From: Verrucomicrobiota bacterium
Lineage (GTDB): Bacteria > Verrucomicrobiota > Verrucomicrobiia > Methylacidiphilales > UBA1321
Assembly: GCA_013286145.1 (NCBI GenBank)
Contig: JABDGH010000008.1
Span: forward strand, 1 to 64,000
DNA: 64,000 bases
Direction of reading: 5' to 3'
Shown here: in pieces, positions 1-64,000 of the stretch
Layout: every line of letters starts with the position of its first letter
Numbering within the stretch: the stretch's first letter is position 1
Program-made: the position numbers and the translations under genes
The notes under the pieces: model-generated
Databases searched by the model: none
What the model saw: only the letters and a program-made list of their open reading frames with translations
What the model was told of the DNA's origin: nothing

Positions 1-773
1 ATGCTCAAGCCGGAAACTTTCGGGATGAGATAATAGAGGAGGCCCAGTCCGAGCGGAGCCAGCCAGAGCGTGTAGAGACCGTGGACGTACCAGGCGCTGA
101 GCAGTTCCTGGATGACATTGGAACCGGGCAGCGAATGAGAACTCAGCAGGATGGTTCCTGTCGCGTAGAGCCAAGGGAAAGCGAAGAGTGCGACGAGCAG
201 CCATGCTTGCGCAAGATGATCCCGTCCCGGTTGGCGCGCGAGATAAGTGACGACGGCCACAACGGCGAACAAGGCGTAGGCCAGCCAGAGAACCCACGAG
301 GCGTAAGCGGGGAATTCAAGAAGCTCGATGCTGGTGCTGTCGCCGACAAAAATGCCGATGAGTCCCAGCGTGATGCCCAGGTTCCAGAAGATGGCGCCGG
401 TCATCAGGAGACCGGGCAGGCAAACCGGAGTGCGCCCCAATCGTGCCAGAACCCACACCGCGAGGCCCAAGCCTGCGGTACTTGCCCAACCGTAAACGAG
501 CGCGTCGATGGCGGCGGGCCAGACGTGTCCGTAGGTGAAGAAACTGAAATTGTTGGAGAGATCGATGAACAATCCGAGAAGGGGAATCGAATCGTGCGGA
601 TGCGTGAGCGACGAGGCGTAAACGAGGAGGAACGTGCCAACGACCATCCAATGTACCGCAGAGAGAAGGCAAACCATCACGGGCCAGCGCACCGATGCGT
701 CGATGGCTGCCAACTCGGGATCGGTTGAGATGAATCCCTTGGGAGCAACAGTATTGGAGATTGAGGTAGCCAT
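1..773 (-). CDS. cbb3-like cytochrome c oxidase subunit I, partial (runs off window start)
   Basis: Own translation from ATG at 773 (MATSISNTVAPKGFISTDPELAAIDASVRWPVMVCLLSAVHWMVVGTFLLVYASSLTHPHD...FFTYGHVWPAAIDALVYGW...): hydrophobic multi-TM protein, open at the window edge. Directly downstream of the ACIII operon. Confidence 0.6.
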   Translation of the reverse strand, partial: MATSISNTVAPKGFISTDPELAAIDASVRWPVMVCLLSAVHWMVVGTFLLVYASSLTHPHDSIPLLGLFIDLSNNFSFFTYGHVWPAAIDALVYGWASTAGLGLAVWVLARLGRTPVCLPGLLMTGAIFWNLGITLGLIGIFVGDSTSIELLEFPAYASWVLWLAYALFAVVAVVTYLARQPGRDHLAQAWLLVALFAFPWLYATGTILLSSHSLPGSNVIQELLSAWYVHGLYTLWLAPLGLGLLYYLIPKVSGLS

Positions 774-774
774 G

Positions 775-1233
775 TTACTTGGTCTCCTTTGTTGGAGATG
801 GCGGAGTGGCAGGCGCGGTGTTAGTCGTGGCTGGAGCTGCGTTTGTCGCACCGGCCGGAGCACTGTTTGTTGCGGAAGCAGGTGCGGCATTTGTAGTGGC
901 AGGAGGAGCCACTGGCACAATGGAGGCACCCGGTTCAAGTGGCTTGGTTTTTAAGGTGGCGATTTCACGGAGAATGGCTTCGTCAATTGGGATGCGAACG
1001 ATCCCTTTATTTTGATCGATCCAATCGGCGGTGCCAAGGGTTGCGCGGTCAGCATCCTGAAGCTTTTTCAATGTGGCGATGCGTTCAGTGGCCCGCGTTT
1101 GATCGTAATCGGTATAGTCGTTGGTCATCCGCGAGGAATAGGCCGCAATGACCACGAAGATCGTGAACGCCAGCAGTGTCCAAAAGATCCAACTGATCTT
1201 CACTTGGGATGATGGTGTGGGATTATCGGACAT
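775..1233 (-). CDS. Small single-TM protein with A/P/T/N-rich C-terminal tail, oxidase-operon associated
   Basis: ORF track (775..1257), likely start MSDNPTPSSQVKISWIFWTLLAFTIFVVIAAYSS; tail ATTNAAPASATNSAPAGATNAAPATTNTAPATPP. Confidence 0.65.
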   Translation of the reverse strand: MSDNPTPSSQVKISWIFWTLLAFTIFVVIAAYSSRMTNDYTDYDQTRATERIATLKKLQDADRATLGTADWIDQNKGIVRIPIDEAILREIATLKTKPLEPGASIVPVAPPATTNAAPASATNSAPAGATNAAPATTNTAPATPPSPTKETK

Positions 1234-1235
1234 AA

Positions 1236-2438
1236 CTAATTGGTGATGGTGAGGCATTCGACCAGGCGCGGATCGCGTGTCGGGAAAAGGGAGGCCCTGG
1301 CCGCGAGGCTCATGTAGGCAAAGCCGAGGATCGAACCGACAGTGATGAAGGCGACGAAATCCTGCCAGCTTGGGAGGATGCTGTGCTGATGCGCGTAAGG
1401 CATGATGTACCAGTAAAGTTCCACGCCGTGCATGATGAGAAGCCAGCCAGCGACGAAAGTCAGCGCACGCAGCCTTTTCTTGGTGTCCTGGGCAAGAAGG
1501 TAGATGGTCGGAAAAACGAATTTACCGATGATGATGAGATAGGAGAGATACTTCCACAGGCCGCGATTGTGGTCGTTGTAGAAAATCGTTTCCTCGGGAA
1601 TGTTGCCGTACCAGATGAGCAAGTATTGGCCGAAGGCGATGTAGGCCCAGAAGATGGTGAAGCCGAAAAGGAGTTTGCCCATGAGGTGAAAATGTTCCGA
1701 GTTCAGGGCGACGAGAAAACCGGCCGAGCGCAGCATCGCGATGATGACAATGCCAGCGGCCATGCTGGCTTGGACACAGATGGTGAAATTATAGACGCCG
1801 AAAAGGCTCGAGTACCAACGCCAGTCGAGACCCATAAACCAGTCGAAGCCCAGAAAAGTTTCCAGCACACCAAAAATGACCAGCGCGAGGTAGCTGTGGT
1901 CGTGCATCCGGCGCGTGAATACCGGGTTGCCGTCGATGTCCTGCGCCACGGAGTTGCGGCGGTAGTAGAGTCCGGCGAGACAAAAATAGAGGAAGTAAAT
2001 GAAAACGCGGATGTAAAAGAACGTCGGGTTTAGATAGCCGCTGCGGATTTCGACTTCATGGTCAGTGGCGTGAGCGGGACTCATCCACGTCCAGAGCACG
2101 TCGCGGAAATCGGGCCATAAGAGGGGTAAAAAGAGGACGAAGAACAGGGGCAGCAGTCCCAGCATATTTTCCCAAACGCGACGTGGCAGAACCGACCAGG
2201 CGGAGTCGCATGCGTAATGGAGCGTGACCCAGAAGAAAGCCCCGAGTGCGATGGTGAAGAAGAAGTAAAAGGCGAAGAACCACGAATAGGCAAACTGCAC
2301 ATGATCGACCGCAGCGCCGATGAGGGAGAAAATAATTCCGATCATCGACAGGGCCAGGAAGATGTAAGTCAACGGGAACTTCCAAGGCACGAGTCGCTCC
2401 GGCGCGGGAAGATGAAGGGTGTGAGGATGGCCGCTCAT
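1236..2438 (-). CDS. actF: Alternative complex III subunit ActF (quinol:cytochrome c oxidoreductase, quinone-binding subunit 2)
   Basis: Multi-TM protein of ~400 aa in the canonical act gene order after ActE; ActF/NrfD-like features. Confidence 0.8.
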   Translation of the reverse strand: MSGHPHTLHLPAPERLVPWKFPLTYIFLALSMIGIIFSLIGAAVDHVQFAYSWFFAFYFFFTIALGAFFWVTLHYACDSAWSVLPRRVWENMLGLLPLFFVLFLPLLWPDFRDVLWTWMSPAHATDHEVEIRSGYLNPTFFYIRVFIYFLYFCLAGLYYRRNSVAQDIDGNPVFTRRMHDHSYLALVIFGVLETFLGFDWFMGLDWRWYSSLFGVYNFTICVQASMAAGIVIIAMLRSAGFLVALNSEHFHLMGKLLFGFTIFWAYIAFGQYLLIWYGNIPEETIFYNDHNRGLWKYLSYLIIIGKFVFPTIYLLAQDTKKRLRALTFVAGWLLIMHGVELYWYIMPYAHQHSILPSWQDFVAFITVGSILGFAYMSLAARASLFPTRDPRLVECLTITN

Positions 2439-3214
2439 GGTTTCGATACTTTCTTCAAGGGCTGTTTATCGAAAGTTGTCGGATAGACCGATTCGTAGCG
2501 GGGTTTGTCAGGAGTACCCGTTGTTGGCGCGGGTGTCGCTGAAACGGGAGCAGCCGGTTTCTTCATCTTGGCTTGAAGCTCTGATTGCTCTTTCGGTGAG
2601 GCGTCATTGAGTGTGGCGTTCTGGCTGCGTTGTAACGCGCGAATATACATAACGATCCTCCAGCGATCATCGATGGAGATATTGTAGCCGTAGCCGAGCA
2701 TCTGGCCTTTGCCGTTGCTGATGGTGTTGAACAGGTCTCCGTCGTTTCTCTGGCGGATGGGATCGGTCTGATAATTGGCTGCACCGTTGAGGCCATATTT
2801 TGACGTGATGCCTTTTCCATCACCGGCGGCGCCATGGCAAACCTGGCAATTGATCGCGTACCGTTCGCGTCCCCGGCTCATGTTGACCGCGTCAATTTGT
2901 AGGGCGTGTGCGCCGTCACGTGCGGCGTGAACAGGAATACCGTTGCCCCAATGGGCACTGTCCCATTTGCCAGTCGCCCAATAATCGTTTTGCGCGGGCA
3001 TTTCCAGCGCCACGGTGCCTTCGACGGGCGGACGCGAAGCCATGCCGTCGGCAAAGAATGAACTGGTGACCTGATCCTTCACCTTGTCCTGATGAACCAT
3101 GTCGGGAAACAACTCCATGGGTGGCCGGGTCGAGTGATCGCCGCGAAAACCGGCAATCGAAACGACGGTGACCACAGCCAGAATGAGAGCGAGAAGGAAA
3201 TAGATTAGTTTCAT
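2435..3214 (-). CDS. actE: Alternative complex III subunit ActE, monoheme cytochrome c
   Basis: N-terminal signal/TM and one CxxCH (YAINCQVCHGAAGDGKG); position in act operon. Confidence 0.85.
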   Translation of the reverse strand: MKLIYFLLALILAVVTVVSIAGFRGDHSTRPPMELFPDMVHQDKVKDQVTSSFFADGMASRPPVEGTVALEMPAQNDYWATGKWDSAHWGNGIPVHAARDGAHALQIDAVNMSRGRERYAINCQVCHGAAGDGKGITSKYGLNGAANYQTDPIRQRNDGDLFNTISNGKGQMLGYGYNISIDDRWRIVMYIRALQRSQNATLNDASPKEQSELQAKMKKPAAPVSATPAPTTGTPDKPRYESVYPTTFDKQPLKKVSKP

Positions 3215-3789
3215 TCTTCTCCTATAAAGGTGAGGTTGGTGCCGCCCATTTCCTGAAGCAAATCGACCGTGGCCTTCTCATCAAAACGCGGATCCTTGGC
3301 CTCGATCACGACGAAAAACTTGTCGTGGGTCGCGCGGCTGAAGAGATCCCATTCCCAGAGCGGGTGATGGAGCCGGGGCAACCCGGAAAGAAGGATGATG
3401 CCCTTGAGCGTGAAGATCGCAGCGAGCATGATCGTGAGCAAATCGAGGATTGGAACAAAGGCGGGAAGGCTGAAATAAGGTTTTCCCTGGGTGTCCATGG
3501 GATAGATGTAAACCGACGTGATCGTGACCAGGAGAAAACCGCCGATCAAACCGTGGAGTCCACCCACGAGGGTGCAGACGCCAACCCACGATTTTTTGAG
3601 TCCCATCGCCTTGTCGAGGCCGTGGATGGCATAGGGCGTATAGCAGTCCCAAGAGCGGAAACCGTGATCACGCACTTTTTCGGCTGCCTCATAGAGAGCA
3701 GTGGGATTGGCAAACTCGGCCGCGACGGCGTAGAGCTTCTTCGGCATTTGACCGGAGCCGACGGAACAAACGAGGGGAGTATCAGTCAT
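3211..3789 (-). CDS. actD: Alternative complex III subunit ActD (DUF3341 family)
   Basis: ~190 aa, two TM segments, motif YAVAAEFANPTALYEAAEKVRDHGFRSWDCYTPYAIHGLDKAMGLKKS typical of ActD. Confidence 0.88.
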   Translation of the reverse strand: MTDTPLVCSVGSGQMPKKLYAVAAEFANPTALYEAAEKVRDHGFRSWDCYTPYAIHGLDKAMGLKKSWVGVCTLVGGLHGLIGGFLLVTITSVYIYPMDTQGKPYFSLPAFVPILDLLTIMLAAIFTLKGIILLSGLPRLHHPLWEWDLFSRATHDKFFVVIEAKDPRFDEKATVDLLQEMGGTNLTFIGEE

Positions 3790-5251
3790 GGGAGCCTCCC
3801 TGGTTGTGCTCGATTACGACGGGCGGTTGATGCGGATTGGCCTCGGGAAGCACGGAACGAACTTCGGCAATCGCGATGACCGGCAGGAAGCGGATAAAGA
3901 GAAGATACATCAGGAAGAAAATTCCGAACGTCCCGGTGAAGGTCAAAACATCGATATAGGTCGGATAAAACATGCCCCATGACGAGGGGAGAAAATCGCG
4001 ATGGATGGAACTGACGATGATGACGTAGCGTTCGAGCCACATGCCGATGCTCGGGAACAGCACGATGAAAAAAGCGAGCCACGGCGTGCGTCGAACCCGC
4101 TTGCTCCAGAAAAGCTGCGGGATGACGCAATTGAAAATCATCATCAGGTCCCAGGTAAGCCAGTAGGGACCAAAGATGCGGTCGTGTAAAAGAGTGAAAC
4201 TTTCGTTCGGGTTACCGCTATAGTAGGCGATAAAAAATTCCATTCCGTAGATGTAGGCGACAAAGAGACCCATCAGCAGCGTGTAGCGGCAACAGAGGTC
4301 GATGTGGCGCAGGGTGACAATATCCTGGAGTTTGTAATATTGCCGGATCGGCACGAGGAGAATGATCAACATGCAGAAACCGCCGTAGATCGCGCCGACG
4401 CCGAAGTAGGGGATGAAGATCGTCCCATGCCAGCCGGGAATGACCGAGGTGGAGAAGTCGCTCGACACGACGGTGCAGGTCGTGATGACGAGCAGGGTCG
4501 CGATGCCCGCGAGCATGAGGTAACCAAATTCGTAATTGGCCCACTGCCGGGCGCTGCCTCGCCAGCCAAGGCAGATAACCGCATAAAAATACTTCAGTAT
4601 CTTGTTCTTGATCCGGTCGCGCATGGCCGCTGCATCGGGAATCAGGCCGACGTACCAGAACATGATGGAGACGCCGAGGTAGGTGTTGACGGCGAAGACG
4701 TCCCAGAGGAGCGGGCTGCGGAAATTGGGCCAGATGGCGTTGCCGTTCGGGATGGGAGCCATGTACCACGCAAACCAGACGCGGCCAACGTGAACGGCGG
4801 GAAAAACACCGGCGCACATGACGGCGAAGATGGTCATCGCCTCGGCGGCGCGATTGATGCCGGAAGCCCAGCGCTGACGTGTGAGATAAAGAATGGCGGC
4901 GATCATGGTTCCGGCGTGACCGATACCGATCCAGAAAACGAAGTTGGTAATGTCCCAGGCCCAGTTGGCGGCTTTGTTTTCGCCCCAGACACCGACGCCC
5001 GTCGTGATGAGATAAAGAATGCAGACGCCAGCCAACGAAGCTACGCCGCCCGCAATCCCCACGGCGATCCACCACCAGAGCGGCGCCGGATTTTCCACGA
5101 CGGAAGCAATGTGGTCGCCGACCCAAGCCGCGCTGCGCTCATTATTAACGTAAGGCTCGCGGATCAGTTCCTGGCGCGCGCGCGCGATCTCAGCCGACTC
5201 ATGTCGGTTGAGCGGATCGGCAGGCACAGTGGATGGGGTGAAATAGGACAT
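3782..5251 (-). CDS. actC: Alternative complex III subunit ActC (NrfD/PsrC-like quinone-binding membrane subunit)
   Basis: 489 aa multi-TM protein with NrfD-like sequence (NFVFWIGIGHAGTMIAAILYLTRQRW); position in act operon. Confidence 0.9.
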   Translation of the reverse strand: MSYFTPSTVPADPLNRHESAEIARARQELIREPYVNNERSAAWVGDHIASVVENPAPLWWWIAVGIAGGVASLAGVCILYLITTGVGVWGENKAANWAWDITNFVFWIGIGHAGTMIAAILYLTRQRWASGINRAAEAMTIFAVMCAGVFPAVHVGRVWFAWYMAPIPNGNAIWPNFRSPLLWDVFAVNTYLGVSIMFWYVGLIPDAAAMRDRIKNKILKYFYAVICLGWRGSARQWANYEFGYLMLAGIATLLVITTCTVVSSDFSTSVIPGWHGTIFIPYFGVGAIYGGFCMLIILLVPIRQYYKLQDIVTLRHIDLCCRYTLLMGLFVAYIYGMEFFIAYYSGNPNESFTLLHDRIFGPYWLTWDLMMIFNCVIPQLFWSKRVRRTPWLAFFIVLFPSIGMWLERYVIIVSSIHRDFLPSSWGMFYPTYIDVLTFTGTFGIFFLMYLLFIRFLPVIAIAEVRSVLPEANPHQPPVVIEHNQGGSHD

Positions 5252-5270
5252 GGGCTGGGTTAAAAAGATT

Positions 5271-5414
5271 CGTCATCCCGAGCTTGTCGAGGGATCAGAC
5301 ACGGGTTGCCGATACACAAAAGCTGAAAAGTCGAAAAGAGATATTTCTTTCCGTCATCTCCTGCGAAATGTTTTTTCGGGAACGTGTCTGATCCTTCGAC
5401 AAGCTCAGGATGAC
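5271..5414. repeat. Palindromic intergenic element, copy A (long inverted repeat), between actB and actC
   Basis: Left arm 5271-5303 cgtcatcccgagcttgtcgagggatcagacacg; right arm 5383-5414 cgtgtctgatccttcgacaagctcaggatgac. Confidence 0.88.
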
Positions 5415-5473
5415 AGATTGAAGAAGTGAGAAATGGCAGATAACTTATGGATAAAATAACTGCCCTCCGCAGG

Positions 5474-5495
5474 AGCTCGACAAGCTCGGGATGAC
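5474..5495. repeat. Extra half-copy of the palindromic element
   Basis: agctcgacaagctcgggatgac, matches one arm of the family. Confidence 0.75.
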
Positions 5496-5534
5496 AGCTT
5501 TTAAAATTAAAATTCCTGTAAAGCATGGGTTCAG

Positions 5535-8500
5535 TTATCGCGTCGTGGCGGCCTCTGGTTTGTCCGAGCCGTTCTTGGGTTCGGCGGGCGATTTTTCTTC
5601 AAAGGGGCTGGTGTGGCCGATGTGTGCGGCACCGGGCATGGCCATGTTGGGATTACGAACGCGGCCGAGATAACTCGTGCGCGGCCTGGTGCCGAGATAG
5701 GCCAGCACTCCGTAACCGCGTTCATCCTGCTTGGCGATGGAGACCTTGCTGTTCGGATCGTTCATGTTGCCGAAAACGATGGCCTCCGCCGGGCAGACCT
5801 GCTGGCAGGCGACCTTGAACGAGTCGGTCGGCAACGTGATGTCGCCCGAGCCGTTCGCCTTGCGAAGCTGGTCGATCTTGGCCTCCTCGATGCGCTGGAC
5901 GCAATAGGTGCACTTTTCCATGACGCCGCGGATGCGTATCGAGACATTGGGATTTTTTTGCAGCGCGATGCTGTCGGGCGTACCTTTGTAAGTCAGCGGA
6001 CCATCCTTGCCCGCGAGTGGGCCGAGATAGAGTTCGCCGACCTGGCCGAGCACGGGAAGTTTCACGTTCTGGATCGGACGGTCGTTATAATTGAAGAAAT
6101 TGAACCGGCGCACTTTATAAGGGCAATTGTTCGCGCAATAGCGAGTGCCGATGCAGCGATTGTAGGCCATGACGTTAAGCCCTTCCTCGTTGTGAACAGT
6201 GGCGTTGACCGGGCAGACCGGCTCGCACGGCGCGTTTTCGCACTGCTGGCAGGCCATCGGCTGGATGAGCATCTGCGGATCATCGAGATAGGAGGAATCC
6301 TTGGTATCGTCGCTGGCGAAGTAGCGGTCATTGCGAATCCAGTGCATTTCGCGACCACGGATGACCTGGAATTTGCCGACGATGGGAATATTGTTCTCCG
6401 CCTGGCAGGCGACCACGCAGGCACTGCATCCGACGCATGAATTGAGGTCGATGACCATGCCCCACGCGGGACGGTCGGGCTGGTAATCCTTGGAATTGAG
6501 CTTGGGTGTGCCGTAACCCGATTCGTAATTCTGGTAGCCCTTGAGTTCGCCCTGCGGCGTGTCTTTGTCGATGCCGATTTCCTGAACGAAGGCGGGATCG
6601 TCGTGATATTTTTCGAGAGAGGCTTCGCGCACGAGACCGCGTCCTTCCATCGAATTGTGTTCCTGTGTGAGAGCGAGCGGCCAGGTCTTGTCGATTTTCT
6701 CAACTTTGACGCCAGTGACAAAACCGGGCGTGGCCGAGGTGCGAAGTTTATAAACGTTGAACCCGGCGTCCGCTGCGACGCGGAGAGGGGCGGTCACGTT
6801 TTTGCGCGATTCCTCAGTGAGGCGCGGTGCGGTGCGTCCCCAGCCGAGCGCGATGGTCAGCGTCTGGTCGTGCTGGCCGGGAGCGACGAGAACGGGTAAT
6901 TCCATGCTGCGACCGTCGGGCGTGGTGACCTTGAGCATCGGGAAGGCGGTGGTCGGGTCGATGGCGACGGGCGAATTGGAAGTTCTCGGCGAGACGTCGG
7001 TGTTGGGGAGATCCTGCGTATTATTATTCGGAGGCGAAACATCGACACCGAGCTTCTTGGCGGTTTTCGGGCTGACGTAGAGCGCATTGTCCCAGGTGAG
7101 TTTGCTAACCGGGTCGGGCAATTCCTGGAGCCAGCCGTTGTTGGCGTAACGGCCATCGTCGATATTTCCCAAAACGAAATTGAGTTCGTATTCGCCGGGC
7201 TGGAGGGGTTTGAAGGGAACGATATGTCCTTTTGCTAGCAGGAATTCAGGAGCAATTGCAGACGATTTCAAACGGGCATTCTCACAAAATCCATCGTGAA
7301 CATATTGGTGCCATTTTTTCTCAATCTCATCGACATAAGTGATGAGGTCGGGTTCGTTACCTCTAGTTAATTTCCCGAAAGTTTGCTGGATATGTTCCGC
7401 GCCTTTGGCCTTGGGCAAGCCAGCCAGTTCGGCGAGCAGTTCAATTTCAGAAATGCCATTGTAGAGAGGGAGAATGAGTGGTTGTTGGGAAAGATAAGCA
7501 CCACCGCAAGTGTATGCGTCGCCCCATGATTCCAGAAAATGGGCGGCTGGAATGTGAGTTGTGGCGGTGGCGCTGGTTTCGTCAACGTGAAGTCCAAGAC
7601 GGATGACCTGTTCTACCTTGGCAAGGAGACTATCGAAGCTGATTTCGGCAGGTGCGTTGAAGGCCGGGTTGCCGCCGAGAACAAAAAGGGTTTTGATCGT
7701 GCCCCGGCTGATCTGCTCGGCGAGATTACCAAGAGGCCATCCTACCGATGTAACAGATGGAATATAGTTTATCGTCTTCCCGATATTATCCAATGCTCCA
7801 TTAATTGATTGAAGTAATAAATGTACAGATGGCGGCTGCTGGCTTCCGCAAATAATGACTGAGCGACCCTTGGCACTCATCAAATCTTTGGCCATTTCCG
7901 TAATCCACGCTTCGATATTGGGGTCATTGAACGCAGTAAAGCTATTTCCCGACGCCACACCCAATTTCGAGGCAAGCAGTGTTACCACGCCGTCGATGTT
8001 ACTCGAAGGAACACGGAGGCGATGATCGGCCATTCCACCGGTGAGCGAAAAACGTCCTTCTATCGCGTAGAGGCGTGACATCGTTTCCTGAGTCTTGCCA
8101 AGACGACGGCGACCTGCGGAGAAGCCAGCAATATTTTGGATCGTACCCTCGGATGCGCCGAGAAAATCACAATCGAGCGAAACAATAACATCGGCCTTTT
8201 CCAAATTATAAATGGGTTGAGTACTTCCAGCCCACGGCCCTGCCCAAGGTTCATATTCTACCCAAGCAATCTTGGGGAATTGCTGTTGGATCAAATCGCG
8301 GATGCGTTCACGCGTCGGAGATGTGCTCGGCTCGGCCAGAATAGCGAGGCCTTCGCCGCCGTTCTTGAGGTAATCGCGGCGCAGGATGGCGAACTCTTCC
8401 CAGAAATCTTCCCAGGTCGCCTCAATGTAATCTTTGCCGCGTTCCTTCGCCTTGAGGACGACCTTGGAGCGATCTGGGTCGTAGAGATCGAGGATCGCGG

Positions 8501-8924
8501 CCTGGCCGAAGGTGTCGGTGGAACCGTTGAAACCGGGGACGTTCGGGTTGCCTTCGAGCTTGGTGGGGCGGCCATTGTAAGTCGTGGCGATGAGCGGGAT
8601 GGCTCCGCCACGGCGCGGCATGGCGGTGGCATAATGGAGTGCGTTGCCGGGAACCTGCCATTCGACGCCCTTACTATAAGGCACGGCATGGATTTCGGGA
8701 CGACGGCAACCGGTCAGGCCGAGTCCGGCCAGCGCAACCGATGCACCCATGAATTGCATGAAGCCGCGGCGGGTTATTTCATCCCCCTCCAATTCAGCCG
8801 CGCCCTGCGGGAACTCACGTTCGAGGCGCGCGCGAAATTCGGGCGTCTCCGCGAATTCTTCGAGGCTGCGCCAGTATTTCTTGCCCGTGGTTGGGGCTGG
8901 GGGGTGGTTGAAGGTGCGTTTCAT
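5535..8924 (-). CDS. actB: Alternative complex III subunit ActB (TAT-type N-terminus, molybdopterin-oxidoreductase-like domain plus Fe-S ferredoxin domain)
   Basis: ~1130 aa; RRGFMQFMGASVALAGLGLTGC; Fe-S motifs CVGCSACVVACQ, CQQCENAPCEPVCP, CIGTRYCANNCPYKVRRF, CTYCVQRI. Confidence 0.93.
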   Translation of the reverse strand: MKRTFNHPPAPTTGKKYWRSLEEFAETPEFRARLEREFPQGAAELEGDEITRRGFMQFMGASVALAGLGLTGCRRPEIHAVPYSKGVEWQVPGNALHYATAMPRRGGAIPLIATTYNGRPTKLEGNPNVPGFNGSTDTFGQAAILDLYDPDRSKVVLKAKERGKDYIEATWEDFWEEFAILRRDYLKNGGEGLAILAEPSTSPTRERIRDLIQQQFPKIAWVEYEPWAGPWAGSTQPIYNLEKADVIVSLDCDFLGASEGTIQNIAGFSAGRRRLGKTQETMSRLYAIEGRFSLTGGMADHRLRVPSSNIDGVVTLLASKLGVASGNSFTAFNDPNIEAWITEMAKDLMSAKGRSVIICGSQQPPSVHLLLQSINGALDNIGKTINYIPSVTSVGWPLGNLAEQISRGTIKTLFVLGGNPAFNAPAEISFDSLLAKVEQVIRLGLHVDETSATATTHIPAAHFLESWGDAYTCGGAYLSQQPLILPLYNGISEIELLAELAGLPKAKGAEHIQQTFGKLTRGNEPDLITYVDEIEKKWHQYVHDGFCENARLKSSAIAPEFLLAKGHIVPFKPLQPGEYELNFVLGNIDDGRYANNGWLQELPDPVSKLTWDNALYVSPKTAKKLGVDVSPPNNNTQDLPNTDVSPRTSNSPVAIDPTTAFPMLKVTTPDGRSMELPVLVAPGQHDQTLTIALGWGRTAPRLTEESRKNVTAPLRVAADAGFNVYKLRTSATPGFVTGVKVEKIDKTWPLALTQEHNSMEGRGLVREASLEKYHDDPAFVQEIGIDKDTPQGELKGYQNYESGYGTPKLNSKDYQPDRPAWGMVIDLNSCVGCSACVVACQAENNIPIVGKFQVIRGREMHWIRNDRYFASDDTKDSSYLDDPQMLIQPMACQQCENAPCEPVCPVNATVHNEEGLNVMAYNRCIGTRYCANNCPYKVRRFNFFNYNDRPIQNVKLPVLGQVGELYLGPLAGKDGPLTYKGTPDSIALQKNPNVSIRIRGVMEKCTYCVQRIEEAKIDQLRKANGSGDITLPTDSFKVACQQVCPAEAIVFGNMNDPNSKVSIAKQDERGYGVLAYLGTRPRTSYLGRVRNPNMAMPGAAHIGHTSPFEEKSPAEPKNGSDKPEAATTR

Positions 8925-9598
8925 CGGTGGCAGGCGGCGCAATTTTGCGGCGGGTCAATTTTCCAGTCGTGGACAAGTTTTTTTCCTAGTTCGGCCTGCG
9001 TCTTGCCAGCGGGCGGTGTCCAGTTGAGATCAAAAACCGGCGAGGTTGCGCCCGGTTTGTCGGCAGCGACAGGACGGACATATTCCTGCGGATTGCGATG
9101 GCAATTGAGGCACCACGCCATGCTTTGGGATTGGTTATGCCAGACGACGTTCATTTCGTTGACCTGGCCGTGACAACTGACGCAACTGACGCCGCGACTC
9201 ACATGCACTGAGTGGTTGAAGTAGGCATAATCGGGCACGTTATGAATCTTCACCCAGGAGATCGGCTGGCCCGTTGCCCAACTGTCGCGGACTGGCTTGA
9301 GCTTCGGGTTGGTGGCCTGGATTTGCCCGTGGCAATTCATGCAGGTTTGAGTCGAGGGAAAGTTGGAATGGCTGCTGACTTCGACGTTGCTGTGGCAATA
9401 ACGGCAGTCCAGGCCGAGTTGGCCAACGTGGAGCTTGTGATCGAAAGCGACCGGCTGGATGGGCTGGTACCCGACGCGCGAATACTTGGGAGTGAAATAA
9501 TACCAGACCGCAACCGTGACCAGGCCACCCACGATCAACAGGGCGACTAGGCCCTTGATCAAGATCAGGTTGGTGGCTTTGGGGAAAATATTGGCCAT
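8921..9598 (-). CDS. actA: Alternative complex III subunit ActA, pentaheme cytochrome c
   Basis: N-terminal TM and five CxxCH motifs (CRYCH, CMNCH, CVSCH, CLNCH, CAACH). Confidence 0.93.
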   Translation of the reverse strand: MANIFPKATNLILIKGLVALLIVGGLVTVAVWYYFTPKYSRVGYQPIQPVAFDHKLHVGQLGLDCRYCHSNVEVSSHSNFPSTQTCMNCHGQIQATNPKLKPVRDSWATGQPISWVKIHNVPDYAYFNHSVHVSRGVSCVSCHGQVNEMNVVWHNQSQSMAWCLNCHRNPQEYVRPVAADKPGATSPVFDLNWTPPAGKTQAELGKKLVHDWKIDPPQNCAACHR

Positions 9599-9876
9599 GT
9601 TGCGATGTAATAGCGGGTTTCATCTCCTCCGACCGACCTATCCTGCGTCTAAATGACAAAGGACGAATCATCGGTGAAACCCACTCTGTGGTTACCAGAC
9701 ACCCTTTGCGCGGGCAACCGGAATTGTGAAGTTTTTCATAATGTTTTTTTGGTAGCCTGTGATGGAAACTTGCAATGCAGGAATTTGCCCGGAAGCGTTG
9801 TCCATCGCTGAGCCCGCAACGGTTGATGGTTTTTCTTCCTCGCCCCCGACGCGGAGCCTGTTTTAACTCAGGGGCC

Positions 9877-11139
9877 ATGACAGACCACAGCGAATCGCTT
9901 CCCGTCACCCATACCTACCGCGAAATCGCTGCCGCTCTTCTGCACCCTGCCGTCATCGTCGGCGCACTCGGCTATTTCGTTGATATTTACGATCTTATTC
10001 TGTTCGGGGTGGTGCGTGTCCCCAGTTTGACGAAGCTCGGTTTCAGCGGCGATCAACTCGTTACCGAAGGCACCTGGCTCATCAATGTCCAGATGGCCGG
10101 GATGCTTATTGGCGGCCTGCTCTGGGGCTTGCTCGGCGACTGGCGTGGGCGGCTCAAAATCCTTTTCGGCTCCATCATCCTTTATTCGTTGGCCAATATC
10201 GCCAATGGTTTCGTCCACAACCTTAATGGATATACCGTGTGCCGGTTTCTTGCCGGGATAGGTCTTGCCGGTGAACTTGGCGGCAGTATCACGCTGGTTT
10301 CGGAGGCTTTGCCCCGCACGTTGCGCGGGTATGGCACCATGATGGTCTCGGCCATCGGCGTCCTTGGCGCGGTTGTTGCTGCAAAAGTGGGGCAATACTT
10401 TGACTGGCGCACCGCCTATTTCGTGGGCGGCGGCCTTGGTCTTCTCCTGCTTTTCTTGCGTGTTTGCGTGCGCGAATCGCACATGTTCAAGTCGATGAGC
10501 GAGAGTGGACGCCCCACTTTCGCCTCGCAATTAGGGCTTCTTTTTAAACCCAAGCGCGTGGGCCGTTACCTTTGCTGCATTCTCATCGGCCTTCCTTGCT
10601 GGTATGTTATTGGCCTCGTCATCCTCTTCAGTCCCGAATTTGCCAGGGCGCTCGGCACCACAGGCCCGGTGACCGCCGGTAACGCCATCGCTTGCAGTTA
10701 CACCGGCATCTGCCTGGGTGATCTCCTGAGCGGCGGTTTCAGCCAGTTCATCCGCGCGCGTAAAACCATGCTTCTTATTTTCATCCTGGCCACGTTCATT
10801 TTGGCCAATATCTTTTTTTCCCTCAGCAAGCCCAGCCCGGAATTGCTTTACGCTTCTATTTTTCTGATTGGCATTGCGGTCGGTTATTGGGCGGTATTTG
10901 TCACCGTGGCAGCCGAGCATTTCGGTACCAACTTGCGGGCGACCGTTGCCACCACCGTTCCGAATTTTGCCCGTGGTGCGGTTATCCCGGCCACCATGCT
11001 TTATAATGTACTCAAACCGGAATTCGGCATGCTTCACAGCGGGCTGGCCGTGGGCTGGATTGTCACTTTCCTCGCGTTGATCGGCTGGTTTGGACTCCGT
11101 GAAACTTTCCACGATGACCTCAATTACGTTGAAGAATAG
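9877..11139 (+). CDS. MFS transporter
   Basis: ~420 aa polytopic protein; MFS loop GLLGDWRGRLKILFGSIILYSLANI; likely start MTDHSESLPVTH inside ORF 9775..11139. Confidence 0.85.
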   Translation: MTDHSESLPVTHTYREIAAALLHPAVIVGALGYFVDIYDLILFGVVRVPSLTKLGFSGDQLVTEGTWLINVQMAGMLIGGLLWGLLGDWRGRLKILFGSIILYSLANIANGFVHNLNGYTVCRFLAGIGLAGELGGSITLVSEALPRTLRGYGTMMVSAIGVLGAVVAAKVGQYFDWRTAYFVGGGLGLLLLFLRVCVRESHMFKSMSESGRPTFASQLGLLFKPKRVGRYLCCILIGLPCWYVIGLVILFSPEFARALGTTGPVTAGNAIACSYTGICLGDLLSGGFSQFIRARKTMLLIFILATFILANIFFSLSKPSPELLYASIFLIGIAVGYWAVFVTVAAEHFGTNLRATVATTVPNFARGAVIPATMLYNVLKPEFGMLHSGLAVGWIVTFLALIGWFGLRETFHDDLNYVEE

Positions 11140-11205
11140 GGTAGGGACGCGAGTCCCTTCGCGTCCCACGAATGAATAATACCCGTATCATTTGTTTTTA
11201 GATTT

Positions 11206-11311
11206 CTGTCATCCTGAGCTTGTCGAAGGATCAGCTTCCAGAAAGTGAACGCTTCCAGCTAAAGATTTTTATTTGCCGGGGGCTGATCCTTCGACAAGCT
11301 CAGGATGACAG
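11206..11311. repeat. Palindromic intergenic element, copy B
   Basis: 30-nt perfect arms ctgtcatcctgagcttgtcgaaggatcagc / gctgatccttcgacaagctcaggatgacag. Confidence 0.92.
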
Positions 11312-11451
11312 AATGGTTAAGACTAAATTCAATTGAAAAATGGTATTAGACGGCAAGAGACTGCCGCCCCTACCTTGAAAAAAGTTCGTTGCCCCGCGCC
11401 AGCCGCCCTTTATAAACGAAACTGGCGCGTTGACCTGTAGCGCGCCTTCAC

Positions 11452-14727
<3,276 letters not shown>

Positions 14728-14738
14728 TTGAAAAAATC

Positions 14739-15032
14739 CGTCATCCTGAGCGGAGCCGAAGCGAAAAGTTTTAGTCGAGCTTACGGTTGACCCGAGGCGA
14801 AGTCGAAGGATATGGCTTGATAAACCAAACGTGAAAGTGGCGTCATAAAATTTCAAGGCACCGGAAGGTAATCCCGCTCGTCGCTTATACGAAATGAGAG
14901 AGCCCTTGCGAGCCAATAAATCTTTCGTCTCATCTTTAACTCAGTCTCTATTCCAGCCATATCCCTCGACTGCGGTTCGGGTTCACGATGTGTTCAAACA
15001 GATTTTTCGGCTCACCTTCGCTCGGGATGACG
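14739..15032. repeat. Divergent/composite inverted-repeat element with the same GTCATCC[C/T]GAGC termini
   Basis: Left end cgtcatcctgagcggagccgaagcgaaaa; reverse complement of right end cgtcatcccgagcgaaggtgagccgaaaa; internal pair gtcgaaggatatgg / ccatatccctcgac. Confidence 0.6.
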
Positions 15033-15044
15033 AGGGAAAATGCT

Positions 15045-16415
15045 CTAAACAAACTTCCCGGGATTGAGAATATGCTTCGGATCGAGCGCTTTTTTTACCC
15101 GGGAATGCAACTTGCGTAATTCCGGCGAGGCGGCCTGTGGCCACCACGGCAGCTTGGCCAGACCGATCCCGTGCTCGCCGGTGATGACGCCGCCCCACGC
15201 AATGACTTGCCGGAAGAGCTCATCGAGCGCGTTATCGGCCCGCTTTTTCACGCCGGGCAAGGTCATATCCGCCATGATGTTCACATGGATGTTGCCATCG
15301 CCCGCATGACCGAATGAGGCGATCTCGATCCGATATTTTTTTTGCAGGCGCGTGGTGAAATCAAAAAGATCGACCAATCGGCTGCGCGGCACACAGATGT
15401 CTTCGTTGAGCTTGGTCAGGCCGGTCGCTTTCAACGACGCGGAGAATTCGCGGCGCAAACCCCAGAGCCGTTCGCAATCGACTTCCGTGGTTGCGGTGGT
15501 GATTTCGAGCGCGCCACCCGTCTTGAGAATTTTGGCGAGGGCGCGCGCTTCGGAGCGTACCGAATCGCGCTGGCCGTCGATTTCGAGCAACAGATGCGCG
15601 TTGCCCGACGGCAATGATTTCGATCCAAGATGACGCCGCGCCGCATTAAGTGTGAAACGATCCGCCAATTCGATTGCCGAGGGAAGAAAGCCTTTGCCCA
15701 GGACATGTTGCACACAGGCGGCGGCCATCGACGCATTCTTGAACGACGCAGCCAGCACGGCACGGGCAGGAGGCGCAGGGATGAGGCGCAGCGTGATTTC
15801 AGTGACAAGGCCGAGCAGCCCTTCCGAGCCGACAAAAATACCGACGAGGTCGAAACCACTTTTATTTTTCTGCGTGCGCCCACCCACGCGCACCAGCGTA
15901 CCGTCCGCGAGGGCAACCTGGAGCCCGAGCACGTAGTGTCGAGTCACGCCATACTTCAAACAACGCGGGCCACCGGCGTTCGTGGCGACATTGCCGCCAA
16001 GGAAACATTCCTTGAGACTCGCAGGATCGGGCGGGTAAAGGAGACCGAGTTGGCGCACCTTCGCCTGAAAATCACCTGTGATGACGCCAGGCTGAACAAC
16101 CCCAACGCCGTCAACCGGGTTGATTTCGAGTATACGATTCATCCGGGTAAACGAGACGACGATGCCACGTCGCTTCGGCACACAACCGCCGACGTAACCG
16201 CGTCCAGCACCGCGAGCCGTGACGGGAATGCGCCGCTGATTCGCGAAACGCAGCAAGGTTGCGACGTCCTCGGCCTTGCGTGGAAAAACCACCGCCTGCG
16301 GCAACATCCTCGCGAACCAGGCATCACCCGCGTGGGAGCTTAGGGTCTCCGCATCGGTTGCGACGACACCGCGCGGGAAAAGCGCGGCAAGTTGGCGAAG
16401 CCAGAGAGTGGACAT
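15045..16415 (-). CDS. FAD-binding oxidase (GlcD-like, PCMH-type FAD domain)
   Basis: PRKAEDVATLLRFANQRRIPVTARGAGRGYVGG; C-terminal GHAGDGNIHVNI and GEHGIGLAKLPW motifs of the D-lactate/glycolate oxidase family. Confidence 0.9.
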   Translation of the reverse strand: MSTLWLRQLAALFPRGVVATDAETLSSHAGDAWFARMLPQAVVFPRKAEDVATLLRFANQRRIPVTARGAGRGYVGGCVPKRRGIVVSFTRMNRILEINPVDGVGVVQPGVITGDFQAKVRQLGLLYPPDPASLKECFLGGNVATNAGGPRCLKYGVTRHYVLGLQVALADGTLVRVGGRTQKNKSGFDLVGIFVGSEGLLGLVTEITLRLIPAPPARAVLAASFKNASMAAACVQHVLGKGFLPSAIELADRFTLNAARRHLGSKSLPSGNAHLLLEIDGQRDSVRSEARALAKILKTGGALEITTATTEVDCERLWGLRREFSASLKATGLTKLNEDICVPRSRLVDLFDFTTRLQKKYRIEIASFGHAGDGNIHVNIMADMTLPGVKKRADNALDELFRQVIAWGGVITGEHGIGLAKLPWWPQAASPELRKLHSRVKKALDPKHILNPGKFV

Positions 16416-16525
16416 ACCGTCATGCTAGCTGATTTATTGCACGGAGGCAAAAGATGGAAATGGGATGTCTTAAATTGAGTTCTGATAATCCCGGGCGATA
16501 GTGCGCCCTCATTGATCACTTCCCA

Positions 16526-16635
16526 CTCTGTCATCCTGAGCTTGTCGAAGGATCAGCCTCCGGTAAGCCTTGCACATATAAAAGAAAGTGTACGCTTTTG
16601 GGAGCTGATCCTTCGACAAGCTCAGGATGACAGAG
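16526..16635. repeat. Palindromic intergenic element, copy D
   Basis: ctctgtcatcctgagcttgtcgaaggatcagc ... gctgatccttcgacaagctcaggatgacagag. Confidence 0.92.
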
Positions 16636-16650
16636 AGTTATTTCAAATTT

Positions 16651-17010
16651 TCAGGTATAGCGTTTTGCCGCTTGACGTTCCTGATGGCACTTTGCATGCA
16701 CCAATTCCGTATTTTCTGCGATATATCCATCCACGGCATTCTTGCGGTCGAGTTCGGAATATTTCAGAGATAATTCTTCGCCGCAGTGAGCGCATTTGCC
16801 ATTTTGAATTCCCCATTTCAAGACTTTGAGTTTGGCACGAGCAACAGGCTTTCCTCTCTCATCGTACCCAAGCTCCTTAACCACTTTTCGACGATAGGCA
16901 AATAGTAAAGCAGGATCGCCAGCCGCCAAGCTGGTTAACCGTGCGCGAATATCCGTCAATAATTCATTTGCGCACTTTAGTTCGTCGGAGTTGAGATTTC
17001 TGTTTGGCAT
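16651..17010 (-). CDS. Small HNH-like zinc-motif protein
   Basis: 119 aa; CAHCGEELSLKYSELDRKNAVDGYIAENTELVHAKCH resembles an HNH/treble-clef pattern (CxxC ... HxxCH). Confidence 0.6.
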   Translation of the reverse strand: MPNRNLNSDELKCANELLTDIRARLTSLAAGDPALLFAYRRKVVKELGYDERGKPVARAKLKVLKWGIQNGKCAHCGEELSLKYSELDRKNAVDGYIAENTELVHAKCHQERQAAKRYT

Positions 17011-17071
17011 GTCAGTTCTGTCATCTGCTAACTATCACATTGGAAAAGGTGCTGGAAGGCTAGGTGGAAAT

Positions 17072-17791
17072 TTATTTCCGCACCCTCTGCCATGTCCGCC
17101 ATGTATCGCAGAAGATTTGCCACACGACAGGCAGGCCAATCCCACCGAATTTCATCGAGTGCCGGACAACGACTGGCGCTTCGACCATTACCGCACCGAG
17201 CCGTACAAGACGCACGAGCAATTCCAGATCGAGGGTAAAGCCACGACTTTCAGTTTTTTCCAAGGCTTGAAGAAGCAGGTCGCGACGTACGAGTTTCAAA
17301 CCAGTTTGCGTGTCGCGTACAGGCAAGCCGAAGAGAAATTTGACCAGCCAGAAATAACCGAGGCTGTAGATGCGCCGGATGAGCGGATAATCGACCGTGC
17401 TATCGGGATGCATCTTGCTGCCGATGACAGCATCGGCTTTTTTCACGCGCTGAATGGCGACAAAAAAGAGAATTTGTTCCGGCGGTAAATCGAGATCTGC
17501 ATCGAGGAAGACCACAAACTCGCCACGCGCTATCTGTGCGCCACGTCGCAGGGCCTCGCCTTTGCCGGAGCGGGGAAGATGGAGGGTGACGATCTCGCCG
17601 GGAAACTTTTCCGCCAGGCGCACGATTTCTTCACCCGAATTATCAGAACTACCGTCGTTGACCAGGATCATCTCGGACGGCCCGAGCATCCGCAGGACGT
17701 CGTGCGTTTGCTCGACGTTGGGAGTAATTCGTGCGCCCTCATTATAAAGAGGCATCACGACCGAAAGTTTGATGCCAGCCGCTGAGTTCAT
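17072..17791 (-). CDS. Glycosyltransferase family 2 (dolichyl-phosphate mannose synthase-like)
   Basis: KLSVVMPLYNEGARITPNVEQTHDVLR ... EMILVNDGSSDNSGEEIVRLAEKFPGEIVTLHLPRSGKGEALRRGAQIARGEFVVFLDADLDLPPEQI. Start taken as MNSAAG. Confidence 0.88.
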   Translation of the reverse strand: MNSAAGIKLSVVMPLYNEGARITPNVEQTHDVLRMLGPSEMILVNDGSSDNSGEEIVRLAEKFPGEIVTLHLPRSGKGEALRRGAQIARGEFVVFLDADLDLPPEQILFFVAIQRVKKADAVIGSKMHPDSTVDYPLIRRIYSLGYFWLVKFLFGLPVRDTQTGLKLVRRDLLLQALEKTESRGFTLDLELLVRLVRLGAVMVEAPVVVRHSMKFGGIGLPVVWQIFCDTWRTWQRVRK

Positions 17792-19098
17792 GGCTGCCTG
17801 CGGCCCCAGCGGACCACGCCGACAAAAAGAACCAGAAGAAGCGAGAAGAGCGCTCCGCCAAACATCTCGGTCAGCATCATGACAGGTTGCTTGCCCTCGA
17901 TGTAGAGTAGAAGCACGTAACCGATGCTGCACCCGCCGAGAATAAAGCACTCCGGATAACGCCGCGAAGCTAGGGCAAACATGCCCACTCCCTGAACTAT
18001 TCCGAGCAACGTCATTGCGATGGCAAACATGGGGATGAGCTTATACGTCAACGGAGAATCTCCCCCGCAAAAAAGCCAGCTTAAGGGTCGGCCCAGAAGA
18101 GCGAGCAGCACTGCGCCAGCCAACAAGACGCCGAGATAAATCCAGAAGTATTTGAGCGAGGCGCGAGTGGTGCGGTTCAGGCGCGAACGTTGCATGAAAA
18201 AAATCAGCAGCAACGGCTGGGTGCCCCAAAGAAGCGCCCGGCCAAGCAATCCGGCGGTCTGATAACCGTCCAATGCGGGCCAATCCACCAAACCGAGATT
18301 ATTGTTATAGGAGCGTCCGAACCAACTCTGCGCAACAATACGATCCGCGCTGGAAAAAAGAAAAAGCGCCAGGACCACACTGAAGGTTGCGCTTAAATAA
18401 AGTAAAAAATCGCGATTCCATAGGATTTTCCATTCCTTCATCGTCGCCAGTTCAGCTTCGGGTTGACGCAATACCGGCGTCAGCGTGATAAAACCGGCAA
18501 GCACAAAAGCCGCCAGTCCCGATTCCGCCCAAGGTTCCTTCCAGGCGATTCCCGCTCCCAACAGCACACGCATTAATGCAGCGATTACGAGGAACCAGCC
18601 CCAGGCGCGCAATGATTTCTTATTTTGGCAAATCGATCCGCTCACCAGGGTGCCCAGCGAAATCAAGACCGTCATAAAGGTAAAAAGAGAAAGCGAGAAA
18701 CGAGGCAGATTGAGCAACGGCAACAGAACAAATAATACCAAGATGGAAATTCCTCCCCAGATGAGGGCGACGGTTTGCGTGACAAGCGGAGCAGCAGCGC
18801 GGAAAGCATTGATTTGTTCCTGACGTTCCGGGGAATCATTTTGCGCGAGGTAAAAAATGAAGGCCAGGTGAAGCGCCAACACAGGGACGATCATCAGTCC
18901 CACCACGCCAAGAAGGGTATTCAGGGAACTGAATTCGCCCTGGGCGAGTTCCCGGTGAAAAATGATTTGAGCGGCGAAATTCAGCAATGCGACAATCGCC
19001 CAAACTCTCAGCGACTGCCCCGTTTCCTCCCTGAAAGAAAGGAAAATTTGACGGAAAAAGTTTGGGCCTTTTGCAGTTGATGGTGGAGTGGTATTCAT
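17788..19098 (-). CDS. Polytopic membrane protein, possibly flippase-like (MOP-like)
   Basis: 436 aa, many TM segments; stop overlaps the start of the downstream GT2 by 4 nt. Confidence 0.55.
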   Translation of the reverse strand: MNTTPPSTAKGPNFFRQIFLSFREETGQSLRVWAIVALLNFAAQIIFHRELAQGEFSSLNTLLGVVGLMIVPVLALHLAFIFYLAQNDSPERQEQINAFRAAAPLVTQTVALIWGGISILVLFVLLPLLNLPRFSLSLFTFMTVLISLGTLVSGSICQNKKSLRAWGWFLVIAALMRVLLGAGIAWKEPWAESGLAAFVLAGFITLTPVLRQPEAELATMKEWKILWNRDFLLYLSATFSVVLALFLFSSADRIVAQSWFGRSYNNNLGLVDWPALDGYQTAGLLGRALLWGTQPLLLIFFMQRSRLNRTTRASLKYFWIYLGVLLAGAVLLALLGRPLSWLFCGGDSPLTYKLIPMFAIAMTLLGIVQGVGMFALASRRYPECFILGGCSIGYVLLLYIEGKQPVMMLTEMFGGALFSLLLVLFVGVVRWGRRQP

Positions 19099-20240
19099 TC
19101 GGTTGATTTTTCGGCGGTTTGCATCCAGCGACTGAAAAATTCTGCTCCATCCTCCAAATTGCGCAAAAGAATAAATTCATCTTTTGTATGAGCCTGGGCG
19201 ATGGAACCCGGCCCGACACAAACGGCGGGACATTGCGGGCCACTCAAGACGGATGCGTCGGAAAACCAAGGTGCCGTGGTAAATCCACGGGATTGTTCGC
19301 CGAGTCGTCGCACCCAGGGCAAAGATTCGTTCGTGTAAAGTGGAGGCGAGTGGCGTTGCAAACGCACCACGACATCGGGTACGACCGCTTGCAAATCGGT
19401 TTCGATCTTCCCTCGCAATTTCTCCACATCGATGCCCGGCACAAAACGACAATCGACTTCGAGCCGACAATGATCCGGCACGATATTGATTTTGCTGCCG
19501 CCGGAGATTACCCCGGCATTCAGGGTGGTGGGGCCGAGTTTGGGATGCGATTGCCGGGCCAGGTCGGGAATAAGTTTGTCCTCGATTATTTCAAGGACGC
19601 GGCGCATGGCGTAAATGGCGTTGCGTCCCTGATCGGGCGTTGAGCCATGGCAGGCCGTACCACTCGTGAGGATTTCGAGCCAGAGCGCACCTTTATGTGC
19701 TGTGACGACTCCAAGCTCGGTCGGTTCAAGCACAAGCGTAAGGTCGCTCGAAAAACCTTTTTTTGCGAGGGCATGAGCACCATCGTTGCCAGCCTCTTCG
19801 CCCATCAGTGCTAGAAATATCCAGTGAATATGCGACTGCGCGCGGGCCGGGCTTTGCGCCCATTCACGCACGGCCCAGAGTGCGGCGGCCATCGGTCCTT
19901 TTGTATCGCTGGAACCGCGTCCCCAAAGTTTGCCGTCACGAATCACGGGATCAAAAGGCGCAATGGTCATGCCCGCGACGCTAACCGTATCGAGATGCGG
20001 TGCGAATGCCAGGCGCGGCGCATCCGGCTGTTTTGGCGCGAACGAGGCAATGACGTTGGGCCGTCCCGGCTCCACCGGATCGATGGTCACCTCGGTACCG
20101 AGCGTACGAAGAAATTCGGCTACATATTCGGCCATGGCCTGCTCGCCGACACGATCCGTCCCGGGATTGCCCTGCGGATTGACGCTGGGAATCGCCACCA
20201 GGTCTTGCAGCAATTCGACGACATTGTGCGGCGCGGGCAT
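19095..20240 (-). CDS. M20 family metallopeptidase (ArgE/DapE-like deacylase)
   Basis: AFAPHLDTVSVAGMTIAPFDPVIRDGKLWGRGSSDTKGPMAAAL; ALMGEEAGNDGAHAL. Likely start MPAPHNVVELLQDL. Confidence 0.88.
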   Translation of the reverse strand: MPAPHNVVELLQDLVAIPSVNPQGNPGTDRVGEQAMAEYVAEFLRTLGTEVTIDPVEPGRPNVIASFAPKQPDAPRLAFAPHLDTVSVAGMTIAPFDPVIRDGKLWGRGSSDTKGPMAAALWAVREWAQSPARAQSHIHWIFLALMGEEAGNDGAHALAKKGFSSDLTLVLEPTELGVVTAHKGALWLEILTSGTACHGSTPDQGRNAIYAMRRVLEIIEDKLIPDLARQSHPKLGPTTLNAGVISGGSKINIVPDHCRLEVDCRFVPGIDVEKLRGKIETDLQAVVPDVVVRLQRHSPPLYTNESLPWVRRLGEQSRGFTTAPWFSDASVLSGPQCPAVCVGPGSIAQAHTKDEFILLRNLEDGAEFFSRWMQTAEKSTE

Positions 20241-20365
20241 AAGAGAAGCGTAAAGAGAGGAGGGGGAAGTGTCATCCGCGATTTTCTTCTTTGGAGACGA
20301 TCCTTGATTTGAAATGACCCATAACCTACCCTTTGATCTCAAACTACAAGTCCCAGGAAGGCACG

Positions 20366-20575
20366 ATGAAAATCAAGGAACCAGAAATGATTTACAAGAG
20401 CGGCAAGCCAACTGCAGTAATTTTACCCCTGGCTCAGTATGAAGACCTTTTGGAAAGAGCTGAGGATACAGCCGATTTGCAATGGCTGAGAAAAACTCGC
20501 CGTCAGGGTGTCGTCTATCGGCCCTTTTCCGATTATCTGAAAGAAAATAAGCGGCGTGTATCAGGTCATCATTGA
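20366..20575 (+). CDS. Phd/YefM-like antitoxin
   Basis: MKIKEPEMIYKSGKPTAVILPLAQYEDLLERAEDTADLQWLRKTRR: typical prevent-host-death/YefM pattern; overlaps a RelE-like start. Confidence 0.65.
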   Translation: MKIKEPEMIYKSGKPTAVILPLAQYEDLLERAEDTADLQWLRKTRRQGVVYRPFSDYLKENKRRVSGHH

Positions 20576-20606
20576 ACGTAGAGCGGAAAAAGACCTGAGT
20601 AATTAG
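20556..20606 (+). pseudogene. Truncated RelE/ParE-like toxin remnant
   Basis: GTG-initiated frame overlapping the antitoxin end: VYQVIIERRAEKDLSN then TAG. Matches the N-terminal style of RelE toxins. Confidence 0.6.
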
Positions 20607-20656
20607 CATCAAGATGATGTTCGAGTGGTCTCAAGCCAATCATTTAGCGATACTTC

Positions 20657-20772
20657 CCGTTCCGTCATCCCGAGCTTGTCGAGGGATCAGCCCCCGACAA
20701 GCAATCACTTATAGAATAAAGCGTAGGCTTTCTGGATGCTGATCCCTCGACAAGCTCGGGATGACGGAACGG
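20657..20772. repeat. Palindromic intergenic element, copy E (longest perfect arms)
   Basis: 35-nt perfect arms 20657-20691 / 20738-20772: ccgttccgtcatcccgagcttgtcgagggatcagc; 46-nt loop. Confidence 0.95.
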
Positions 20773-20874
20773 TTATTTTGGAGGCATTTTTTCAATTCCT
20801 CAAATTAAGGCACTCCCGGACTTTCCATAGGATTTCGATGGCCTTTCTGCCGCAGGAAAGGTGATAGTGGTTGA

Positions 20875-22683
20875 ATGGCTGGACATGAAAAAGCGGGCAT
20901 TCTCGGCATTGAGGGCGGTGGAACCAAAACGACCTGGGCTTTGTTCACTGCCAACCAAGTTGTTGCACGAGGTGAAACCGGGCCGGGCAATACGCTTCTG
21001 TTGACCGACGCGGCCCTCGAACGTCTGTTCCGAGAAATCCGACGGAAGGCGGGAGTACGCATCAAGGCCATTGGCGGAGCCTTTGCCGGATGCCAGCTTG
21101 CCGCTGAACAAGCGCGTGTTGAAAAAATCATTCATCGTGTCTGGCCGCAGGCGCAATCGGTGCGTGTGATGGAAGATACGCGCTCCGTTCTCGTGGCGGC
21201 GTTCGGAGAAGTACCGGGCATTGTGGTTATCGCGGGCACCGGTTCAAATGTTGCGGGACAAAAATCGACCCATGAACCCGTGGAGAAAGCAGGCGGTTGG
21301 GGACATCTCTTTTCGGATCGCGGCAGTGCTTACGACCTGGCCCGGCGCGGTCTCGAATGCGCGTTTAACCGTTACGATGAAAGCAAAAAAACCTCTCTTC
21401 TCGCGCAGGAATACCTGACCGCCACGGGAAAAACTTCGCTGGAGGAACTCGTCCCCTTTATCTTAAGCGATACGAGTAAAACCGTCGTGGCCCAATGGGC
21501 GCGATGTGTTTTTTCTGCTGCACAAAAGGGTGATCGTGATGCTCGTTCGTTGCTCGACCATGCGGTTACTGCCCTGGCGGAACGAGTTGAGTTTCTTGCG
21601 CGACGGCTCAAGTTTACTCATCCAAAAGTGGCGCTGACGGGAGGTCTCTTTGAAAATCAGCCTGAGTATCGTGCGCGATTTCAACGTGCCTTACACCGGA
21701 TATGTCCACGCGCCAGGACGTTTCTTTTAACAGTGCCGGGAATTTTTGGTGCGGCCCGGCTCGCCGGATTGGCAACGCTTCCGGCCAACAAAACGACCAC
21801 GGAGAAAAAAGCGTCCGTCTCCAGTCCGGCCCAGCTTGCCGCTTTTGCCCAGGCATCGACCGAGCAACGCAATCCCCGTTCACGCGGATTGGATCGCAGA
21901 TCCATTTCGCAATTGGTCGATCTCTTTATCCGCGAGGAACGCCAAGTCGAAAAGGCTCTCGCAGCTCAGTCCCCGCAAATCACAAAAGCAGCGACTCTTG
22001 CGGCGAAGCATCTTTGTCAGGGTGGACGTCTTTTTTATGTCGGAGCAGGAACAAGTGGGCGCTTGGGAGTCGTCGATGCGAGCGAAATGCCACCCACCTT
22101 CAACGCGCCCCCAGAACAGATTCAAGCCATCATCGCCGGAGGCCCGGCTGCCGTCTTCCGGAGCCAGGAAGGCGCGGAGGATGCGCGTGAAGCAGGCGCA
22201 GCCGAGTTGCGAATACGTGGTTTGACCAAGCGCGATGTCGTCTGCGGGATTGCGGCGAGCGGCCAGACGCCTTTCGTGCTTGGCGCGTTGGAGTTTGCCC
22301 GGAGGAAGGGAGCGGGAACGATTCTGCTGTCGTGTAATCCGAAACGCTCGATTCGCGTGCCGGTCGATGTCGAGATTGATCTGCCGACGGGGCCGGAACT
22401 TGTCACGGGTTCAACGCGCCTGAAGGCGGGCACCGCCACCAAGCTTGTTTTGAACATGCTCAGCACCATCGCGATGGTTCGCCTGGGCCGTGTGAGGGAC
22501 AACTTGATGGTGAACGTCCAGGCGACCAATGACAAACTCCGCGCTCGTGCCGTGCGTCTTGTTCAGGCTTTGACCCAAAGCACCTATGCCGAGGCTCAAG
22601 CTGTCCTGGAAGCGCACAACTGGCGTGTCACTACGGCTGCGGAAGTGATTTCTAAAACCGCCAAAGTCTCTCGTAAAAGATAA
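20875..22683 (+). CDS. murQ: Fused BadF/BadG-type sugar kinase + N-acetylmuramic acid 6-phosphate etherase (MurQ)
   Basis: N-terminal GILGIEGGGTKTTWALF and VVIAGTGSNVAG (kinase); C-terminal GGRLFYVGAGTSGRLGVVDASEMPPTF and GPELVTGSTRLKAGTATKLVLNMLST (MurQ). Confidence 0.9.
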   Translation: MAGHEKAGILGIEGGGTKTTWALFTANQVVARGETGPGNTLLLTDAALERLFREIRRKAGVRIKAIGGAFAGCQLAAEQARVEKIIHRVWPQAQSVRVMEDTRSVLVAAFGEVPGIVVIAGTGSNVAGQKSTHEPVEKAGGWGHLFSDRGSAYDLARRGLECAFNRYDESKKTSLLAQEYLTATGKTSLEELVPFILSDTSKTVVAQWARCVFSAAQKGDRDARSLLDHAVTALAERVEFLARRLKFTHPKVALTGGLFENQPEYRARFQRALHRICPRARTFLLTVPGIFGAARLAGLATLPANKTTTEKKASVSSPAQLAAFAQASTEQRNPRSRGLDRRSISQLVDLFIREERQVEKALAAQSPQITKAATLAAKHLCQGGRLFYVGAGTSGRLGVVDASEMPPTFNAPPEQIQAIIAGGPAAVFRSQEGAEDAREAGAAELRIRGLTKRDVVCGIAASGQTPFVLGALEFARRKGAGTILLSCNPKRSIRVPVDVEIDLPTGPELVTGSTRLKAGTATKLVLNMLSTIAMVRLGRVRDNLMVNVQATNDKLRARAVRLVQALTQSTYAEAQAVLEAHNWRVTTAAEVISKTAKVSRKR

Positions 22684-22792
22684 AGCTTCGTGGAAGCCGA
22701 CATTACAAAATGTAATCAAGAGGCGTCATTAGTCTCTTCTGAGGCTAGGAGATGATTGACTTTTTATCGAAAAATAATTTAAATCTATCCGC

Positions 22793-24775
22793 GTGCGTTG
22801 GCCTATTTATTTGATTGGTTTTGGAGTCTGGATCTTTGTAACTCCGGCGTCTCTTCTTCGCGCGGAACCGACTCCTCAAGAACAGTATCTCAATATCTAC
22901 GTCGCGATTCACACGGCGGGCGAACTCGAAAAGCGGGGCGATTATCGCGGTGCTCTGGATGGGTTTAAAGACTGTTATACCAAGCTGCAAAAAATCCATT
23001 TAGACAATCCCGATTGGGAAACGGCCATGGTGACCGCGCGCCTGCGCGATTTCAAAGAAAAGATCACAGATTTACAGCCCAAGGTTGACGCGATGGCTCC
23101 TGAGCCTGCGCCGACTCCTCCGACTCCGCCGGAACCAAATCCTGGAGCAAACAATCCTGCTGCGAATGTTTCTCCTTCACCTACTGATCCCACTGCTTCC
23201 CTCCAACAGCAATTGGCTGATTTGAAACAAAAATTGGAGGACATGACGGCCAAATATCAAGATTCTCGAACTGAAGTGCAGACCCTTCGCGCACAACTCA
23301 AGACGGTGACCGAGCAACTGGCCGCGGCAAACAGCCAGCAATCGATGGATAATAGCATGGGTAAACTTTTGGCTGAAAATAAGGCCTTGAGCGATAAGCT
23401 GGCCGATGCGCAAAAGCAGCTCGAGCAAATCAAATCACCCCAGGCCATGACGTTGTTGCGGGCCAAATTGAAAAATACCGAGGATAACCTGGCTGTCGCC
23501 CAGGCTAACAATCAGGCCTTGCAGCAAACGACCAACACCTTGAAGGCACAATTGGATCAGGCACAAACCGACCTGACTGAGGCCAATCAGAAGCTTGCCT
23601 CCACTTCCGTGACCAGCCCGGAATACGCGACGATCAAACACGAAAACGAAACCATGCGCGGCATCCTGACACGTGAAATTCAGGAGCAGGCCCACCGGGA
23701 TATGGCCAAACGTCTTTATCAGGAAGAATTCGATAATCTCAAGATCAAGTCGAAGGTTCTGCAGGAGAAGGTTGATATTCTCGCAACGCCCATGACTGCT
23801 CCTGCGAATGACGCGGAACGGGTTCTTTTGGCCAGTCTCAAAGTGCCCGGCATGGAGGCACCGAGCAACGTCCTGACAGCGACAAATACTCCTCCGGTTT
23901 CCCCCTCACCGGATGATTCGACGAATACACCGCCCGTTACCGTGATGGGTGATACTAATAATCCGACACCTCCATCCGGGGATACGAATGCACCTCCTTT
24001 GACCTCAACCAATTCAACAAATATGGATGCGGGGACTACTGGCACCGCGCCTGCGACCGATACCAATACGGCGCCTAATCCGGCTCCGCCGGACATGGGT
24101 GACAAGACCGTGTCTAATATTCCCGGTGCCACCACGGTGATCAAAGACACGAAGATCGTACAGAACGATAACTCCAAGCAACCGGATTTTACGCAATATG
24201 CCAACCATCCCCGTCTTCCCGATGACATGCGCGACACGGCCCAGCAAGCGGCTGATTTTTTCAAGGCGCAGCGTTATGACGAGGCATCCGACAAGTACCA
24301 GGTCATTATCGATAAATATCCCGAATCGCTTTACGCGTGGAGCAACTTGGGCGTGGTTCGTTTTCAACAGGGCAAGCTGAACGAGGCGCTCAGGGCCTTG
24401 CAACAGGCGGTCAAGCTTTCGCCCACCGACGCCTTTTCGTACATGAACCTCGGCATCGTCTATTACCAGTTGAACCAGTATGAAAGCGCCATCGATGCCC
24501 TGCAGCGGGCGCTCGCTCTGGATCCCAACAATGCCAAGGCCCACAATTATCTCGGTTGCGCTTGCTCGCAAAAAGGCTGGCAGGAAGTCGCGGAAAAAGA
24601 ATTCCGCAAGGCGATCGATATCGATGAGACCTTTGGCGACGCGCATTTCAATCTCGCGCTGGTTTATGCCACGTCCAAGCCGCCCTCTCTCGAACTGGCC
24701 CGCCGTCATTATAACCGCGCGGTGGAACTCGGCATTTCCAAGGACGCCCGCCTGGAAAAATTGCTGCAACCCTAG
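22793..24775 (+). CDS. Secreted coiled-coil protein with T/N/P-rich linker and C-terminal TPR domain
   Basis: Signal-like N-terminus; long heptad-rich region; TNTPPVSPSPDDSTNTPP linker; TPR repeats (YAWSNLGVVRFQQGKLNEALRALQQAVKLSPTDAFSYMNLGIVYYQL). Confidence 0.85.
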   Translation: MRWPIYLIGFGVWIFVTPASLLRAEPTPQEQYLNIYVAIHTAGELEKRGDYRGALDGFKDCYTKLQKIHLDNPDWETAMVTARLRDFKEKITDLQPKVDAMAPEPAPTPPTPPEPNPGANNPAANVSPSPTDPTASLQQQLADLKQKLEDMTAKYQDSRTEVQTLRAQLKTVTEQLAAANSQQSMDNSMGKLLAENKALSDKLADAQKQLEQIKSPQAMTLLRAKLKNTEDNLAVAQANNQALQQTTNTLKAQLDQAQTDLTEANQKLASTSVTSPEYATIKHENETMRGILTREIQEQAHRDMAKRLYQEEFDNLKIKSKVLQEKVDILATPMTAPANDAERVLLASLKVPGMEAPSNVLTATNTPPVSPSPDDSTNTPPVTVMGDTNNPTPPSGDTNAPPLTSTNSTNMDAGTTGTAPATDTNTAPNPAPPDMGDKTVSNIPGATTVIKDTKIVQNDNSKQPDFTQYANHPRLPDDMRDTAQQAADFFKAQRYDEASDKYQVIIDKYPESLYAWSNLGVVRFQQGKLNEALRALQQAVKLSPTDAFSYMNLGIVYYQLNQYESAIDALQRALALDPNNAKAHNYLGCACSQKGWQEVAEKEFRKAIDIDETFGDAHFNLALVYATSKPPSLELARRHYNRAVELGISKDARLEKLLQP

Positions 24776-24934
24776 TCGGTCAAATCGATTTTGAAGCGAT
24801 CACGTAAAAATTTCCCAAGCGTCGATGTGCGAAATAACATATATTTCGTTTGAACTTCTCTCTTATCTCAAGCAGGTTTGATTTTGCCTTTTGAAGAAAG
24901 AGGATGCTCGAGTCGAAGCCTTATCCCTATTTTT

Positions 24935-25393
24935 ATGCAAATCAGCAGCCTGCTTAAGCCGGAACAGATCAAGCTCGAATTGGGGCAGCAAAAACGATGC
25001 AACGCCATCAACGAAGTTGCCCAGCTTCTGCAAACGAATCCCAACGTCACCAATTTCGCTGGTTTTTACGAAGAGCTGCTGGCGCGTGAACGGATCGAAT
25101 CGACCTGTCTCGGTAATGAAATCGCTTTTCCCCATGCCCGCACCGACTACCTCAAAGGCATGGTCCTGGCCATCGGGCGCAGTCCCCAGGGTGTCTGGTT
25201 TGAGAATTCGGGCCAGACGGTAAAACTCATTTTCGTCATCGGCACACCCAAACGAATGGTCACCGATTATCTCAGTATCGTGGGCGGCCTGGCGCGTCTC
25301 CTCAAGGATAACTCGACCCGCGAACATCTCATCTCCGCGCCCACCGTTGAAGAATTCATCGCGACGCTGACCCAGGCTGAACTGGCGCGGTAA
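24935..25393 (+). CDS. PTS sugar transporter subunit IIA (EIIA-Ntr/PtsN-like)
   Basis: IESTCLGNEIAFPHARTDYLKGMVLAIGRSPQGV contains the phospho-His region of EIIA-Fru/Ntr. Confidence 0.85.
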   Translation: MQISSLLKPEQIKLELGQQKRCNAINEVAQLLQTNPNVTNFAGFYEELLARERIESTCLGNEIAFPHARTDYLKGMVLAIGRSPQGVWFENSGQTVKLIFVIGTPKRMVTDYLSIVGGLARLLKDNSTREHLISAPTVEEFIATLTQAELAR

Positions 25394-25399
25394 AAAGAG

Positions 25400-26623
25400 T
25401 TAGCGCCGACGGACGCCGAAGCTGTAGCCCTTGCCAGCGCGACCGCCGCGAATATTTCCCGCTTTGCCGACGACGTGCTTTTTCTTGTCGTCGAGCGCGA
25501 GGGAATAGACGTAAGTGAAATTTTCGATTTTGACGCGGGGGATTTCCTGGCCGATGAACCGTTCAATGGCGGCCACATCGGGACCCTCTTCCGCCGTCAT
25601 TAACGTGAACGCATCGCCATCGGACTGCGCGCGGCCAGTGCGCCCGATACGATGGACATAATCTTCGGGATGCTGTGGCACATCGTAATTGATGACATGG
25701 CTGATGCCCGCCACGTCGATGCCGCGCGACGCGATGTCGGTGGCGACCATGACCTCGTATTTGCCATTGCGAAAACCATCCAACGCTTCCTGCCGTTCTG
25801 TTTGCGAGCGATTGGAGTGGAGTACCGCGACGGAATGTTGCGACGATTTCAGCTGCGATGCAATCCGGTCGGCGGCATGTTTGGTGCGGACGAAAATCAG
25901 CACAGAATCAAAATTAGTTTTCTTGAGGAGTTCGACCAACAGGTCGTATTTTTGCACGGCGGCAACGGGATAAAGCGCATGCGTCACGGTCTCGGCAGGC
26001 GAACGTCGCGCGCCGATCTCAATCTTTTCAGGTGTGCGCAAAGCCCACTCGGTCAATCGCGCAATTTCGGGCGGCATCGTGGCGGAGAAAAGGAGCGTCT
26101 GGCGTTCGCGCGAAATGAGTTCGATAATGCGCCGCACATCGGGCATGAAACCCATGTCGAGCATCCGGTCGGCTTCGTCGAGAACGAGATGCTGGATCGT
26201 ATCGAGCTTCACGTTGCCCTGTTCGATATGATCGAGAAGACGGCCCGGAGTCGCCACCAGCACATCCATGCCGCGCTTGAGATCGGTCAATTGCTGGCCA
26301 TACCCAACGCCGCCGTAAATAACCGTGGTGCGAATATCGGAAAAGCGCGAGTAATCGCGGAAGGCCGTTTCCACCTGTGCAGCCAATTCGCGGGTTGGTT
26401 CCAAGATCAGCACGCGCAAGGCACCGTGATGTTTCAACTGCGTGAGAAGCGGCAATGCGAAGGCCGCCGTTTTGCCGGTGCCGGTTTGCGAAGCGCCGAT
26501 GAGATCTTTGCCGCCGAGAATAATGGGGAACGCGCGTAACTGAATCGGCGTCGGGTCTATATAACCCATGGATTGGACGCCGTGGACGACTTCCTCAGAG
26601 AGACCTAGATTTTGGAATGACAT
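25400..26623 (-). CDS. DEAD-box ATP-dependent RNA helicase (RhlE-like)
   Basis: Q motif, GASQTGTGKTAAFALPLL, VLDEADRMLDMGF, SAT, HRIGRTGRAQSDGDA. Confidence 0.95.
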   Translation of the reverse strand: MSFQNLGLSEEVVHGVQSMGYIDPTPIQLRAFPIILGGKDLIGASQTGTGKTAAFALPLLTQLKHHGALRVLILEPTRELAAQVETAFRDYSRFSDIRTTVIYGGVGYGQQLTDLKRGMDVLVATPGRLLDHIEQGNVKLDTIQHLVLDEADRMLDMGFMPDVRRIIELISRERQTLLFSATMPPEIARLTEWALRTPEKIEIGARRSPAETVTHALYPVAAVQKYDLLVELLKKTNFDSVLIFVRTKHAADRIASQLKSSQHSVAVLHSNRSQTERQEALDGFRNGKYEVMVATDIASRGIDVAGISHVINYDVPQHPEDYVHRIGRTGRAQSDGDAFTLMTAEEGPDVAAIERFIGQEIPRVKIENFTYVYSLALDDKKKHVVGKAGNIRGGRAGKGYSFGVRRR

Positions 26624-26628
26624 GGGAT

Positions 26629-27747
26629 TTAGGTGGCTGGGCGCGCGGGGAGTTGTTCGAGGGCGGTTTTGTTATCGGGGAATTTTTTGAGGATCATCAG
26701 CAACCGCTCCATTTGCGCCTGCACCGGCAGACCATGAAGGCCGCGCCGAATGGTCGTCACCTTATCTAAAATGGCCTTGGGCAGAAGCAGCTCTTCGCGA
26801 CGGGTACCCGATTTTTCAATATCGATGGCGGGGTAAACCCGGGCTTCGGCAAGGCGGCGATCGAGCACGATCTCCATGTTGCCGGTGCCTTTGAACTCCT
26901 GGAAAATGACTTCGTCCATGCGCGATCCGGTGTCGATCAGCGCCGTTGCGACGATGGTCAGGGCGCCGGCTTCCTCGGTCTGGCGGGCGGCGGCAAAAAT
27001 CTTGCGCGGAATTTCGAGCGCGCGGGAACTGATACCGCCGCTCATCGTGTTGCCCTTCGCCCCGGCATTAAAGGCACGGCCCAGGCGCGTGATCGAATCG
27101 AGCAGGATGAAGACATCGCGACCGCTTTCGACCAACCGCTTGGCGCGTTCGATCACCAGCCGGGCCAGTCGCACATGGCTCGCGTTTTCCTGGTCGTTCG
27201 AGGACGACCAGAGTTCGCCGCGTCCGGCCAAAAATTGGCGGAAGTCGGTCACTTCCTCGGGTCGTTCATCGACGAGGACGATCATCAAAAAGGTATCGGG
27301 AGAATTGCTCAGCACCGCGTCGGCGATGGCCTGCATCAGCATCGTTTTGCCCGAGCGGGGCGAAGAGACGATCAGGCCGCGCTGGCCATGGCCGATGGGC
27401 GTCATCAAGTCGAGCACACGGGCGGAAAGTTTGTCGGCATTGGTTTCGAGCTTCACCCAGCGGTTCGGATTGATCGTGGTCAATTCCTCAAAAGGAAGCT
27501 GGTCGCGGTACAAGTCGATGGCGCGGTCGTTGACCTGCTGCAACTCGATCAACTGCGGGCCGCGCCCGTTGGCGATGCTCACGCCAGAGAGTTGCACGCC
27601 GTCGCGCAAGCCGTTGCGCTTGATCATATCGGGCGGCACAAAGACATCCTGCGGCGTTGGCGCGCTGCCCCGTTCGGGTCTGCGCAAGAAGCCGTAACCT
27701 TTATCGTGAATTTCTAAGATGCCCGCTACGGGCGACGAATCTGACAT
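26629..27747 (-). CDS. rho: Transcription termination factor Rho
   Basis: GILEIHDKGYGFLRRPERG, GQRGLIVSSPRSGKTMLMQAIADA, MIVLVDERPEEVTDFRQ, SGGISSRALEIPRKIFAAARQ. Start taken as MSDSSPVAG. Confidence 0.95.
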   Translation of the reverse strand: MSDSSPVAGILEIHDKGYGFLRRPERGSAPTPQDVFVPPDMIKRNGLRDGVQLSGVSIANGRGPQLIELQQVNDRAIDLYRDQLPFEELTTINPNRWVKLETNADKLSARVLDLMTPIGHGQRGLIVSSPRSGKTMLMQAIADAVLSNSPDTFLMIVLVDERPEEVTDFRQFLAGRGELWSSSNDQENASHVRLARLVIERAKRLVESGRDVFILLDSITRLGRAFNAGAKGNTMSGGISSRALEIPRKIFAAARQTEEAGALTIVATALIDTGSRMDEVIFQEFKGTGNMEIVLDRRLAEARVYPAIDIEKSGTRREELLLPKAILDKVTTIRRGLHGLPVQAQMERLLMILKKFPDNKTALEQLPARPAT

Positions 27748-27848
27748 GGTGGGAAAACGTACCGCCGACGGGCAGTACTCCCGCAACTTGGACTATTCCG
27801 CCCCCTAAAGCAAGGATTTATTTCACCCCCATGGTTCTCTTCAAGCAA

Positions 27849-27876
27849 CTGATCCCTCGACAAGATCGGGATGACT
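27849..27876. repeat. Half-copy of the palindromic element between divergent rho and purB
   Basis: ctgatccctcgacaagatcgggatgact, one substitution from the family arm. Confidence 0.75.
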
Positions 27877-27893
27877 GATCTTTAGTAGTACCC

Positions 27894-29189
27894 ATGATTC
27901 CCCGTTATTCTCGGGCCGAAATGGCCGCCCTTTGGAGCGAAGAAGCCAAGCTCAAACACTGGCTCGAAATTGAAGTACTCGCCTGCGAAGGCATGGCCTG
28001 GTTCGGCCATATCCCGGCGGAGGACGCGAAGACCATCCGCGCCAAGGCAAAGTTCGACATTGCGAAGGTGCACGAGAACGAGAAGCGCACCAACCACGAT
28101 GTCATCGCATTTTTGGAGGAGGTCGCTTCGCACGTCGGGCCAGCAGGCCGGTTCATTCATCGTGGCCTGACTTCGTCCGATCTGCTCGACACCACGCTTG
28201 CGCTGCAACTGACCGCGAGCGCCGATCTGTTGCTCGCCGATCTGGGCCGCCTGTGCGAAGCCGTGGCCGTTCGCGCGAAGGAACATAAATTCACGCCGAT
28301 GATGGGTCGCTCGCATGGCATCCATGCCGAGCCGATCACTTACGGACTCAAGCTTGCGCTCATGTACGACGAATTCGGTCGCGCCGAACGGCGTCTCATT
28401 GAGGCGCGAGATCAGATTGCCGTCGGCAAGCTCTCCGGCGCGGTCGGCACCCACGCGCATCTCGACCCCCAGGTCGAAGAATACGTTTGCAAAAAACTGG
28501 GGCTTAACGCGGCGGACATCTCCACGCAAATCATCCAGCGTGACCGGCACGCCCATTTCATGAACACGCTGGCGCTCATCGCCAGCAGCATTGACCGCTG
28601 GGCGACCGAATTTCGCCATCTGCAACGCACCGAGGTACTCGAAGTGGAGGAATTTTTCGCTGAGGGCCAGAAAGGCAGCAGCGCTATGCCTCACAAGCGC
28701 AATCCAATCACAGGCGAAAAATTGAGCGGTCTCGCGCGGGTCATTCGCGGCAATGCCGTGGCGGCACTGGAGAACGTGGCGCTCTGGCACGAACGCGATA
28801 TTTCCCATTCCTCGGTGGAGCGGATCATTTTCCCGGACAGTTGCGAACTGCTCAGCTACATGCTCGTTCTGCTTACTGATCTCGTTGCGCGGCAAATAGT
28901 CTATCCCGAGAACATGGCGGCGAACCTGGCCAAGTCGAAGGGACTCATTTTTTCCCAGACGGTGCTGCTCGCTCTCGCTGACAAGGGTCTTCCGCGCCAG
29001 ACGGCTTATGAAGCGGTGCAGGCTGCCTCTATGGCGTGTTGGCGCGGCACTGAAGCGCTCCAGGTTCATCTCAAGAAATCGAAGGAAATTCGTTCCGTTC
29101 TATCCGAAAAGGAGATCGACGAGCTTTGTTCGCCCGAGCGTCATTTCCGTTACGTGGATGATACGTTTAAGAAATTGGGGTTGGCGTAA
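27894..29189 (+). CDS. purB: Adenylosuccinate lyase
   Basis: IHRGLTSSDLLDTTLALQL, GRSHGIHAEPITYGLKLALMYDEFGR, GSSAMPHKRNPITGEKLSGLARVIRG. Confidence 0.96.
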   Translation: MIPRYSRAEMAALWSEEAKLKHWLEIEVLACEGMAWFGHIPAEDAKTIRAKAKFDIAKVHENEKRTNHDVIAFLEEVASHVGPAGRFIHRGLTSSDLLDTTLALQLTASADLLLADLGRLCEAVAVRAKEHKFTPMMGRSHGIHAEPITYGLKLALMYDEFGRAERRLIEARDQIAVGKLSGAVGTHAHLDPQVEEYVCKKLGLNAADISTQIIQRDRHAHFMNTLALIASSIDRWATEFRHLQRTEVLEVEEFFAEGQKGSSAMPHKRNPITGEKLSGLARVIRGNAVAALENVALWHERDISHSSVERIIFPDSCELLSYMLVLLTDLVARQIVYPENMAANLAKSKGLIFSQTVLLALADKGLPRQTAYEAVQAASMACWRGTEALQVHLKKSKEIRSVLSEKEIDELCSPERHFRYVDDTFKKLGLA

Positions 29190-29293
29190 TAACAAAGTTC
29201 TGGCCGGTATCATGGTGATGCCTATTAGGACACGCTAAATTCAGTTGTACGCATCTCCAACTAAGAGTATCCTGACTTACTAGGAAAAAAACT

Positions 29294-29584
29294 ATGCAGC
29301 ATCCTTTCTTCGCTTTCGGTCTTCCTCACGGGATGGAATGGTTTTGGATCGCGCTGATCGTCATCCTGCTTTTCGGCGCGGACAAGCTGCCCAAACTGGC
29401 CCGCGGGCTTGGCAAGAGCCTCGGCGAATTCAAGAAGGCCAAGGAAGATTTCGAAAAAGAAATTCACAGTGCCGCCTCGGAAACCGACGCCAAGAAAATT
29501 GAGGATAAGAATCAAATTGGCGGCGCTTCCACGACTCCTGTCAACTCGGCGACTTCCGTCAACGATCTGACCAAAAAGATCTAA
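29294..29584 (+). CDS. tatA: Twin-arginine translocase TatA/TatE subunit
   Basis: MEWFWIALIVILLFGADKLPKLARGLGKSLGEFKKAKEDFEKE. Confidence 0.93.
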   Translation: MQHPFFAFGLPHGMEWFWIALIVILLFGADKLPKLARGLGKSLGEFKKAKEDFEKEIHSAASETDAKKIEDKNQIGGASTTPVNSATSVNDLTKKI

Positions 29585-30902
29585 GGGCCGCGAGATTGGT
29601 CAGCGCCAGTAACACGGCCATTGTAATCGCAGCGATTCCCACGTCCTCGATCAGCAGCGATGGTCCGAGTTTGCTGAGCAACCTGCCATCCAGGTTCACG
29701 GCCAGACCAAGCAGAAAACTCACGGTCGTGCAGAGATTCCTTAAAGCGAAAACGCGTCCTCTGCGCGCATCATCGACATCGTTTTGCAGCCGCGACTCGA
29801 TCGGAATCAAAATGAACGCCGAGAGCACACCCATGAAGGCCGCGCCCGCCACGGCTGGGAGATATTCCTGGATTTGTGAAAATCCAAGCAACGCCACGCC
29901 GAGCAAGGCCAGGGCCACATAGGGAAGCGCCTTGCTGCGGCTCCAATATTTCGATGCGCCGCAAATGGCAACGCCCAAGCCAAGCCCCATTCCAATCGCC
30001 GCCATCAGCAATCCAAACGCCAGGATGCTGATTTCAAAAACAGGCGGCCTGGGTGCGAACATGCCAAGAAACTCTTTCAGATAATTGGCTAATGTACGAA
30101 CCGATCCCAAGTCAACCGTCAACACGACTTGTTGCAGGATGGTGATAAGCACCATGGCGCTGATGAAGGAAAAGGCCGAATTGACCAGCACCAGCGCACC
30201 CAATTCCCGTTGTTCGCGCAGCACGCGCCAACCTGCCAGTGAACCGCGCCATGTACTGACTTTGTCAGCCCCTCCCGCATTCGTACGGTCAGGCGAAAGA
30301 TCGGTACGGATATGATAAATGCACCAGGCCGAGGCAAGGAAACCCATCGAGTTGAACAGGAAGCTGCTGCGCGCGCCAAAGATCGAAACGATGAGGCTGG
30401 CAATGGGAATGCCGATGAAATTCGCAATGACCCCGATTAACGAAATGAGCGCGTTGGCAGTGACCAGTTCCCGGCTCGAAACGATTTGAGGCAACGCCGC
30501 TTGTCGCGCTGGAATAAAGAGGCCGTTGAAAGCACCCATCAGGAACACGATGGCATAAACCGCAAACAGATTGTGGGATTGAAACCACAGGTCGAGTATC
30601 GTGAGGGTCAACACGGCCCGCGCGAGATCAGAATAAAACATGACCCAGCGGCGGGAAAAGCGATCCACGATCCAGCCATAGAGCGGCGCAAAGAGGAGTC
30701 CCGGCAACATTGCGCAAAAAGTCACACGTGCGCTGTCTTTGCCCACATCCATACCCTGCTTGATGCCGAGGATCACGTAAAGCAGGGCGAACTGGTAAAA
30801 GCGGTCGCCGAAGCTGCTGATGATCTGGCCGTACCAGAGCCGGGCGAAATTTTTTTCCGCCAGGATACTGCGGAATGTGGCGGGCGGAGGCTCAGGCTTC
30901 AT
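29559..30902 (-). CDS. MFS transporter
   Basis: 447 aa; ILAEKNFARLWYGQIISSFGDRFYQFALLYVI..., PLYGWIVDRFSRRWVMFYSDLARA. Confidence 0.87.
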   Translation of the reverse strand: MKPEPPPATFRSILAEKNFARLWYGQIISSFGDRFYQFALLYVILGIKQGMDVGKDSARVTFCAMLPGLLFAPLYGWIVDRFSRRWVMFYSDLARAVLTLTILDLWFQSHNLFAVYAIVFLMGAFNGLFIPARQAALPQIVSSRELVTANALISLIGVIANFIGIPIASLIVSIFGARSSFLFNSMGFLASAWCIYHIRTDLSPDRTNAGGADKVSTWRGSLAGWRVLREQRELGALVLVNSAFSFISAMVLITILQQVVLTVDLGSVRTLANYLKEFLGMFAPRPPVFEISILAFGLLMAAIGMGLGLGVAICGASKYWSRSKALPYVALALLGVALLGFSQIQEYLPAVAGAAFMGVLSAFILIPIESRLQNDVDDARRGRVFALRNLCTTVSFLLGLAVNLDGRLLSKLGPSLLIEDVGIAAITMAVLLALTNLAALRSFWSDR

Positions 30903-31021
30903 GCAAGAGTGCTAATCAACCACAACCCGCCGAGGAAAGCGTGAGAATTTTACACATCGACCGCAGCGGTGATCATGAACCACCGCTACGATACGACAAG
31001 CCCGGTGCAAAAAAGTGATTA

Positions 31022-31600
31022 CTATCCCCGCGTGGCGCTGATGAGGATCACCGCTTTCGCAGGGACATCCGAATAAGGGCCCATGGTGGTGGTTTCCACT
31101 TTTGCCATCTTGTCGATCACATCAAGCCCCTTTGTGATCTTGCCGAATACGGCATAGCCCTCGGGGCTGACGCCGCCTGGATCCAATTTGCTGCTGTTAT
31201 CGACCAGGTTGAGAAAGAATTGTGAAGTTGCACTGTTGGGATTGTTGGTTCGCGCCATCGAAATGGTGCCGCGAAGATTATGGAGACCATTGGTTGCTTC
31301 GTTTTTGATCGGAAGCCTGGTCTCTTTTTCACTCATCTGGGCTGTGAAACCGCCACCCTGCACCACGAAACCGGGAATGATCCGATGGAAAACCGTGCCG
31401 TCGTAGAACTTCTTGTCCACGTAAGCCAGAAAATTGGCCGTGGTGATGGGAGCGTTCTTGGGATCAAGCTGGATCGTGATGTCGCCCATGCTGGTCTTGA
31501 GCACAACGACAGGATCGGCAGCTTGCGCGGGTTGAGCCCAGGCGAAGGAGACTGCCAGGGCGAAAGAGGTGATGACTTGGAGGAAGGTAGATCGTTTCAC
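31022..31600 (-). CDS. Peptidylprolyl isomerase, cyclophilin type, exported
   Basis: Signal peptide plus KTSMGDITIQLDPKNAPITTANFLAYVDKKFYDGTVFHRIIPGFVVQGGGF. Confidence 0.95.
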   Translation of the reverse strand: MKRSTFLQVITSFALAVSFAWAQPAQAADPVVVLKTSMGDITIQLDPKNAPITTANFLAYVDKKFYDGTVFHRIIPGFVVQGGGFTAQMSEKETRLPIKNEATNGLHNLRGTISMARTNNPNSATSQFFLNLVDNSSKLDPGGVSPEGYAVFGKITKGLDVIDKMAKVETTTMGPYSDVPAKAVILISATRG

Positions 31601-31657
31601 CCTGCCATTTTCGGGCTGTTGCGGCAGCTTGTCACGCGCAAATTTATAATGATTGCG

Positions 31658-31816
31658 TTAACGCTTAAGCAACGTCGCGATTTCGGCGAGCCGCTTATTT
31701 GTTTCTTCCCTGCTCTTTCGGATTTTATTTACTTGGACAGAAATACCGACCGTGCAAACCACCATGAATAATAGAGCCAAAAAGATTAATAGGGGAAAAG
31801 GCAGTAGAGGATCCAT
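31658..31816 (-). CDS. Small membrane protein
   Basis: Internal start of ORF 31658..32011: MDPLLPFPLLIFLALLFMVVCTVGISVQVNKIRKSREETNKRLAEIATLLKR. Confidence 0.45.
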   Translation of the reverse strand: MDPLLPFPLLIFLALLFMVVCTVGISVQVNKIRKSREETNKRLAEIATLLKR

Positions 31817-31854
31817 GCCGCAAGTATCCCGAGAGAGTAATCTAAAACAAGAAG

Positions 31855-33270
31855 TTATCCCACTAGAGGCGCGGCCACATTCACCTGTCTTTGTGGCATC
31901 CAATTGATCTTGCCGCGCAGGAAGGCGAGCCACCCGAGAACGGCTCCGAGTTGGCGCATGATCTGAAAGACAAAAGGCTCTGTTAATGTCGCGCCCAGGG
32001 ATTGAATCCATAGCTTGCGCGAAAGAGGAACCCCGAGCCAGCGTTGGTACAGAATGATGGAGTAGGCATGTAATGTAAGGTCAAAAACAAGCTTAGCGAT
32101 AATTAGTTTAACGATAAAGCTATCTAAGAAGTGCCTAATTAACAGGATTTCTATCAAAACCACCAGTGCCGCTAACGCATAGATGGGCAGGAGCAGATCG
32201 AGCGTTTTCAGGCACATCATATAACGTCCAACGGCTCCGTAGCGTCCGTTTGCCACCATCCCTTTAAACTTGAAATGGGTGGCGATAAAACCGGCGAACC
32301 AGCGTCGCCGTTGATTGAGGAAAGTCTTCACCGCCGCCGGGGCATCGGTGGTTCCACGCGCACCCGCGAGCGTCTTCACCGTCACATGCTGGCCTCGTTC
32401 GAAGGCGTCCCGGTAAACGCGATGAGTCAGTTCGTAATCCTCCACCCAACTCTTCGTGTCGAATCCCCCGGCACTTTCCAAAACCGTTCGGCGATAAGCG
32501 GCAAAGGCACCGGAGATAAGCAAAAGCATATCGTATTGCATCCAGGTCAATCGCCAGAGAAAGCCGCGCGCATACTCGAAGGTCTGGAAGAATTGGAAGA
32601 ATCCGGCCCATGCGGTGCGCTGGCAGACCGGAATCAGCACGCCACCGGCAATCCCCATGTCGGGGTCTTCGACAAAACCATCGCGGATCGCCGCCAGTGC
32701 TTCAGTTTCGAGATAGGTATCGGCATCAAGCGTGACCACGATTTCGCCCCGGGCCATTTCCCAACCGAGATTGAGCGAATCGGCCTTGCCTGAATTTGCC
32801 TTACGCAGGACGCGCAGAGCGGGCCAGCATGTGGAAAGTCCCAGGGTGTTCGATCCCATCGCCTCAAAGTGGAGATCATGTTCGGAGGTCAACCAATCGA
32901 CCATGGTATCGGTTGAACCGTCGTCGATAACGATAACCTCGTCCGCGAGTTCCGTCTGAACGCTCAAGGCGCGGAGACATTCCGGCAGCACCAACCGTTC
33001 GTTGCGCGCACAAATGAGCACCGATAAGGTGGGCCGTTCTTTCTGCGAAAGAGGAGAAGTACCGCGAGTGCTTTTCCTTTTGCGCTCCAGCCTCGACACC
33101 GCGATCTGGCTCGATATGACCATGAAGCCAAGCAGGAGTGAGTCATAGGAAATATAAATCACCCCGATGCTCCAGGCCGCTACGCCCCTAAAAGCAAAAG
33201 AGGCGTAGAGGGTCAAAATCAGCACACCGATAACCGTGCCGAAAAGAAGAGGCCAGCGAAGCGATTGCAC
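31855..33270 (-). CDS. Glycosyltransferase family 2, membrane-bound (PgaC/BcsA-like)
   Basis: LSVLICARNERLVLPECLRALSVQTELADEVIVIDDGSTD, TLDADTYLETEALAAI, QRRRWFAGF. Confidence 0.88.
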   Translation of the reverse strand: MQSLRWPLLFGTVIGVLILTLYASFAFRGVAAWSIGVIYISYDSLLLGFMVISSQIAVSRLERKRKSTRGTSPLSQKERPTLSVLICARNERLVLPECLRALSVQTELADEVIVIDDGSTDTMVDWLTSEHDLHFEAMGSNTLGLSTCWPALRVLRKANSGKADSLNLGWEMARGEIVVTLDADTYLETEALAAIRDGFVEDPDMGIAGGVLIPVCQRTAWAGFFQFFQTFEYARGFLWRLTWMQYDMLLLISGAFAAYRRTVLESAGGFDTKSWVEDYELTHRVYRDAFERGQHVTVKTLAGARGTTDAPAAVKTFLNQRRRWFAGFIATHFKFKGMVANGRYGAVGRYMMCLKTLDLLLPIYALAALVVLIEILLIRHFLDSFIVKLIIAKLVFDLTLHAYSIILYQRWLGVPLSRKLWIQSLGATLTEPFVFQIMRQLGAVLGWLAFLRGKINWMPQRQVNVAAPLVG

Positions 33271-33331
33271 AGGAGAATCTCATCCTAGCATCGTTTAAAA
33301 AATGATCTACTTCGATATAAAACCACCTCCG

Positions 33332-34036
33332 TCAGTTCATGGGCAAACAACGGAAGGTGTCAGAAGTTCGATTTTCGACCTCGAAGGGAGGATTGCCTCC
33401 GCCTTGGTTGCCATAAGAATAAATGACGAGACAATACTTTTCGCCGTATTGAGTTGCACCTTTAACGAAGTCGGCGGCCGAGGTAAGGGTGAAGTGTGTT
33501 TTACGGACGAATTTATTGTGATTTTCACCCCCTAGCAAACCCAGGACAGGGTAAATAGTATTGCGAGTTGGGTAATATCCGGGTGTCTCGCGAACTTCCG
33601 GTTGAATTTTTTCCGCACAAACCACGAGGCTGGGTTTATCAAAAACATCCCTTGGAAGGGTAAGACGTGAATTCCAAAGACCAAATCCGTTATCATTGAT
33701 CATCACCAATTCTCGAGTGACGAAATTCCATCCGAGGGAAAGAGTGCCCTTTCCGTAATCGCTTTTGTTCCAGGGCATAGCTGTGGTTAGTAAATACCGG
33801 CGGGTGAATTTTCCGTCCGTGTAACACTCCGCGAAAAAATAAGAAGAGAAAGGTACCTTCGCAAATGAATAGGTATATCGATATTCCTTGATACCTTGCA
33901 AAATTTGCTGGCGCATTTCCTCTCTTGGCACGACTGCTTCTTTCAACGAAATAGGGAAATCTTGTCCAAGGAGTCTTGAAGCAGGAGTGACCACGCAAAG
34001 GAACAGGACAAGCAACGTCAAAAATTTATTGGTCAT
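33332..34036 (-). CDS. Hypothetical secreted protein
   Basis: 234 aa ORF with signal peptide MTNKFLTLLVLFLCVVTPASRLLGQ. Confidence 0.55.
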   Translation of the reverse strand: MTNKFLTLLVLFLCVVTPASRLLGQDFPISLKEAVVPREEMRQQILQGIKEYRYTYSFAKVPFSSYFFAECYTDGKFTRRYLLTTAMPWNKSDYGKGTLSLGWNFVTRELVMINDNGFGLWNSRLTLPRDVFDKPSLVVCAEKIQPEVRETPGYYPTRNTIYPVLGLLGGENHNKFVRKTHFTLTSAADFVKGATQYGEKYCLVIYSYGNQGGGNPPFEVENRTSDTFRCLPMN

Positions 34037-34162
34037 GATAAGTCTATCGCATTGGATCGCTCTTATCTTACTTCGATTTCAATAAACAACGAATGCTTTG
34101 TCGATAACAGATACCATCTTGTTCGGCATGTTAAATTTTCTCGAAAGCTGCTTGAGTTGGGC

Positions 34163-34855
34163 ATGGCTTCAAGCATCGACGATTTTCAACAGCGCCTCGG
34201 GCATGTCTTTGCCGACCCCGCCCTGCTGGGTCTTGCGTTGACGCATGCTTCCTTTGGCCATGAAAAACGCCAGCGTACGCCGGATAATCAACGGCTCGAA
34301 TTTCTCGGTGACGCGGTTCTCCAGCTTGCGGTGACAGCGGAGCTTTATCGCCGTTTCCCGGAATTGCCCGAAGGTCGGCTCACCGTCCTGCGTGCGCAAT
34401 TGGTGAATCGGCATCATCTCCAGACGCTCGCGCAAGACCTGGGACTCGGAGATCATCTGATCCTCGGGCGTGGCGAGGAAAACAGCCAGGGGCGACAGCG
34501 TGGCTCCATTCTCGCTGACGCGATGGAGGCGGTCATCGGAGCCATTTTTGCCGAGGCTGGTTGGGATGTTTCACGCGAGATTATTTTGCGTCTGCTGGAG
34601 CCATCGCTCACGGTTCTGACCAACGAAAGCGATGCTGCCCTGGCCAATAATCCCAAAGGGAATCTCCAGGAAAAACTTCAGGCCGAGGGCGAGCAACCAC
34701 CGATGTACCGTTGCGTTTCCGAAACCGGCCCGGCCCATGCGCGAGTTTATGAGGTGGTGGTCGAATGGCAGGGCCGCGAACTGGGGCGCGGCCAGGGCGC
34801 CAGCAAAAAAGAAGCGGAGACGCATGCCGCGCAGGTAGCGCTGGATGCGCTTTAA
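34163..34855 (+). CDS. rnc: Ribonuclease III
   Basis: NQRLEFLGDAVLQLAVTAELYRRFP, GSILADAMEAVIGAIFAEAGWDVSR, C-terminal dsRBD. Start taken as MASSIDDFQQ. Confidence 0.95.
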   Translation: MASSIDDFQQRLGHVFADPALLGLALTHASFGHEKRQRTPDNQRLEFLGDAVLQLAVTAELYRRFPELPEGRLTVLRAQLVNRHHLQTLAQDLGLGDHLILGRGEENSQGRQRGSILADAMEAVIGAIFAEAGWDVSREIILRLLEPSLTVLTNESDAALANNPKGNLQEKLQAEGEQPPMYRCVSETGPAHARVYEVVVEWQGRELGRGQGASKKEAETHAAQVALDAL

Positions 34856-35676
34856 GAATCTTCCCAAAGATAAGAGAGATGCTGGCTTGCATCCCAATAG
34901 CCCAGCAACAATGCCGCAATCAAACCCACGTACATGAGGGCCATGATCAATCGGTTGGAGATATGAGTTGAGTAGTAACGCCGCATTTCCTCCGTGGGTG
35001 TGCTGAAAAGAGTTTGCTTCATTCGCGGGAAGGCCACGATCAGGACAATGATGATGATAAAGATCGAACTTATGGCATGGAAATAAAGGATGGCGGCACC
35101 AAGTAAAAGCAGTCCAATCAGCCAGAACCATGGCGACACGGCGGCGCAGATACGTCCACCATCAAGCGGTGGCACGGGGATCATATTAAATAGATTGATG
35201 ACAAAGCTGGCCGAGGCGACTGCCATCAGCCACGTCGTATGGAATCGAATGGCGGCATACCAGCAGATCCACGAGCCGATACAACCAGCCAATGGACCGC
35301 CGTAGGCCATCCACGCTTCAGTCCATGCATCGCGTGGATTTTGTTTCATCATGATGGCGGCACCCATAAACGGAATAAAAACGGGTGCGCTCACGGGAAT
35401 ACCGAGCCACTTCGCGGCGATGACATGACCCATTTCATGCACGAAAATAAGAAAGACAAAACCTGCGGCAAAGGGCCAGCCAAAAGCCCAGGAATAGATC
35501 CAAATCATGAGGAACATCGAACCGACGGTCTTGAGCGATTTAAGAAGAAGGAGTCCAAATTTTCCGACTGCAATGGCGCCAGCAATCAACCACCCGAAAA
35601 TTCCCTGGGGCGATGTTTTTGGCGGGGGAGGTTGTGGCTGCTGCCCAGGCGGGAGCACTTGGAAATTAGGTTCCAT
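34852..35676 (-). CDS. Site-2 protease family (M50) membrane metalloprotease
   Basis: FVHEMGHVIAAKWLGIPVSAPVFIPFMGA (HExxH-like HEMGH) and NLFNMIPVPPLDGGRI. Confidence 0.9.
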   Translation of the reverse strand: MEPNFQVLPPGQQPQPPPPKTSPQGIFGWLIAGAIAVGKFGLLLLKSLKTVGSMFLMIWIYSWAFGWPFAAGFVFLIFVHEMGHVIAAKWLGIPVSAPVFIPFMGAAIMMKQNPRDAWTEAWMAYGGPLAGCIGSWICWYAAIRFHTTWLMAVASASFVINLFNMIPVPPLDGGRICAAVSPWFWLIGLLLLGAAILYFHAISSIFIIIIVLIVAFPRMKQTLFSTPTEEMRRYYSTHISNRLIMALMYVGLIAALLLGYWDASQHLSYLWEDS

Positions 35677-35755
35677 CGGAGTGAGTATAAGGAATGGGAA
35701 CGCGCTGGCCAGTTACATTGCAGTTAATATGTCCGTTAGCGAACACGCGAAGACT

Positions 35756-36802
35756 TTACTGGGATGGAACCTCCGACCATGCCGAGGAGGGAAGAAGGAT
35801 ATGACGCTGAAGGATACGATGCCCTGTTTTTTGCGAGGTAAGTGTGCTGTCTAACGATGCAAGATCAGCATCAAGCTGATCCGCTTGGAGAAAAAGACCT
35901 TTGGGAACAAGCGGCGGCGGACTCGAGCCGTATTGGTTGGCCAATCGTTGCGCCGAAATATTATCCAGGGCGACAAGAACCAAACGCACCCGCGGCGGCA
36001 ATTGATTCCGGGTCAAGGGCTGGCTGGTATCGCGCGAATCGTAACGGAAGTCGGGTGAAAGCGCGGCCTTGGAATCGTTGGGTAATCGCTCCGGCAGGAC
36101 GAGCAGCGTCACGACATTTTCAGCCAGCACGGGAGTGACGGCTCCGGGCTGCACCATCTCCTGAATCCATGTCATCGGGGGAGAAGGCGCGAAGATGTGC
36201 AGGGATTCGGCGGGCTGCACGATTTGTTTCAGTCGCCAACGCCAGGAATGGGCGCTCAAAAGAAACGTCGGGCCAGTATCATCGCCAAATTCCACAAAAT
36301 AACCGAGGGCATTGAGTAAATGCTCCATTCCTCCATGCGCGTAGGTTTGCGTGTAACCGTGTGGAGCCAAAAAGAATACCGCGCTGCCGGTGGTGATTCG
36401 TCCGCTTGCCGAAAGAAGCCCGTTTGAACCTGCAGATGGTTCACAGACGAAATCCAAATCAGAACGACGCGCCGGATGATCCGGAAGAAAGGACGGGTTC
36501 GAGCCGGTACGAAAGGCACCACCGCTGTCGGCATAATCCTGATAAGTCTCAAGTGTTGCCGTGGAGAGATTCCTGGCCACAACTTCAAAAGCATTTTCCG
36601 CTTCTGCATAGGGATCCTCGGCGGCAACTTTCCATACGTGATCAACGTCGGTCATGAATTGCAAAAGTGCGACAAGAATAATCAGCAGCACCATGAGGGT
36701 AACCAGCACCTCAAGCAGGCTGAATCCACCTGTAAAACGGGGAAACTGCCGGTTTGCGCGACGAAAATGCCCTTTAGTACGGAGCAGAAAAAATGACCGC
36801 AT
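35756..36802 (-). CDS. Prepilin-type N-methylation protein, Verru_Chthon cassette protein C-like
   Basis: GGFSLLEVLVTLMVLLIILVALLQFMTDVDHVWK...AENAFEVVARNLSTATLETYQDYADSGG. Confidence 0.72.
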   Translation of the reverse strand: MRSFFLLRTKGHFRRANRQFPRFTGGFSLLEVLVTLMVLLIILVALLQFMTDVDHVWKVAAEDPYAEAENAFEVVARNLSTATLETYQDYADSGGAFRTGSNPSFLPDHPARRSDLDFVCEPSAGSNGLLSASGRITTGSAVFFLAPHGYTQTYAHGGMEHLLNALGYFVEFGDDTGPTFLLSAHSWRWRLKQIVQPAESLHIFAPSPPMTWIQEMVQPGAVTPVLAENVVTLLVLPERLPNDSKAALSPDFRYDSRDTSQPLTRNQLPPRVRLVLVALDNISAQRLANQYGSSPPPLVPKGLFLQADQLDADLASLDSTLTSQKTGHRILQRHILLPSSAWSEVPSQ

Positions 36803-37250
36803 AAATCCGCGGGTGATCGGGCGATCCCGTGGGAGTGATTCGCAGCGTCAGCCAGGTTGGGGAAGCTGTCTCAGTTCCAGTCATCGGGCTGTCACTAATC
36901 GGCTTGAGAACCGCCTGCACTGTATAAATTGTCTGGGCAACGGGACAGGGATTGCCCTGCGCATCGAGGTGAAGCGTTCCCGGCGAAAGGGTGCCCTGCC
37001 TGGCTTCTTCAATGAGATTTTCGGCGATCTGAACCGTGGCTCGATTATCATGCGCCAGACGAGCCGTTTTCGTTCCCAAGGCAAGCAAAGGAATCAGCGA
37101 TAAAAATCCGAAACTCAACACCCCGATGGAAAATGTTGCCTCGACCAAACTGAAGCCACCTTTCAGTCGATTTTGATAACGATTGAAATTATAAAATTTC
37201 ATTTTGGGAGAAGGCGGCCAATTAAGCGTCTTCTTCACTTGGGTTAGCAC
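36774..37250 (-). CDS. Prepilin-type N-methylation protein, Verru_Chthon cassette protein B-like
   Basis: GGFSLVEATFSIGVLSFGFLSLIPLLALGTKTARLAHDNRATVQIAENLIEEARQGTL. Confidence 0.72.
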   Translation of the reverse strand: MLTQVKKTLNWPPSPKMKFYNFNRYQNRLKGGFSLVEATFSIGVLSFGFLSLIPLLALGTKTARLAHDNRATVQIAENLIEEARQGTLSPGTLHLDAQGNPCPVAQTIYTVQAVLKPISDSPMTGTETASPTWLTLRITPTGSPDHPRIYAVIFSAPY

Positions 37251-37292
37251 ACTTTATTTGATCGTCACTTTCTTTTTAATCCCGCAGGTAAA

Positions 37293-38246
37293 TCAAGGCA
37301 CCCTCTCACCTTTCTCGTTATAGATGGCGATTTCGGATTCAGAGTCAGGGAGAGGAAAAAGGAGCGCAAACCAACCGATGACTTGACCCAGGATATAAAT
37401 CAACGGGATGAGCGGGGCGATCAATCCGGCCATGCAACGCTGTCCCAGGCTAAGCTGTGAATCGCACGTTGCGGCGATGGTGATCGATGCCAGCAACCAT
37501 AGAGAACCAAGGCATGTTTCAAAGGGCCAGCCGAGAATAATGGCGAGCACCGGGACGATCAAAAGAAGGGGCAGGAAATGATGGATCGATACCTGCCAGC
37601 CGTTGACTTGAAGTTGACGGGTTCGCCCCATCCCGTAACGAAAAAGCATCCGGGCCATCTCTCCCCATGTGGAACGCTGGGGACGGAAAACCTGCTGGCG
37701 CGGATCGTAATAAATGCCGTGATCGGCCTGCGCACGGTCGAGCCATTCATTTTCCTCGTTGGGATAAAGCCTGGGAGAAAGCGTGCCGATATTCGTGAAG
37801 GTCGAGCGACGCGCGGCGAGATTGCAGAGAATCAATTGCATTTGGGTGGCGGCTCGAAATGCGCCACGAGCCGCATATCTTGAGCAAACTGGCCCCACCA
37901 CGAGTGGATGGGTCAGCAGGGCATGAAAAATCTTTTCCGGCCCTGTGGCTTCGGCGCGCAGCAAGGCCGGACCACCGACAATCTCCACCTCGGGACGCAT
38001 AAAAGCGGTTTCAAGGGCCTCCCAAAAAATTAGTCCTAGACAACAATCGTTATCAAGAAAGACGATGATTTCTCCCTGCGCCTGGGCCAGGGCTGCGTTG
38101 CGCTGGCGGGCAGGATGCCGGCCTTCAACCACCAGAATTTGCGGCATCCCGCTTGCGGGAGCCGTTTCGCGAAGGCTCGCCAGCACAGGTTCATCGGCTC
38201 GAAAATGAAGCACCGGAATAATAACGGTGTAACGCGGCGAATCCAT
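37293..38246 (-). CDS. Glycosyltransferase family 2
   Basis: YTVIIPVLHFRADEPVLASLRETAP...ARQRNAALAQAQGEIIVFLDNDC; C-terminal TM segments. Confidence 0.82.
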   Translation of the reverse strand: MDSPRYTVIIPVLHFRADEPVLASLRETAPASGMPQILVVEGRHPARQRNAALAQAQGEIIVFLDNDCCLGLIFWEALETAFMRPEVEIVGGPALLRAEATGPEKIFHALLTHPLVVGPVCSRYAARGAFRAATQMQLILCNLAARRSTFTNIGTLSPRLYPNEENEWLDRAQADHGIYYDPRQQVFRPQRSTWGEMARMLFRYGMGRTRQLQVNGWQVSIHHFLPLLLIVPVLAIILGWPFETCLGSLWLLASITIAATCDSQLSLGQRCMAGLIAPLIPLIYILGQVIGWFALLFPLPDSESEIAIYNEKGERVP

Positions 38247-38419
38247 GAAGGGCGAAGCGTACCAGACCGTGCAAGCCGTGGGAAAGCCAGCGGATAAAAT
38301 GATGCGATTTCGTATCGTTATTTTTTACCAGTTGCTCTTCACTTAATTCCAACTGTCTCCCGGATTTGTCGAAAATCAGGATGGCAGGTTTTTTAATAAG
38401 AACTCACCCACGCAATACC

Positions 38420-39040
38420 ATGTCCAAAATTCTCGTCATCACGTCCAGTCCACGCGGCGAACGTTCTGTTTCACGGGCGCTCACCGCCAAATTCGCGCAA
38501 CTCTGGGCGCAACAGCATCCGCAGGACACCATTTTCCTGCGCGACATTGGCCATCATCCCGTGCCGCATGTTTCGGAACCGTGGGTCATTGGCGCATTTG
38601 GATCACCGGAAGCACAGACACCCGAATCGAAAGCGGCGATTGCGGTCTCAGATCAATTGGTCGAGGAATTTCTCAATGCGGATCGCTACATCTTTGGCGT
38701 GCCGATGTATAATCTGAACATCCCTTCCACGCTGAAGGCTTATATCGATCAAATCGTGCGCGCCGGGAAAACTTTTGCGGTGGGGCCGAATGGTTACGAA
38801 GGACTCGTCAAAGACAAGAAAGCGCTTTTCATCACCAGCAGCGGCGGCTCCTTTCCACCCGGTTCGCCGATGGCATCTTATAATTTTCAGGAACCTTACC
38901 TGCGCGCCATCTTCGGATTTATCGGCGTTACGGATGTTCATTTTGTCGTCGCCGATAGCATGAACCAGGGTGACGATTCGGCAAAACTTTCGCGCCAAAA
39001 AGCTGAAAATGCCCTCACTGAACTAGCGGCCACGTGGTAA
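38420..39040 (+). CDS. FMN-dependent NADH-azoreductase (AzoR family)
   Basis: MSKILVITSSPRGERSVSRALTAKFAQLW...YIFGVPMYNLNIPSTLKAYIDQIVRAGKTFAVGPNGYEGLVKDKKALFITSSGG. Confidence 0.9.
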   Translation: MSKILVITSSPRGERSVSRALTAKFAQLWAQQHPQDTIFLRDIGHHPVPHVSEPWVIGAFGSPEAQTPESKAAIAVSDQLVEEFLNADRYIFGVPMYNLNIPSTLKAYIDQIVRAGKTFAVGPNGYEGLVKDKKALFITSSGGSFPPGSPMASYNFQEPYLRAIFGFIGVTDVHFVVADSMNQGDDSAKLSRQKAENALTELAATW

Positions 39041-39060
39041 TCGAGTATGGTAGAATCCTT

Positions 39061-39531
39061 ATGAGTACTCTTAATGAAAAAGTAAAAACGCTGGCACCTG
39101 ATCTCACCAAGTCTTTCCCCCGCAGTCCTCGCTCCACACTGGGAGGTTATGTTATAGCAGCCCGTGCCGTGGATAAATGCCGGGCTGACCTGGCGGGAAA
39201 AGTTGGTGAGTACCACTACGATTGCCCACTGGATAATGTTTTCCTCGGCTTTGCGGAAATCAAAGGCGCAGACCTGCGCGAGTTCGTGGCCACTGGCGCG
39301 GATGACGAAGCGGTAGGCAAGTGGATAGGGGAACATGCGAAAAAACATTCGCGTATCGAGATTATCCGATGGAACAACGAATGGCGTTACAAGCGGATCA
39401 GTGAAACGCCCGACATGCTCCAGGAATTCATGGAGGACTACATTCCCAAGTCGATCCCGGTCGAATTAATTCCGCATATCGATTATCTCTTTGATGTTTT
39501 TGACGCCGAAGAAAAAAGGATCAAAGCCTGA
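39061..39531 (+). CDS. DUF5069-like protein
   Basis: KTLAPDLTKSFPRSPRSTLGGYVIAARAVDKCRADLAGKVGEYHYDCPLDNVFLGF. Confidence 0.7.
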   Translation: MSTLNEKVKTLAPDLTKSFPRSPRSTLGGYVIAARAVDKCRADLAGKVGEYHYDCPLDNVFLGFAEIKGADLREFVATGADDEAVGKWIGEHAKKHSRIEIIRWNNEWRYKRISETPDMLQEFMEDYIPKSIPVELIPHIDYLFDVFDAEEKRIKA

Positions 39532-39667
39532 TTCTTTTTAGAAACATTTTTTTGAACTTTTTTAGCCCTGGCGGCGTCTCTTCATATAAGAGGATTGATG
39601 CTTTTTGCAAGAGGGAGAACCTTGAGCAAGCTTCCGTAAAAGATACCGTTCAAAACGATTGATTTAC

Positions 39668-40849
39668 ATGTTTTCCAATATTGCATGGGCCACGCGGGGC
39701 GGATTGATTCTCGGCCTGGCCATCTGCCTGACGGGGTCGAGGGTGTGCGCTCAAAACGCAAACCCGGCGACAAGTCCCTTGCCCAATTATGGGCAAAACT
39801 ACGACGTGCTGAAATCTCTCGAAGATCAGCAGCATCCGGCCGATTCAAGTTCCACTTTCAGCACTGCGGTGAAACAGCCCACCGATCCTTTTTCCGTGAT
39901 CTCGACCGGTTCGCTTTGGCAGGAAAAATATGGCTCTGTTTACACGCATCGGGTAAACGATGCGCTTTTGCTCTCCTGCGAATCGAGCACCGTCACCTTG
40001 AATGATGGATTGAATTCATTTCAACCGCTATCGGACGGCACGAATGATCTTTCGCGCGGACAAAAAGCGGGGCTTCAATTTCATCCCATCGAAGCGTTGA
40101 CGCTCAGTGGAAATATCCACAACTCGGTAAACGATTCGCTCCTGTCCGCAGATTCAAACGTGACAGGTGGTACCGGATTTTCTGCGGAAAGCCGCCTGCC
40201 GTTTAAATCGGTGCTGACGTTCGGCGTCAATTCGGATCGAACCGGTGCGGATTTCGTTTCAGGCCATGCCTTCCAGAGTACCGCCTACGACGCCCAGCTT
40301 CAGCAGCCTCTCGGCCCGATGCCGCTGACCGCCGTGCTCAAGTCTCATTATGATGAGACGACTTATGCTGGCTCGTCCGTTACACGAAACCCTTCGCTGG
40401 AACAATCTCTCGTCTGGAAACCGGCTCAGGATACGACGGTGAAAATGGGTTTGCGCCAGCAGCATTATCAGGATTTTCCGGGCATCGCCAACGAGTTCAA
40501 CCAGGCGCTCTTCGCCGATTGGTCTCAAAAAATCATATCCGATATCACCTGGCACAGTTACGCGGAGATGCTCAACTCGCGTGGAATCCAGGATGTTGCG
40601 CCTGCCGTGCCGCTGGCTTCCGGCGCGAATGGCACACCCCAAGCCTCGACCCCCGGCCCAACTTTAAGCAGCGCCCTGCCCCTGACTCTCGACGACAAAA
40701 CGCTCACTTTTTCCACCGGGCCTTCCTTTCTTTTGCAGGAAGATGTTTCAGCGAGTATCGAGTACAGTAATCGTTGGGATCAAAATCCGCTGCCGGGTAG
40801 CGTGGGCCCGGAGCAACGTCTTTCCATTTCGCTCAAGGGGATGTTTTAA
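39668..40849 (+). CDS. Hypothetical exported protein, possibly outer-membrane beta-barrel-like
   Basis: Signal peptide; alternating-pattern repeats; C-terminus ending in Phe (...LSISLKGMF). Confidence 0.5.
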   Translation: MFSNIAWATRGGLILGLAICLTGSRVCAQNANPATSPLPNYGQNYDVLKSLEDQQHPADSSSTFSTAVKQPTDPFSVISTGSLWQEKYGSVYTHRVNDALLLSCESSTVTLNDGLNSFQPLSDGTNDLSRGQKAGLQFHPIEALTLSGNIHNSVNDSLLSADSNVTGGTGFSAESRLPFKSVLTFGVNSDRTGADFVSGHAFQSTAYDAQLQQPLGPMPLTAVLKSHYDETTYAGSSVTRNPSLEQSLVWKPAQDTTVKMGLRQQHYQDFPGIANEFNQALFADWSQKIISDITWHSYAEMLNSRGIQDVAPAVPLASGANGTPQASTPGPTLSSALPLTLDDKTLTFSTGPSFLLQEDVSASIEYSNRWDQNPLPGSVGPEQRLSISLKGMF

Positions 40850-40856
40850 TTGCTCG

Positions 40857-41351
40857 CTAGACACCGTGCTCCTGCCAGAAATCCTCCTCTTCCGTCGTCA
40901 TATTCGGAATCCAGAAACCTGAGGCTTGCCGTCCACCCCGCTTGATCCACTCCGCATGGAAAACTTCCAGGCGATCCATCGGAAGCAGGAACGCATCCTC
41001 GTCCGGGTTCACCAACAGCCCCACGCAGTTCGTTGTCCGCCGCTCCAGGCACCAGGGCATCGCCTTGACCGTCGGTATTGTGATGATCGGCAATGGGTCA
41101 TCCGCCTGAAATTGTCCGCCTTCACCCATCAACTCCTCGACCCGATCCATGTTGGAAAAAACCAGAAGGTGGCGTCCGTTCTCCATCTCCACTTCAGCCG
41201 ATATGGGTTTTTCCTTCGTTCCGACATTCAGAAAATGCCATTGCTCCAACCCCGCCATGGCGCCGAGCACGTAGTCGGCCTGCCGCGCCAGATCGCGACA
41301 TTCCCGTGCCTTACGCACCCAAAGATCAAAGCGATCCGGTAAGCGAGCCAT
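40857..41351 (-). CDS. Hypothetical protein
   Basis: 164 aa ORF, MARLPDRFDLWVRKARECRDLARQADYVLGAMAG; no family recognised. Confidence 0.5.
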   Translation of the reverse strand: MARLPDRFDLWVRKARECRDLARQADYVLGAMAGLEQWHFLNVGTKEKPISAEVEMENGRHLLVFSNMDRVEELMGEGGQFQADDPLPIITIPTVKAMPWCLERRTTNCVGLLVNPDEDAFLLPMDRLEVFHAEWIKRGGRQASGFWIPNMTTEEEDFWQEHGV

Positions 41352-41393
41352 GGTTTAAACTTATCTCATAATAGCTCATCTCTCCAGAGGTAA

Positions 41394-41476
41394 TGCCGGT
41401 GGAGGGACTTGAACCCCCACATACTTGCGTATAACAGATTTTGAGTCTGTCGTGTCTGCCATTTCACCACACCGGC
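41394..41476 (-). tRNA. tRNA-Leu (anticodon CAA)
   Basis: Reverse complement GCCGGTG TG GTGAAATGGCAGACAC ... ACAGA CTCAAAA TCTGT ... long variable arm ... GGGGG TTCAAGT CCCTC CACCGGC A. Acceptor, anticodon and T stems pair; CCA not encoded. Confidence 0.95.
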
Positions 41477-41618
41477 GATGTGCATTCCATTATGCGCGGT
41501 GATCTGTCGGGAACAAGAAAAAGTGAGCAAGGCTGTCCAGAATATCAAGCGGGTGAGGATTCATTTCTATGAACCGAAAAAACGCTGTACCCCCTCGATG
41601 CGCCAAGTACGAATCCGT

Positions 41619-41831
41619 TCAGTGCTTTGCGGGCGTGGGAGCAGAGGATGGGGTTGATTTTGGAAGGACTTGATTCGCGATCCTCTTGTCGTTCTCGGCC
41701 ACTGCATTTTTCCCGGTGAAGACTCCGCCCACATAGGCTAGCCCAAGTCCGCCTCCAACGAGGAATAAGAAGATGACGGCCAGGAGAATGAGAGCAGGGA
41801 TTGGGGAATCTTTTTCGATAAGTGTAGTCAT
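41619..41831 (-). CDS. Small single-TM hypothetical protein
   Basis: MTTLIEKDSPIPALILLAVIFLFLVGGGLGLAYVGGVFTGKNAVAEN... Confidence 0.5.
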   Translation of the reverse strand: MTTLIEKDSPIPALILLAVIFLFLVGGGLGLAYVGGVFTGKNAVAENDKRIANQVLPKSTPSSAPTPAKH

Positions 41832-41887
41832 AGTTCGATCCAAGTTTGTTTTTACGTGAATAAGATACCCGGCAGATGGAGCGATGG

Positions 41888-41954
41888 TAATGGGGTACAG
41901 ACCCCATTGGAGCGAATGGTTTCCCTGCTTACTCTCACATTTATTAAAGCAATT
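41888..41954. repeat. Hairpin-plus-tail repeat, copy 1
   Basis: AATGGGGT-ACAG-ACCCCATT stem-loop plus tail; ungapped 51/67 identity (hand count) with 44534-44600. Confidence 0.75.
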
Positions 41955-42188
41955 ACTCCCGAAGCAAACCCAACTCCATAACTCAAAACTTACATGATAA
42001 AAAACCTGATCTTCTCCTGCCTAGTCACATTTGTGCCCATGATGGGAGACTTTCTCCCTTATGCGAATCTTCTACTACAACGCTGCCCTCAGCTAACAAG
42101 GATATGAGCCACGCTTTCTTCTTCCTGGCTGAGCCGGAGAAGATTGACTCCTGCCGCCTGACTACTAAAAAACTTAACCTTTTATTAT

Positions 42189-43355
42189 ATGGAAAGCCTT
42201 CGTGGGAGTATTACCGACCCCGCCCTGGAACCACAATTTTCCCGCCCACCTTCCATGTCACAAGCGACTCATCCACGGCTGCAATTTGGAAACAAGCGTA
42301 ACCGCCTCATCATTGAGTCTCTCCTGCTGGTGGCAGCAGTTGTTTTCGTCGCTATCTGGTTTTCAACGCCCTATTTTGCCCGGGACTACATCAATCGAAG
42401 CCTTTCTGATCTCCCCGATTATACAGGCCGGGTGGAATGGGTTCGCATTCATCCCTGGACGGCCAGCGTGGATGTTTACGATGTGCATCTCGACAAGAAG
42501 ACAGGAGAAATCCCCGTCCACTTTTTTTATTCGCCCCGCTCAAATATCTCTCTGCAATGGTCGCAACTCTTCCACGGTGGCAAGCGAGCCTCAGTTACGG
42601 TATTTGATCCGCAAATCAACCTCGTTGCGGGCCCCAACCCGGAGCAGAGCCAACTCTCCATCAACAAAGTTTGGATCGATACCATCAAGCAGATGATTCC
42701 CTGGCGCGTTAATCAAATTAGAATTTATCGCGGCGATATTCATTTTCACGATTTTCATACCAGCCCACAGGTCGATTTGGAATTGAGCCAGCTCGAGGGT
42801 GCCGCTGAAAATATGAGCAACAGCAAGGGACTCAAAATTCCTTTGCCATCGACGATAAAAATCAGTGGTCGCCCCTTGCTGACGGGAACTTTTGAAATGA
42901 ATCTGGATGTCAATTTTGATGAACCGTTTGCAACTTTCACGCAAAACTTTCGCGTTGAACACGTACCCGCTGCGGGAGCCAATTATATCATGCAAAAAAG
43001 CTTAAAAGCCAGGATCAAGAGCGGCGAAATCGGGCTTTACGGTGAACTCACCAGCGACAAGGGAATTTACCACGGTTACGTGAAACGCTCCTTTTACCAT
43101 CTGGAATTTGAACCCAAATCCTCCGACGAAGGAAACCCGGGAGCAATTTGGTCTGGAATTTTAAACGTGGCGAAAGGACTTTTTGAAAACGATCAGCACG
43201 TGATCGACACCCGGAGGGAAATTTCGGGGCGGATGGATCAGCCCGATGTCGATGTCGTAAGTGCGTTCGTGAGTATCTTATGGAACGCCTCCACCGAAGC
43301 TCTTCATCCCGGTTCCGGCACCACCTCTTCCTCCCTATCAACCCCCCATAAATAA
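42189..43355 (+). CDS. DUF748/AsmA-like membrane-anchored protein
   Basis: N-terminal TM then ...DLPDYTGRVEWVRIHPWTASVDVYDVHLDKKTG...VWIDTIKQMIPWRVNQIRIYRGDIHFHDFHTSPQVDLELS. Alternative start at 42255. Confidence 0.65.
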   Translation: MESLRGSITDPALEPQFSRPPSMSQATHPRLQFGNKRNRLIIESLLLVAAVVFVAIWFSTPYFARDYINRSLSDLPDYTGRVEWVRIHPWTASVDVYDVHLDKKTGEIPVHFFYSPRSNISLQWSQLFHGGKRASVTVFDPQINLVAGPNPEQSQLSINKVWIDTIKQMIPWRVNQIRIYRGDIHFHDFHTSPQVDLELSQLEGAAENMSNSKGLKIPLPSTIKISGRPLLTGTFEMNLDVNFDEPFATFTQNFRVEHVPAAGANYIMQKSLKARIKSGEIGLYGELTSDKGIYHGYVKRSFYHLEFEPKSSDEGNPGAIWSGILNVAKGLFENDQHVIDTRREISGRMDQPDVDVVSAFVSILWNASTEALHPGSGTTSSSLSTPHK

Positions 43356-43376
43356 TCCTCCATTCGAAATACTATT

Positions 43377-43520
43377 ATGTCGCTCATTCTCATTATTGTT
43401 GTCCTTGTTCTTCTCTTCGGCGGCGGCGGATATGCCTACCGAGGCAGTGCCGGTGGTGGTGGTGGGATCGGCTTGGTACTTGTCATATTGTTGGTACTTT
43501 ATCTTATGGGATACCTCTGA
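43377..43520 (+). CDS. DUF3309-like small Gly-rich membrane protein (47 aa; below ORF-track cutoff)
   Basis: Own translation: MSLILIIVVLVLLFGGGGYAYRGSAGGGGGIGLVLVILLVLYLMGYL*. Confidence 0.75.
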   Translation: MSLILIIVVLVLLFGGGGYAYRGSAGGGGGIGLVLVILLVLYLMGYL

Positions 43521-43568
43521 CGAGGTACTCAGGATTTCAAACTAACCTCACTGTCGGCTCGAGAAAGT

Positions 43569-44483
43569 ATGTCCAAGCACGGTCTCTTTCGACTTTTCGT
43601 ACCAATGAAGGCGTCATTCCCTCTCTATTTGACCGCCTTCTTCTTCGTCGCCATCTTCACATTGAGCCAAGGGCGGGCAGAAAACGAGAGACCTTCCACG
43701 AATAATCCTGCGTGGACTGGAGAGCCCAGTGTAAAAACGACCTCTCTTACAACCAATGCAGCCTCCGCTATAGACCCGGTTAATTCGACAAATTCCGCCC
43801 CTACATCCGCCTCCACCAAGAAGGTCACGTCTCTCCCTCCTATTCCGCCTACTGAAACCAGCAGCCAGGTGGCCACACTTGCTGTCTCGGATCTGCGCGA
43901 ATATGAAACGCAATCCCCGGCAGTGAAACAATTGCTCGACCATGCCCTGGCATTGACCACCCTCAATCTCATTTATAAATATGGCTCTTCCGATCCTAAA
44001 AACGGTGGGATGGATTGTTCCGGTACTGTCTATTACTTGCTCAACGAAGCCGGCTTGAAAGACGTCCCGCGCGATGCCAGCGGCATGTATAAATGGGTAT
44101 GGACTCACGGTCGCTTTCAAGCGGTCACCAGTGCCAATCCAGACACCTTCGAGCTTGCTCTCCTGAAACCCGGCGACCTGCTTTTTTGGACTGGCACATA
44201 TCAGGTTGACCGCGATCCTCCCGTCACGCATGTCATGATTTACCTGGGCATCAACCGACATAGCGGTCACCGAGTCATGGTGGGAGCCAGCGAAGGCCGC
44301 CCATTCGACAGCAAATCCCGGTATGGCGTCAGCGTCTTCGACTTCACGATGCCGGGTAAAAGTCATCAATCTGATTCCACTTCCAAAACATCCTCCGCTA
44401 CTGATCTCCAGGCTCGATTTATCGGTTATGGTTCAATCCCGGGCCTTGAGGAAATCGGTCACGCCGACGATTCCAAGAAGTAA
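43569..44483 (+). CDS. NlpC/P60 family peptidase
   Basis: YGSSDPKNGGMDCSGTVYYLLNEAGLKDVPRDASGMYKW, LKPGDLLFWTGTYQVDRDPPVTHVMIYLG. Confidence 0.9.
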   Translation: MSKHGLFRLFVPMKASFPLYLTAFFFVAIFTLSQGRAENERPSTNNPAWTGEPSVKTTSLTTNAASAIDPVNSTNSAPTSASTKKVTSLPPIPPTETSSQVATLAVSDLREYETQSPAVKQLLDHALALTTLNLIYKYGSSDPKNGGMDCSGTVYYLLNEAGLKDVPRDASGMYKWVWTHGRFQAVTSANPDTFELALLKPGDLLFWTGTYQVDRDPPVTHVMIYLGINRHSGHRVMVGASEGRPFDSKSRYGVSVFDFTMPGKSHQSDSTSKTSSATDLQARFIGYGSIPGLEEIGHADDSKK

Positions 44484-44533
44484 TTCCGCCTTGCATGCCG
44501 GATGGGAATTGGAAAAATGTTGGACGAAATCCC

Positions 44534-44600
44534 TTATGGGGTGCACACCCCATAGGAACGAATGAGGAACCTGCGTAGGATCACATTTATGAAAGCATTT
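44534..44600. repeat. Hairpin-plus-tail repeat, copy 2
   Basis: TATGGGGTG-CA-CACCCCATA stem-loop plus tail shared with 41888-41954. Confidence 0.75.
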
Positions 44601-44665
44601 TCAGATAAGGCTGATCTGGATTAATGTTACGCTGTACAAAAACAACTACTTTCCCGGAATAATTC

Positions 44666-45355
44666 ATGACTAATTTTATTTTAAAATCCACATCGGGTTT
44701 AGCCCTGATTCTGGCATTGGCGTCGTGCGCTTCGGTAAGCGTTCAAAAAACTGCGGAGCAAGCCACGCTTAAGATGCCGCAGAAAATTTACGTGGCCGAT
44801 TTTGATGTAGCGAACGGCAACTTCAAGGTGGATCGAGAAGGCGCTGAACTCATCAAGTTTAAACAAAATCTTCAAGCCATGATGCAAACGGGGTTGGTCA
44901 CGGATCTATCTCATCGTCTCATTCCCGCCGTTTCCACGTCCAAGAAACAAGGGTTTCAACCGGAAAATGCGTGGTTAATCCGGGGTGAATTTACGAAGGT
45001 CAACCAGGGCAGTCGTCTCCTTCGTGGAGCCATCGGCTTTGGGGCAGGCGGGACCAAGGTGGAAACCAATATCTATGTGTATGACTTGAACCAAAGTACG
45101 AACACCCCTTTCCTTACTTTTTCAACTACAGGTGGCAGCGGAGCCGAACCTGGCGCGATTACAGGAGTCGCGACCGATCCCGTGGTTGTCGCCATTCAAG
45201 TGGTGGCAAGCGGAGCCGGCGGTGTCGCTCATGGCCTGACGGAGGACACGGCGCGAACGGCGCGGGAAGTTACGGCAGAACTGTCCGATTACATGTATCG
45301 GAGCGGTTGGATTTCAAAAGATAAGTGGATCGAACCCAAAAAAGTAAGCGAATAA
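44666..45355 (+). CDS. DUF4410-like lipoprotein
   Basis: Lipobox-like LALASCAS; QKIYVADFDVANGNFKVDREG; C-terminal AREVTAELSDYMYRSGWISK. Confidence 0.6.
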   Translation: MTNFILKSTSGLALILALASCASVSVQKTAEQATLKMPQKIYVADFDVANGNFKVDREGAELIKFKQNLQAMMQTGLVTDLSHRLIPAVSTSKKQGFQPENAWLIRGEFTKVNQGSRLLRGAIGFGAGGTKVETNIYVYDLNQSTNTPFLTFSTTGGSGAEPGAITGVATDPVVVAIQVVASGAGGVAHGLTEDTARTAREVTAELSDYMYRSGWISKDKWIEPKKVSE

Positions 45356-45483
45356 TCGCGGAAAGTTGTTTCAGGAAGTAGGAGTACGGTTTAGTAGCTT
45401 GGGGAATAAGAGGACGATCAATAAACCGTCGAGACAATCGAATCGCGCTTTCCCGAAGAGCGTGAGCCCGCTATGTGTCAACG

Positions 45484-48048
45484 ATGGAATCGTCGGCTAA
45501 CTCCACCTCCAACACACGGCCATGGACTTCTCTTTGGATCGTGGCTCTCGTTTCGCTACTCGCGCAACTTTGGATATGCCAATTTTTTTCCTTTGGTGAG
45601 CGGGTGCCGATGTCGATTGACGTTGATCCATCGAATCTCTGGAAAAACGCCTATCATTTTCCGCCTCAAGGCTCGTTCCTTGTTTTGAACTGGCTCGGCG
45701 TTGCGAATCTGCCGCCGCCGTTAAATCCCTTTGCGCTCGCGGCCAATCTGCCGCCCTGGTTATTTTTCACGATTTACACGCCGGTCGTGGCGACGCTGGC
45801 TTTGCTGGCCATGGCGGTTTTCCTGCGTGAACTGGAGTTGCCCCGGCCTGCGGCGCTTTTTGGTGGAGTCATCTATGCGTGGCAGGGTGACATTCTCCCT
45901 TTTGTTTTTCCCGGTCATTACGCCTACATCTCCACGTGGCCTTTTTTCGCGATGGCAGCGTGGGGAGCCTTGCGCGCCCAGCGAACGCGTCACTGGGCCT
46001 ACGCGCTGATCAGCGGGGCAAGTTGCGGTTTGATGGTGGGGTTGCAGCCGGATCGCGGTTCCATCGCGAGTCTGCTCATTGCCATACTGTACGCCGCACC
46101 GATTCTGCGGTGGCCACGCGAATGGCCGATGAATGTGCGGCATCTTGCTCTTTGCGCAGGCGTGGCGTTGCTCGTTGCCCTGGCGGCGTTACTGGCACTT
46201 TTCCAAAGTTATATCGTGGGAGTCAAACTTGGCGGTGAAGGCAATCGCGAAGAGACGTACAAGCTGGTCACGCAATACAGTTACGGGCCGGAAGATACGC
46301 TGACTTACCTCGTGCCCGGCTTGCTCGGCTGGCATAGCAACAACGCGAACGGCCCTTACTGGGGTTCCATTGGCCGCACGGTCGATTGGCCGAAAAGTTC
46401 CACCAGCACACGCAACCTCAATCTCGCCATCAGCACGACCGGGACGCTATCAGCCGTGCTGGCACTGATGGCCACGTGTCTGCTTCTGCCGGGACGTCTG
46501 GTTGGTCCCGATCGAATGACGGATCAGCAACGCTTCTATGGCCGGGTCTTCCTCGTTTTTGGCTTAGTCGCGCTGGTTCTTTCGTGGGGCTGGCATACGC
46601 CGCTTTATCGTCTCCTCTTTGAATTGCCGTTGATGGATAAATGGCGCAACCCGCTCAAATGGCTCGAGTGGACCAATTTTGCGCTGGTTGTTCTAAGTGC
46701 TTATGGTGTGCAGCATCTCATGGTCTCGCTCGAAGCCTCCGTGCCGGAGATCAAGATCATGCGCCGACGCCTGATGTGGTTCATCGGGGGAATGACGGCA
46801 CTTTTTGGAATCAGTCTGATATGCAGCAGTAATTACCTGCTGGGAATCGTGTTGATGGCCAGACTTCAGGCGATGGATTACGAACCCGCTGCCATCGCCA
46901 ATATTTTGAGCACCGTCCACATGTCGCTTCTGGTGGCCCTTGTCCTGACGACCTCGCTCTGGGTTCTTTTAATTGTCTTGTGGCAACCGGAACGATTGCG
47001 GGAATGGACATTGGATAATCCGCTTCTCCATCGTCTTTGGCAAAAAATGCTCACGTCCGAGTATTTGCCGCTGACCCTGGCCCTGGCGCTGTCCGCGCTC
47101 AGCGTGGCGCAATTACAGTGGGTGGCAGGTCAATTCATCGGAGCAGTCCAACTTAATACGTTGACGCAGACCAATCCGCTTTTGGAGGAACTGAAAACGG
47201 AAGGCAACCAGGTTCGGGTAAGCGTGGCGCCCCAGGATCCCGTTCTCAATGTGCTGCTGCAAAATCAATTCAACGCGGAAAATATCTCATGCCTCGATAT
47301 TTCCGCAGCTTCGCGCCTTCCGGATGATCTCCATACTTTTTTGAAACTCTTCGACGATAACCACGCGCGTTTGTGGCTTCTCGCCGGAGTGAAAAATGTC
47401 GTTGTGCCGCAAGAGTTCATGCCCCAGTTGCAACACAACCCCGATATCGCCGCGAATATCGCCCATGCTGATGGTTACACACTGATACCAACGCTTAATA
47501 ATATGCCGAGCCATGCCCTCGTGCAGATGCGCGATTATCTGGCGAAGGCGACTTTTGTGCCCCAGGCGGAAGTGATTTCCACGGACGACGCGCTGCTTAA
47601 ACGGCTTGAAGACCAGGCATGGAATCCACGGGAAACGGTGCTGCTAAAATCGCCCGCACCGGAATCATCGCCCCATCCTTCGTCTAATGGAACAGCTTCT
47701 TCCACGACGGATCAGGTGGAATTGACGACTTATACGGCGCGGGAAATTGAGATCGAGGCGCAATCGACAAAAGGCGGTTATGTCCTGATTAACGATCACT
47801 ACGATCCCGACTGGGAGGTGAAGGTGAACGGCTCTTCTGTTCCCCTCCTTCGCGCCGATTATCTGCTGCGGGCAGTTGCGATCCCGGCGGGCGCATCCAC
47901 GATTACGATGCATTATGTCGCACATTATCACATGGCGAGGCTGAATCTGCCTGTCGAGATGATAAACAATTTTAGCGACGGGACGATGATCGCTGCGTGG
48001 ATGATTGCGGGGGTGGTGTTGTGGAGAAGAAAAAGGCTGACCGCATGA
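45484..48048 (+). CDS. Large polytopic membrane protein, YfhO-like
   Basis: ~855 aa, many TMs; C-terminal GGYVLINDHYDPDWEVKVNGSSVPLLRADYLLRAVAIPAGASTITMHY typical of YfhO-type proteins. GTG at 45475 is an alternative start. Confidence 0.7.
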   Translation: MESSANSTSNTRPWTSLWIVALVSLLAQLWICQFFSFGERVPMSIDVDPSNLWKNAYHFPPQGSFLVLNWLGVANLPPPLNPFALAANLPPWLFFTIYTPVVATLALLAMAVFLRELELPRPAALFGGVIYAWQGDILPFVFPGHYAYISTWPFFAMAAWGALRAQRTRHWAYALISGASCGLMVGLQPDRGSIASLLIAILYAAPILRWPREWPMNVRHLALCAGVALLVALAALLALFQSYIVGVKLGGEGNREETYKLVTQYSYGPEDTLTYLVPGLLGWHSNNANGPYWGSIGRTVDWPKSSTSTRNLNLAISTTGTLSAVLALMATCLLLPGRLVGPDRMTDQQRFYGRVFLVFGLVALVLSWGWHTPLYRLLFELPLMDKWRNPLKWLEWTNFALVVLSAYGVQHLMVSLEASVPEIKIMRRRLMWFIGGMTALFGISLICSSNYLLGIVLMARLQAMDYEPAAIANILSTVHMSLLVALVLTTSLWVLLIVLWQPERLREWTLDNPLLHRLWQKMLTSEYLPLTLALALSALSVAQLQWVAGQFIGAVQLNTLTQTNPLLEELKTEGNQVRVSVAPQDPVLNVLLQNQFNAENISCLDISAASRLPDDLHTFLKLFDDNHARLWLLAGVKNVVVPQEFMPQLQHNPDIAANIAHADGYTLIPTLNNMPSHALVQMRDYLAKATFVPQAEVISTDDALLKRLEDQAWNPRETVLLKSPAPESSPHPSSNGTASSTTDQVELTTYTAREIEIEAQSTKGGYVLINDHYDPDWEVKVNGSSVPLLRADYLLRAVAIPAGASTITMHYVAHYHMARLNLPVEMINNFSDGTMIAAWMIAGVVLWRRKRLTA

Positions 48049-48072
48049 ATGCTCCTGCGCAAATAATGAAAA

Positions 48073-48627
48073 TTACGATGCGCGAATCGCAGTCACAATC
48101 TCTGCACGGTGATGCTGCCAGAGATGCCGTAATGCTCCCGCAAAATGTTCCGGAACTTTCTCCAACAACGAATCGAGTTCATCGGGCACAATCCAGCGCC
48201 CCTCGGTAATTTCCTCAGGATGAAGTTTAAATGGACCTGAGAGTGGGCCGAGCAGAAAAATCTTGATGAATTCGTGACCAGTCTCGGGTGAAGCGTGGAG
48301 TTTGAACAGAGGGCGCAGGGGCAGAGATTGGTCATGCCAACCGAGTTCCTCGCCCAATTCGCGGCGCGCGGCCGTGACGTAATTCTCCCCCACATCGACG
48401 TGACCGCTGCATGATGAATCCCAACAGCCGGGGAAAGTGTCCTTGCTCAAACTGCGTCGTTGCAGAAACAAATTTCCAGCAGGGTCGTGAACCAGAACGT
48501 GAACGGCGCGATGCAATAGTTTTTTGGCGTGAACTTCGCGCCGGGGTGCCTGTGCGATAACCTGGTCGTTGCTATCGACCACATCGAAAAATTCATCGAC
48601 GCTTACATGAGACGAAATTTGATTCAT
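48073..48627 (-). CDS. NUDIX hydrolase
   Basis: DEFFDVVDSNDQVIAQAPRREVHAKKLLHRAVHVLV...GHVDVGENYVTAARRELGEELGW. Confidence 0.9.
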   Translation of the reverse strand: MNQISSHVSVDEFFDVVDSNDQVIAQAPRREVHAKKLLHRAVHVLVHDPAGNLFLQRRSLSKDTFPGCWDSSCSGHVDVGENYVTAARRELGEELGWHDQSLPLRPLFKLHASPETGHEFIKIFLLGPLSGPFKLHPEEITEGRWIVPDELDSLLEKVPEHFAGALRHLWQHHRAEIVTAIRAS

Positions 48628-48637
48628 GACAAGAGGG

Positions 48638-48931
48638 TCATCTGCGCGAATCAGGGACTGAGGACAAGCGCAAAAAAGTTTCGTAAATGATGCTGCGACG
48701 TTCAGCGAAGTCACACCGAATCATGCGTGAGCGCCCGGTATAATCGTAACGAAAAATAATCCGATAAGAATCGATGCGCAGGCGGTGATAACCTTCGAGA
48801 CGTCCCTCCAAAGGTTTGATATCACCTTTCTCCTGTTTCAATTTGCGCAGAGCATCCCGAAGTTTGCGGCGCGGTTCCGGGGGACAGGCGCGGATGAATT
48901 CCTGTACCTGCTCGGTGACTTCAATCTTCAT
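48638..48931 (-). CDS. RelE/ParE-family toxin
   Basis: MKIEVTEQVQEFIRACPPEPRRKLRDALRKLKQEKGDIKPLEGRLEGYHRLRIDSYRIIFRYD; overlaps upstream antitoxin. Confidence 0.85.
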   Translation of the reverse strand: MKIEVTEQVQEFIRACPPEPRRKLRDALRKLKQEKGDIKPLEGRLEGYHRLRIDSYRIIFRYDYTGRSRMIRCDFAERRSIIYETFLRLSSVPDSRR

Positions 48932-49169
48932 CGATTACTTCCAATGGATAATAGCGGGTCTTGCCTTGACGCGCATCTTCCAGTGCTTTCATGGCTTTGG
49001 GATTGCCGAGAATTTCCAAGGTCTCGATAATCGCTTCCATCCGTTCCCTTGAGACCACATAGGCGACTGGTTCATCATGCTTGGTGATGGTGATTAATCC
49101 CCCGGTAGATTCACGAACCAAGGTGGGGAGGTTTGCTTGGGCACCAGTAATTGAATACGTAGTCTTCAC
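48921..49169 (-). CDS. Phd/YefM-family antitoxin
   Basis: MKTTYSITGAQANLPTLVRESTGGLITITKHDEPVAYVVSRERMEAIIETLEILGNPKAMKAL; overlaps the toxin start by 11 nt. Confidence 0.85.
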   Translation of the reverse strand: MKTTYSITGAQANLPTLVRESTGGLITITKHDEPVAYVVSRERMEAIIETLEILGNPKAMKALEDARQGKTRYYPLEVIDED

Positions 49170-49519
49170 GCCAAAACTATGTAGGATTTTCGAAGGCCTA
49201 GCAAGAACAGATTATGGCCGCTTTCGACGAGTCAACCCGCACCTGCCTCACTTTTAGAAAGATGCAGTATCTACCAGGAATAGAGGACTGGATTGAGAGG
49301 AGTGTTGATGATTTCGCCGACCTTGGCACCGGGGCGCCAGGTTTCCCAATCAATTTTCTGGTTTTTGTTTTTCGGCTCAATGAGGCGCATGTCTTCGTCC
49401 ATGTAGATGATGGTCATGACTTCACGTGGGCGGATGAGCTTACCGGAGAAAGACTTCACGAACCTGGCCGAAAGGGTCAAAGAAGAATTGTCGCACTAGG
49501 CGAGATAGGGTGAAATTAA

Positions 49520-51559
<2,040 letters not shown>

Positions 51560-51601
51560 CGCCATTCGTATTATTGGAAAGGTCTTGTTACTTTTTATTC
51601 C

Positions 51602-52282
51602 GTGAAAATTTCAGCACTTTTACTCTGCTTTATCTGCCTGGCTGGATTGTCGTTTATGTTATATGCGGAGGATCCTGGAGCACAGCAGGATGCGGAGGCA
51701 GCGCGCGCAAAACTTCTCAAGGCTGCCGATCAAATCGACATGATCGAAACCCATTCGGAAACGACAAAAACGGCCCTTGATGGCATGAAAGCCGACATTT
51801 CCAAGTTACAAGAGGAAAACGCGACGTTGAAACAGCAACTGGCCGAATTGCAGGCCACCTTCGAAAAGGCGGAAGCTGCCCATGCCAAGGAACAAAAAGT
51901 TCTTTTGGATACCGTGGCCGGAATGGTGGCATCTGGAAAAAACTCATCCACTTCCAAACCACCTGCGAAGAAAAAGGAGGTCTCGACACCGCCGAAAGCT
52001 CCCGATGGCGAAGCCTCTACTGGTACGACGGATACGGGTAATCCCGCCGGGACTACGACTACCACCGACAGCGCGGCTGTTAGCGATACATCGGCTCCCA
52101 AGACACAAAAAGGCTATTATCATATTGTCGAAAGTGGCGAAACATTGACACTTATTTGCTCGGCCTATCGCCAACAAGGTGTCAATGTCACCATTGTTGA
52201 GATTCAAAAAGCGAATGGCCTGACGGACAAAAGTGTTTTAAAAGTGGGTCAGAAGCTATTTATTCCCAAACCTGGAACTTGA
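51602..52282 (+). CDS. Secreted coiled-coil protein with C-terminal LysM domain
   Basis: Signal peptide; heptads; T-rich linker; KGYYHIVESGETLTLICSAYRQQGVNVTIVEIQKANGLTDKSVLKVGQKLFIPK. Confidence 0.88.
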   Translation: MKISALLLCFICLAGLSFMLYAEDPGAQQDAEAARAKLLKAADQIDMIETHSETTKTALDGMKADISKLQEENATLKQQLAELQATFEKAEAAHAKEQKVLLDTVAGMVASGKNSSTSKPPAKKKEVSTPPKAPDGEASTGTTDTGNPAGTTTTTDSAAVSDTSAPKTQKGYYHIVESGETLTLICSAYRQQGVNVTIVEIQKANGLTDKSVLKVGQKLFIPKPGT

Positions 52283-52285
52283 TCT

Positions 52286-52861
52286 ATGAGCAAACTTTTA
52301 CCGGTTGATCCCGAACCGCCCGCGCCCTGGCGGGTCAAGAAAGCTACCGATAATGCCATCTATGGACCTGTGGATGACGATACCCTGAAAGAGTGGGCGA
52401 ATTCCGCGCAGATCTCGCCTCAGGATTTCGTGGATAGTGATGGCGATGAAAAATGGCGTCTTGCGCCTGAGATCGAATTTCTCCAGATGCTCTGGTTTGT
52501 CAAACTGCCGGATGAGGAAGTTTACGGCCCAACCACGGTTGGCACCCTGCATGAATTCGTCGATGAGGGGCTCATCACCGAGAAGACCCTGGCGACGCAC
52601 GTAAAAACGAAACAGTCTCTTCCCATCGGTGCGCTGTTCGCCGCCATGGAATTCGAAGAGAAACGAGCAGCGCGAAGGCCGCCAAAGGAAAGCAAGAAAT
52701 CGACCGCCTCTCTCGCTGTCGATATGGCCAAGGATCAACGTATCCGGCAGTTGGAGGAGGATTTGAGGGAACTTCGTCGTGAGCACGAAACGCTCACGCA
52801 CAAATACCGTCAACTGACACTTCAATTGCAGCAAAGTACCACCTCTAAAAAATCCCATTGA
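52286..52861 (+). CDS. Hypothetical protein with two GYF-like repeats and a C-terminal coiled coil
   Basis: Paired segments PWRVKKATDNAIYGPVDDDTLKEW... and LWFVKLPDEEVYGPTTVGTLHEF...; starts 4 nt after the LysM gene. Confidence 0.6.
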   Translation: MSKLLPVDPEPPAPWRVKKATDNAIYGPVDDDTLKEWANSAQISPQDFVDSDGDEKWRLAPEIEFLQMLWFVKLPDEEVYGPTTVGTLHEFVDEGLITEKTLATHVKTKQSLPIGALFAAMEFEEKRAARRPPKESKKSTASLAVDMAKDQRIRQLEEDLRELRREHETLTHKYRQLTLQLQQSTTSKKSH

Positions 52862-52938
52862 CCCTGTCTCTGCGGATAGCGTTGCCCGCAAGGTGTGATT
52901 TGACGTCCTGACTATTTCGATTCTTTTATTACTTTACC

Positions 52939-53988
52939 ATGAGTTCTCCTTCCACCGCCCCCATTCCGGTTACTGTCATCACGGGCTTCCTCGGTGCTGG
53001 CAAAACCACTCTCTTAAATCGTATTTTGACGGAAAATCACGGCAAGCGCATCGCGGTGATCGAAAATGAATTTGGAGAAATTGGCGTGGATCATCAATTG
53101 GTGATCCAGTCCGACGAGGAAATCTTCGAGTTGAACAACGGTTGCATCTGCTGCCGCGTTCGGGGAGATCTCATTCGTATCCTCGCGAAATTACGCCAGC
53201 GACGTGATAAGTTCGACGTCGTACTCATCGAGACGACTGGCCTGGCCGATCCGGGGCCGGTTGCCCAGACGTTTTTTACTGATGAGGAGGTAAAGGAGAG
53301 CTTTGCTCTCGATGGAATCGTGACTGTCGTTGACGCCAGGCATGTTGGACTTCATTTCGATGACACACGCGAGGTGCGCGAACAAATCGGTTTTGCCGAT
53401 GTTATTTTACTCAATAAAACCGACCTTGTTTCGCCTGCCGAACTGGAAAAAATCGAGGCACGTATTCGCAAAATGAATCCGATGGCAAAAGTCCATCGGA
53501 CGGAAAATGCGGCGATCGATTTGAACAAGGTTCTAAACATCGGTGGTTTCGATTTGAAACGCGCGCTCGAACTCGAACCCGATTTTCTCAAGGCCGCCGA
53601 GGATGAACATGAACATCATCATCACGAGCATGACCATGAGCACGAGGGCGAAGATCATCATGAACACGAAGAGGAGCACGATCATCACCACGATGAAGAT
53701 GTCACTTCGGTAGGTATCAGCACGCCCGGCGATCTCGACGAGAAAAAACTTTCCGACTGGCTCGGCACCTTGTTGCGCACCAAGGGCCAGGATATCTTTC
53801 GCATGAAGGGAATTCTTTCGGTCAAGGGACGGGATATGCGTTTTGTTTTTCAGGGCGTTCACATGCTGATGGATGGCCGCCCTGATCGACCCTGGGGCAA
53901 GGAACCGCGGCATAATGCGCTGATCTTCATTGGCCGGAACCTGGATCGCCAGGCACTCAACGAAGGATTCAAATCGTGTCTTGTTTGA
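52939..53988 (+). CDS. CobW/COG0523-family GTPase with His-rich metal-binding segment
   Basis: [35 protein letters not shown] (CxCC), [33 protein letters not shown]. Confidence 0.95.
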
Positions 53989-53999
53989 TAATAGAGGAT

Positions 54000-54142
54000 T
54001 GTCATCCCGAGCTTGTCGAGGGATCAGACACGCTTTCGTTGTCCACCATGTCGGGCGAATACAGAAAGTCAGCTATCAGAGATTTTCCATTTTATTGCTT
54101 GTGCGGATACGTGTCTGATCCCTCGACAAACTCGGGATGACA
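54000..54142. repeat. Palindromic intergenic element, copy G
   Basis: 33-nt arms tgtcatcccgagcttgtcgagggatcagacacg / cgtgtctgatccctcgacaaactcgggatgaca with one mismatch. Confidence 0.92.
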
Positions 54143-54171
54143 GATTTTAGAATTGTGATTTTTAGGGTACC

Positions 54172-55215
54172 ATGAACTCCAGTTCCCAACTGCGTCCCGT
54201 CGCGTTTAGCTGGCATGCCCGGCTCGACGATTTCATCACGGGCGTCGCGTGGTCTCCCAGGGGAGATTATCTTGCTACGGCTTCCGTATCGGGTCAGGTT
54301 GCGATCTACGATGCGGTCAAGGGCCGGACGATTCATCTTTTCGAACGGGCCCACGCGGATGGATGCGATGCGCTCGCGTGGCGTCCCGATGGCGCGGCAC
54401 TGGCTACAGCCGGGCGCGACGGAAAATGGAAACTTTGGAACGCGGAAGAAGGCAAAGTTCTCGTCGAGCATGAAGCCGGGGCGTTATGGGCCGAGCACCT
54501 TGCGTGGAGTCCGCGTACGGTAGGTGAGCGCGGACATCTGCTCGCTCTCAGCGCGGGAACCAAGGTAACGCTCTGGACGGAACCGGGTGAATCCGCAGGT
54601 GAAGCGATGACTTTTCCTAGAACCGTGACGGCTCTTGCCTGGATTTTGGAAGGAAGCACCCTCGCTGTTGCAACCAGCACGAGCGTGAGCCTGCGCAATC
54701 CACTCACGGGTAAGGAGGAGCGTTCCTTTCCGTCACGCGATCCGATTTTGAACATGGCCTTTAGCCCGTCGGGGAAATGGTTGATGACCGGCAATCAGGA
54801 TTGCTCCGTGCACGTCTGGAATACCGACAGCGGTACCGAAATGCACATGCGCGGGTATGCCTCCAAGGTACGACAACTGGTCTGGCATCGCGGCAGTCGA
54901 TGGCTGGCAGCGAGCGGCGGAGATGTCGTGTCGGTGTGGGATTGCTCGGGACGCGGACCGGAAGGCCGTACGCCGACCCTGCTCGAATGGCATCCCGATC
55001 AGATCAGTGCCCTCCATTATCAGCCCGAGGGCGATTGGCTCGCTTCGGGTGCGCGCGATGGCAGCGTCGCCGTTTGGTCGCCCACCCAGCGGCAAAATCT
55101 GATTAGCGGCGCAAAAATCTCAAGCGGCGTCACTCACGTCGCATGGTCACCGGACGGCAAATGGCTGGCAGCAACCGGCGAAGATGGTGAGGTGCAGGTG
55201 CTGTCGGTGGAATAA
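54172..55215 (+). CDS. WD40-repeat protein
   Basis: Repeated WSPRGDYLATASVSGQVAIYD, WRPDGAALATAGRDGKWKLWN, FSPSGKWLMTGNQDCSVHVWN, WSPDGKWLAATGEDGEVQVLS units. Confidence 0.9.
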   Translation: MNSSSQLRPVAFSWHARLDDFITGVAWSPRGDYLATASVSGQVAIYDAVKGRTIHLFERAHADGCDALAWRPDGAALATAGRDGKWKLWNAEEGKVLVEHEAGALWAEHLAWSPRTVGERGHLLALSAGTKVTLWTEPGESAGEAMTFPRTVTALAWILEGSTLAVATSTSVSLRNPLTGKEERSFPSRDPILNMAFSPSGKWLMTGNQDCSVHVWNTDSGTEMHMRGYASKVRQLVWHRGSRWLAASGGDVVSVWDCSGRGPEGRTPTLLEWHPDQISALHYQPEGDWLASGARDGSVAVWSPTQRQNLISGAKISSGVTHVAWSPDGKWLAATGEDGEVQVLSVE

Positions 55216-55264
55216 TCTCTCAATTGTAGTGAGAGAACATTTAAAGAGATAACCTCTGGCTTAG

Positions 55265-55684
55265 TTATTTTTTCAAGTTCTTCGACACCTTAAAAGTAAA
55301 ACCTCCAAAATCAGTCTTGGCTAAAGCGCCGGGAATTTGGTTGGTATAAACGATCAATTCCGCATTTCCATCCAAAGCCTCGAATAAATCCAAACCTATA
55401 TTTATTGAACCATCGGTGGAATGTCCGAGAGAAATATTAATTTCAGCGAGCAGTGTCCCTTGGTTATTTTTGAAATAGAGACGTGCATCCTTGCAATAAT
55501 GAGCCGATGTAGGAGAAATCGTCAGGCGAAAACTCGGATTGTTGCCATTGATTCTCGAAATTACATACCCCCATTTTTGTTGGTCTGCTTTTGACAGACT
55601 CTCGAAATCAGGGAATTGCATTTCTGCGTGCATCGTCTCGGTGAATGCCATGAATAAAAAGCCGACGAGTAACCAGAATTTCAT
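55265..55684 (-). CDS. Hypothetical secreted protein
   Basis: 139 aa ORF with signal peptide MKFWLLVGFLFMAFTETMHA. Confidence 0.5.
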   Translation of the reverse strand: MKFWLLVGFLFMAFTETMHAEMQFPDFESLSKADQQKWGYVISRINGNNPSFRLTISPTSAHYCKDARLYFKNNQGTLLAEINISLGHSTDGSINIGLDLFEALDGNAELIVYTNQIPGALAKTDFGGFTFKVSKNLKK

Positions 55685-55818
55685 ATTTTTTTAAGCCTCC
55701 ACCTATTGAGTCTTCTATTTACGATCAAAACCTAGCTTGTTTCACAATTTTGGCTTCTCAAGCACAAATCCGTCTCGACCAAAGAAGGCGGCAAGGGTAA
55801 GCAAGGCGGAATTAATTT

Positions 55819-57426
55819 ATGGCCGCCTCCGAGACTTTCATTTCGAAATCATTCCTGAGGGGATGGTTTGTCCCCAACGACATCGACGGTTTTTTTGGGC
55901 TTTTTGTCGATAACCTATGCCAGCTCATTGTCGTCGTGGGATTGTGTCCCGCACTGGCTGGCCTGCCGAATTCGCTGGTAGTGGAGCGTATCCTTCCGGG
56001 CATCGCGATCTCGCTCGTCGCGGGAAATCTTTTCTACGCGTGGCAGGCGCACCGACTCTCGCAACAGACGGGGAAGCCCGTGACGGCGCTGCCGTTCGGT
56101 GTGAACACGGTAAGTCTGTTCGCGTTTATCTTTTTGATCCTGGGGCCTGTTTATCGTGAGACGCATGATGCCGACCTGGCGTGGAAAGTTTCCTTGGTGG
56201 CGGGATTTCTCGGAGGTGTATTGGAAATTGCCACCTCTTTTTTCGGTGCGTGGATGAGAAGACATACGCCGCGCGCGGCCCTGCTTTCGACGCTGGCCGG
56301 AGCCGCCATCACGTTCATCTCGATGGGCTTCATCTTCCAGATTTTCAGCGCACCGCTTATCGCCCTGTTTCCGGCGTTGTTGGTCCTGATCGGCTACGCA
56401 GGCCGTGTCCGATGGCCGTTTGGATTACCAACCGGATTGATCGCCGTCGTACTGGGTACTATGGCCGCGTGGATTTTACGCGGGTTGAATGTTGCGCCGA
56501 TGCCTGTTTGGCCTGTGTCGCATGTCGGTCTCTATCTGCCCGTGCCGATTTTTGGCGATATTTTTTCCCTGCTGACGGATCAGCGCGTCTGGAAATATGC
56601 TGCGGTGTTCCTTCCGATGGCGGTATTGAATGTGATCGGTTCGATCCAGAATCTCGAAAGCGCGGAGGCAGCGGGAGACAAATTCCAGACACGCTCATCT
56701 CTTTTGGCGAACGGTATCAGCGCCGTGGTCGGCGTTTTTTTTGGCAATCCATTCGCACCGACCATTTACATCGGCCACCCGGGCTGGAAAGCAATGGGCG
56801 CGCGCGTCGGATATTCGGTGATGAACGCGGTGGCCGTGACGCTGATCTGCCTGACGGGCGCGGTGCCGTTTCTGCTTTATTTCATGCCGTTGGAAGTGAC
56901 CCTCGGCATCCTGCTCTGGATCGGGTTGATCATCACGGCGCAGGCCTTTCAGGAAGTGCCGAAGGCGCATGCCCCGGCGGTGGCCATCGGGTTCATTCCT
57001 TCGCTGGCCGCGTGGGGCGTGTTGCTGATTCAAACGACGCTCGGGAAAGCTGCGCCTACTTATTCCTTGCGTGAAGCAGCGGCGAATTTCAGTCCGCAGA
57101 TTTTCATCAACGGAATGCTGAGCCTGGCGCAGGGTTTTATTCTCATCTCGATTTTCTTCAGTGCGATCATGGCCAAGGTGATCGATCGACAATGGCGGGC
57201 GGCATCGATCTGGTGCCTGATTGCCGCAGTGGCTTCAAAGTGCGGCATCATCCACGGGTTTGTCTTCACCGACGATGGAGGCTATGCCCCGGCGCTCTTT
57301 CAGTGGACGGGTTTTGGCGGGAATGGAGGAAATCCCTCCAACCTCGATTTCGCGGCAGTCTATTTCCTCGCGGCAATTTTATTGTTCATCATGCACATCC
57401 TGAAACCGGGCGAGATCGAGCATTAG
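55819..57426 (+). CDS. Permease, NCS2/xanthine-uracil-permease-like
   Basis: 535 aa, ~12 TM; DGFFGLFVDNLCQLIVVVGLCPALAGLP, GNPFAPTIYIGHPGWKAMGARVGYSVMNAV. Confidence 0.7.
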   Translation: MAASETFISKSFLRGWFVPNDIDGFFGLFVDNLCQLIVVVGLCPALAGLPNSLVVERILPGIAISLVAGNLFYAWQAHRLSQQTGKPVTALPFGVNTVSLFAFIFLILGPVYRETHDADLAWKVSLVAGFLGGVLEIATSFFGAWMRRHTPRAALLSTLAGAAITFISMGFIFQIFSAPLIALFPALLVLIGYAGRVRWPFGLPTGLIAVVLGTMAAWILRGLNVAPMPVWPVSHVGLYLPVPIFGDIFSLLTDQRVWKYAAVFLPMAVLNVIGSIQNLESAEAAGDKFQTRSSLLANGISAVVGVFFGNPFAPTIYIGHPGWKAMGARVGYSVMNAVAVTLICLTGAVPFLLYFMPLEVTLGILLWIGLIITAQAFQEVPKAHAPAVAIGFIPSLAAWGVLLIQTTLGKAAPTYSLREAAANFSPQIFINGMLSLAQGFILISIFFSAIMAKVIDRQWRAASIWCLIAAVASKCGIIHGFVFTDDGGYAPALFQWTGFGGNGGNPSNLDFAAVYFLAAILLFIMHILKPGEIEH

Positions 57427-57429
57427 ATT

Positions 57430-58074
57430 TTACAATTTCCGAAACGTGGCGAGGTAGGCATACCGTCCGGCGACCGATTGCAGGGTAAGTTTTCCCACGC
57501 CTTGCGTATCAAGATGGCGGAGATGCTCGAGCAATTCGGGCCGGTGATGAACGTGAAAGAGATCGAGCCACCGCCTAAGCATGAAACGGAACCAACGTGG
57601 CCAATCGGCCTGATCCCAAAAATCGACAACGTAGAAGGCGGCGCGTGGCTTGAGATTCGCCAATGCAGCGTCAATCGCCTGCGGCCAGGTCGGAATCATC
57701 GAGAGCGAGTAGGAAAAGAAGGCCGCGTCGAATGGCGCATCGAGACCGAAGGTCTTCGTATGGTCGAGTTCCTCCGCGAGGCAATGCTTGAGCGTGATGC
57801 GTTGCTCCAGGCCGCGACTCTTCACCTTGTCCATGGCGGTGGCGAGCATTTCGGTCGAGGCATCAAGCCCGTAGCAATGGAGGTCGGGCCGCTGGCGGGC
57901 GAGGCGAATCAAATTACGCGCGGTGCCACAACCGATCTCCAAGACATGGGCGCCGGGTTGAAGTTCCATGTCGCGCAAAAGCCGGTCGCGCCCGAGAAGA
58001 TAATATTTTCGGGTGAAGTCGTAGATGTACCGCTGGAGACGGTACATCTGATCCATTTCTTCGGTGGTGGCCAC
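57430..58074 (-). CDS. btaB: SAM-dependent methyltransferase, candidate BtaB (betaine-lipid N-methyltransferase)
   Basis: YIYDFTRKYYLLGRDRLLRDMELQPGAHVLEIGCGTARNLIRLARQRPDLHCYGLDAS; adjacent to a DUF3419/BtaA-like gene. Confidence 0.65.
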   Translation of the reverse strand: MATTEEMDQMYRLQRYIYDFTRKYYLLGRDRLLRDMELQPGAHVLEIGCGTARNLIRLARQRPDLHCYGLDASTEMLATAMDKVKSRGLEQRITLKHCLAEELDHTKTFGLDAPFDAAFFSYSLSMIPTWPQAIDAALANLKPRAAFYVVDFWDQADWPRWFRFMLRRWLDLFHVHHRPELLEHLRHLDTQGVGKLTLQSVAGRYAYLATFRKL

Positions 58075-58094
58075 GGAATTTGAGATTGAAGACG

Positions 58095-58116
58095 GTCATC
58101 CCGAGCTTGTCGAGGG
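58095..58116. repeat. Half-copy of the palindromic element between btaA-like and btaB-like genes
   Basis: gtcatcccgagcttgtcgaggg. Confidence 0.75.
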
Positions 58117-58156
58117 GCTACCTCCTACGGCTTTGCCGTCGCTCGGAGAGCAACAG

Positions 58157-59392
58157 CTATCCTTCCATCACATAAAGATGGAAACCGCCATAGATGGCGG
58201 AGCGGTCTTCCTGGAGGAGAGCCTTGGAGAGGGCTTCCTTGTAATCGAACTTGGCCTTGAGGGCGGGCGGCAGGGCGGTTTCGACTGGTGAAGCAGTGGC
58301 AGCCGTGCGGAAAACGATGCGTGATCCGGGACGTCCCACACGCGCAATCTCAGTCCACATTTCGGCGATTTGTTCCGGTCTCATCCAATCCTGTGAGTCG
58401 AGGAAGACGAACCGGTCGAGCGAATCGTCGGGTTGCGAGCGCATGTACTCGATGAGCGTGGTGTTTTTGACCGATACCCGGTGGAGATTATCCTTCAAAG
58501 TCTGGAAGTTTTCCTCCTTCAGATATTCCGGCATGGCGCAACGTGCGGCACGGTCGTAGCTGCGGCCAAAGGCCTGCCAACCAAAGTAATTTTCGGAGAT
58601 AGGGAAATCGCAGGCAAGGCGTTTGACCCGTTCGCGGTACATGGCGACCAGCCCTCCCTCCGTCTCGGTCTCCATGGCGCTGAATTGTTGTGGTGGAATA
58701 CCGAGGGAATAGAGCATGACGGGCATATTGCCCGTGGCGCGAACAAACCAATTGTCGAAGAAGGGAGCGATATTTTGCTCGAAAATTTCTTCCTGCTCGG
58801 CGCGGCTGGAGGCGGAGAGCAGTCGCGAGGGATCCCACTTGCAAACGCGCGCGATGGTGTGCAGGAAGCGGATGAAATAACCCATCTTGGCGTAGTCGTA
58901 AAAATTCTTGGTGAAATACTTGATGCGCGGGCCAAAGAAAAGGAGGCGAACCAGGCTTCCCTTTTCCCAGAAGGCGCGGGTGTTTTCGTCGAGGTGTTCA
59001 GCGAGATAGGTGAAGTAGTTGTACCGGTTCAACTCATCATCTGCGCATCCAAAAAAGAGGAAAAAATCGTCGTAGTTGGGCAGGTATTCGATGGCGGCGA
59101 GCTTGAGTTTAAGGACACAAAGATGACTGCGATTGAGGTCAACGGCCTGGATATGTTCCGGCTTGTGGATAAGATAATTAAGAACATTACAACCACCCGA
59201 AGAAATGGTGAGCATACGGCTCTCGGGGGTCAGCGCCAGGGCCTTGAGATCGACGCGGGGATCTTCCCAAATCTGGTTGTAAACAAAGCTGTTGAACCAA
59301 AACGTGAAGAGACGTTCCGAAACACCCCGGGGGCTCAATGGATGATGATGGTGCACGGCACCTTCGAGATATTGAGCAGTGGTTGAGTTCAT
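58157..59392 (-). CDS. btaA: DUF3419-family protein, candidate BtaA (S-adenosylmethionine:diacylglycerol 3-amino-3-carboxypropyl transferase)
   Basis: FTFWFNSFVYNQIWEDPRVDLKALALTPESRMLTISSGGCNVLNYLIHKPEHIQAVDLNRSHLCVLKLKLAAIEYL...; start taken as MNSTTAQYLEG (59479 alternative). Confidence 0.78.
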   Translation of the reverse strand: MNSTTAQYLEGAVHHHHPLSPRGVSERLFTFWFNSFVYNQIWEDPRVDLKALALTPESRMLTISSGGCNVLNYLIHKPEHIQAVDLNRSHLCVLKLKLAAIEYLPNYDDFFLFFGCADDELNRYNYFTYLAEHLDENTRAFWEKGSLVRLLFFGPRIKYFTKNFYDYAKMGYFIRFLHTIARVCKWDPSRLLSASSRAEQEEIFEQNIAPFFDNWFVRATGNMPVMLYSLGIPPQQFSAMETETEGGLVAMYRERVKRLACDFPISENYFGWQAFGRSYDRAARCAMPEYLKEENFQTLKDNLHRVSVKNTTLIEYMRSQPDDSLDRFVFLDSQDWMRPEQIAEMWTEIARVGRPGSRIVFRTAATASPVETALPPALKAKFDYKEALSKALLQEDRSAIYGGFHLYVMEG

Positions 59393-59636
59393 GACGTCAG
59401 GGAAATTGACAGGTCGAAAATAAGGCGGATTGGTCAATCCTAGCTTTGGTCTTGTTCGGAACAAGCTCCATCTCATCAAGGGCTCTTTATCAATGAGTTA
59501 GCTGTTCCTTAAGAACCCGGCATTACCTCTGGGATCAATCGGCAGGGAGGGGCAAAATCGATCAAACTTGAACGAAAGGGGCTGAAAACTGGCTTAAATA
59601 GGGGATATAAAAGCCAGTCCCTTCGAGCAAAATGCG

Positions 59637-60332
59637 TTAAGAAGTCGGCGTCCGGTCGTGGCGTATATCGATGGCCTGATAAAGGTAGTAAACTTCTTCG
59701 GCGATATTCTTGCAGTGATCGGCAATGCGTTCGAGGCAACGGGCCACGATGGTAAGGTTCAACGCGCGCGTGATCGTCGTTGGATCTTCCAGCATGAAGC
59801 TGGTTAATTCGCGGGCAAGTTGCTTGTTGATCGCATCGACTTCCTTGTCGCGCTTGATGATTTCCTGGGCAAGTTCGGGTTTGCGCTCGATGAGCGCGGT
59901 AACGCTGTCACGGAGCATCCCCTCGGCAATCTGCGCCATGCGTGGGATGTCGATCAGCGGCTTTAAAAGAGGTTCCTTGTTCAATTCGAGAGAGCGGCGG
60001 GCAATGCTGACAGCCTGGTCCGCAATGCGTTCGAGGTTGCTCGAAATTTTCGAGGCCACGAGCATGAACCGGCAATCGGTGGCAACCGGCGCGTGGGTGG
60101 CCATGTGGTTGATGACAAGTTCGTCAACGCTGATTTCGAGTTCATCGAGCTGCGAGTCCTCCGCCTCGACCGACGCAGCAAGTTTTTCATCCCGTTCCAC
60201 CAGGGCGCGCATGGCCAGGGAGAGATTTCGATTTGCGAGACTGGCCATTAGCAGCAGCGTTTCGCGAATATTGGCAATTTGTTCCGAAGCCGGACCGTTG
60301 GAATAGGGAGCGTTGGAAGGAGTTGTGGTCAT
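59637..60332 (-). CDS. phoU: Phosphate signalling complex protein PhoU
   Basis: PhoU-type two-repeat helical protein: LASLANRNLSLAMRALVERDEKLAASVEAEDSQLDELEISVDELVI...FMLEDPTTITRALNLTIVARCLERIADHCKNIAEEVYYL. Confidence 0.93.
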   Translation of the reverse strand: MTTTPSNAPYSNGPASEQIANIRETLLLMASLANRNLSLAMRALVERDEKLAASVEAEDSQLDELEISVDELVINHMATHAPVATDCRFMLVASKISSNLERIADQAVSIARRSLELNKEPLLKPLIDIPRMAQIAEGMLRDSVTALIERKPELAQEIIKRDKEVDAINKQLARELTSFMLEDPTTITRALNLTIVARCLERIADHCKNIAEEVYYLYQAIDIRHDRTPTS

Positions 60333-60361
60333 GATAAAAATTTATGGAGTAGAAGGAAGGA

Positions 60362-61240
60362 TCAACCGAAACGTCCGCTGATGTAATCCTCTGTCTGTTT
60401 CTGGGTGGGATTGGTGAAGATTTTTTCCGTCGCATCGATTTCAATCAGACGCCCCATGTAAAAGAAAGCGGTGATGTCGGAGCAACGACCAGCTTGCTGC
60501 ATGTTGTGCGTGACGATGACGATGGTGTAGTCCTGTTTCAACTGGTGAATGAGCTCCTCCACCTTGACCGTGGCGATGGGATCAAGCGCGGAGCAGGGTT
60601 CATCCATGAGGATAATCTCGGGTTCCACGGCAATGGCGCGCGCGATGCAAAGACGTTGCTGCTGGCCGCCGGAGAGGCCGAGCGCGCTGGTGTGAAGGCG
60701 GTCACGTACTTCTTCCCATAGTGCGGCCCCGCGCAGGCTGCGTTCCACGGTTTCATCGAGGCGGCCCTTGTTGTTGATGCCCTGGAGACGAAGACCGTAA
60801 ACGATGTTTTCGTAAATGGACTTCGGAAACGGATTCGATTTTTGGAACACCATGCCGACCCGTTTGCGTAACTCAATGACATCGACAGAAGGATCATAAA
60901 TATCGACGCCAGAAATCTTAATCGAACCAGCACCAATGCGCGTACCGTCCACCAGGTCGTTCATGCGGTTGAGGCAGCGCAGAAGAGTCGATTTGCCACA
61001 ACCCGACGGCCCGATGAAGGCGGTGACGAGCTTTTCCTTGATCGGAAAATTAATGCCGTGGAGCGCCTTGCTCTGGCCATAATAAAAATCGACATTGTTG
61101 ATGTCGATAATGGTCGGCGCATTGAGGCGCGCGGCTTTATCCGAAGCGGAAGGTGTGGCGACTGGCGTGTGCACAACCTCCGTAGTTTGAGTGGTGGGAA
61201 TGGATTCGTCCATCATAGTTGTTGGTTGGGTTTGACTCAT
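60362..61240 (-). CDS. pstB: Phosphate ABC transporter ATP-binding protein PstB
   Basis: [71 protein letters not shown]. Confidence 0.96.
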
Positions 61241-61257
61241 GAGAGAGGCTTTCGTGG

Positions 61258-62448
61258 TTACCATTTGAGGCGGCTGCGAAGACGGATGCGAAGGAGAACG
61301 GAAGCGAGGGCGATCATCATGACGACCAGGAGAAAGACAAAGGCCGTGCCATACTGAACCCGCTCGGTGTACTCGTTCTGCGGTATCTTGGAACTTACAA
61401 CGTAGATGTGATAAGGCAACGCATTGACACCGTGAAAGGCAAAGTCGTGCAGCCACGCAAAGGGGTATTCGAGATAGCCGAGAAAACCGGAATGGAGACG
61501 ATCCGGGGAAATATTCAAATCCCAGGGGAGCTTGTCACTGGTGGCATAAGCCGCGGTAAAGAGAATCGGCGCGGTTTCTCCCGCCACGCGCGCAATCCCA
61601 AGCACAGAGGAAGTCAGGATGCCGGGCAACGCATAAGGCAGGACATTGAGATAAACGGTCTGCCATTTGGTTGCGCCAAGGGCAAGTGAACCTTCGCGAA
61701 AGCCCTTCGGCACCGCGCGCAATGATTCTTCGCTCGCCGTGATGATGACCGGCAACACCATGAACGCGAGAGTGAACCAGCCCGCCATGAGTGAGATATT
61801 CCAGCCAAACGCGAGCACGAAGAGACCAACGCCGAAGAGGCCGAAGACAATCGATGGCACACCCGCCAGGTTAATGATCGCCAGGCGAATGGCACTGATG
61901 AGCGGGCCTTGCTTGCTATACTCACTGAGATAAATCGCGCTGAAAATCCCCAGGACAAGGGCGATCGCCATCGAGCCGATTACGAGCAGGATAGTGCCGA
62001 CAATCTGGGGCCAGATGCCTCCTGCTGCGTAGCTGTAGGTCTCATGGTCGGTGATGTCACTTGAATTGATACCTGTGGTGGAAAGAACGGGGGATGGTGG
62101 CGAGGCGGTGAGTGGGTTGGCTGGAGGAGGCGTGGAAGCATCCGGACTCTGGCCGACGAAGGTGTAGTAATCGGCAGCAGACATCTGCTTGATTTCGCCC
62201 TTGTACTTGAAGACGTGGAGCGTCTGCGGCTTGGTGAAAAGAAAATCGTTATGGAGGAAGGGAAAAGTGCCATCGATCCGCTCCGAACCGAAAACGGCTG
62301 GCGATCCCTTGTAAATGATCGTCGAAAAAATGATCACGCCAAAACCGAGGATGATGTAGGTGAAGGCACGCAAGGCCCAAAAAACACCTGCTTCGCGGTA
62401 ACTGGCGACAGTCGTCTTACGTTGAAAAGGATGGGTGCGGGCAGTCAT
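61258..62448 (-). CDS. pstA: Phosphate ABC transporter permease PstA
   Basis: [101 protein letters not shown]. Confidence 0.94.
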
Positions 62449-62453
62449 GGGAT

Positions 62454-64000
62454 TTAGCCAATGGAAATCTTGAATCGATGAACCACGCGCTGGGCGAGGA
62501 AGTTGATCACCAGTGAGATGATGAAGAGAAGCAGGCCGACCATGAAAAGCGCGCGCCACTCGATGCTGCCGTTTTCCGCCTCACCCAATTCCTGGGCAAT
62601 AATACCCGTCATGGTGTGAACGGGCTGGAACAAAATCATGAGGCCTTTGCTCAGCGGCGGAATGGAAATGCTGTTACCGGCGCAAAGAAGAACCACCATC
62701 GTCTCGCCAATCACGCGACCAAATCCGAGTAGAACGGCGGAAATGACCCCCGAGAGAGAAGCAGGCAGGATGATGCGCCAGATCGTCTGGAGTCGGTTCG
62801 CGCCCAGTGCATAAGAGGCTTCCTTGAAAGCGCGCGGAACATTATTGATCGCGTCCTCAGTCAGCGTGAAAATGGTCGGCACGGCCATGAAGGCGAGAAG
62901 AATACCCGCAGTCATGATGTTGAGTCGCTCGCTGAATGGCGGCAAAACTCCCCACCGCGAAAGTTGTCGCAAAAACTCACCCAAGACAGCGACACCAAAA
63001 AAGCCGAGCACCACGGAGGGAATAGCGGAGATGAATTCAATGGCAGGCTTGACGATGTTCTGCTCCCAGGGTGTGGCGATTTGGTTGATGTAAATCCCCG
63101 CTCCGACCCCGAGCGGCACGGCAATGGCCAGTGCGACCATCGAAATCAAGGTTGAACCGACCAGCAGCGGCAGGATCCCATAATAATTCTGCCACTGGCT
63201 TGCGGTCAGCCAATTGGTATTGAAAAAGAAATCGATGATGCCCGCGTACCACGGCAGCGGCTTATTGAAATCCCAGGTTTCCAGTTGGTTCTGATAAGCC
63301 GGGATGGCAACTACCAGGGCACGGACGCGACCTTCAAATCCAGCCAGATGATTTTTCATCGCATCATCGAGCACTGGCGGTGACTGGCTGATAAAATTGA
63401 CAAGTCCAGCGCTAAACTTCGCATTGGCATCATGGATCAAGGGCAACGCATCCTTGAGCGGTTGTGTTGCTGCAACCAGATCGACTTCCTGATAAGTGAC
63501 CTTATCCGCCAGATCTTTTTTACCAGAACGGAGATAAAGCTGTTTTTCAGCTTTCCGATCCTCGACGTTCTTGATCGCATCCCTCGTGGCGGTGACCGTT
63601 TCACCAAGATTGGAAACGATCCCGTCCAGGCCGTTGCCCTGCGAACCGAGTTTGCTCGCGTAATCATCGTAGGCCGCCAGTGCTGCGTTGGCTTCAACCA
63701 TGGCTTCGTCTTCCGTCTTGCCCTGTTTTTTACCCTCAGCCAGAAGATGCTTGAGTTCTTCAAGACGGGCCGCACTCAGATAACTGCTGAGCTGATCGAG
63801 ATCGCTGGTCTCTTTTTTAATGATATCGACGAACTCAAGTCCCGCTTGCCGATAGATGAGAAGATTACGGTAATTCTGGCCGAAAAAGCCATCGACGGGG
63901 TTCAATCCGATACTTTGGCCGTAAAGCGAAAGCATGATCAGGCCAAGAACAACAATGGAAATCCAGGCATTGGCGCCAAAAAAATACTTGATGACGTCAT
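62454..64000 (-). CDS. pstC: Phosphate ABC transporter permease PstC, partial (continues beyond window end)
   Basis: Core LLVGSTLISMVALAIAVPLGVGAGIYINQIATPWEQNIVKPAIEFISAIPSVVLGFFGVAVLGEFLRQ. Frame stays open upstream of ATG 63935 to the edge (DVIKYFFGANAWISIVVLGLIMLSL). Confidence 0.93.
   Translation of the reverse strand, partial: DVIKYFFGANAWISIVVLGLIMLSLYGQSIGLNPVDGFFGQNYRNLLIYRQAGLEFVDIIKKETSDLDQLSSYLSAARLEELKHLLAEGKKQGKTEDEAMVEANAALAAYDDYASKLGSQGNGLDGIVSNLGETVTATRDAIKNVEDRKAEKQLYLRSGKKDLADKVTYQEVDLVAATQPLKDALPLIHDANAKFSAGLVNFISQSPPVLDDAMKNHLAGFEGRVRALVVAIPAYQNQLETWDFNKPLPWYAGIIDFFFNTNWLTASQWQNYYGILPLLVGSTLISMVALAIAVPLGVGAGIYINQIATPWEQNIVKPAIEFISAIPSVVLGFFGVAVLGEFLRQLSRWGVLPPFSERLNIMTAGILLAFMAVPTIFTLTEDAINNVPRAFKEASYALGANRLQTIWRIILPASLSGVISAVLLGFGRVIGETMVVLLCAGNSISIPPLSKGLMILFQPVHTMTGIIAQELGEAENGSIEWRALFMVGLLLFIISLVINFLAQRVVHRFKISIG

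Follow-up and report, generated by a model that had tools for sequence, protein, structure and literature searches.

The closest described relatives of the repeats reported here are the CGTC-REPs (Di Nocera 2013, PMC3733652), a superfamily that includes the dRS3 repeats of Neisseria and the RPE-4 and RPE-6 repeats of R. conorii, and whose hosts include S. meliloti, A. lipoferum, N. aromaticivorans and Neisseria. They are described as hairpins with a stem of 8-9 bp and a loop of 4-5 nt, carrying at one end an unpaired tag (CGTC, TGTC or CCTC), and are stated to lack a dedicated transposase; GIY-YIG proteins are not mentioned in that work. A second system is formed by the REPINs with their RAYT, or TnpA-REP, enzyme (Bertels and Rainey 2011, PMC3116915; Nunvar 2010, PMC2817692), in which palindromes tagged GTAG or GTGG are paired into short non-autonomous units and the low-copy gene of an HUH/Y1 transposase is flanked by the same palindromes. 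Bacterial MITEs have terminal inverted repeats, reach high copy numbers and derive from coding elements by internal deletion. Stand-alone GIY-YIG proteins (UPF0213), finally, have been treated by Dunin-Horkawicz 2006 (PMC1564403).

The DNA analyzed here, referred to as the window, is a stretch of 64,000 nucleotides from a Verrucomicrobiota draft genome (GCA_013286145.1, contig JABDGH010000008.1, positions 1 to 64,000).

Repeat units of the window

The arm GTCATCCYGAGCTTGTCGARGGATCAG matches the window 11 times at up to 3 mismatches and not once in 100 dinucleotide shuffles, and five inverted arm pairs are present where 0 are expected (Table 1). These are the five pairs that a first-pass annotation had reported, all of which are confirmed by the arm matching. 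The arms had been given there as ~30-35 nt long; the pairs are real, but the conserved core has 27 nt, the rest being an outward extension of 1-8 nt in individual copies. The five copies had also been taken as a single family, but there are two dimer classes with unrelated spacers. The 101-102 bp class (starts 11208, 16530 and 20664) has 48-nt spacers, and spacer comparison bears out the proposal that B, D and E have homologous loops and that B is inverted relative to the other two; the 139-144 bp class (starts 5272 and 54001) has spacers of ~87 nt.

Table 1. Repeat features of the window, with their class and the C/T-G/A state of their arms.
Feature	Position	Strand	Class	Arm state	Details
Dimer	5271..5415	+	139-144 bp	mixed: left C/G, right T/A	
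Dimer B	11206..11311	-	102 bp	T/A	spacer reversed relative to D and E
Dimer D	16526..16635	+	102 bp	T/A	
Dimer E	20657..20772	+	102 bp	C/G	arms ~20657-20691 and 20738-20772; spacer ~20692-20737
Solo REP (single arm)	27849..27875	-			1 mismatch to the arm
Dimer	54000..54142	-	139-144 bp	C/G	extra substitution in one arm
Degenerate single arm	58095..58121	+			

Each arm is in itself an imperfect hairpin, in which the triplet past GTCAT pairs with the triplet ahead of AT, and this pairing holds in nearly all arms of the host genome, its relatives and other phyla, with C-G, T-A and G-C as replacements. A single arm forms 5 Watson-Crick pairs followed by a GA/GA step and folds weakly as DNA (-2.5 kcal/mol). 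Read as RNA, the window dimers form an almost perfect stem (-70 to -85 kcal/mol, z -9.5 to -13; -85.4 kcal/mol and z -12.9 for dimer E), and an Rfam search with the dimers gave no match. Outside the 27-nt arm, a consensus T-C-[C/T] stands ahead of GTC, with its complement past GAC; among the 48 dimers sampled in the host genome, the base preceding GTC on the left is C in 25 cases and T in 17, and its right-hand counterpart is G in 30 and A in 15.

The agreement of the C/T and G/A states between both arms, initially noticed in four copies, holds for four of the five window dimers and for 43 of the 48 sampled ones, the arms differing in the other 5. The Y-R pair covaries inside single arms too, hence the matched states partly reflect the arm's own hairpin. 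With the Y/R columns excluded, arms are 98.5-99.3% identical, versus 63% for the spacers of the 102 class and 55% for those of the 140 class, so the arms must be homogenized or constrained.

The paired copies of the window each consist of two [C/T]GTC-tagged REPs joined head to head and belong to the CGTC superfamily (head and tail are named following the text of PMC3733652), and dimer E is probably a non-autonomous copy. They display the terminal [C/T]GTC, a stem that starts with A-T and T-A pairs (GTC-AT...AT in the arms), a compact imperfect hairpin with a short tail, a prevalence of head-to-head dimers with several conserved spacer types, an intergenic location near 3' ends, and no transposase of their own (see below). 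They differ from the described CGTC-REPs in their tail, which is CAG instead of CCA, and in the GA/GA step that interrupts the stem; moreover, Verrucomicrobiota are not among the five phyla given for CGTC repeats in PMC3733652.

Genome-wide population and mobility

The host draft genome (2.33 Mb in 103 contigs, 66% complete) contains 233 arms. The dimer statistics rest on ~430 kb of stretches of this genome, which hold 48 inverted pairs, or dimers, and 16 single arms; the pairs belong mainly to the 101-102 bp and 139-144 bp classes, with a few at 80-95 bp and other lengths. The number of arms goes from 1 to 256 in congeners and from 0 to 154 in sister genera.

Orthologous sites were compared at the level of gene order, the nearest relatives being ~70-77% identical in DNA. 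There is no element between the orthologous genes at the 20664 site in relatives G005 and G006, the sites L051:3108 and L047:1015 are empty in G003 and G007, respectively, L051:4158 holds a different dimer class in G003, and the orthologous gene pair in G007 showed no counterpart of the 54001 dimer. In the most similar dimer pairs identity ends at GTCATCC...GGATGAC, and the flanks are unrelated. The hairpin population is thus real, mobile and very common. The first-pass view of a dispersed REP-like or MITE-like mobile family is upheld by these boundaries, by the variable copy number and by the empty or differently occupied sites; further copies abound, positions are not static and the loops can be aligned. 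Target-site duplications, which had also been proposed as a check, were not detected over 252 offset and length settings (best z 3.0, not significant).

Concerning their wider distribution, exact copies of the 25-nt arm occur in Verrucomicrobiota, Kiritimatiellota/Lentisphaerota, Bacteroidota, Bacillota, Fibrobacter, one alphaproteobacterium and candidate phyla. Only nine viral-contig stretches hold the exact arm, hence carriage by phages does not stand out as a main route. A search for the arm strings in the text of papers yielded chance matches only.

A small GIY-YIG nuclease gene between the arms

An all-against-all comparison of the genes round arms at 119 loci yielded one small family, a single-domain GIY-YIG nuclease, whose genes lie at distances of 0-41 bp from the arms in organisms unrelated to one another; in this neighborhood screen no family of transposases was repeatedly found next to arms. 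The host genome itself carries such an ORF between arms 1388+ and 1753- (L240, G000:C75). The arm-GIY-arm unit is ~390 bp long and comprises one stand-alone gene of 90-120 aa, with no intron, intein or NUMOD module as far as seen. PF01541 is detected in 13/13 nucleases, in which V-Y-I, Y-x-G, R28, H32, E66 and N85, positions of catalytic type, are invariant, and the PDB relatives are the UPF0213 structures 1ZG2 and 1YWL. The catalytic domain and its conserved positions are shared with GIY-YIG homing endonucleases and stand-alone UPF0213 proteins; unlike the genes of both, however, this one lies between inverted REPs and has non-coding derivatives that are dispersed.

The ends of the host unit L240 agree with the 102-class spacers at 11-12 of 18 positions, compared to 5.4 in shuffles (maximum 9.8) and to 4-5 for the 140 class. 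Those of L253, a unit of another species (G006), lean to the 140 class with a modest 8-9 of 18 positions, which suggests a link of that class to a master element. Also in G006, L245 is a unit similar to L253 with 140-class-like ends, and the identity between both stops at TCCGTCATCC...GGATGACGGA. The arm-GIY-arm unit therefore exists, is duplicated as a unit (in this one pair) and has ends in common with the non-coding dimers. Terminal and subterminal sequence is hence common to the dimers and to a putatively autonomous element, which makes the dimers MITEs in the general sense. They resemble bacterial MITEs in their terminal inverted repeats, their high copy number and their apparent origin by internal deletion of a coding element, and differ from them in that neither a DDE transposase nor a target-site duplication was detected.

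Two more GIY-YIG genes of the host genome, L247 (G000:C9) and L254 (G000:C37), have different or degenerate arms (GTCATTCCGAGCGAAGTCGAGGAATC and GTCATCCTGAGCGAAGGTGAGCC, respectively), suggesting several co-resident nuclease-REP lineages.

Association of nuclease and repeats across genomes and phyla

Within the host family, an inverted repeat (SW score of at least 34) flanks 14/19 small GIY genes, versus 0/12 control loci, mostly UvrC (Fisher p 9e-5), and 9/278 called genes (p 2e-14). Among plasmid and chromid GIY genes collected purely by protein similarity, 13/18 have flanking inverted repeats, mostly CGTC-tagged, and the flanked set includes genes of S. meliloti, A. lipoferum, N. aromaticivorans and N. 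gonorrhoeae. The N. gonorrhoeae gene has ATTCCC...GGGAAT repeats in its flanks, which we take to be of the dRS3 kind. In other arm-bearing phyla a strict inverted repeat was found at 6/29 loci, many loci having arms that are mixed or partial. The pairing of nuclease and arms reaches other phyla in which the arm sequences differ.

A tree of 85 GIY-YIG proteins groups 39 of the 42 sequences flanked by inverted repeats in one clade (99/99 support) of 57 members, which spans several phyla. Inverted repeats or tagged hairpins are present on both sides of 45 of these 57 members, and 12 have neither. Tagged hairpins on both sides occur in 31/57 clade members, versus 1/31 other GIY genes, 0/10 UvrC, 0/28 RAYT and 6/278 ordinary genes; the samples used to define the clade and to score its flanks overlap in part, so the p values serve as guides.

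The association is also visible at the level of whole genomes. Throughout 236 genomes of the class, the nuclease is carried by 14/20 of those with at least 10 arms and by 3/216 of the others (p 2e-15), and, counted by genus, by 8/11 versus 3/111 genera (p 3e-8). The 6 repeat-bearing genomes of the 20 with no close nuclease homologue detected include several incomplete drafts; in one genome (G147) with 50 arms no nuclease was detected. Two cases suggest arm-nuclease specificity: G010 has a second arm type, with 11 occurrences in that genome and 0 in eight others tested, and it is this type that flanks the second GIY gene of G010; in G025, the arm matches at three places in 2.8 Mb, and two of these adjoin the only nuclease homologue detected. 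A search of open-access papers for GIY-YIG together with REP, REPIN, MITE or palindromic elements returned nothing relevant.

Origin and spread of the dimers

Given the ends that they share, the dimers are probably non-autonomous derivatives of the arm-GIY-arm element. With somewhat less assurance, we favor the broader proposal that minimal elements of this kind, spanning phyla and consisting of a GIY-YIG gene between [C/T]GTC palindromes, generate and maintain the CGTC-REPs with neither transposase nor recombinase. The association between nuclease and repeat is a direct observation, and from it we infer mobilization by the nuclease. In such a process the nuclease would recognize its cognate arm, as hairpin or cruciform, and would nick or break DNA there; repair of the break could then carry arm-ended units to new sites, preferably A-tract/T-tract sites near gene ends. 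GIY-YIG nucleases hydrolyze DNA and to our knowledge do not join strands, hence the joining step would have to be supplied by host repair. If repair also converted arms repeatedly to one sequence, with the spacers left to drift, this would explain why arms are 99% and spacers 55-63% identical and why arm states match in most dimers.

The arm-GIY system would thus be functionally analogous to RAYTs with REPINs, achieved by an unrelated hydrolytic nuclease. Both arrange paired palindromes as short non-autonomous units and have a low-copy enzyme gene flanked by these same palindromes; they are set apart by the tag, [C/T]GTC here, and by the enzyme.

The main alternative is that the GIY-YIG gene is a homing parasite that inserts into already existing CGTC-REP dimers, with the arm or spacer as its target, the REPs being spread by some other process. 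This is in line with its membership of the homing-endonuclease family, with the label of homing endonuclease that PADLOC and PHROGs give to its relatives, and with the 1-5 nuclease copies per genome next to many dimers, and the availability of targets would equally produce co-occurrence at genome level. However, the G006 nuclease units lose identity at the outer ends of the arms and not at those of the gene; distinct nuclease copies go with distinct arm sequences, and the neighborhood screen showed no recurrent transposase beside the arms, RAYTs having palindromes of their own. We therefore regard the homing explanation as unlikely.

The next candidate is the RAYT itself, a Y1 HUH transposase that would move the dimers in trans as REPIN-like elements, in the way of GTAG-REPs; a Y1/RAYT or other transposase was also the partner that the first-pass annotation had suggested to look for. 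There are indeed two RAYTs in the host draft (~102.7 and 80.5 bits, NF047646 cut-off 80), and most relatives have them. Nevertheless, the host RAYT at L031 (G000:C2) is bracketed by GTGG-tagged palindromes CCCGGACAACTTGTTGTCCGGG at 555-660 and 1180-1235, and 0/30 family RAYT loci are flanked by an arm pair, most of them having GTAG/GTGG or other palindromes. In G001, five RAYTs coexist with a single arm, and over the 236 genomes RAYT presence relates weakly to arms (p 0.05). The RAYT was thus rejected as partner enzyme, the enzyme that does accompany the arms being the GIY-YIG nuclease, and mobilization by RAYT, largely refuted, is very improbable. The GTGG system at the host RAYT is a second REP system, which coexists with the CGTC one in the same genome and has separate palindromes.

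Some further palindromes were observed at RAYT loci. The CCCGGACAAC...GTTGTCCGGG palindrome of the host RAYT recurs in G002, both near a GIY gene (L237, G002:C136) and beside a split RAYT (L079, G002:C156). A third palindrome type, long and with no GTAG tag (CGTTCCCAAGTTGCACTTGGGAACG), flanks the RAYTs L057 and L067 of G007 and L060 of G006.

The dimers could also be static elements under selection, such as bidirectional terminators or mRNA stabilizers, with mobility playing a minor role. Their near-perfect hairpins would fit, as would arms far better conserved than spacers. An A-tract upstream and a T-tract downstream accompany them (at 3-10 nt, A makes up 46% and T 47%, versus ~25% farther away), with A4 in 18/48 and T4 in 16/48 dimers versus 6-7% in controls, and few dimers lie between divergent genes (5/44, p 0.011; genes were called by a simple codon-score method, gene distances being approximate). 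However, positions that are not conserved, with orthologous gaps empty or holding another class, a copy number of 0-256 in one family, and the unit boundaries in related copies make this explanation hardly credible. Tract-flanked hairpins near 3' ends may in addition serve as bidirectional terminators, a role compatible with mobility and possibly a by-product.

What is new for the CGTC-REPs is hence that their arms flank a small GIY-YIG nuclease gene, whose product is a candidate partner enzyme. Protein search by itself reveals the association in several phyla, and laboratory strains such as Sinorhizobium meliloti offer a direct way to test it. If our proposal of nuclease-driven spread is right, bacteria would possess RAYT-GTAG and GIY-YIG-CGTC side by side as palindrome systems whose enzymes are unrelated, and transposon-like dispersal would in the second case be powered by a nuclease that hydrolyzes DNA. 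Many small proteins that go only by 'GIY-YIG nuclease family protein' or by the misleading name 'excinuclease ABC subunit C' would then gain a possible function. Small GIY-YIG genes on Sphingomonadales plasmids (L302 and L305) are annotated under the latter, misleading name or as 'hypothetical protein'. On plasmid p1 of Planktothrix agardhii (L298), a clade member with tagged hairpins on both sides lies between the gene of an MmeI-type restriction enzyme and DISARM drmA.
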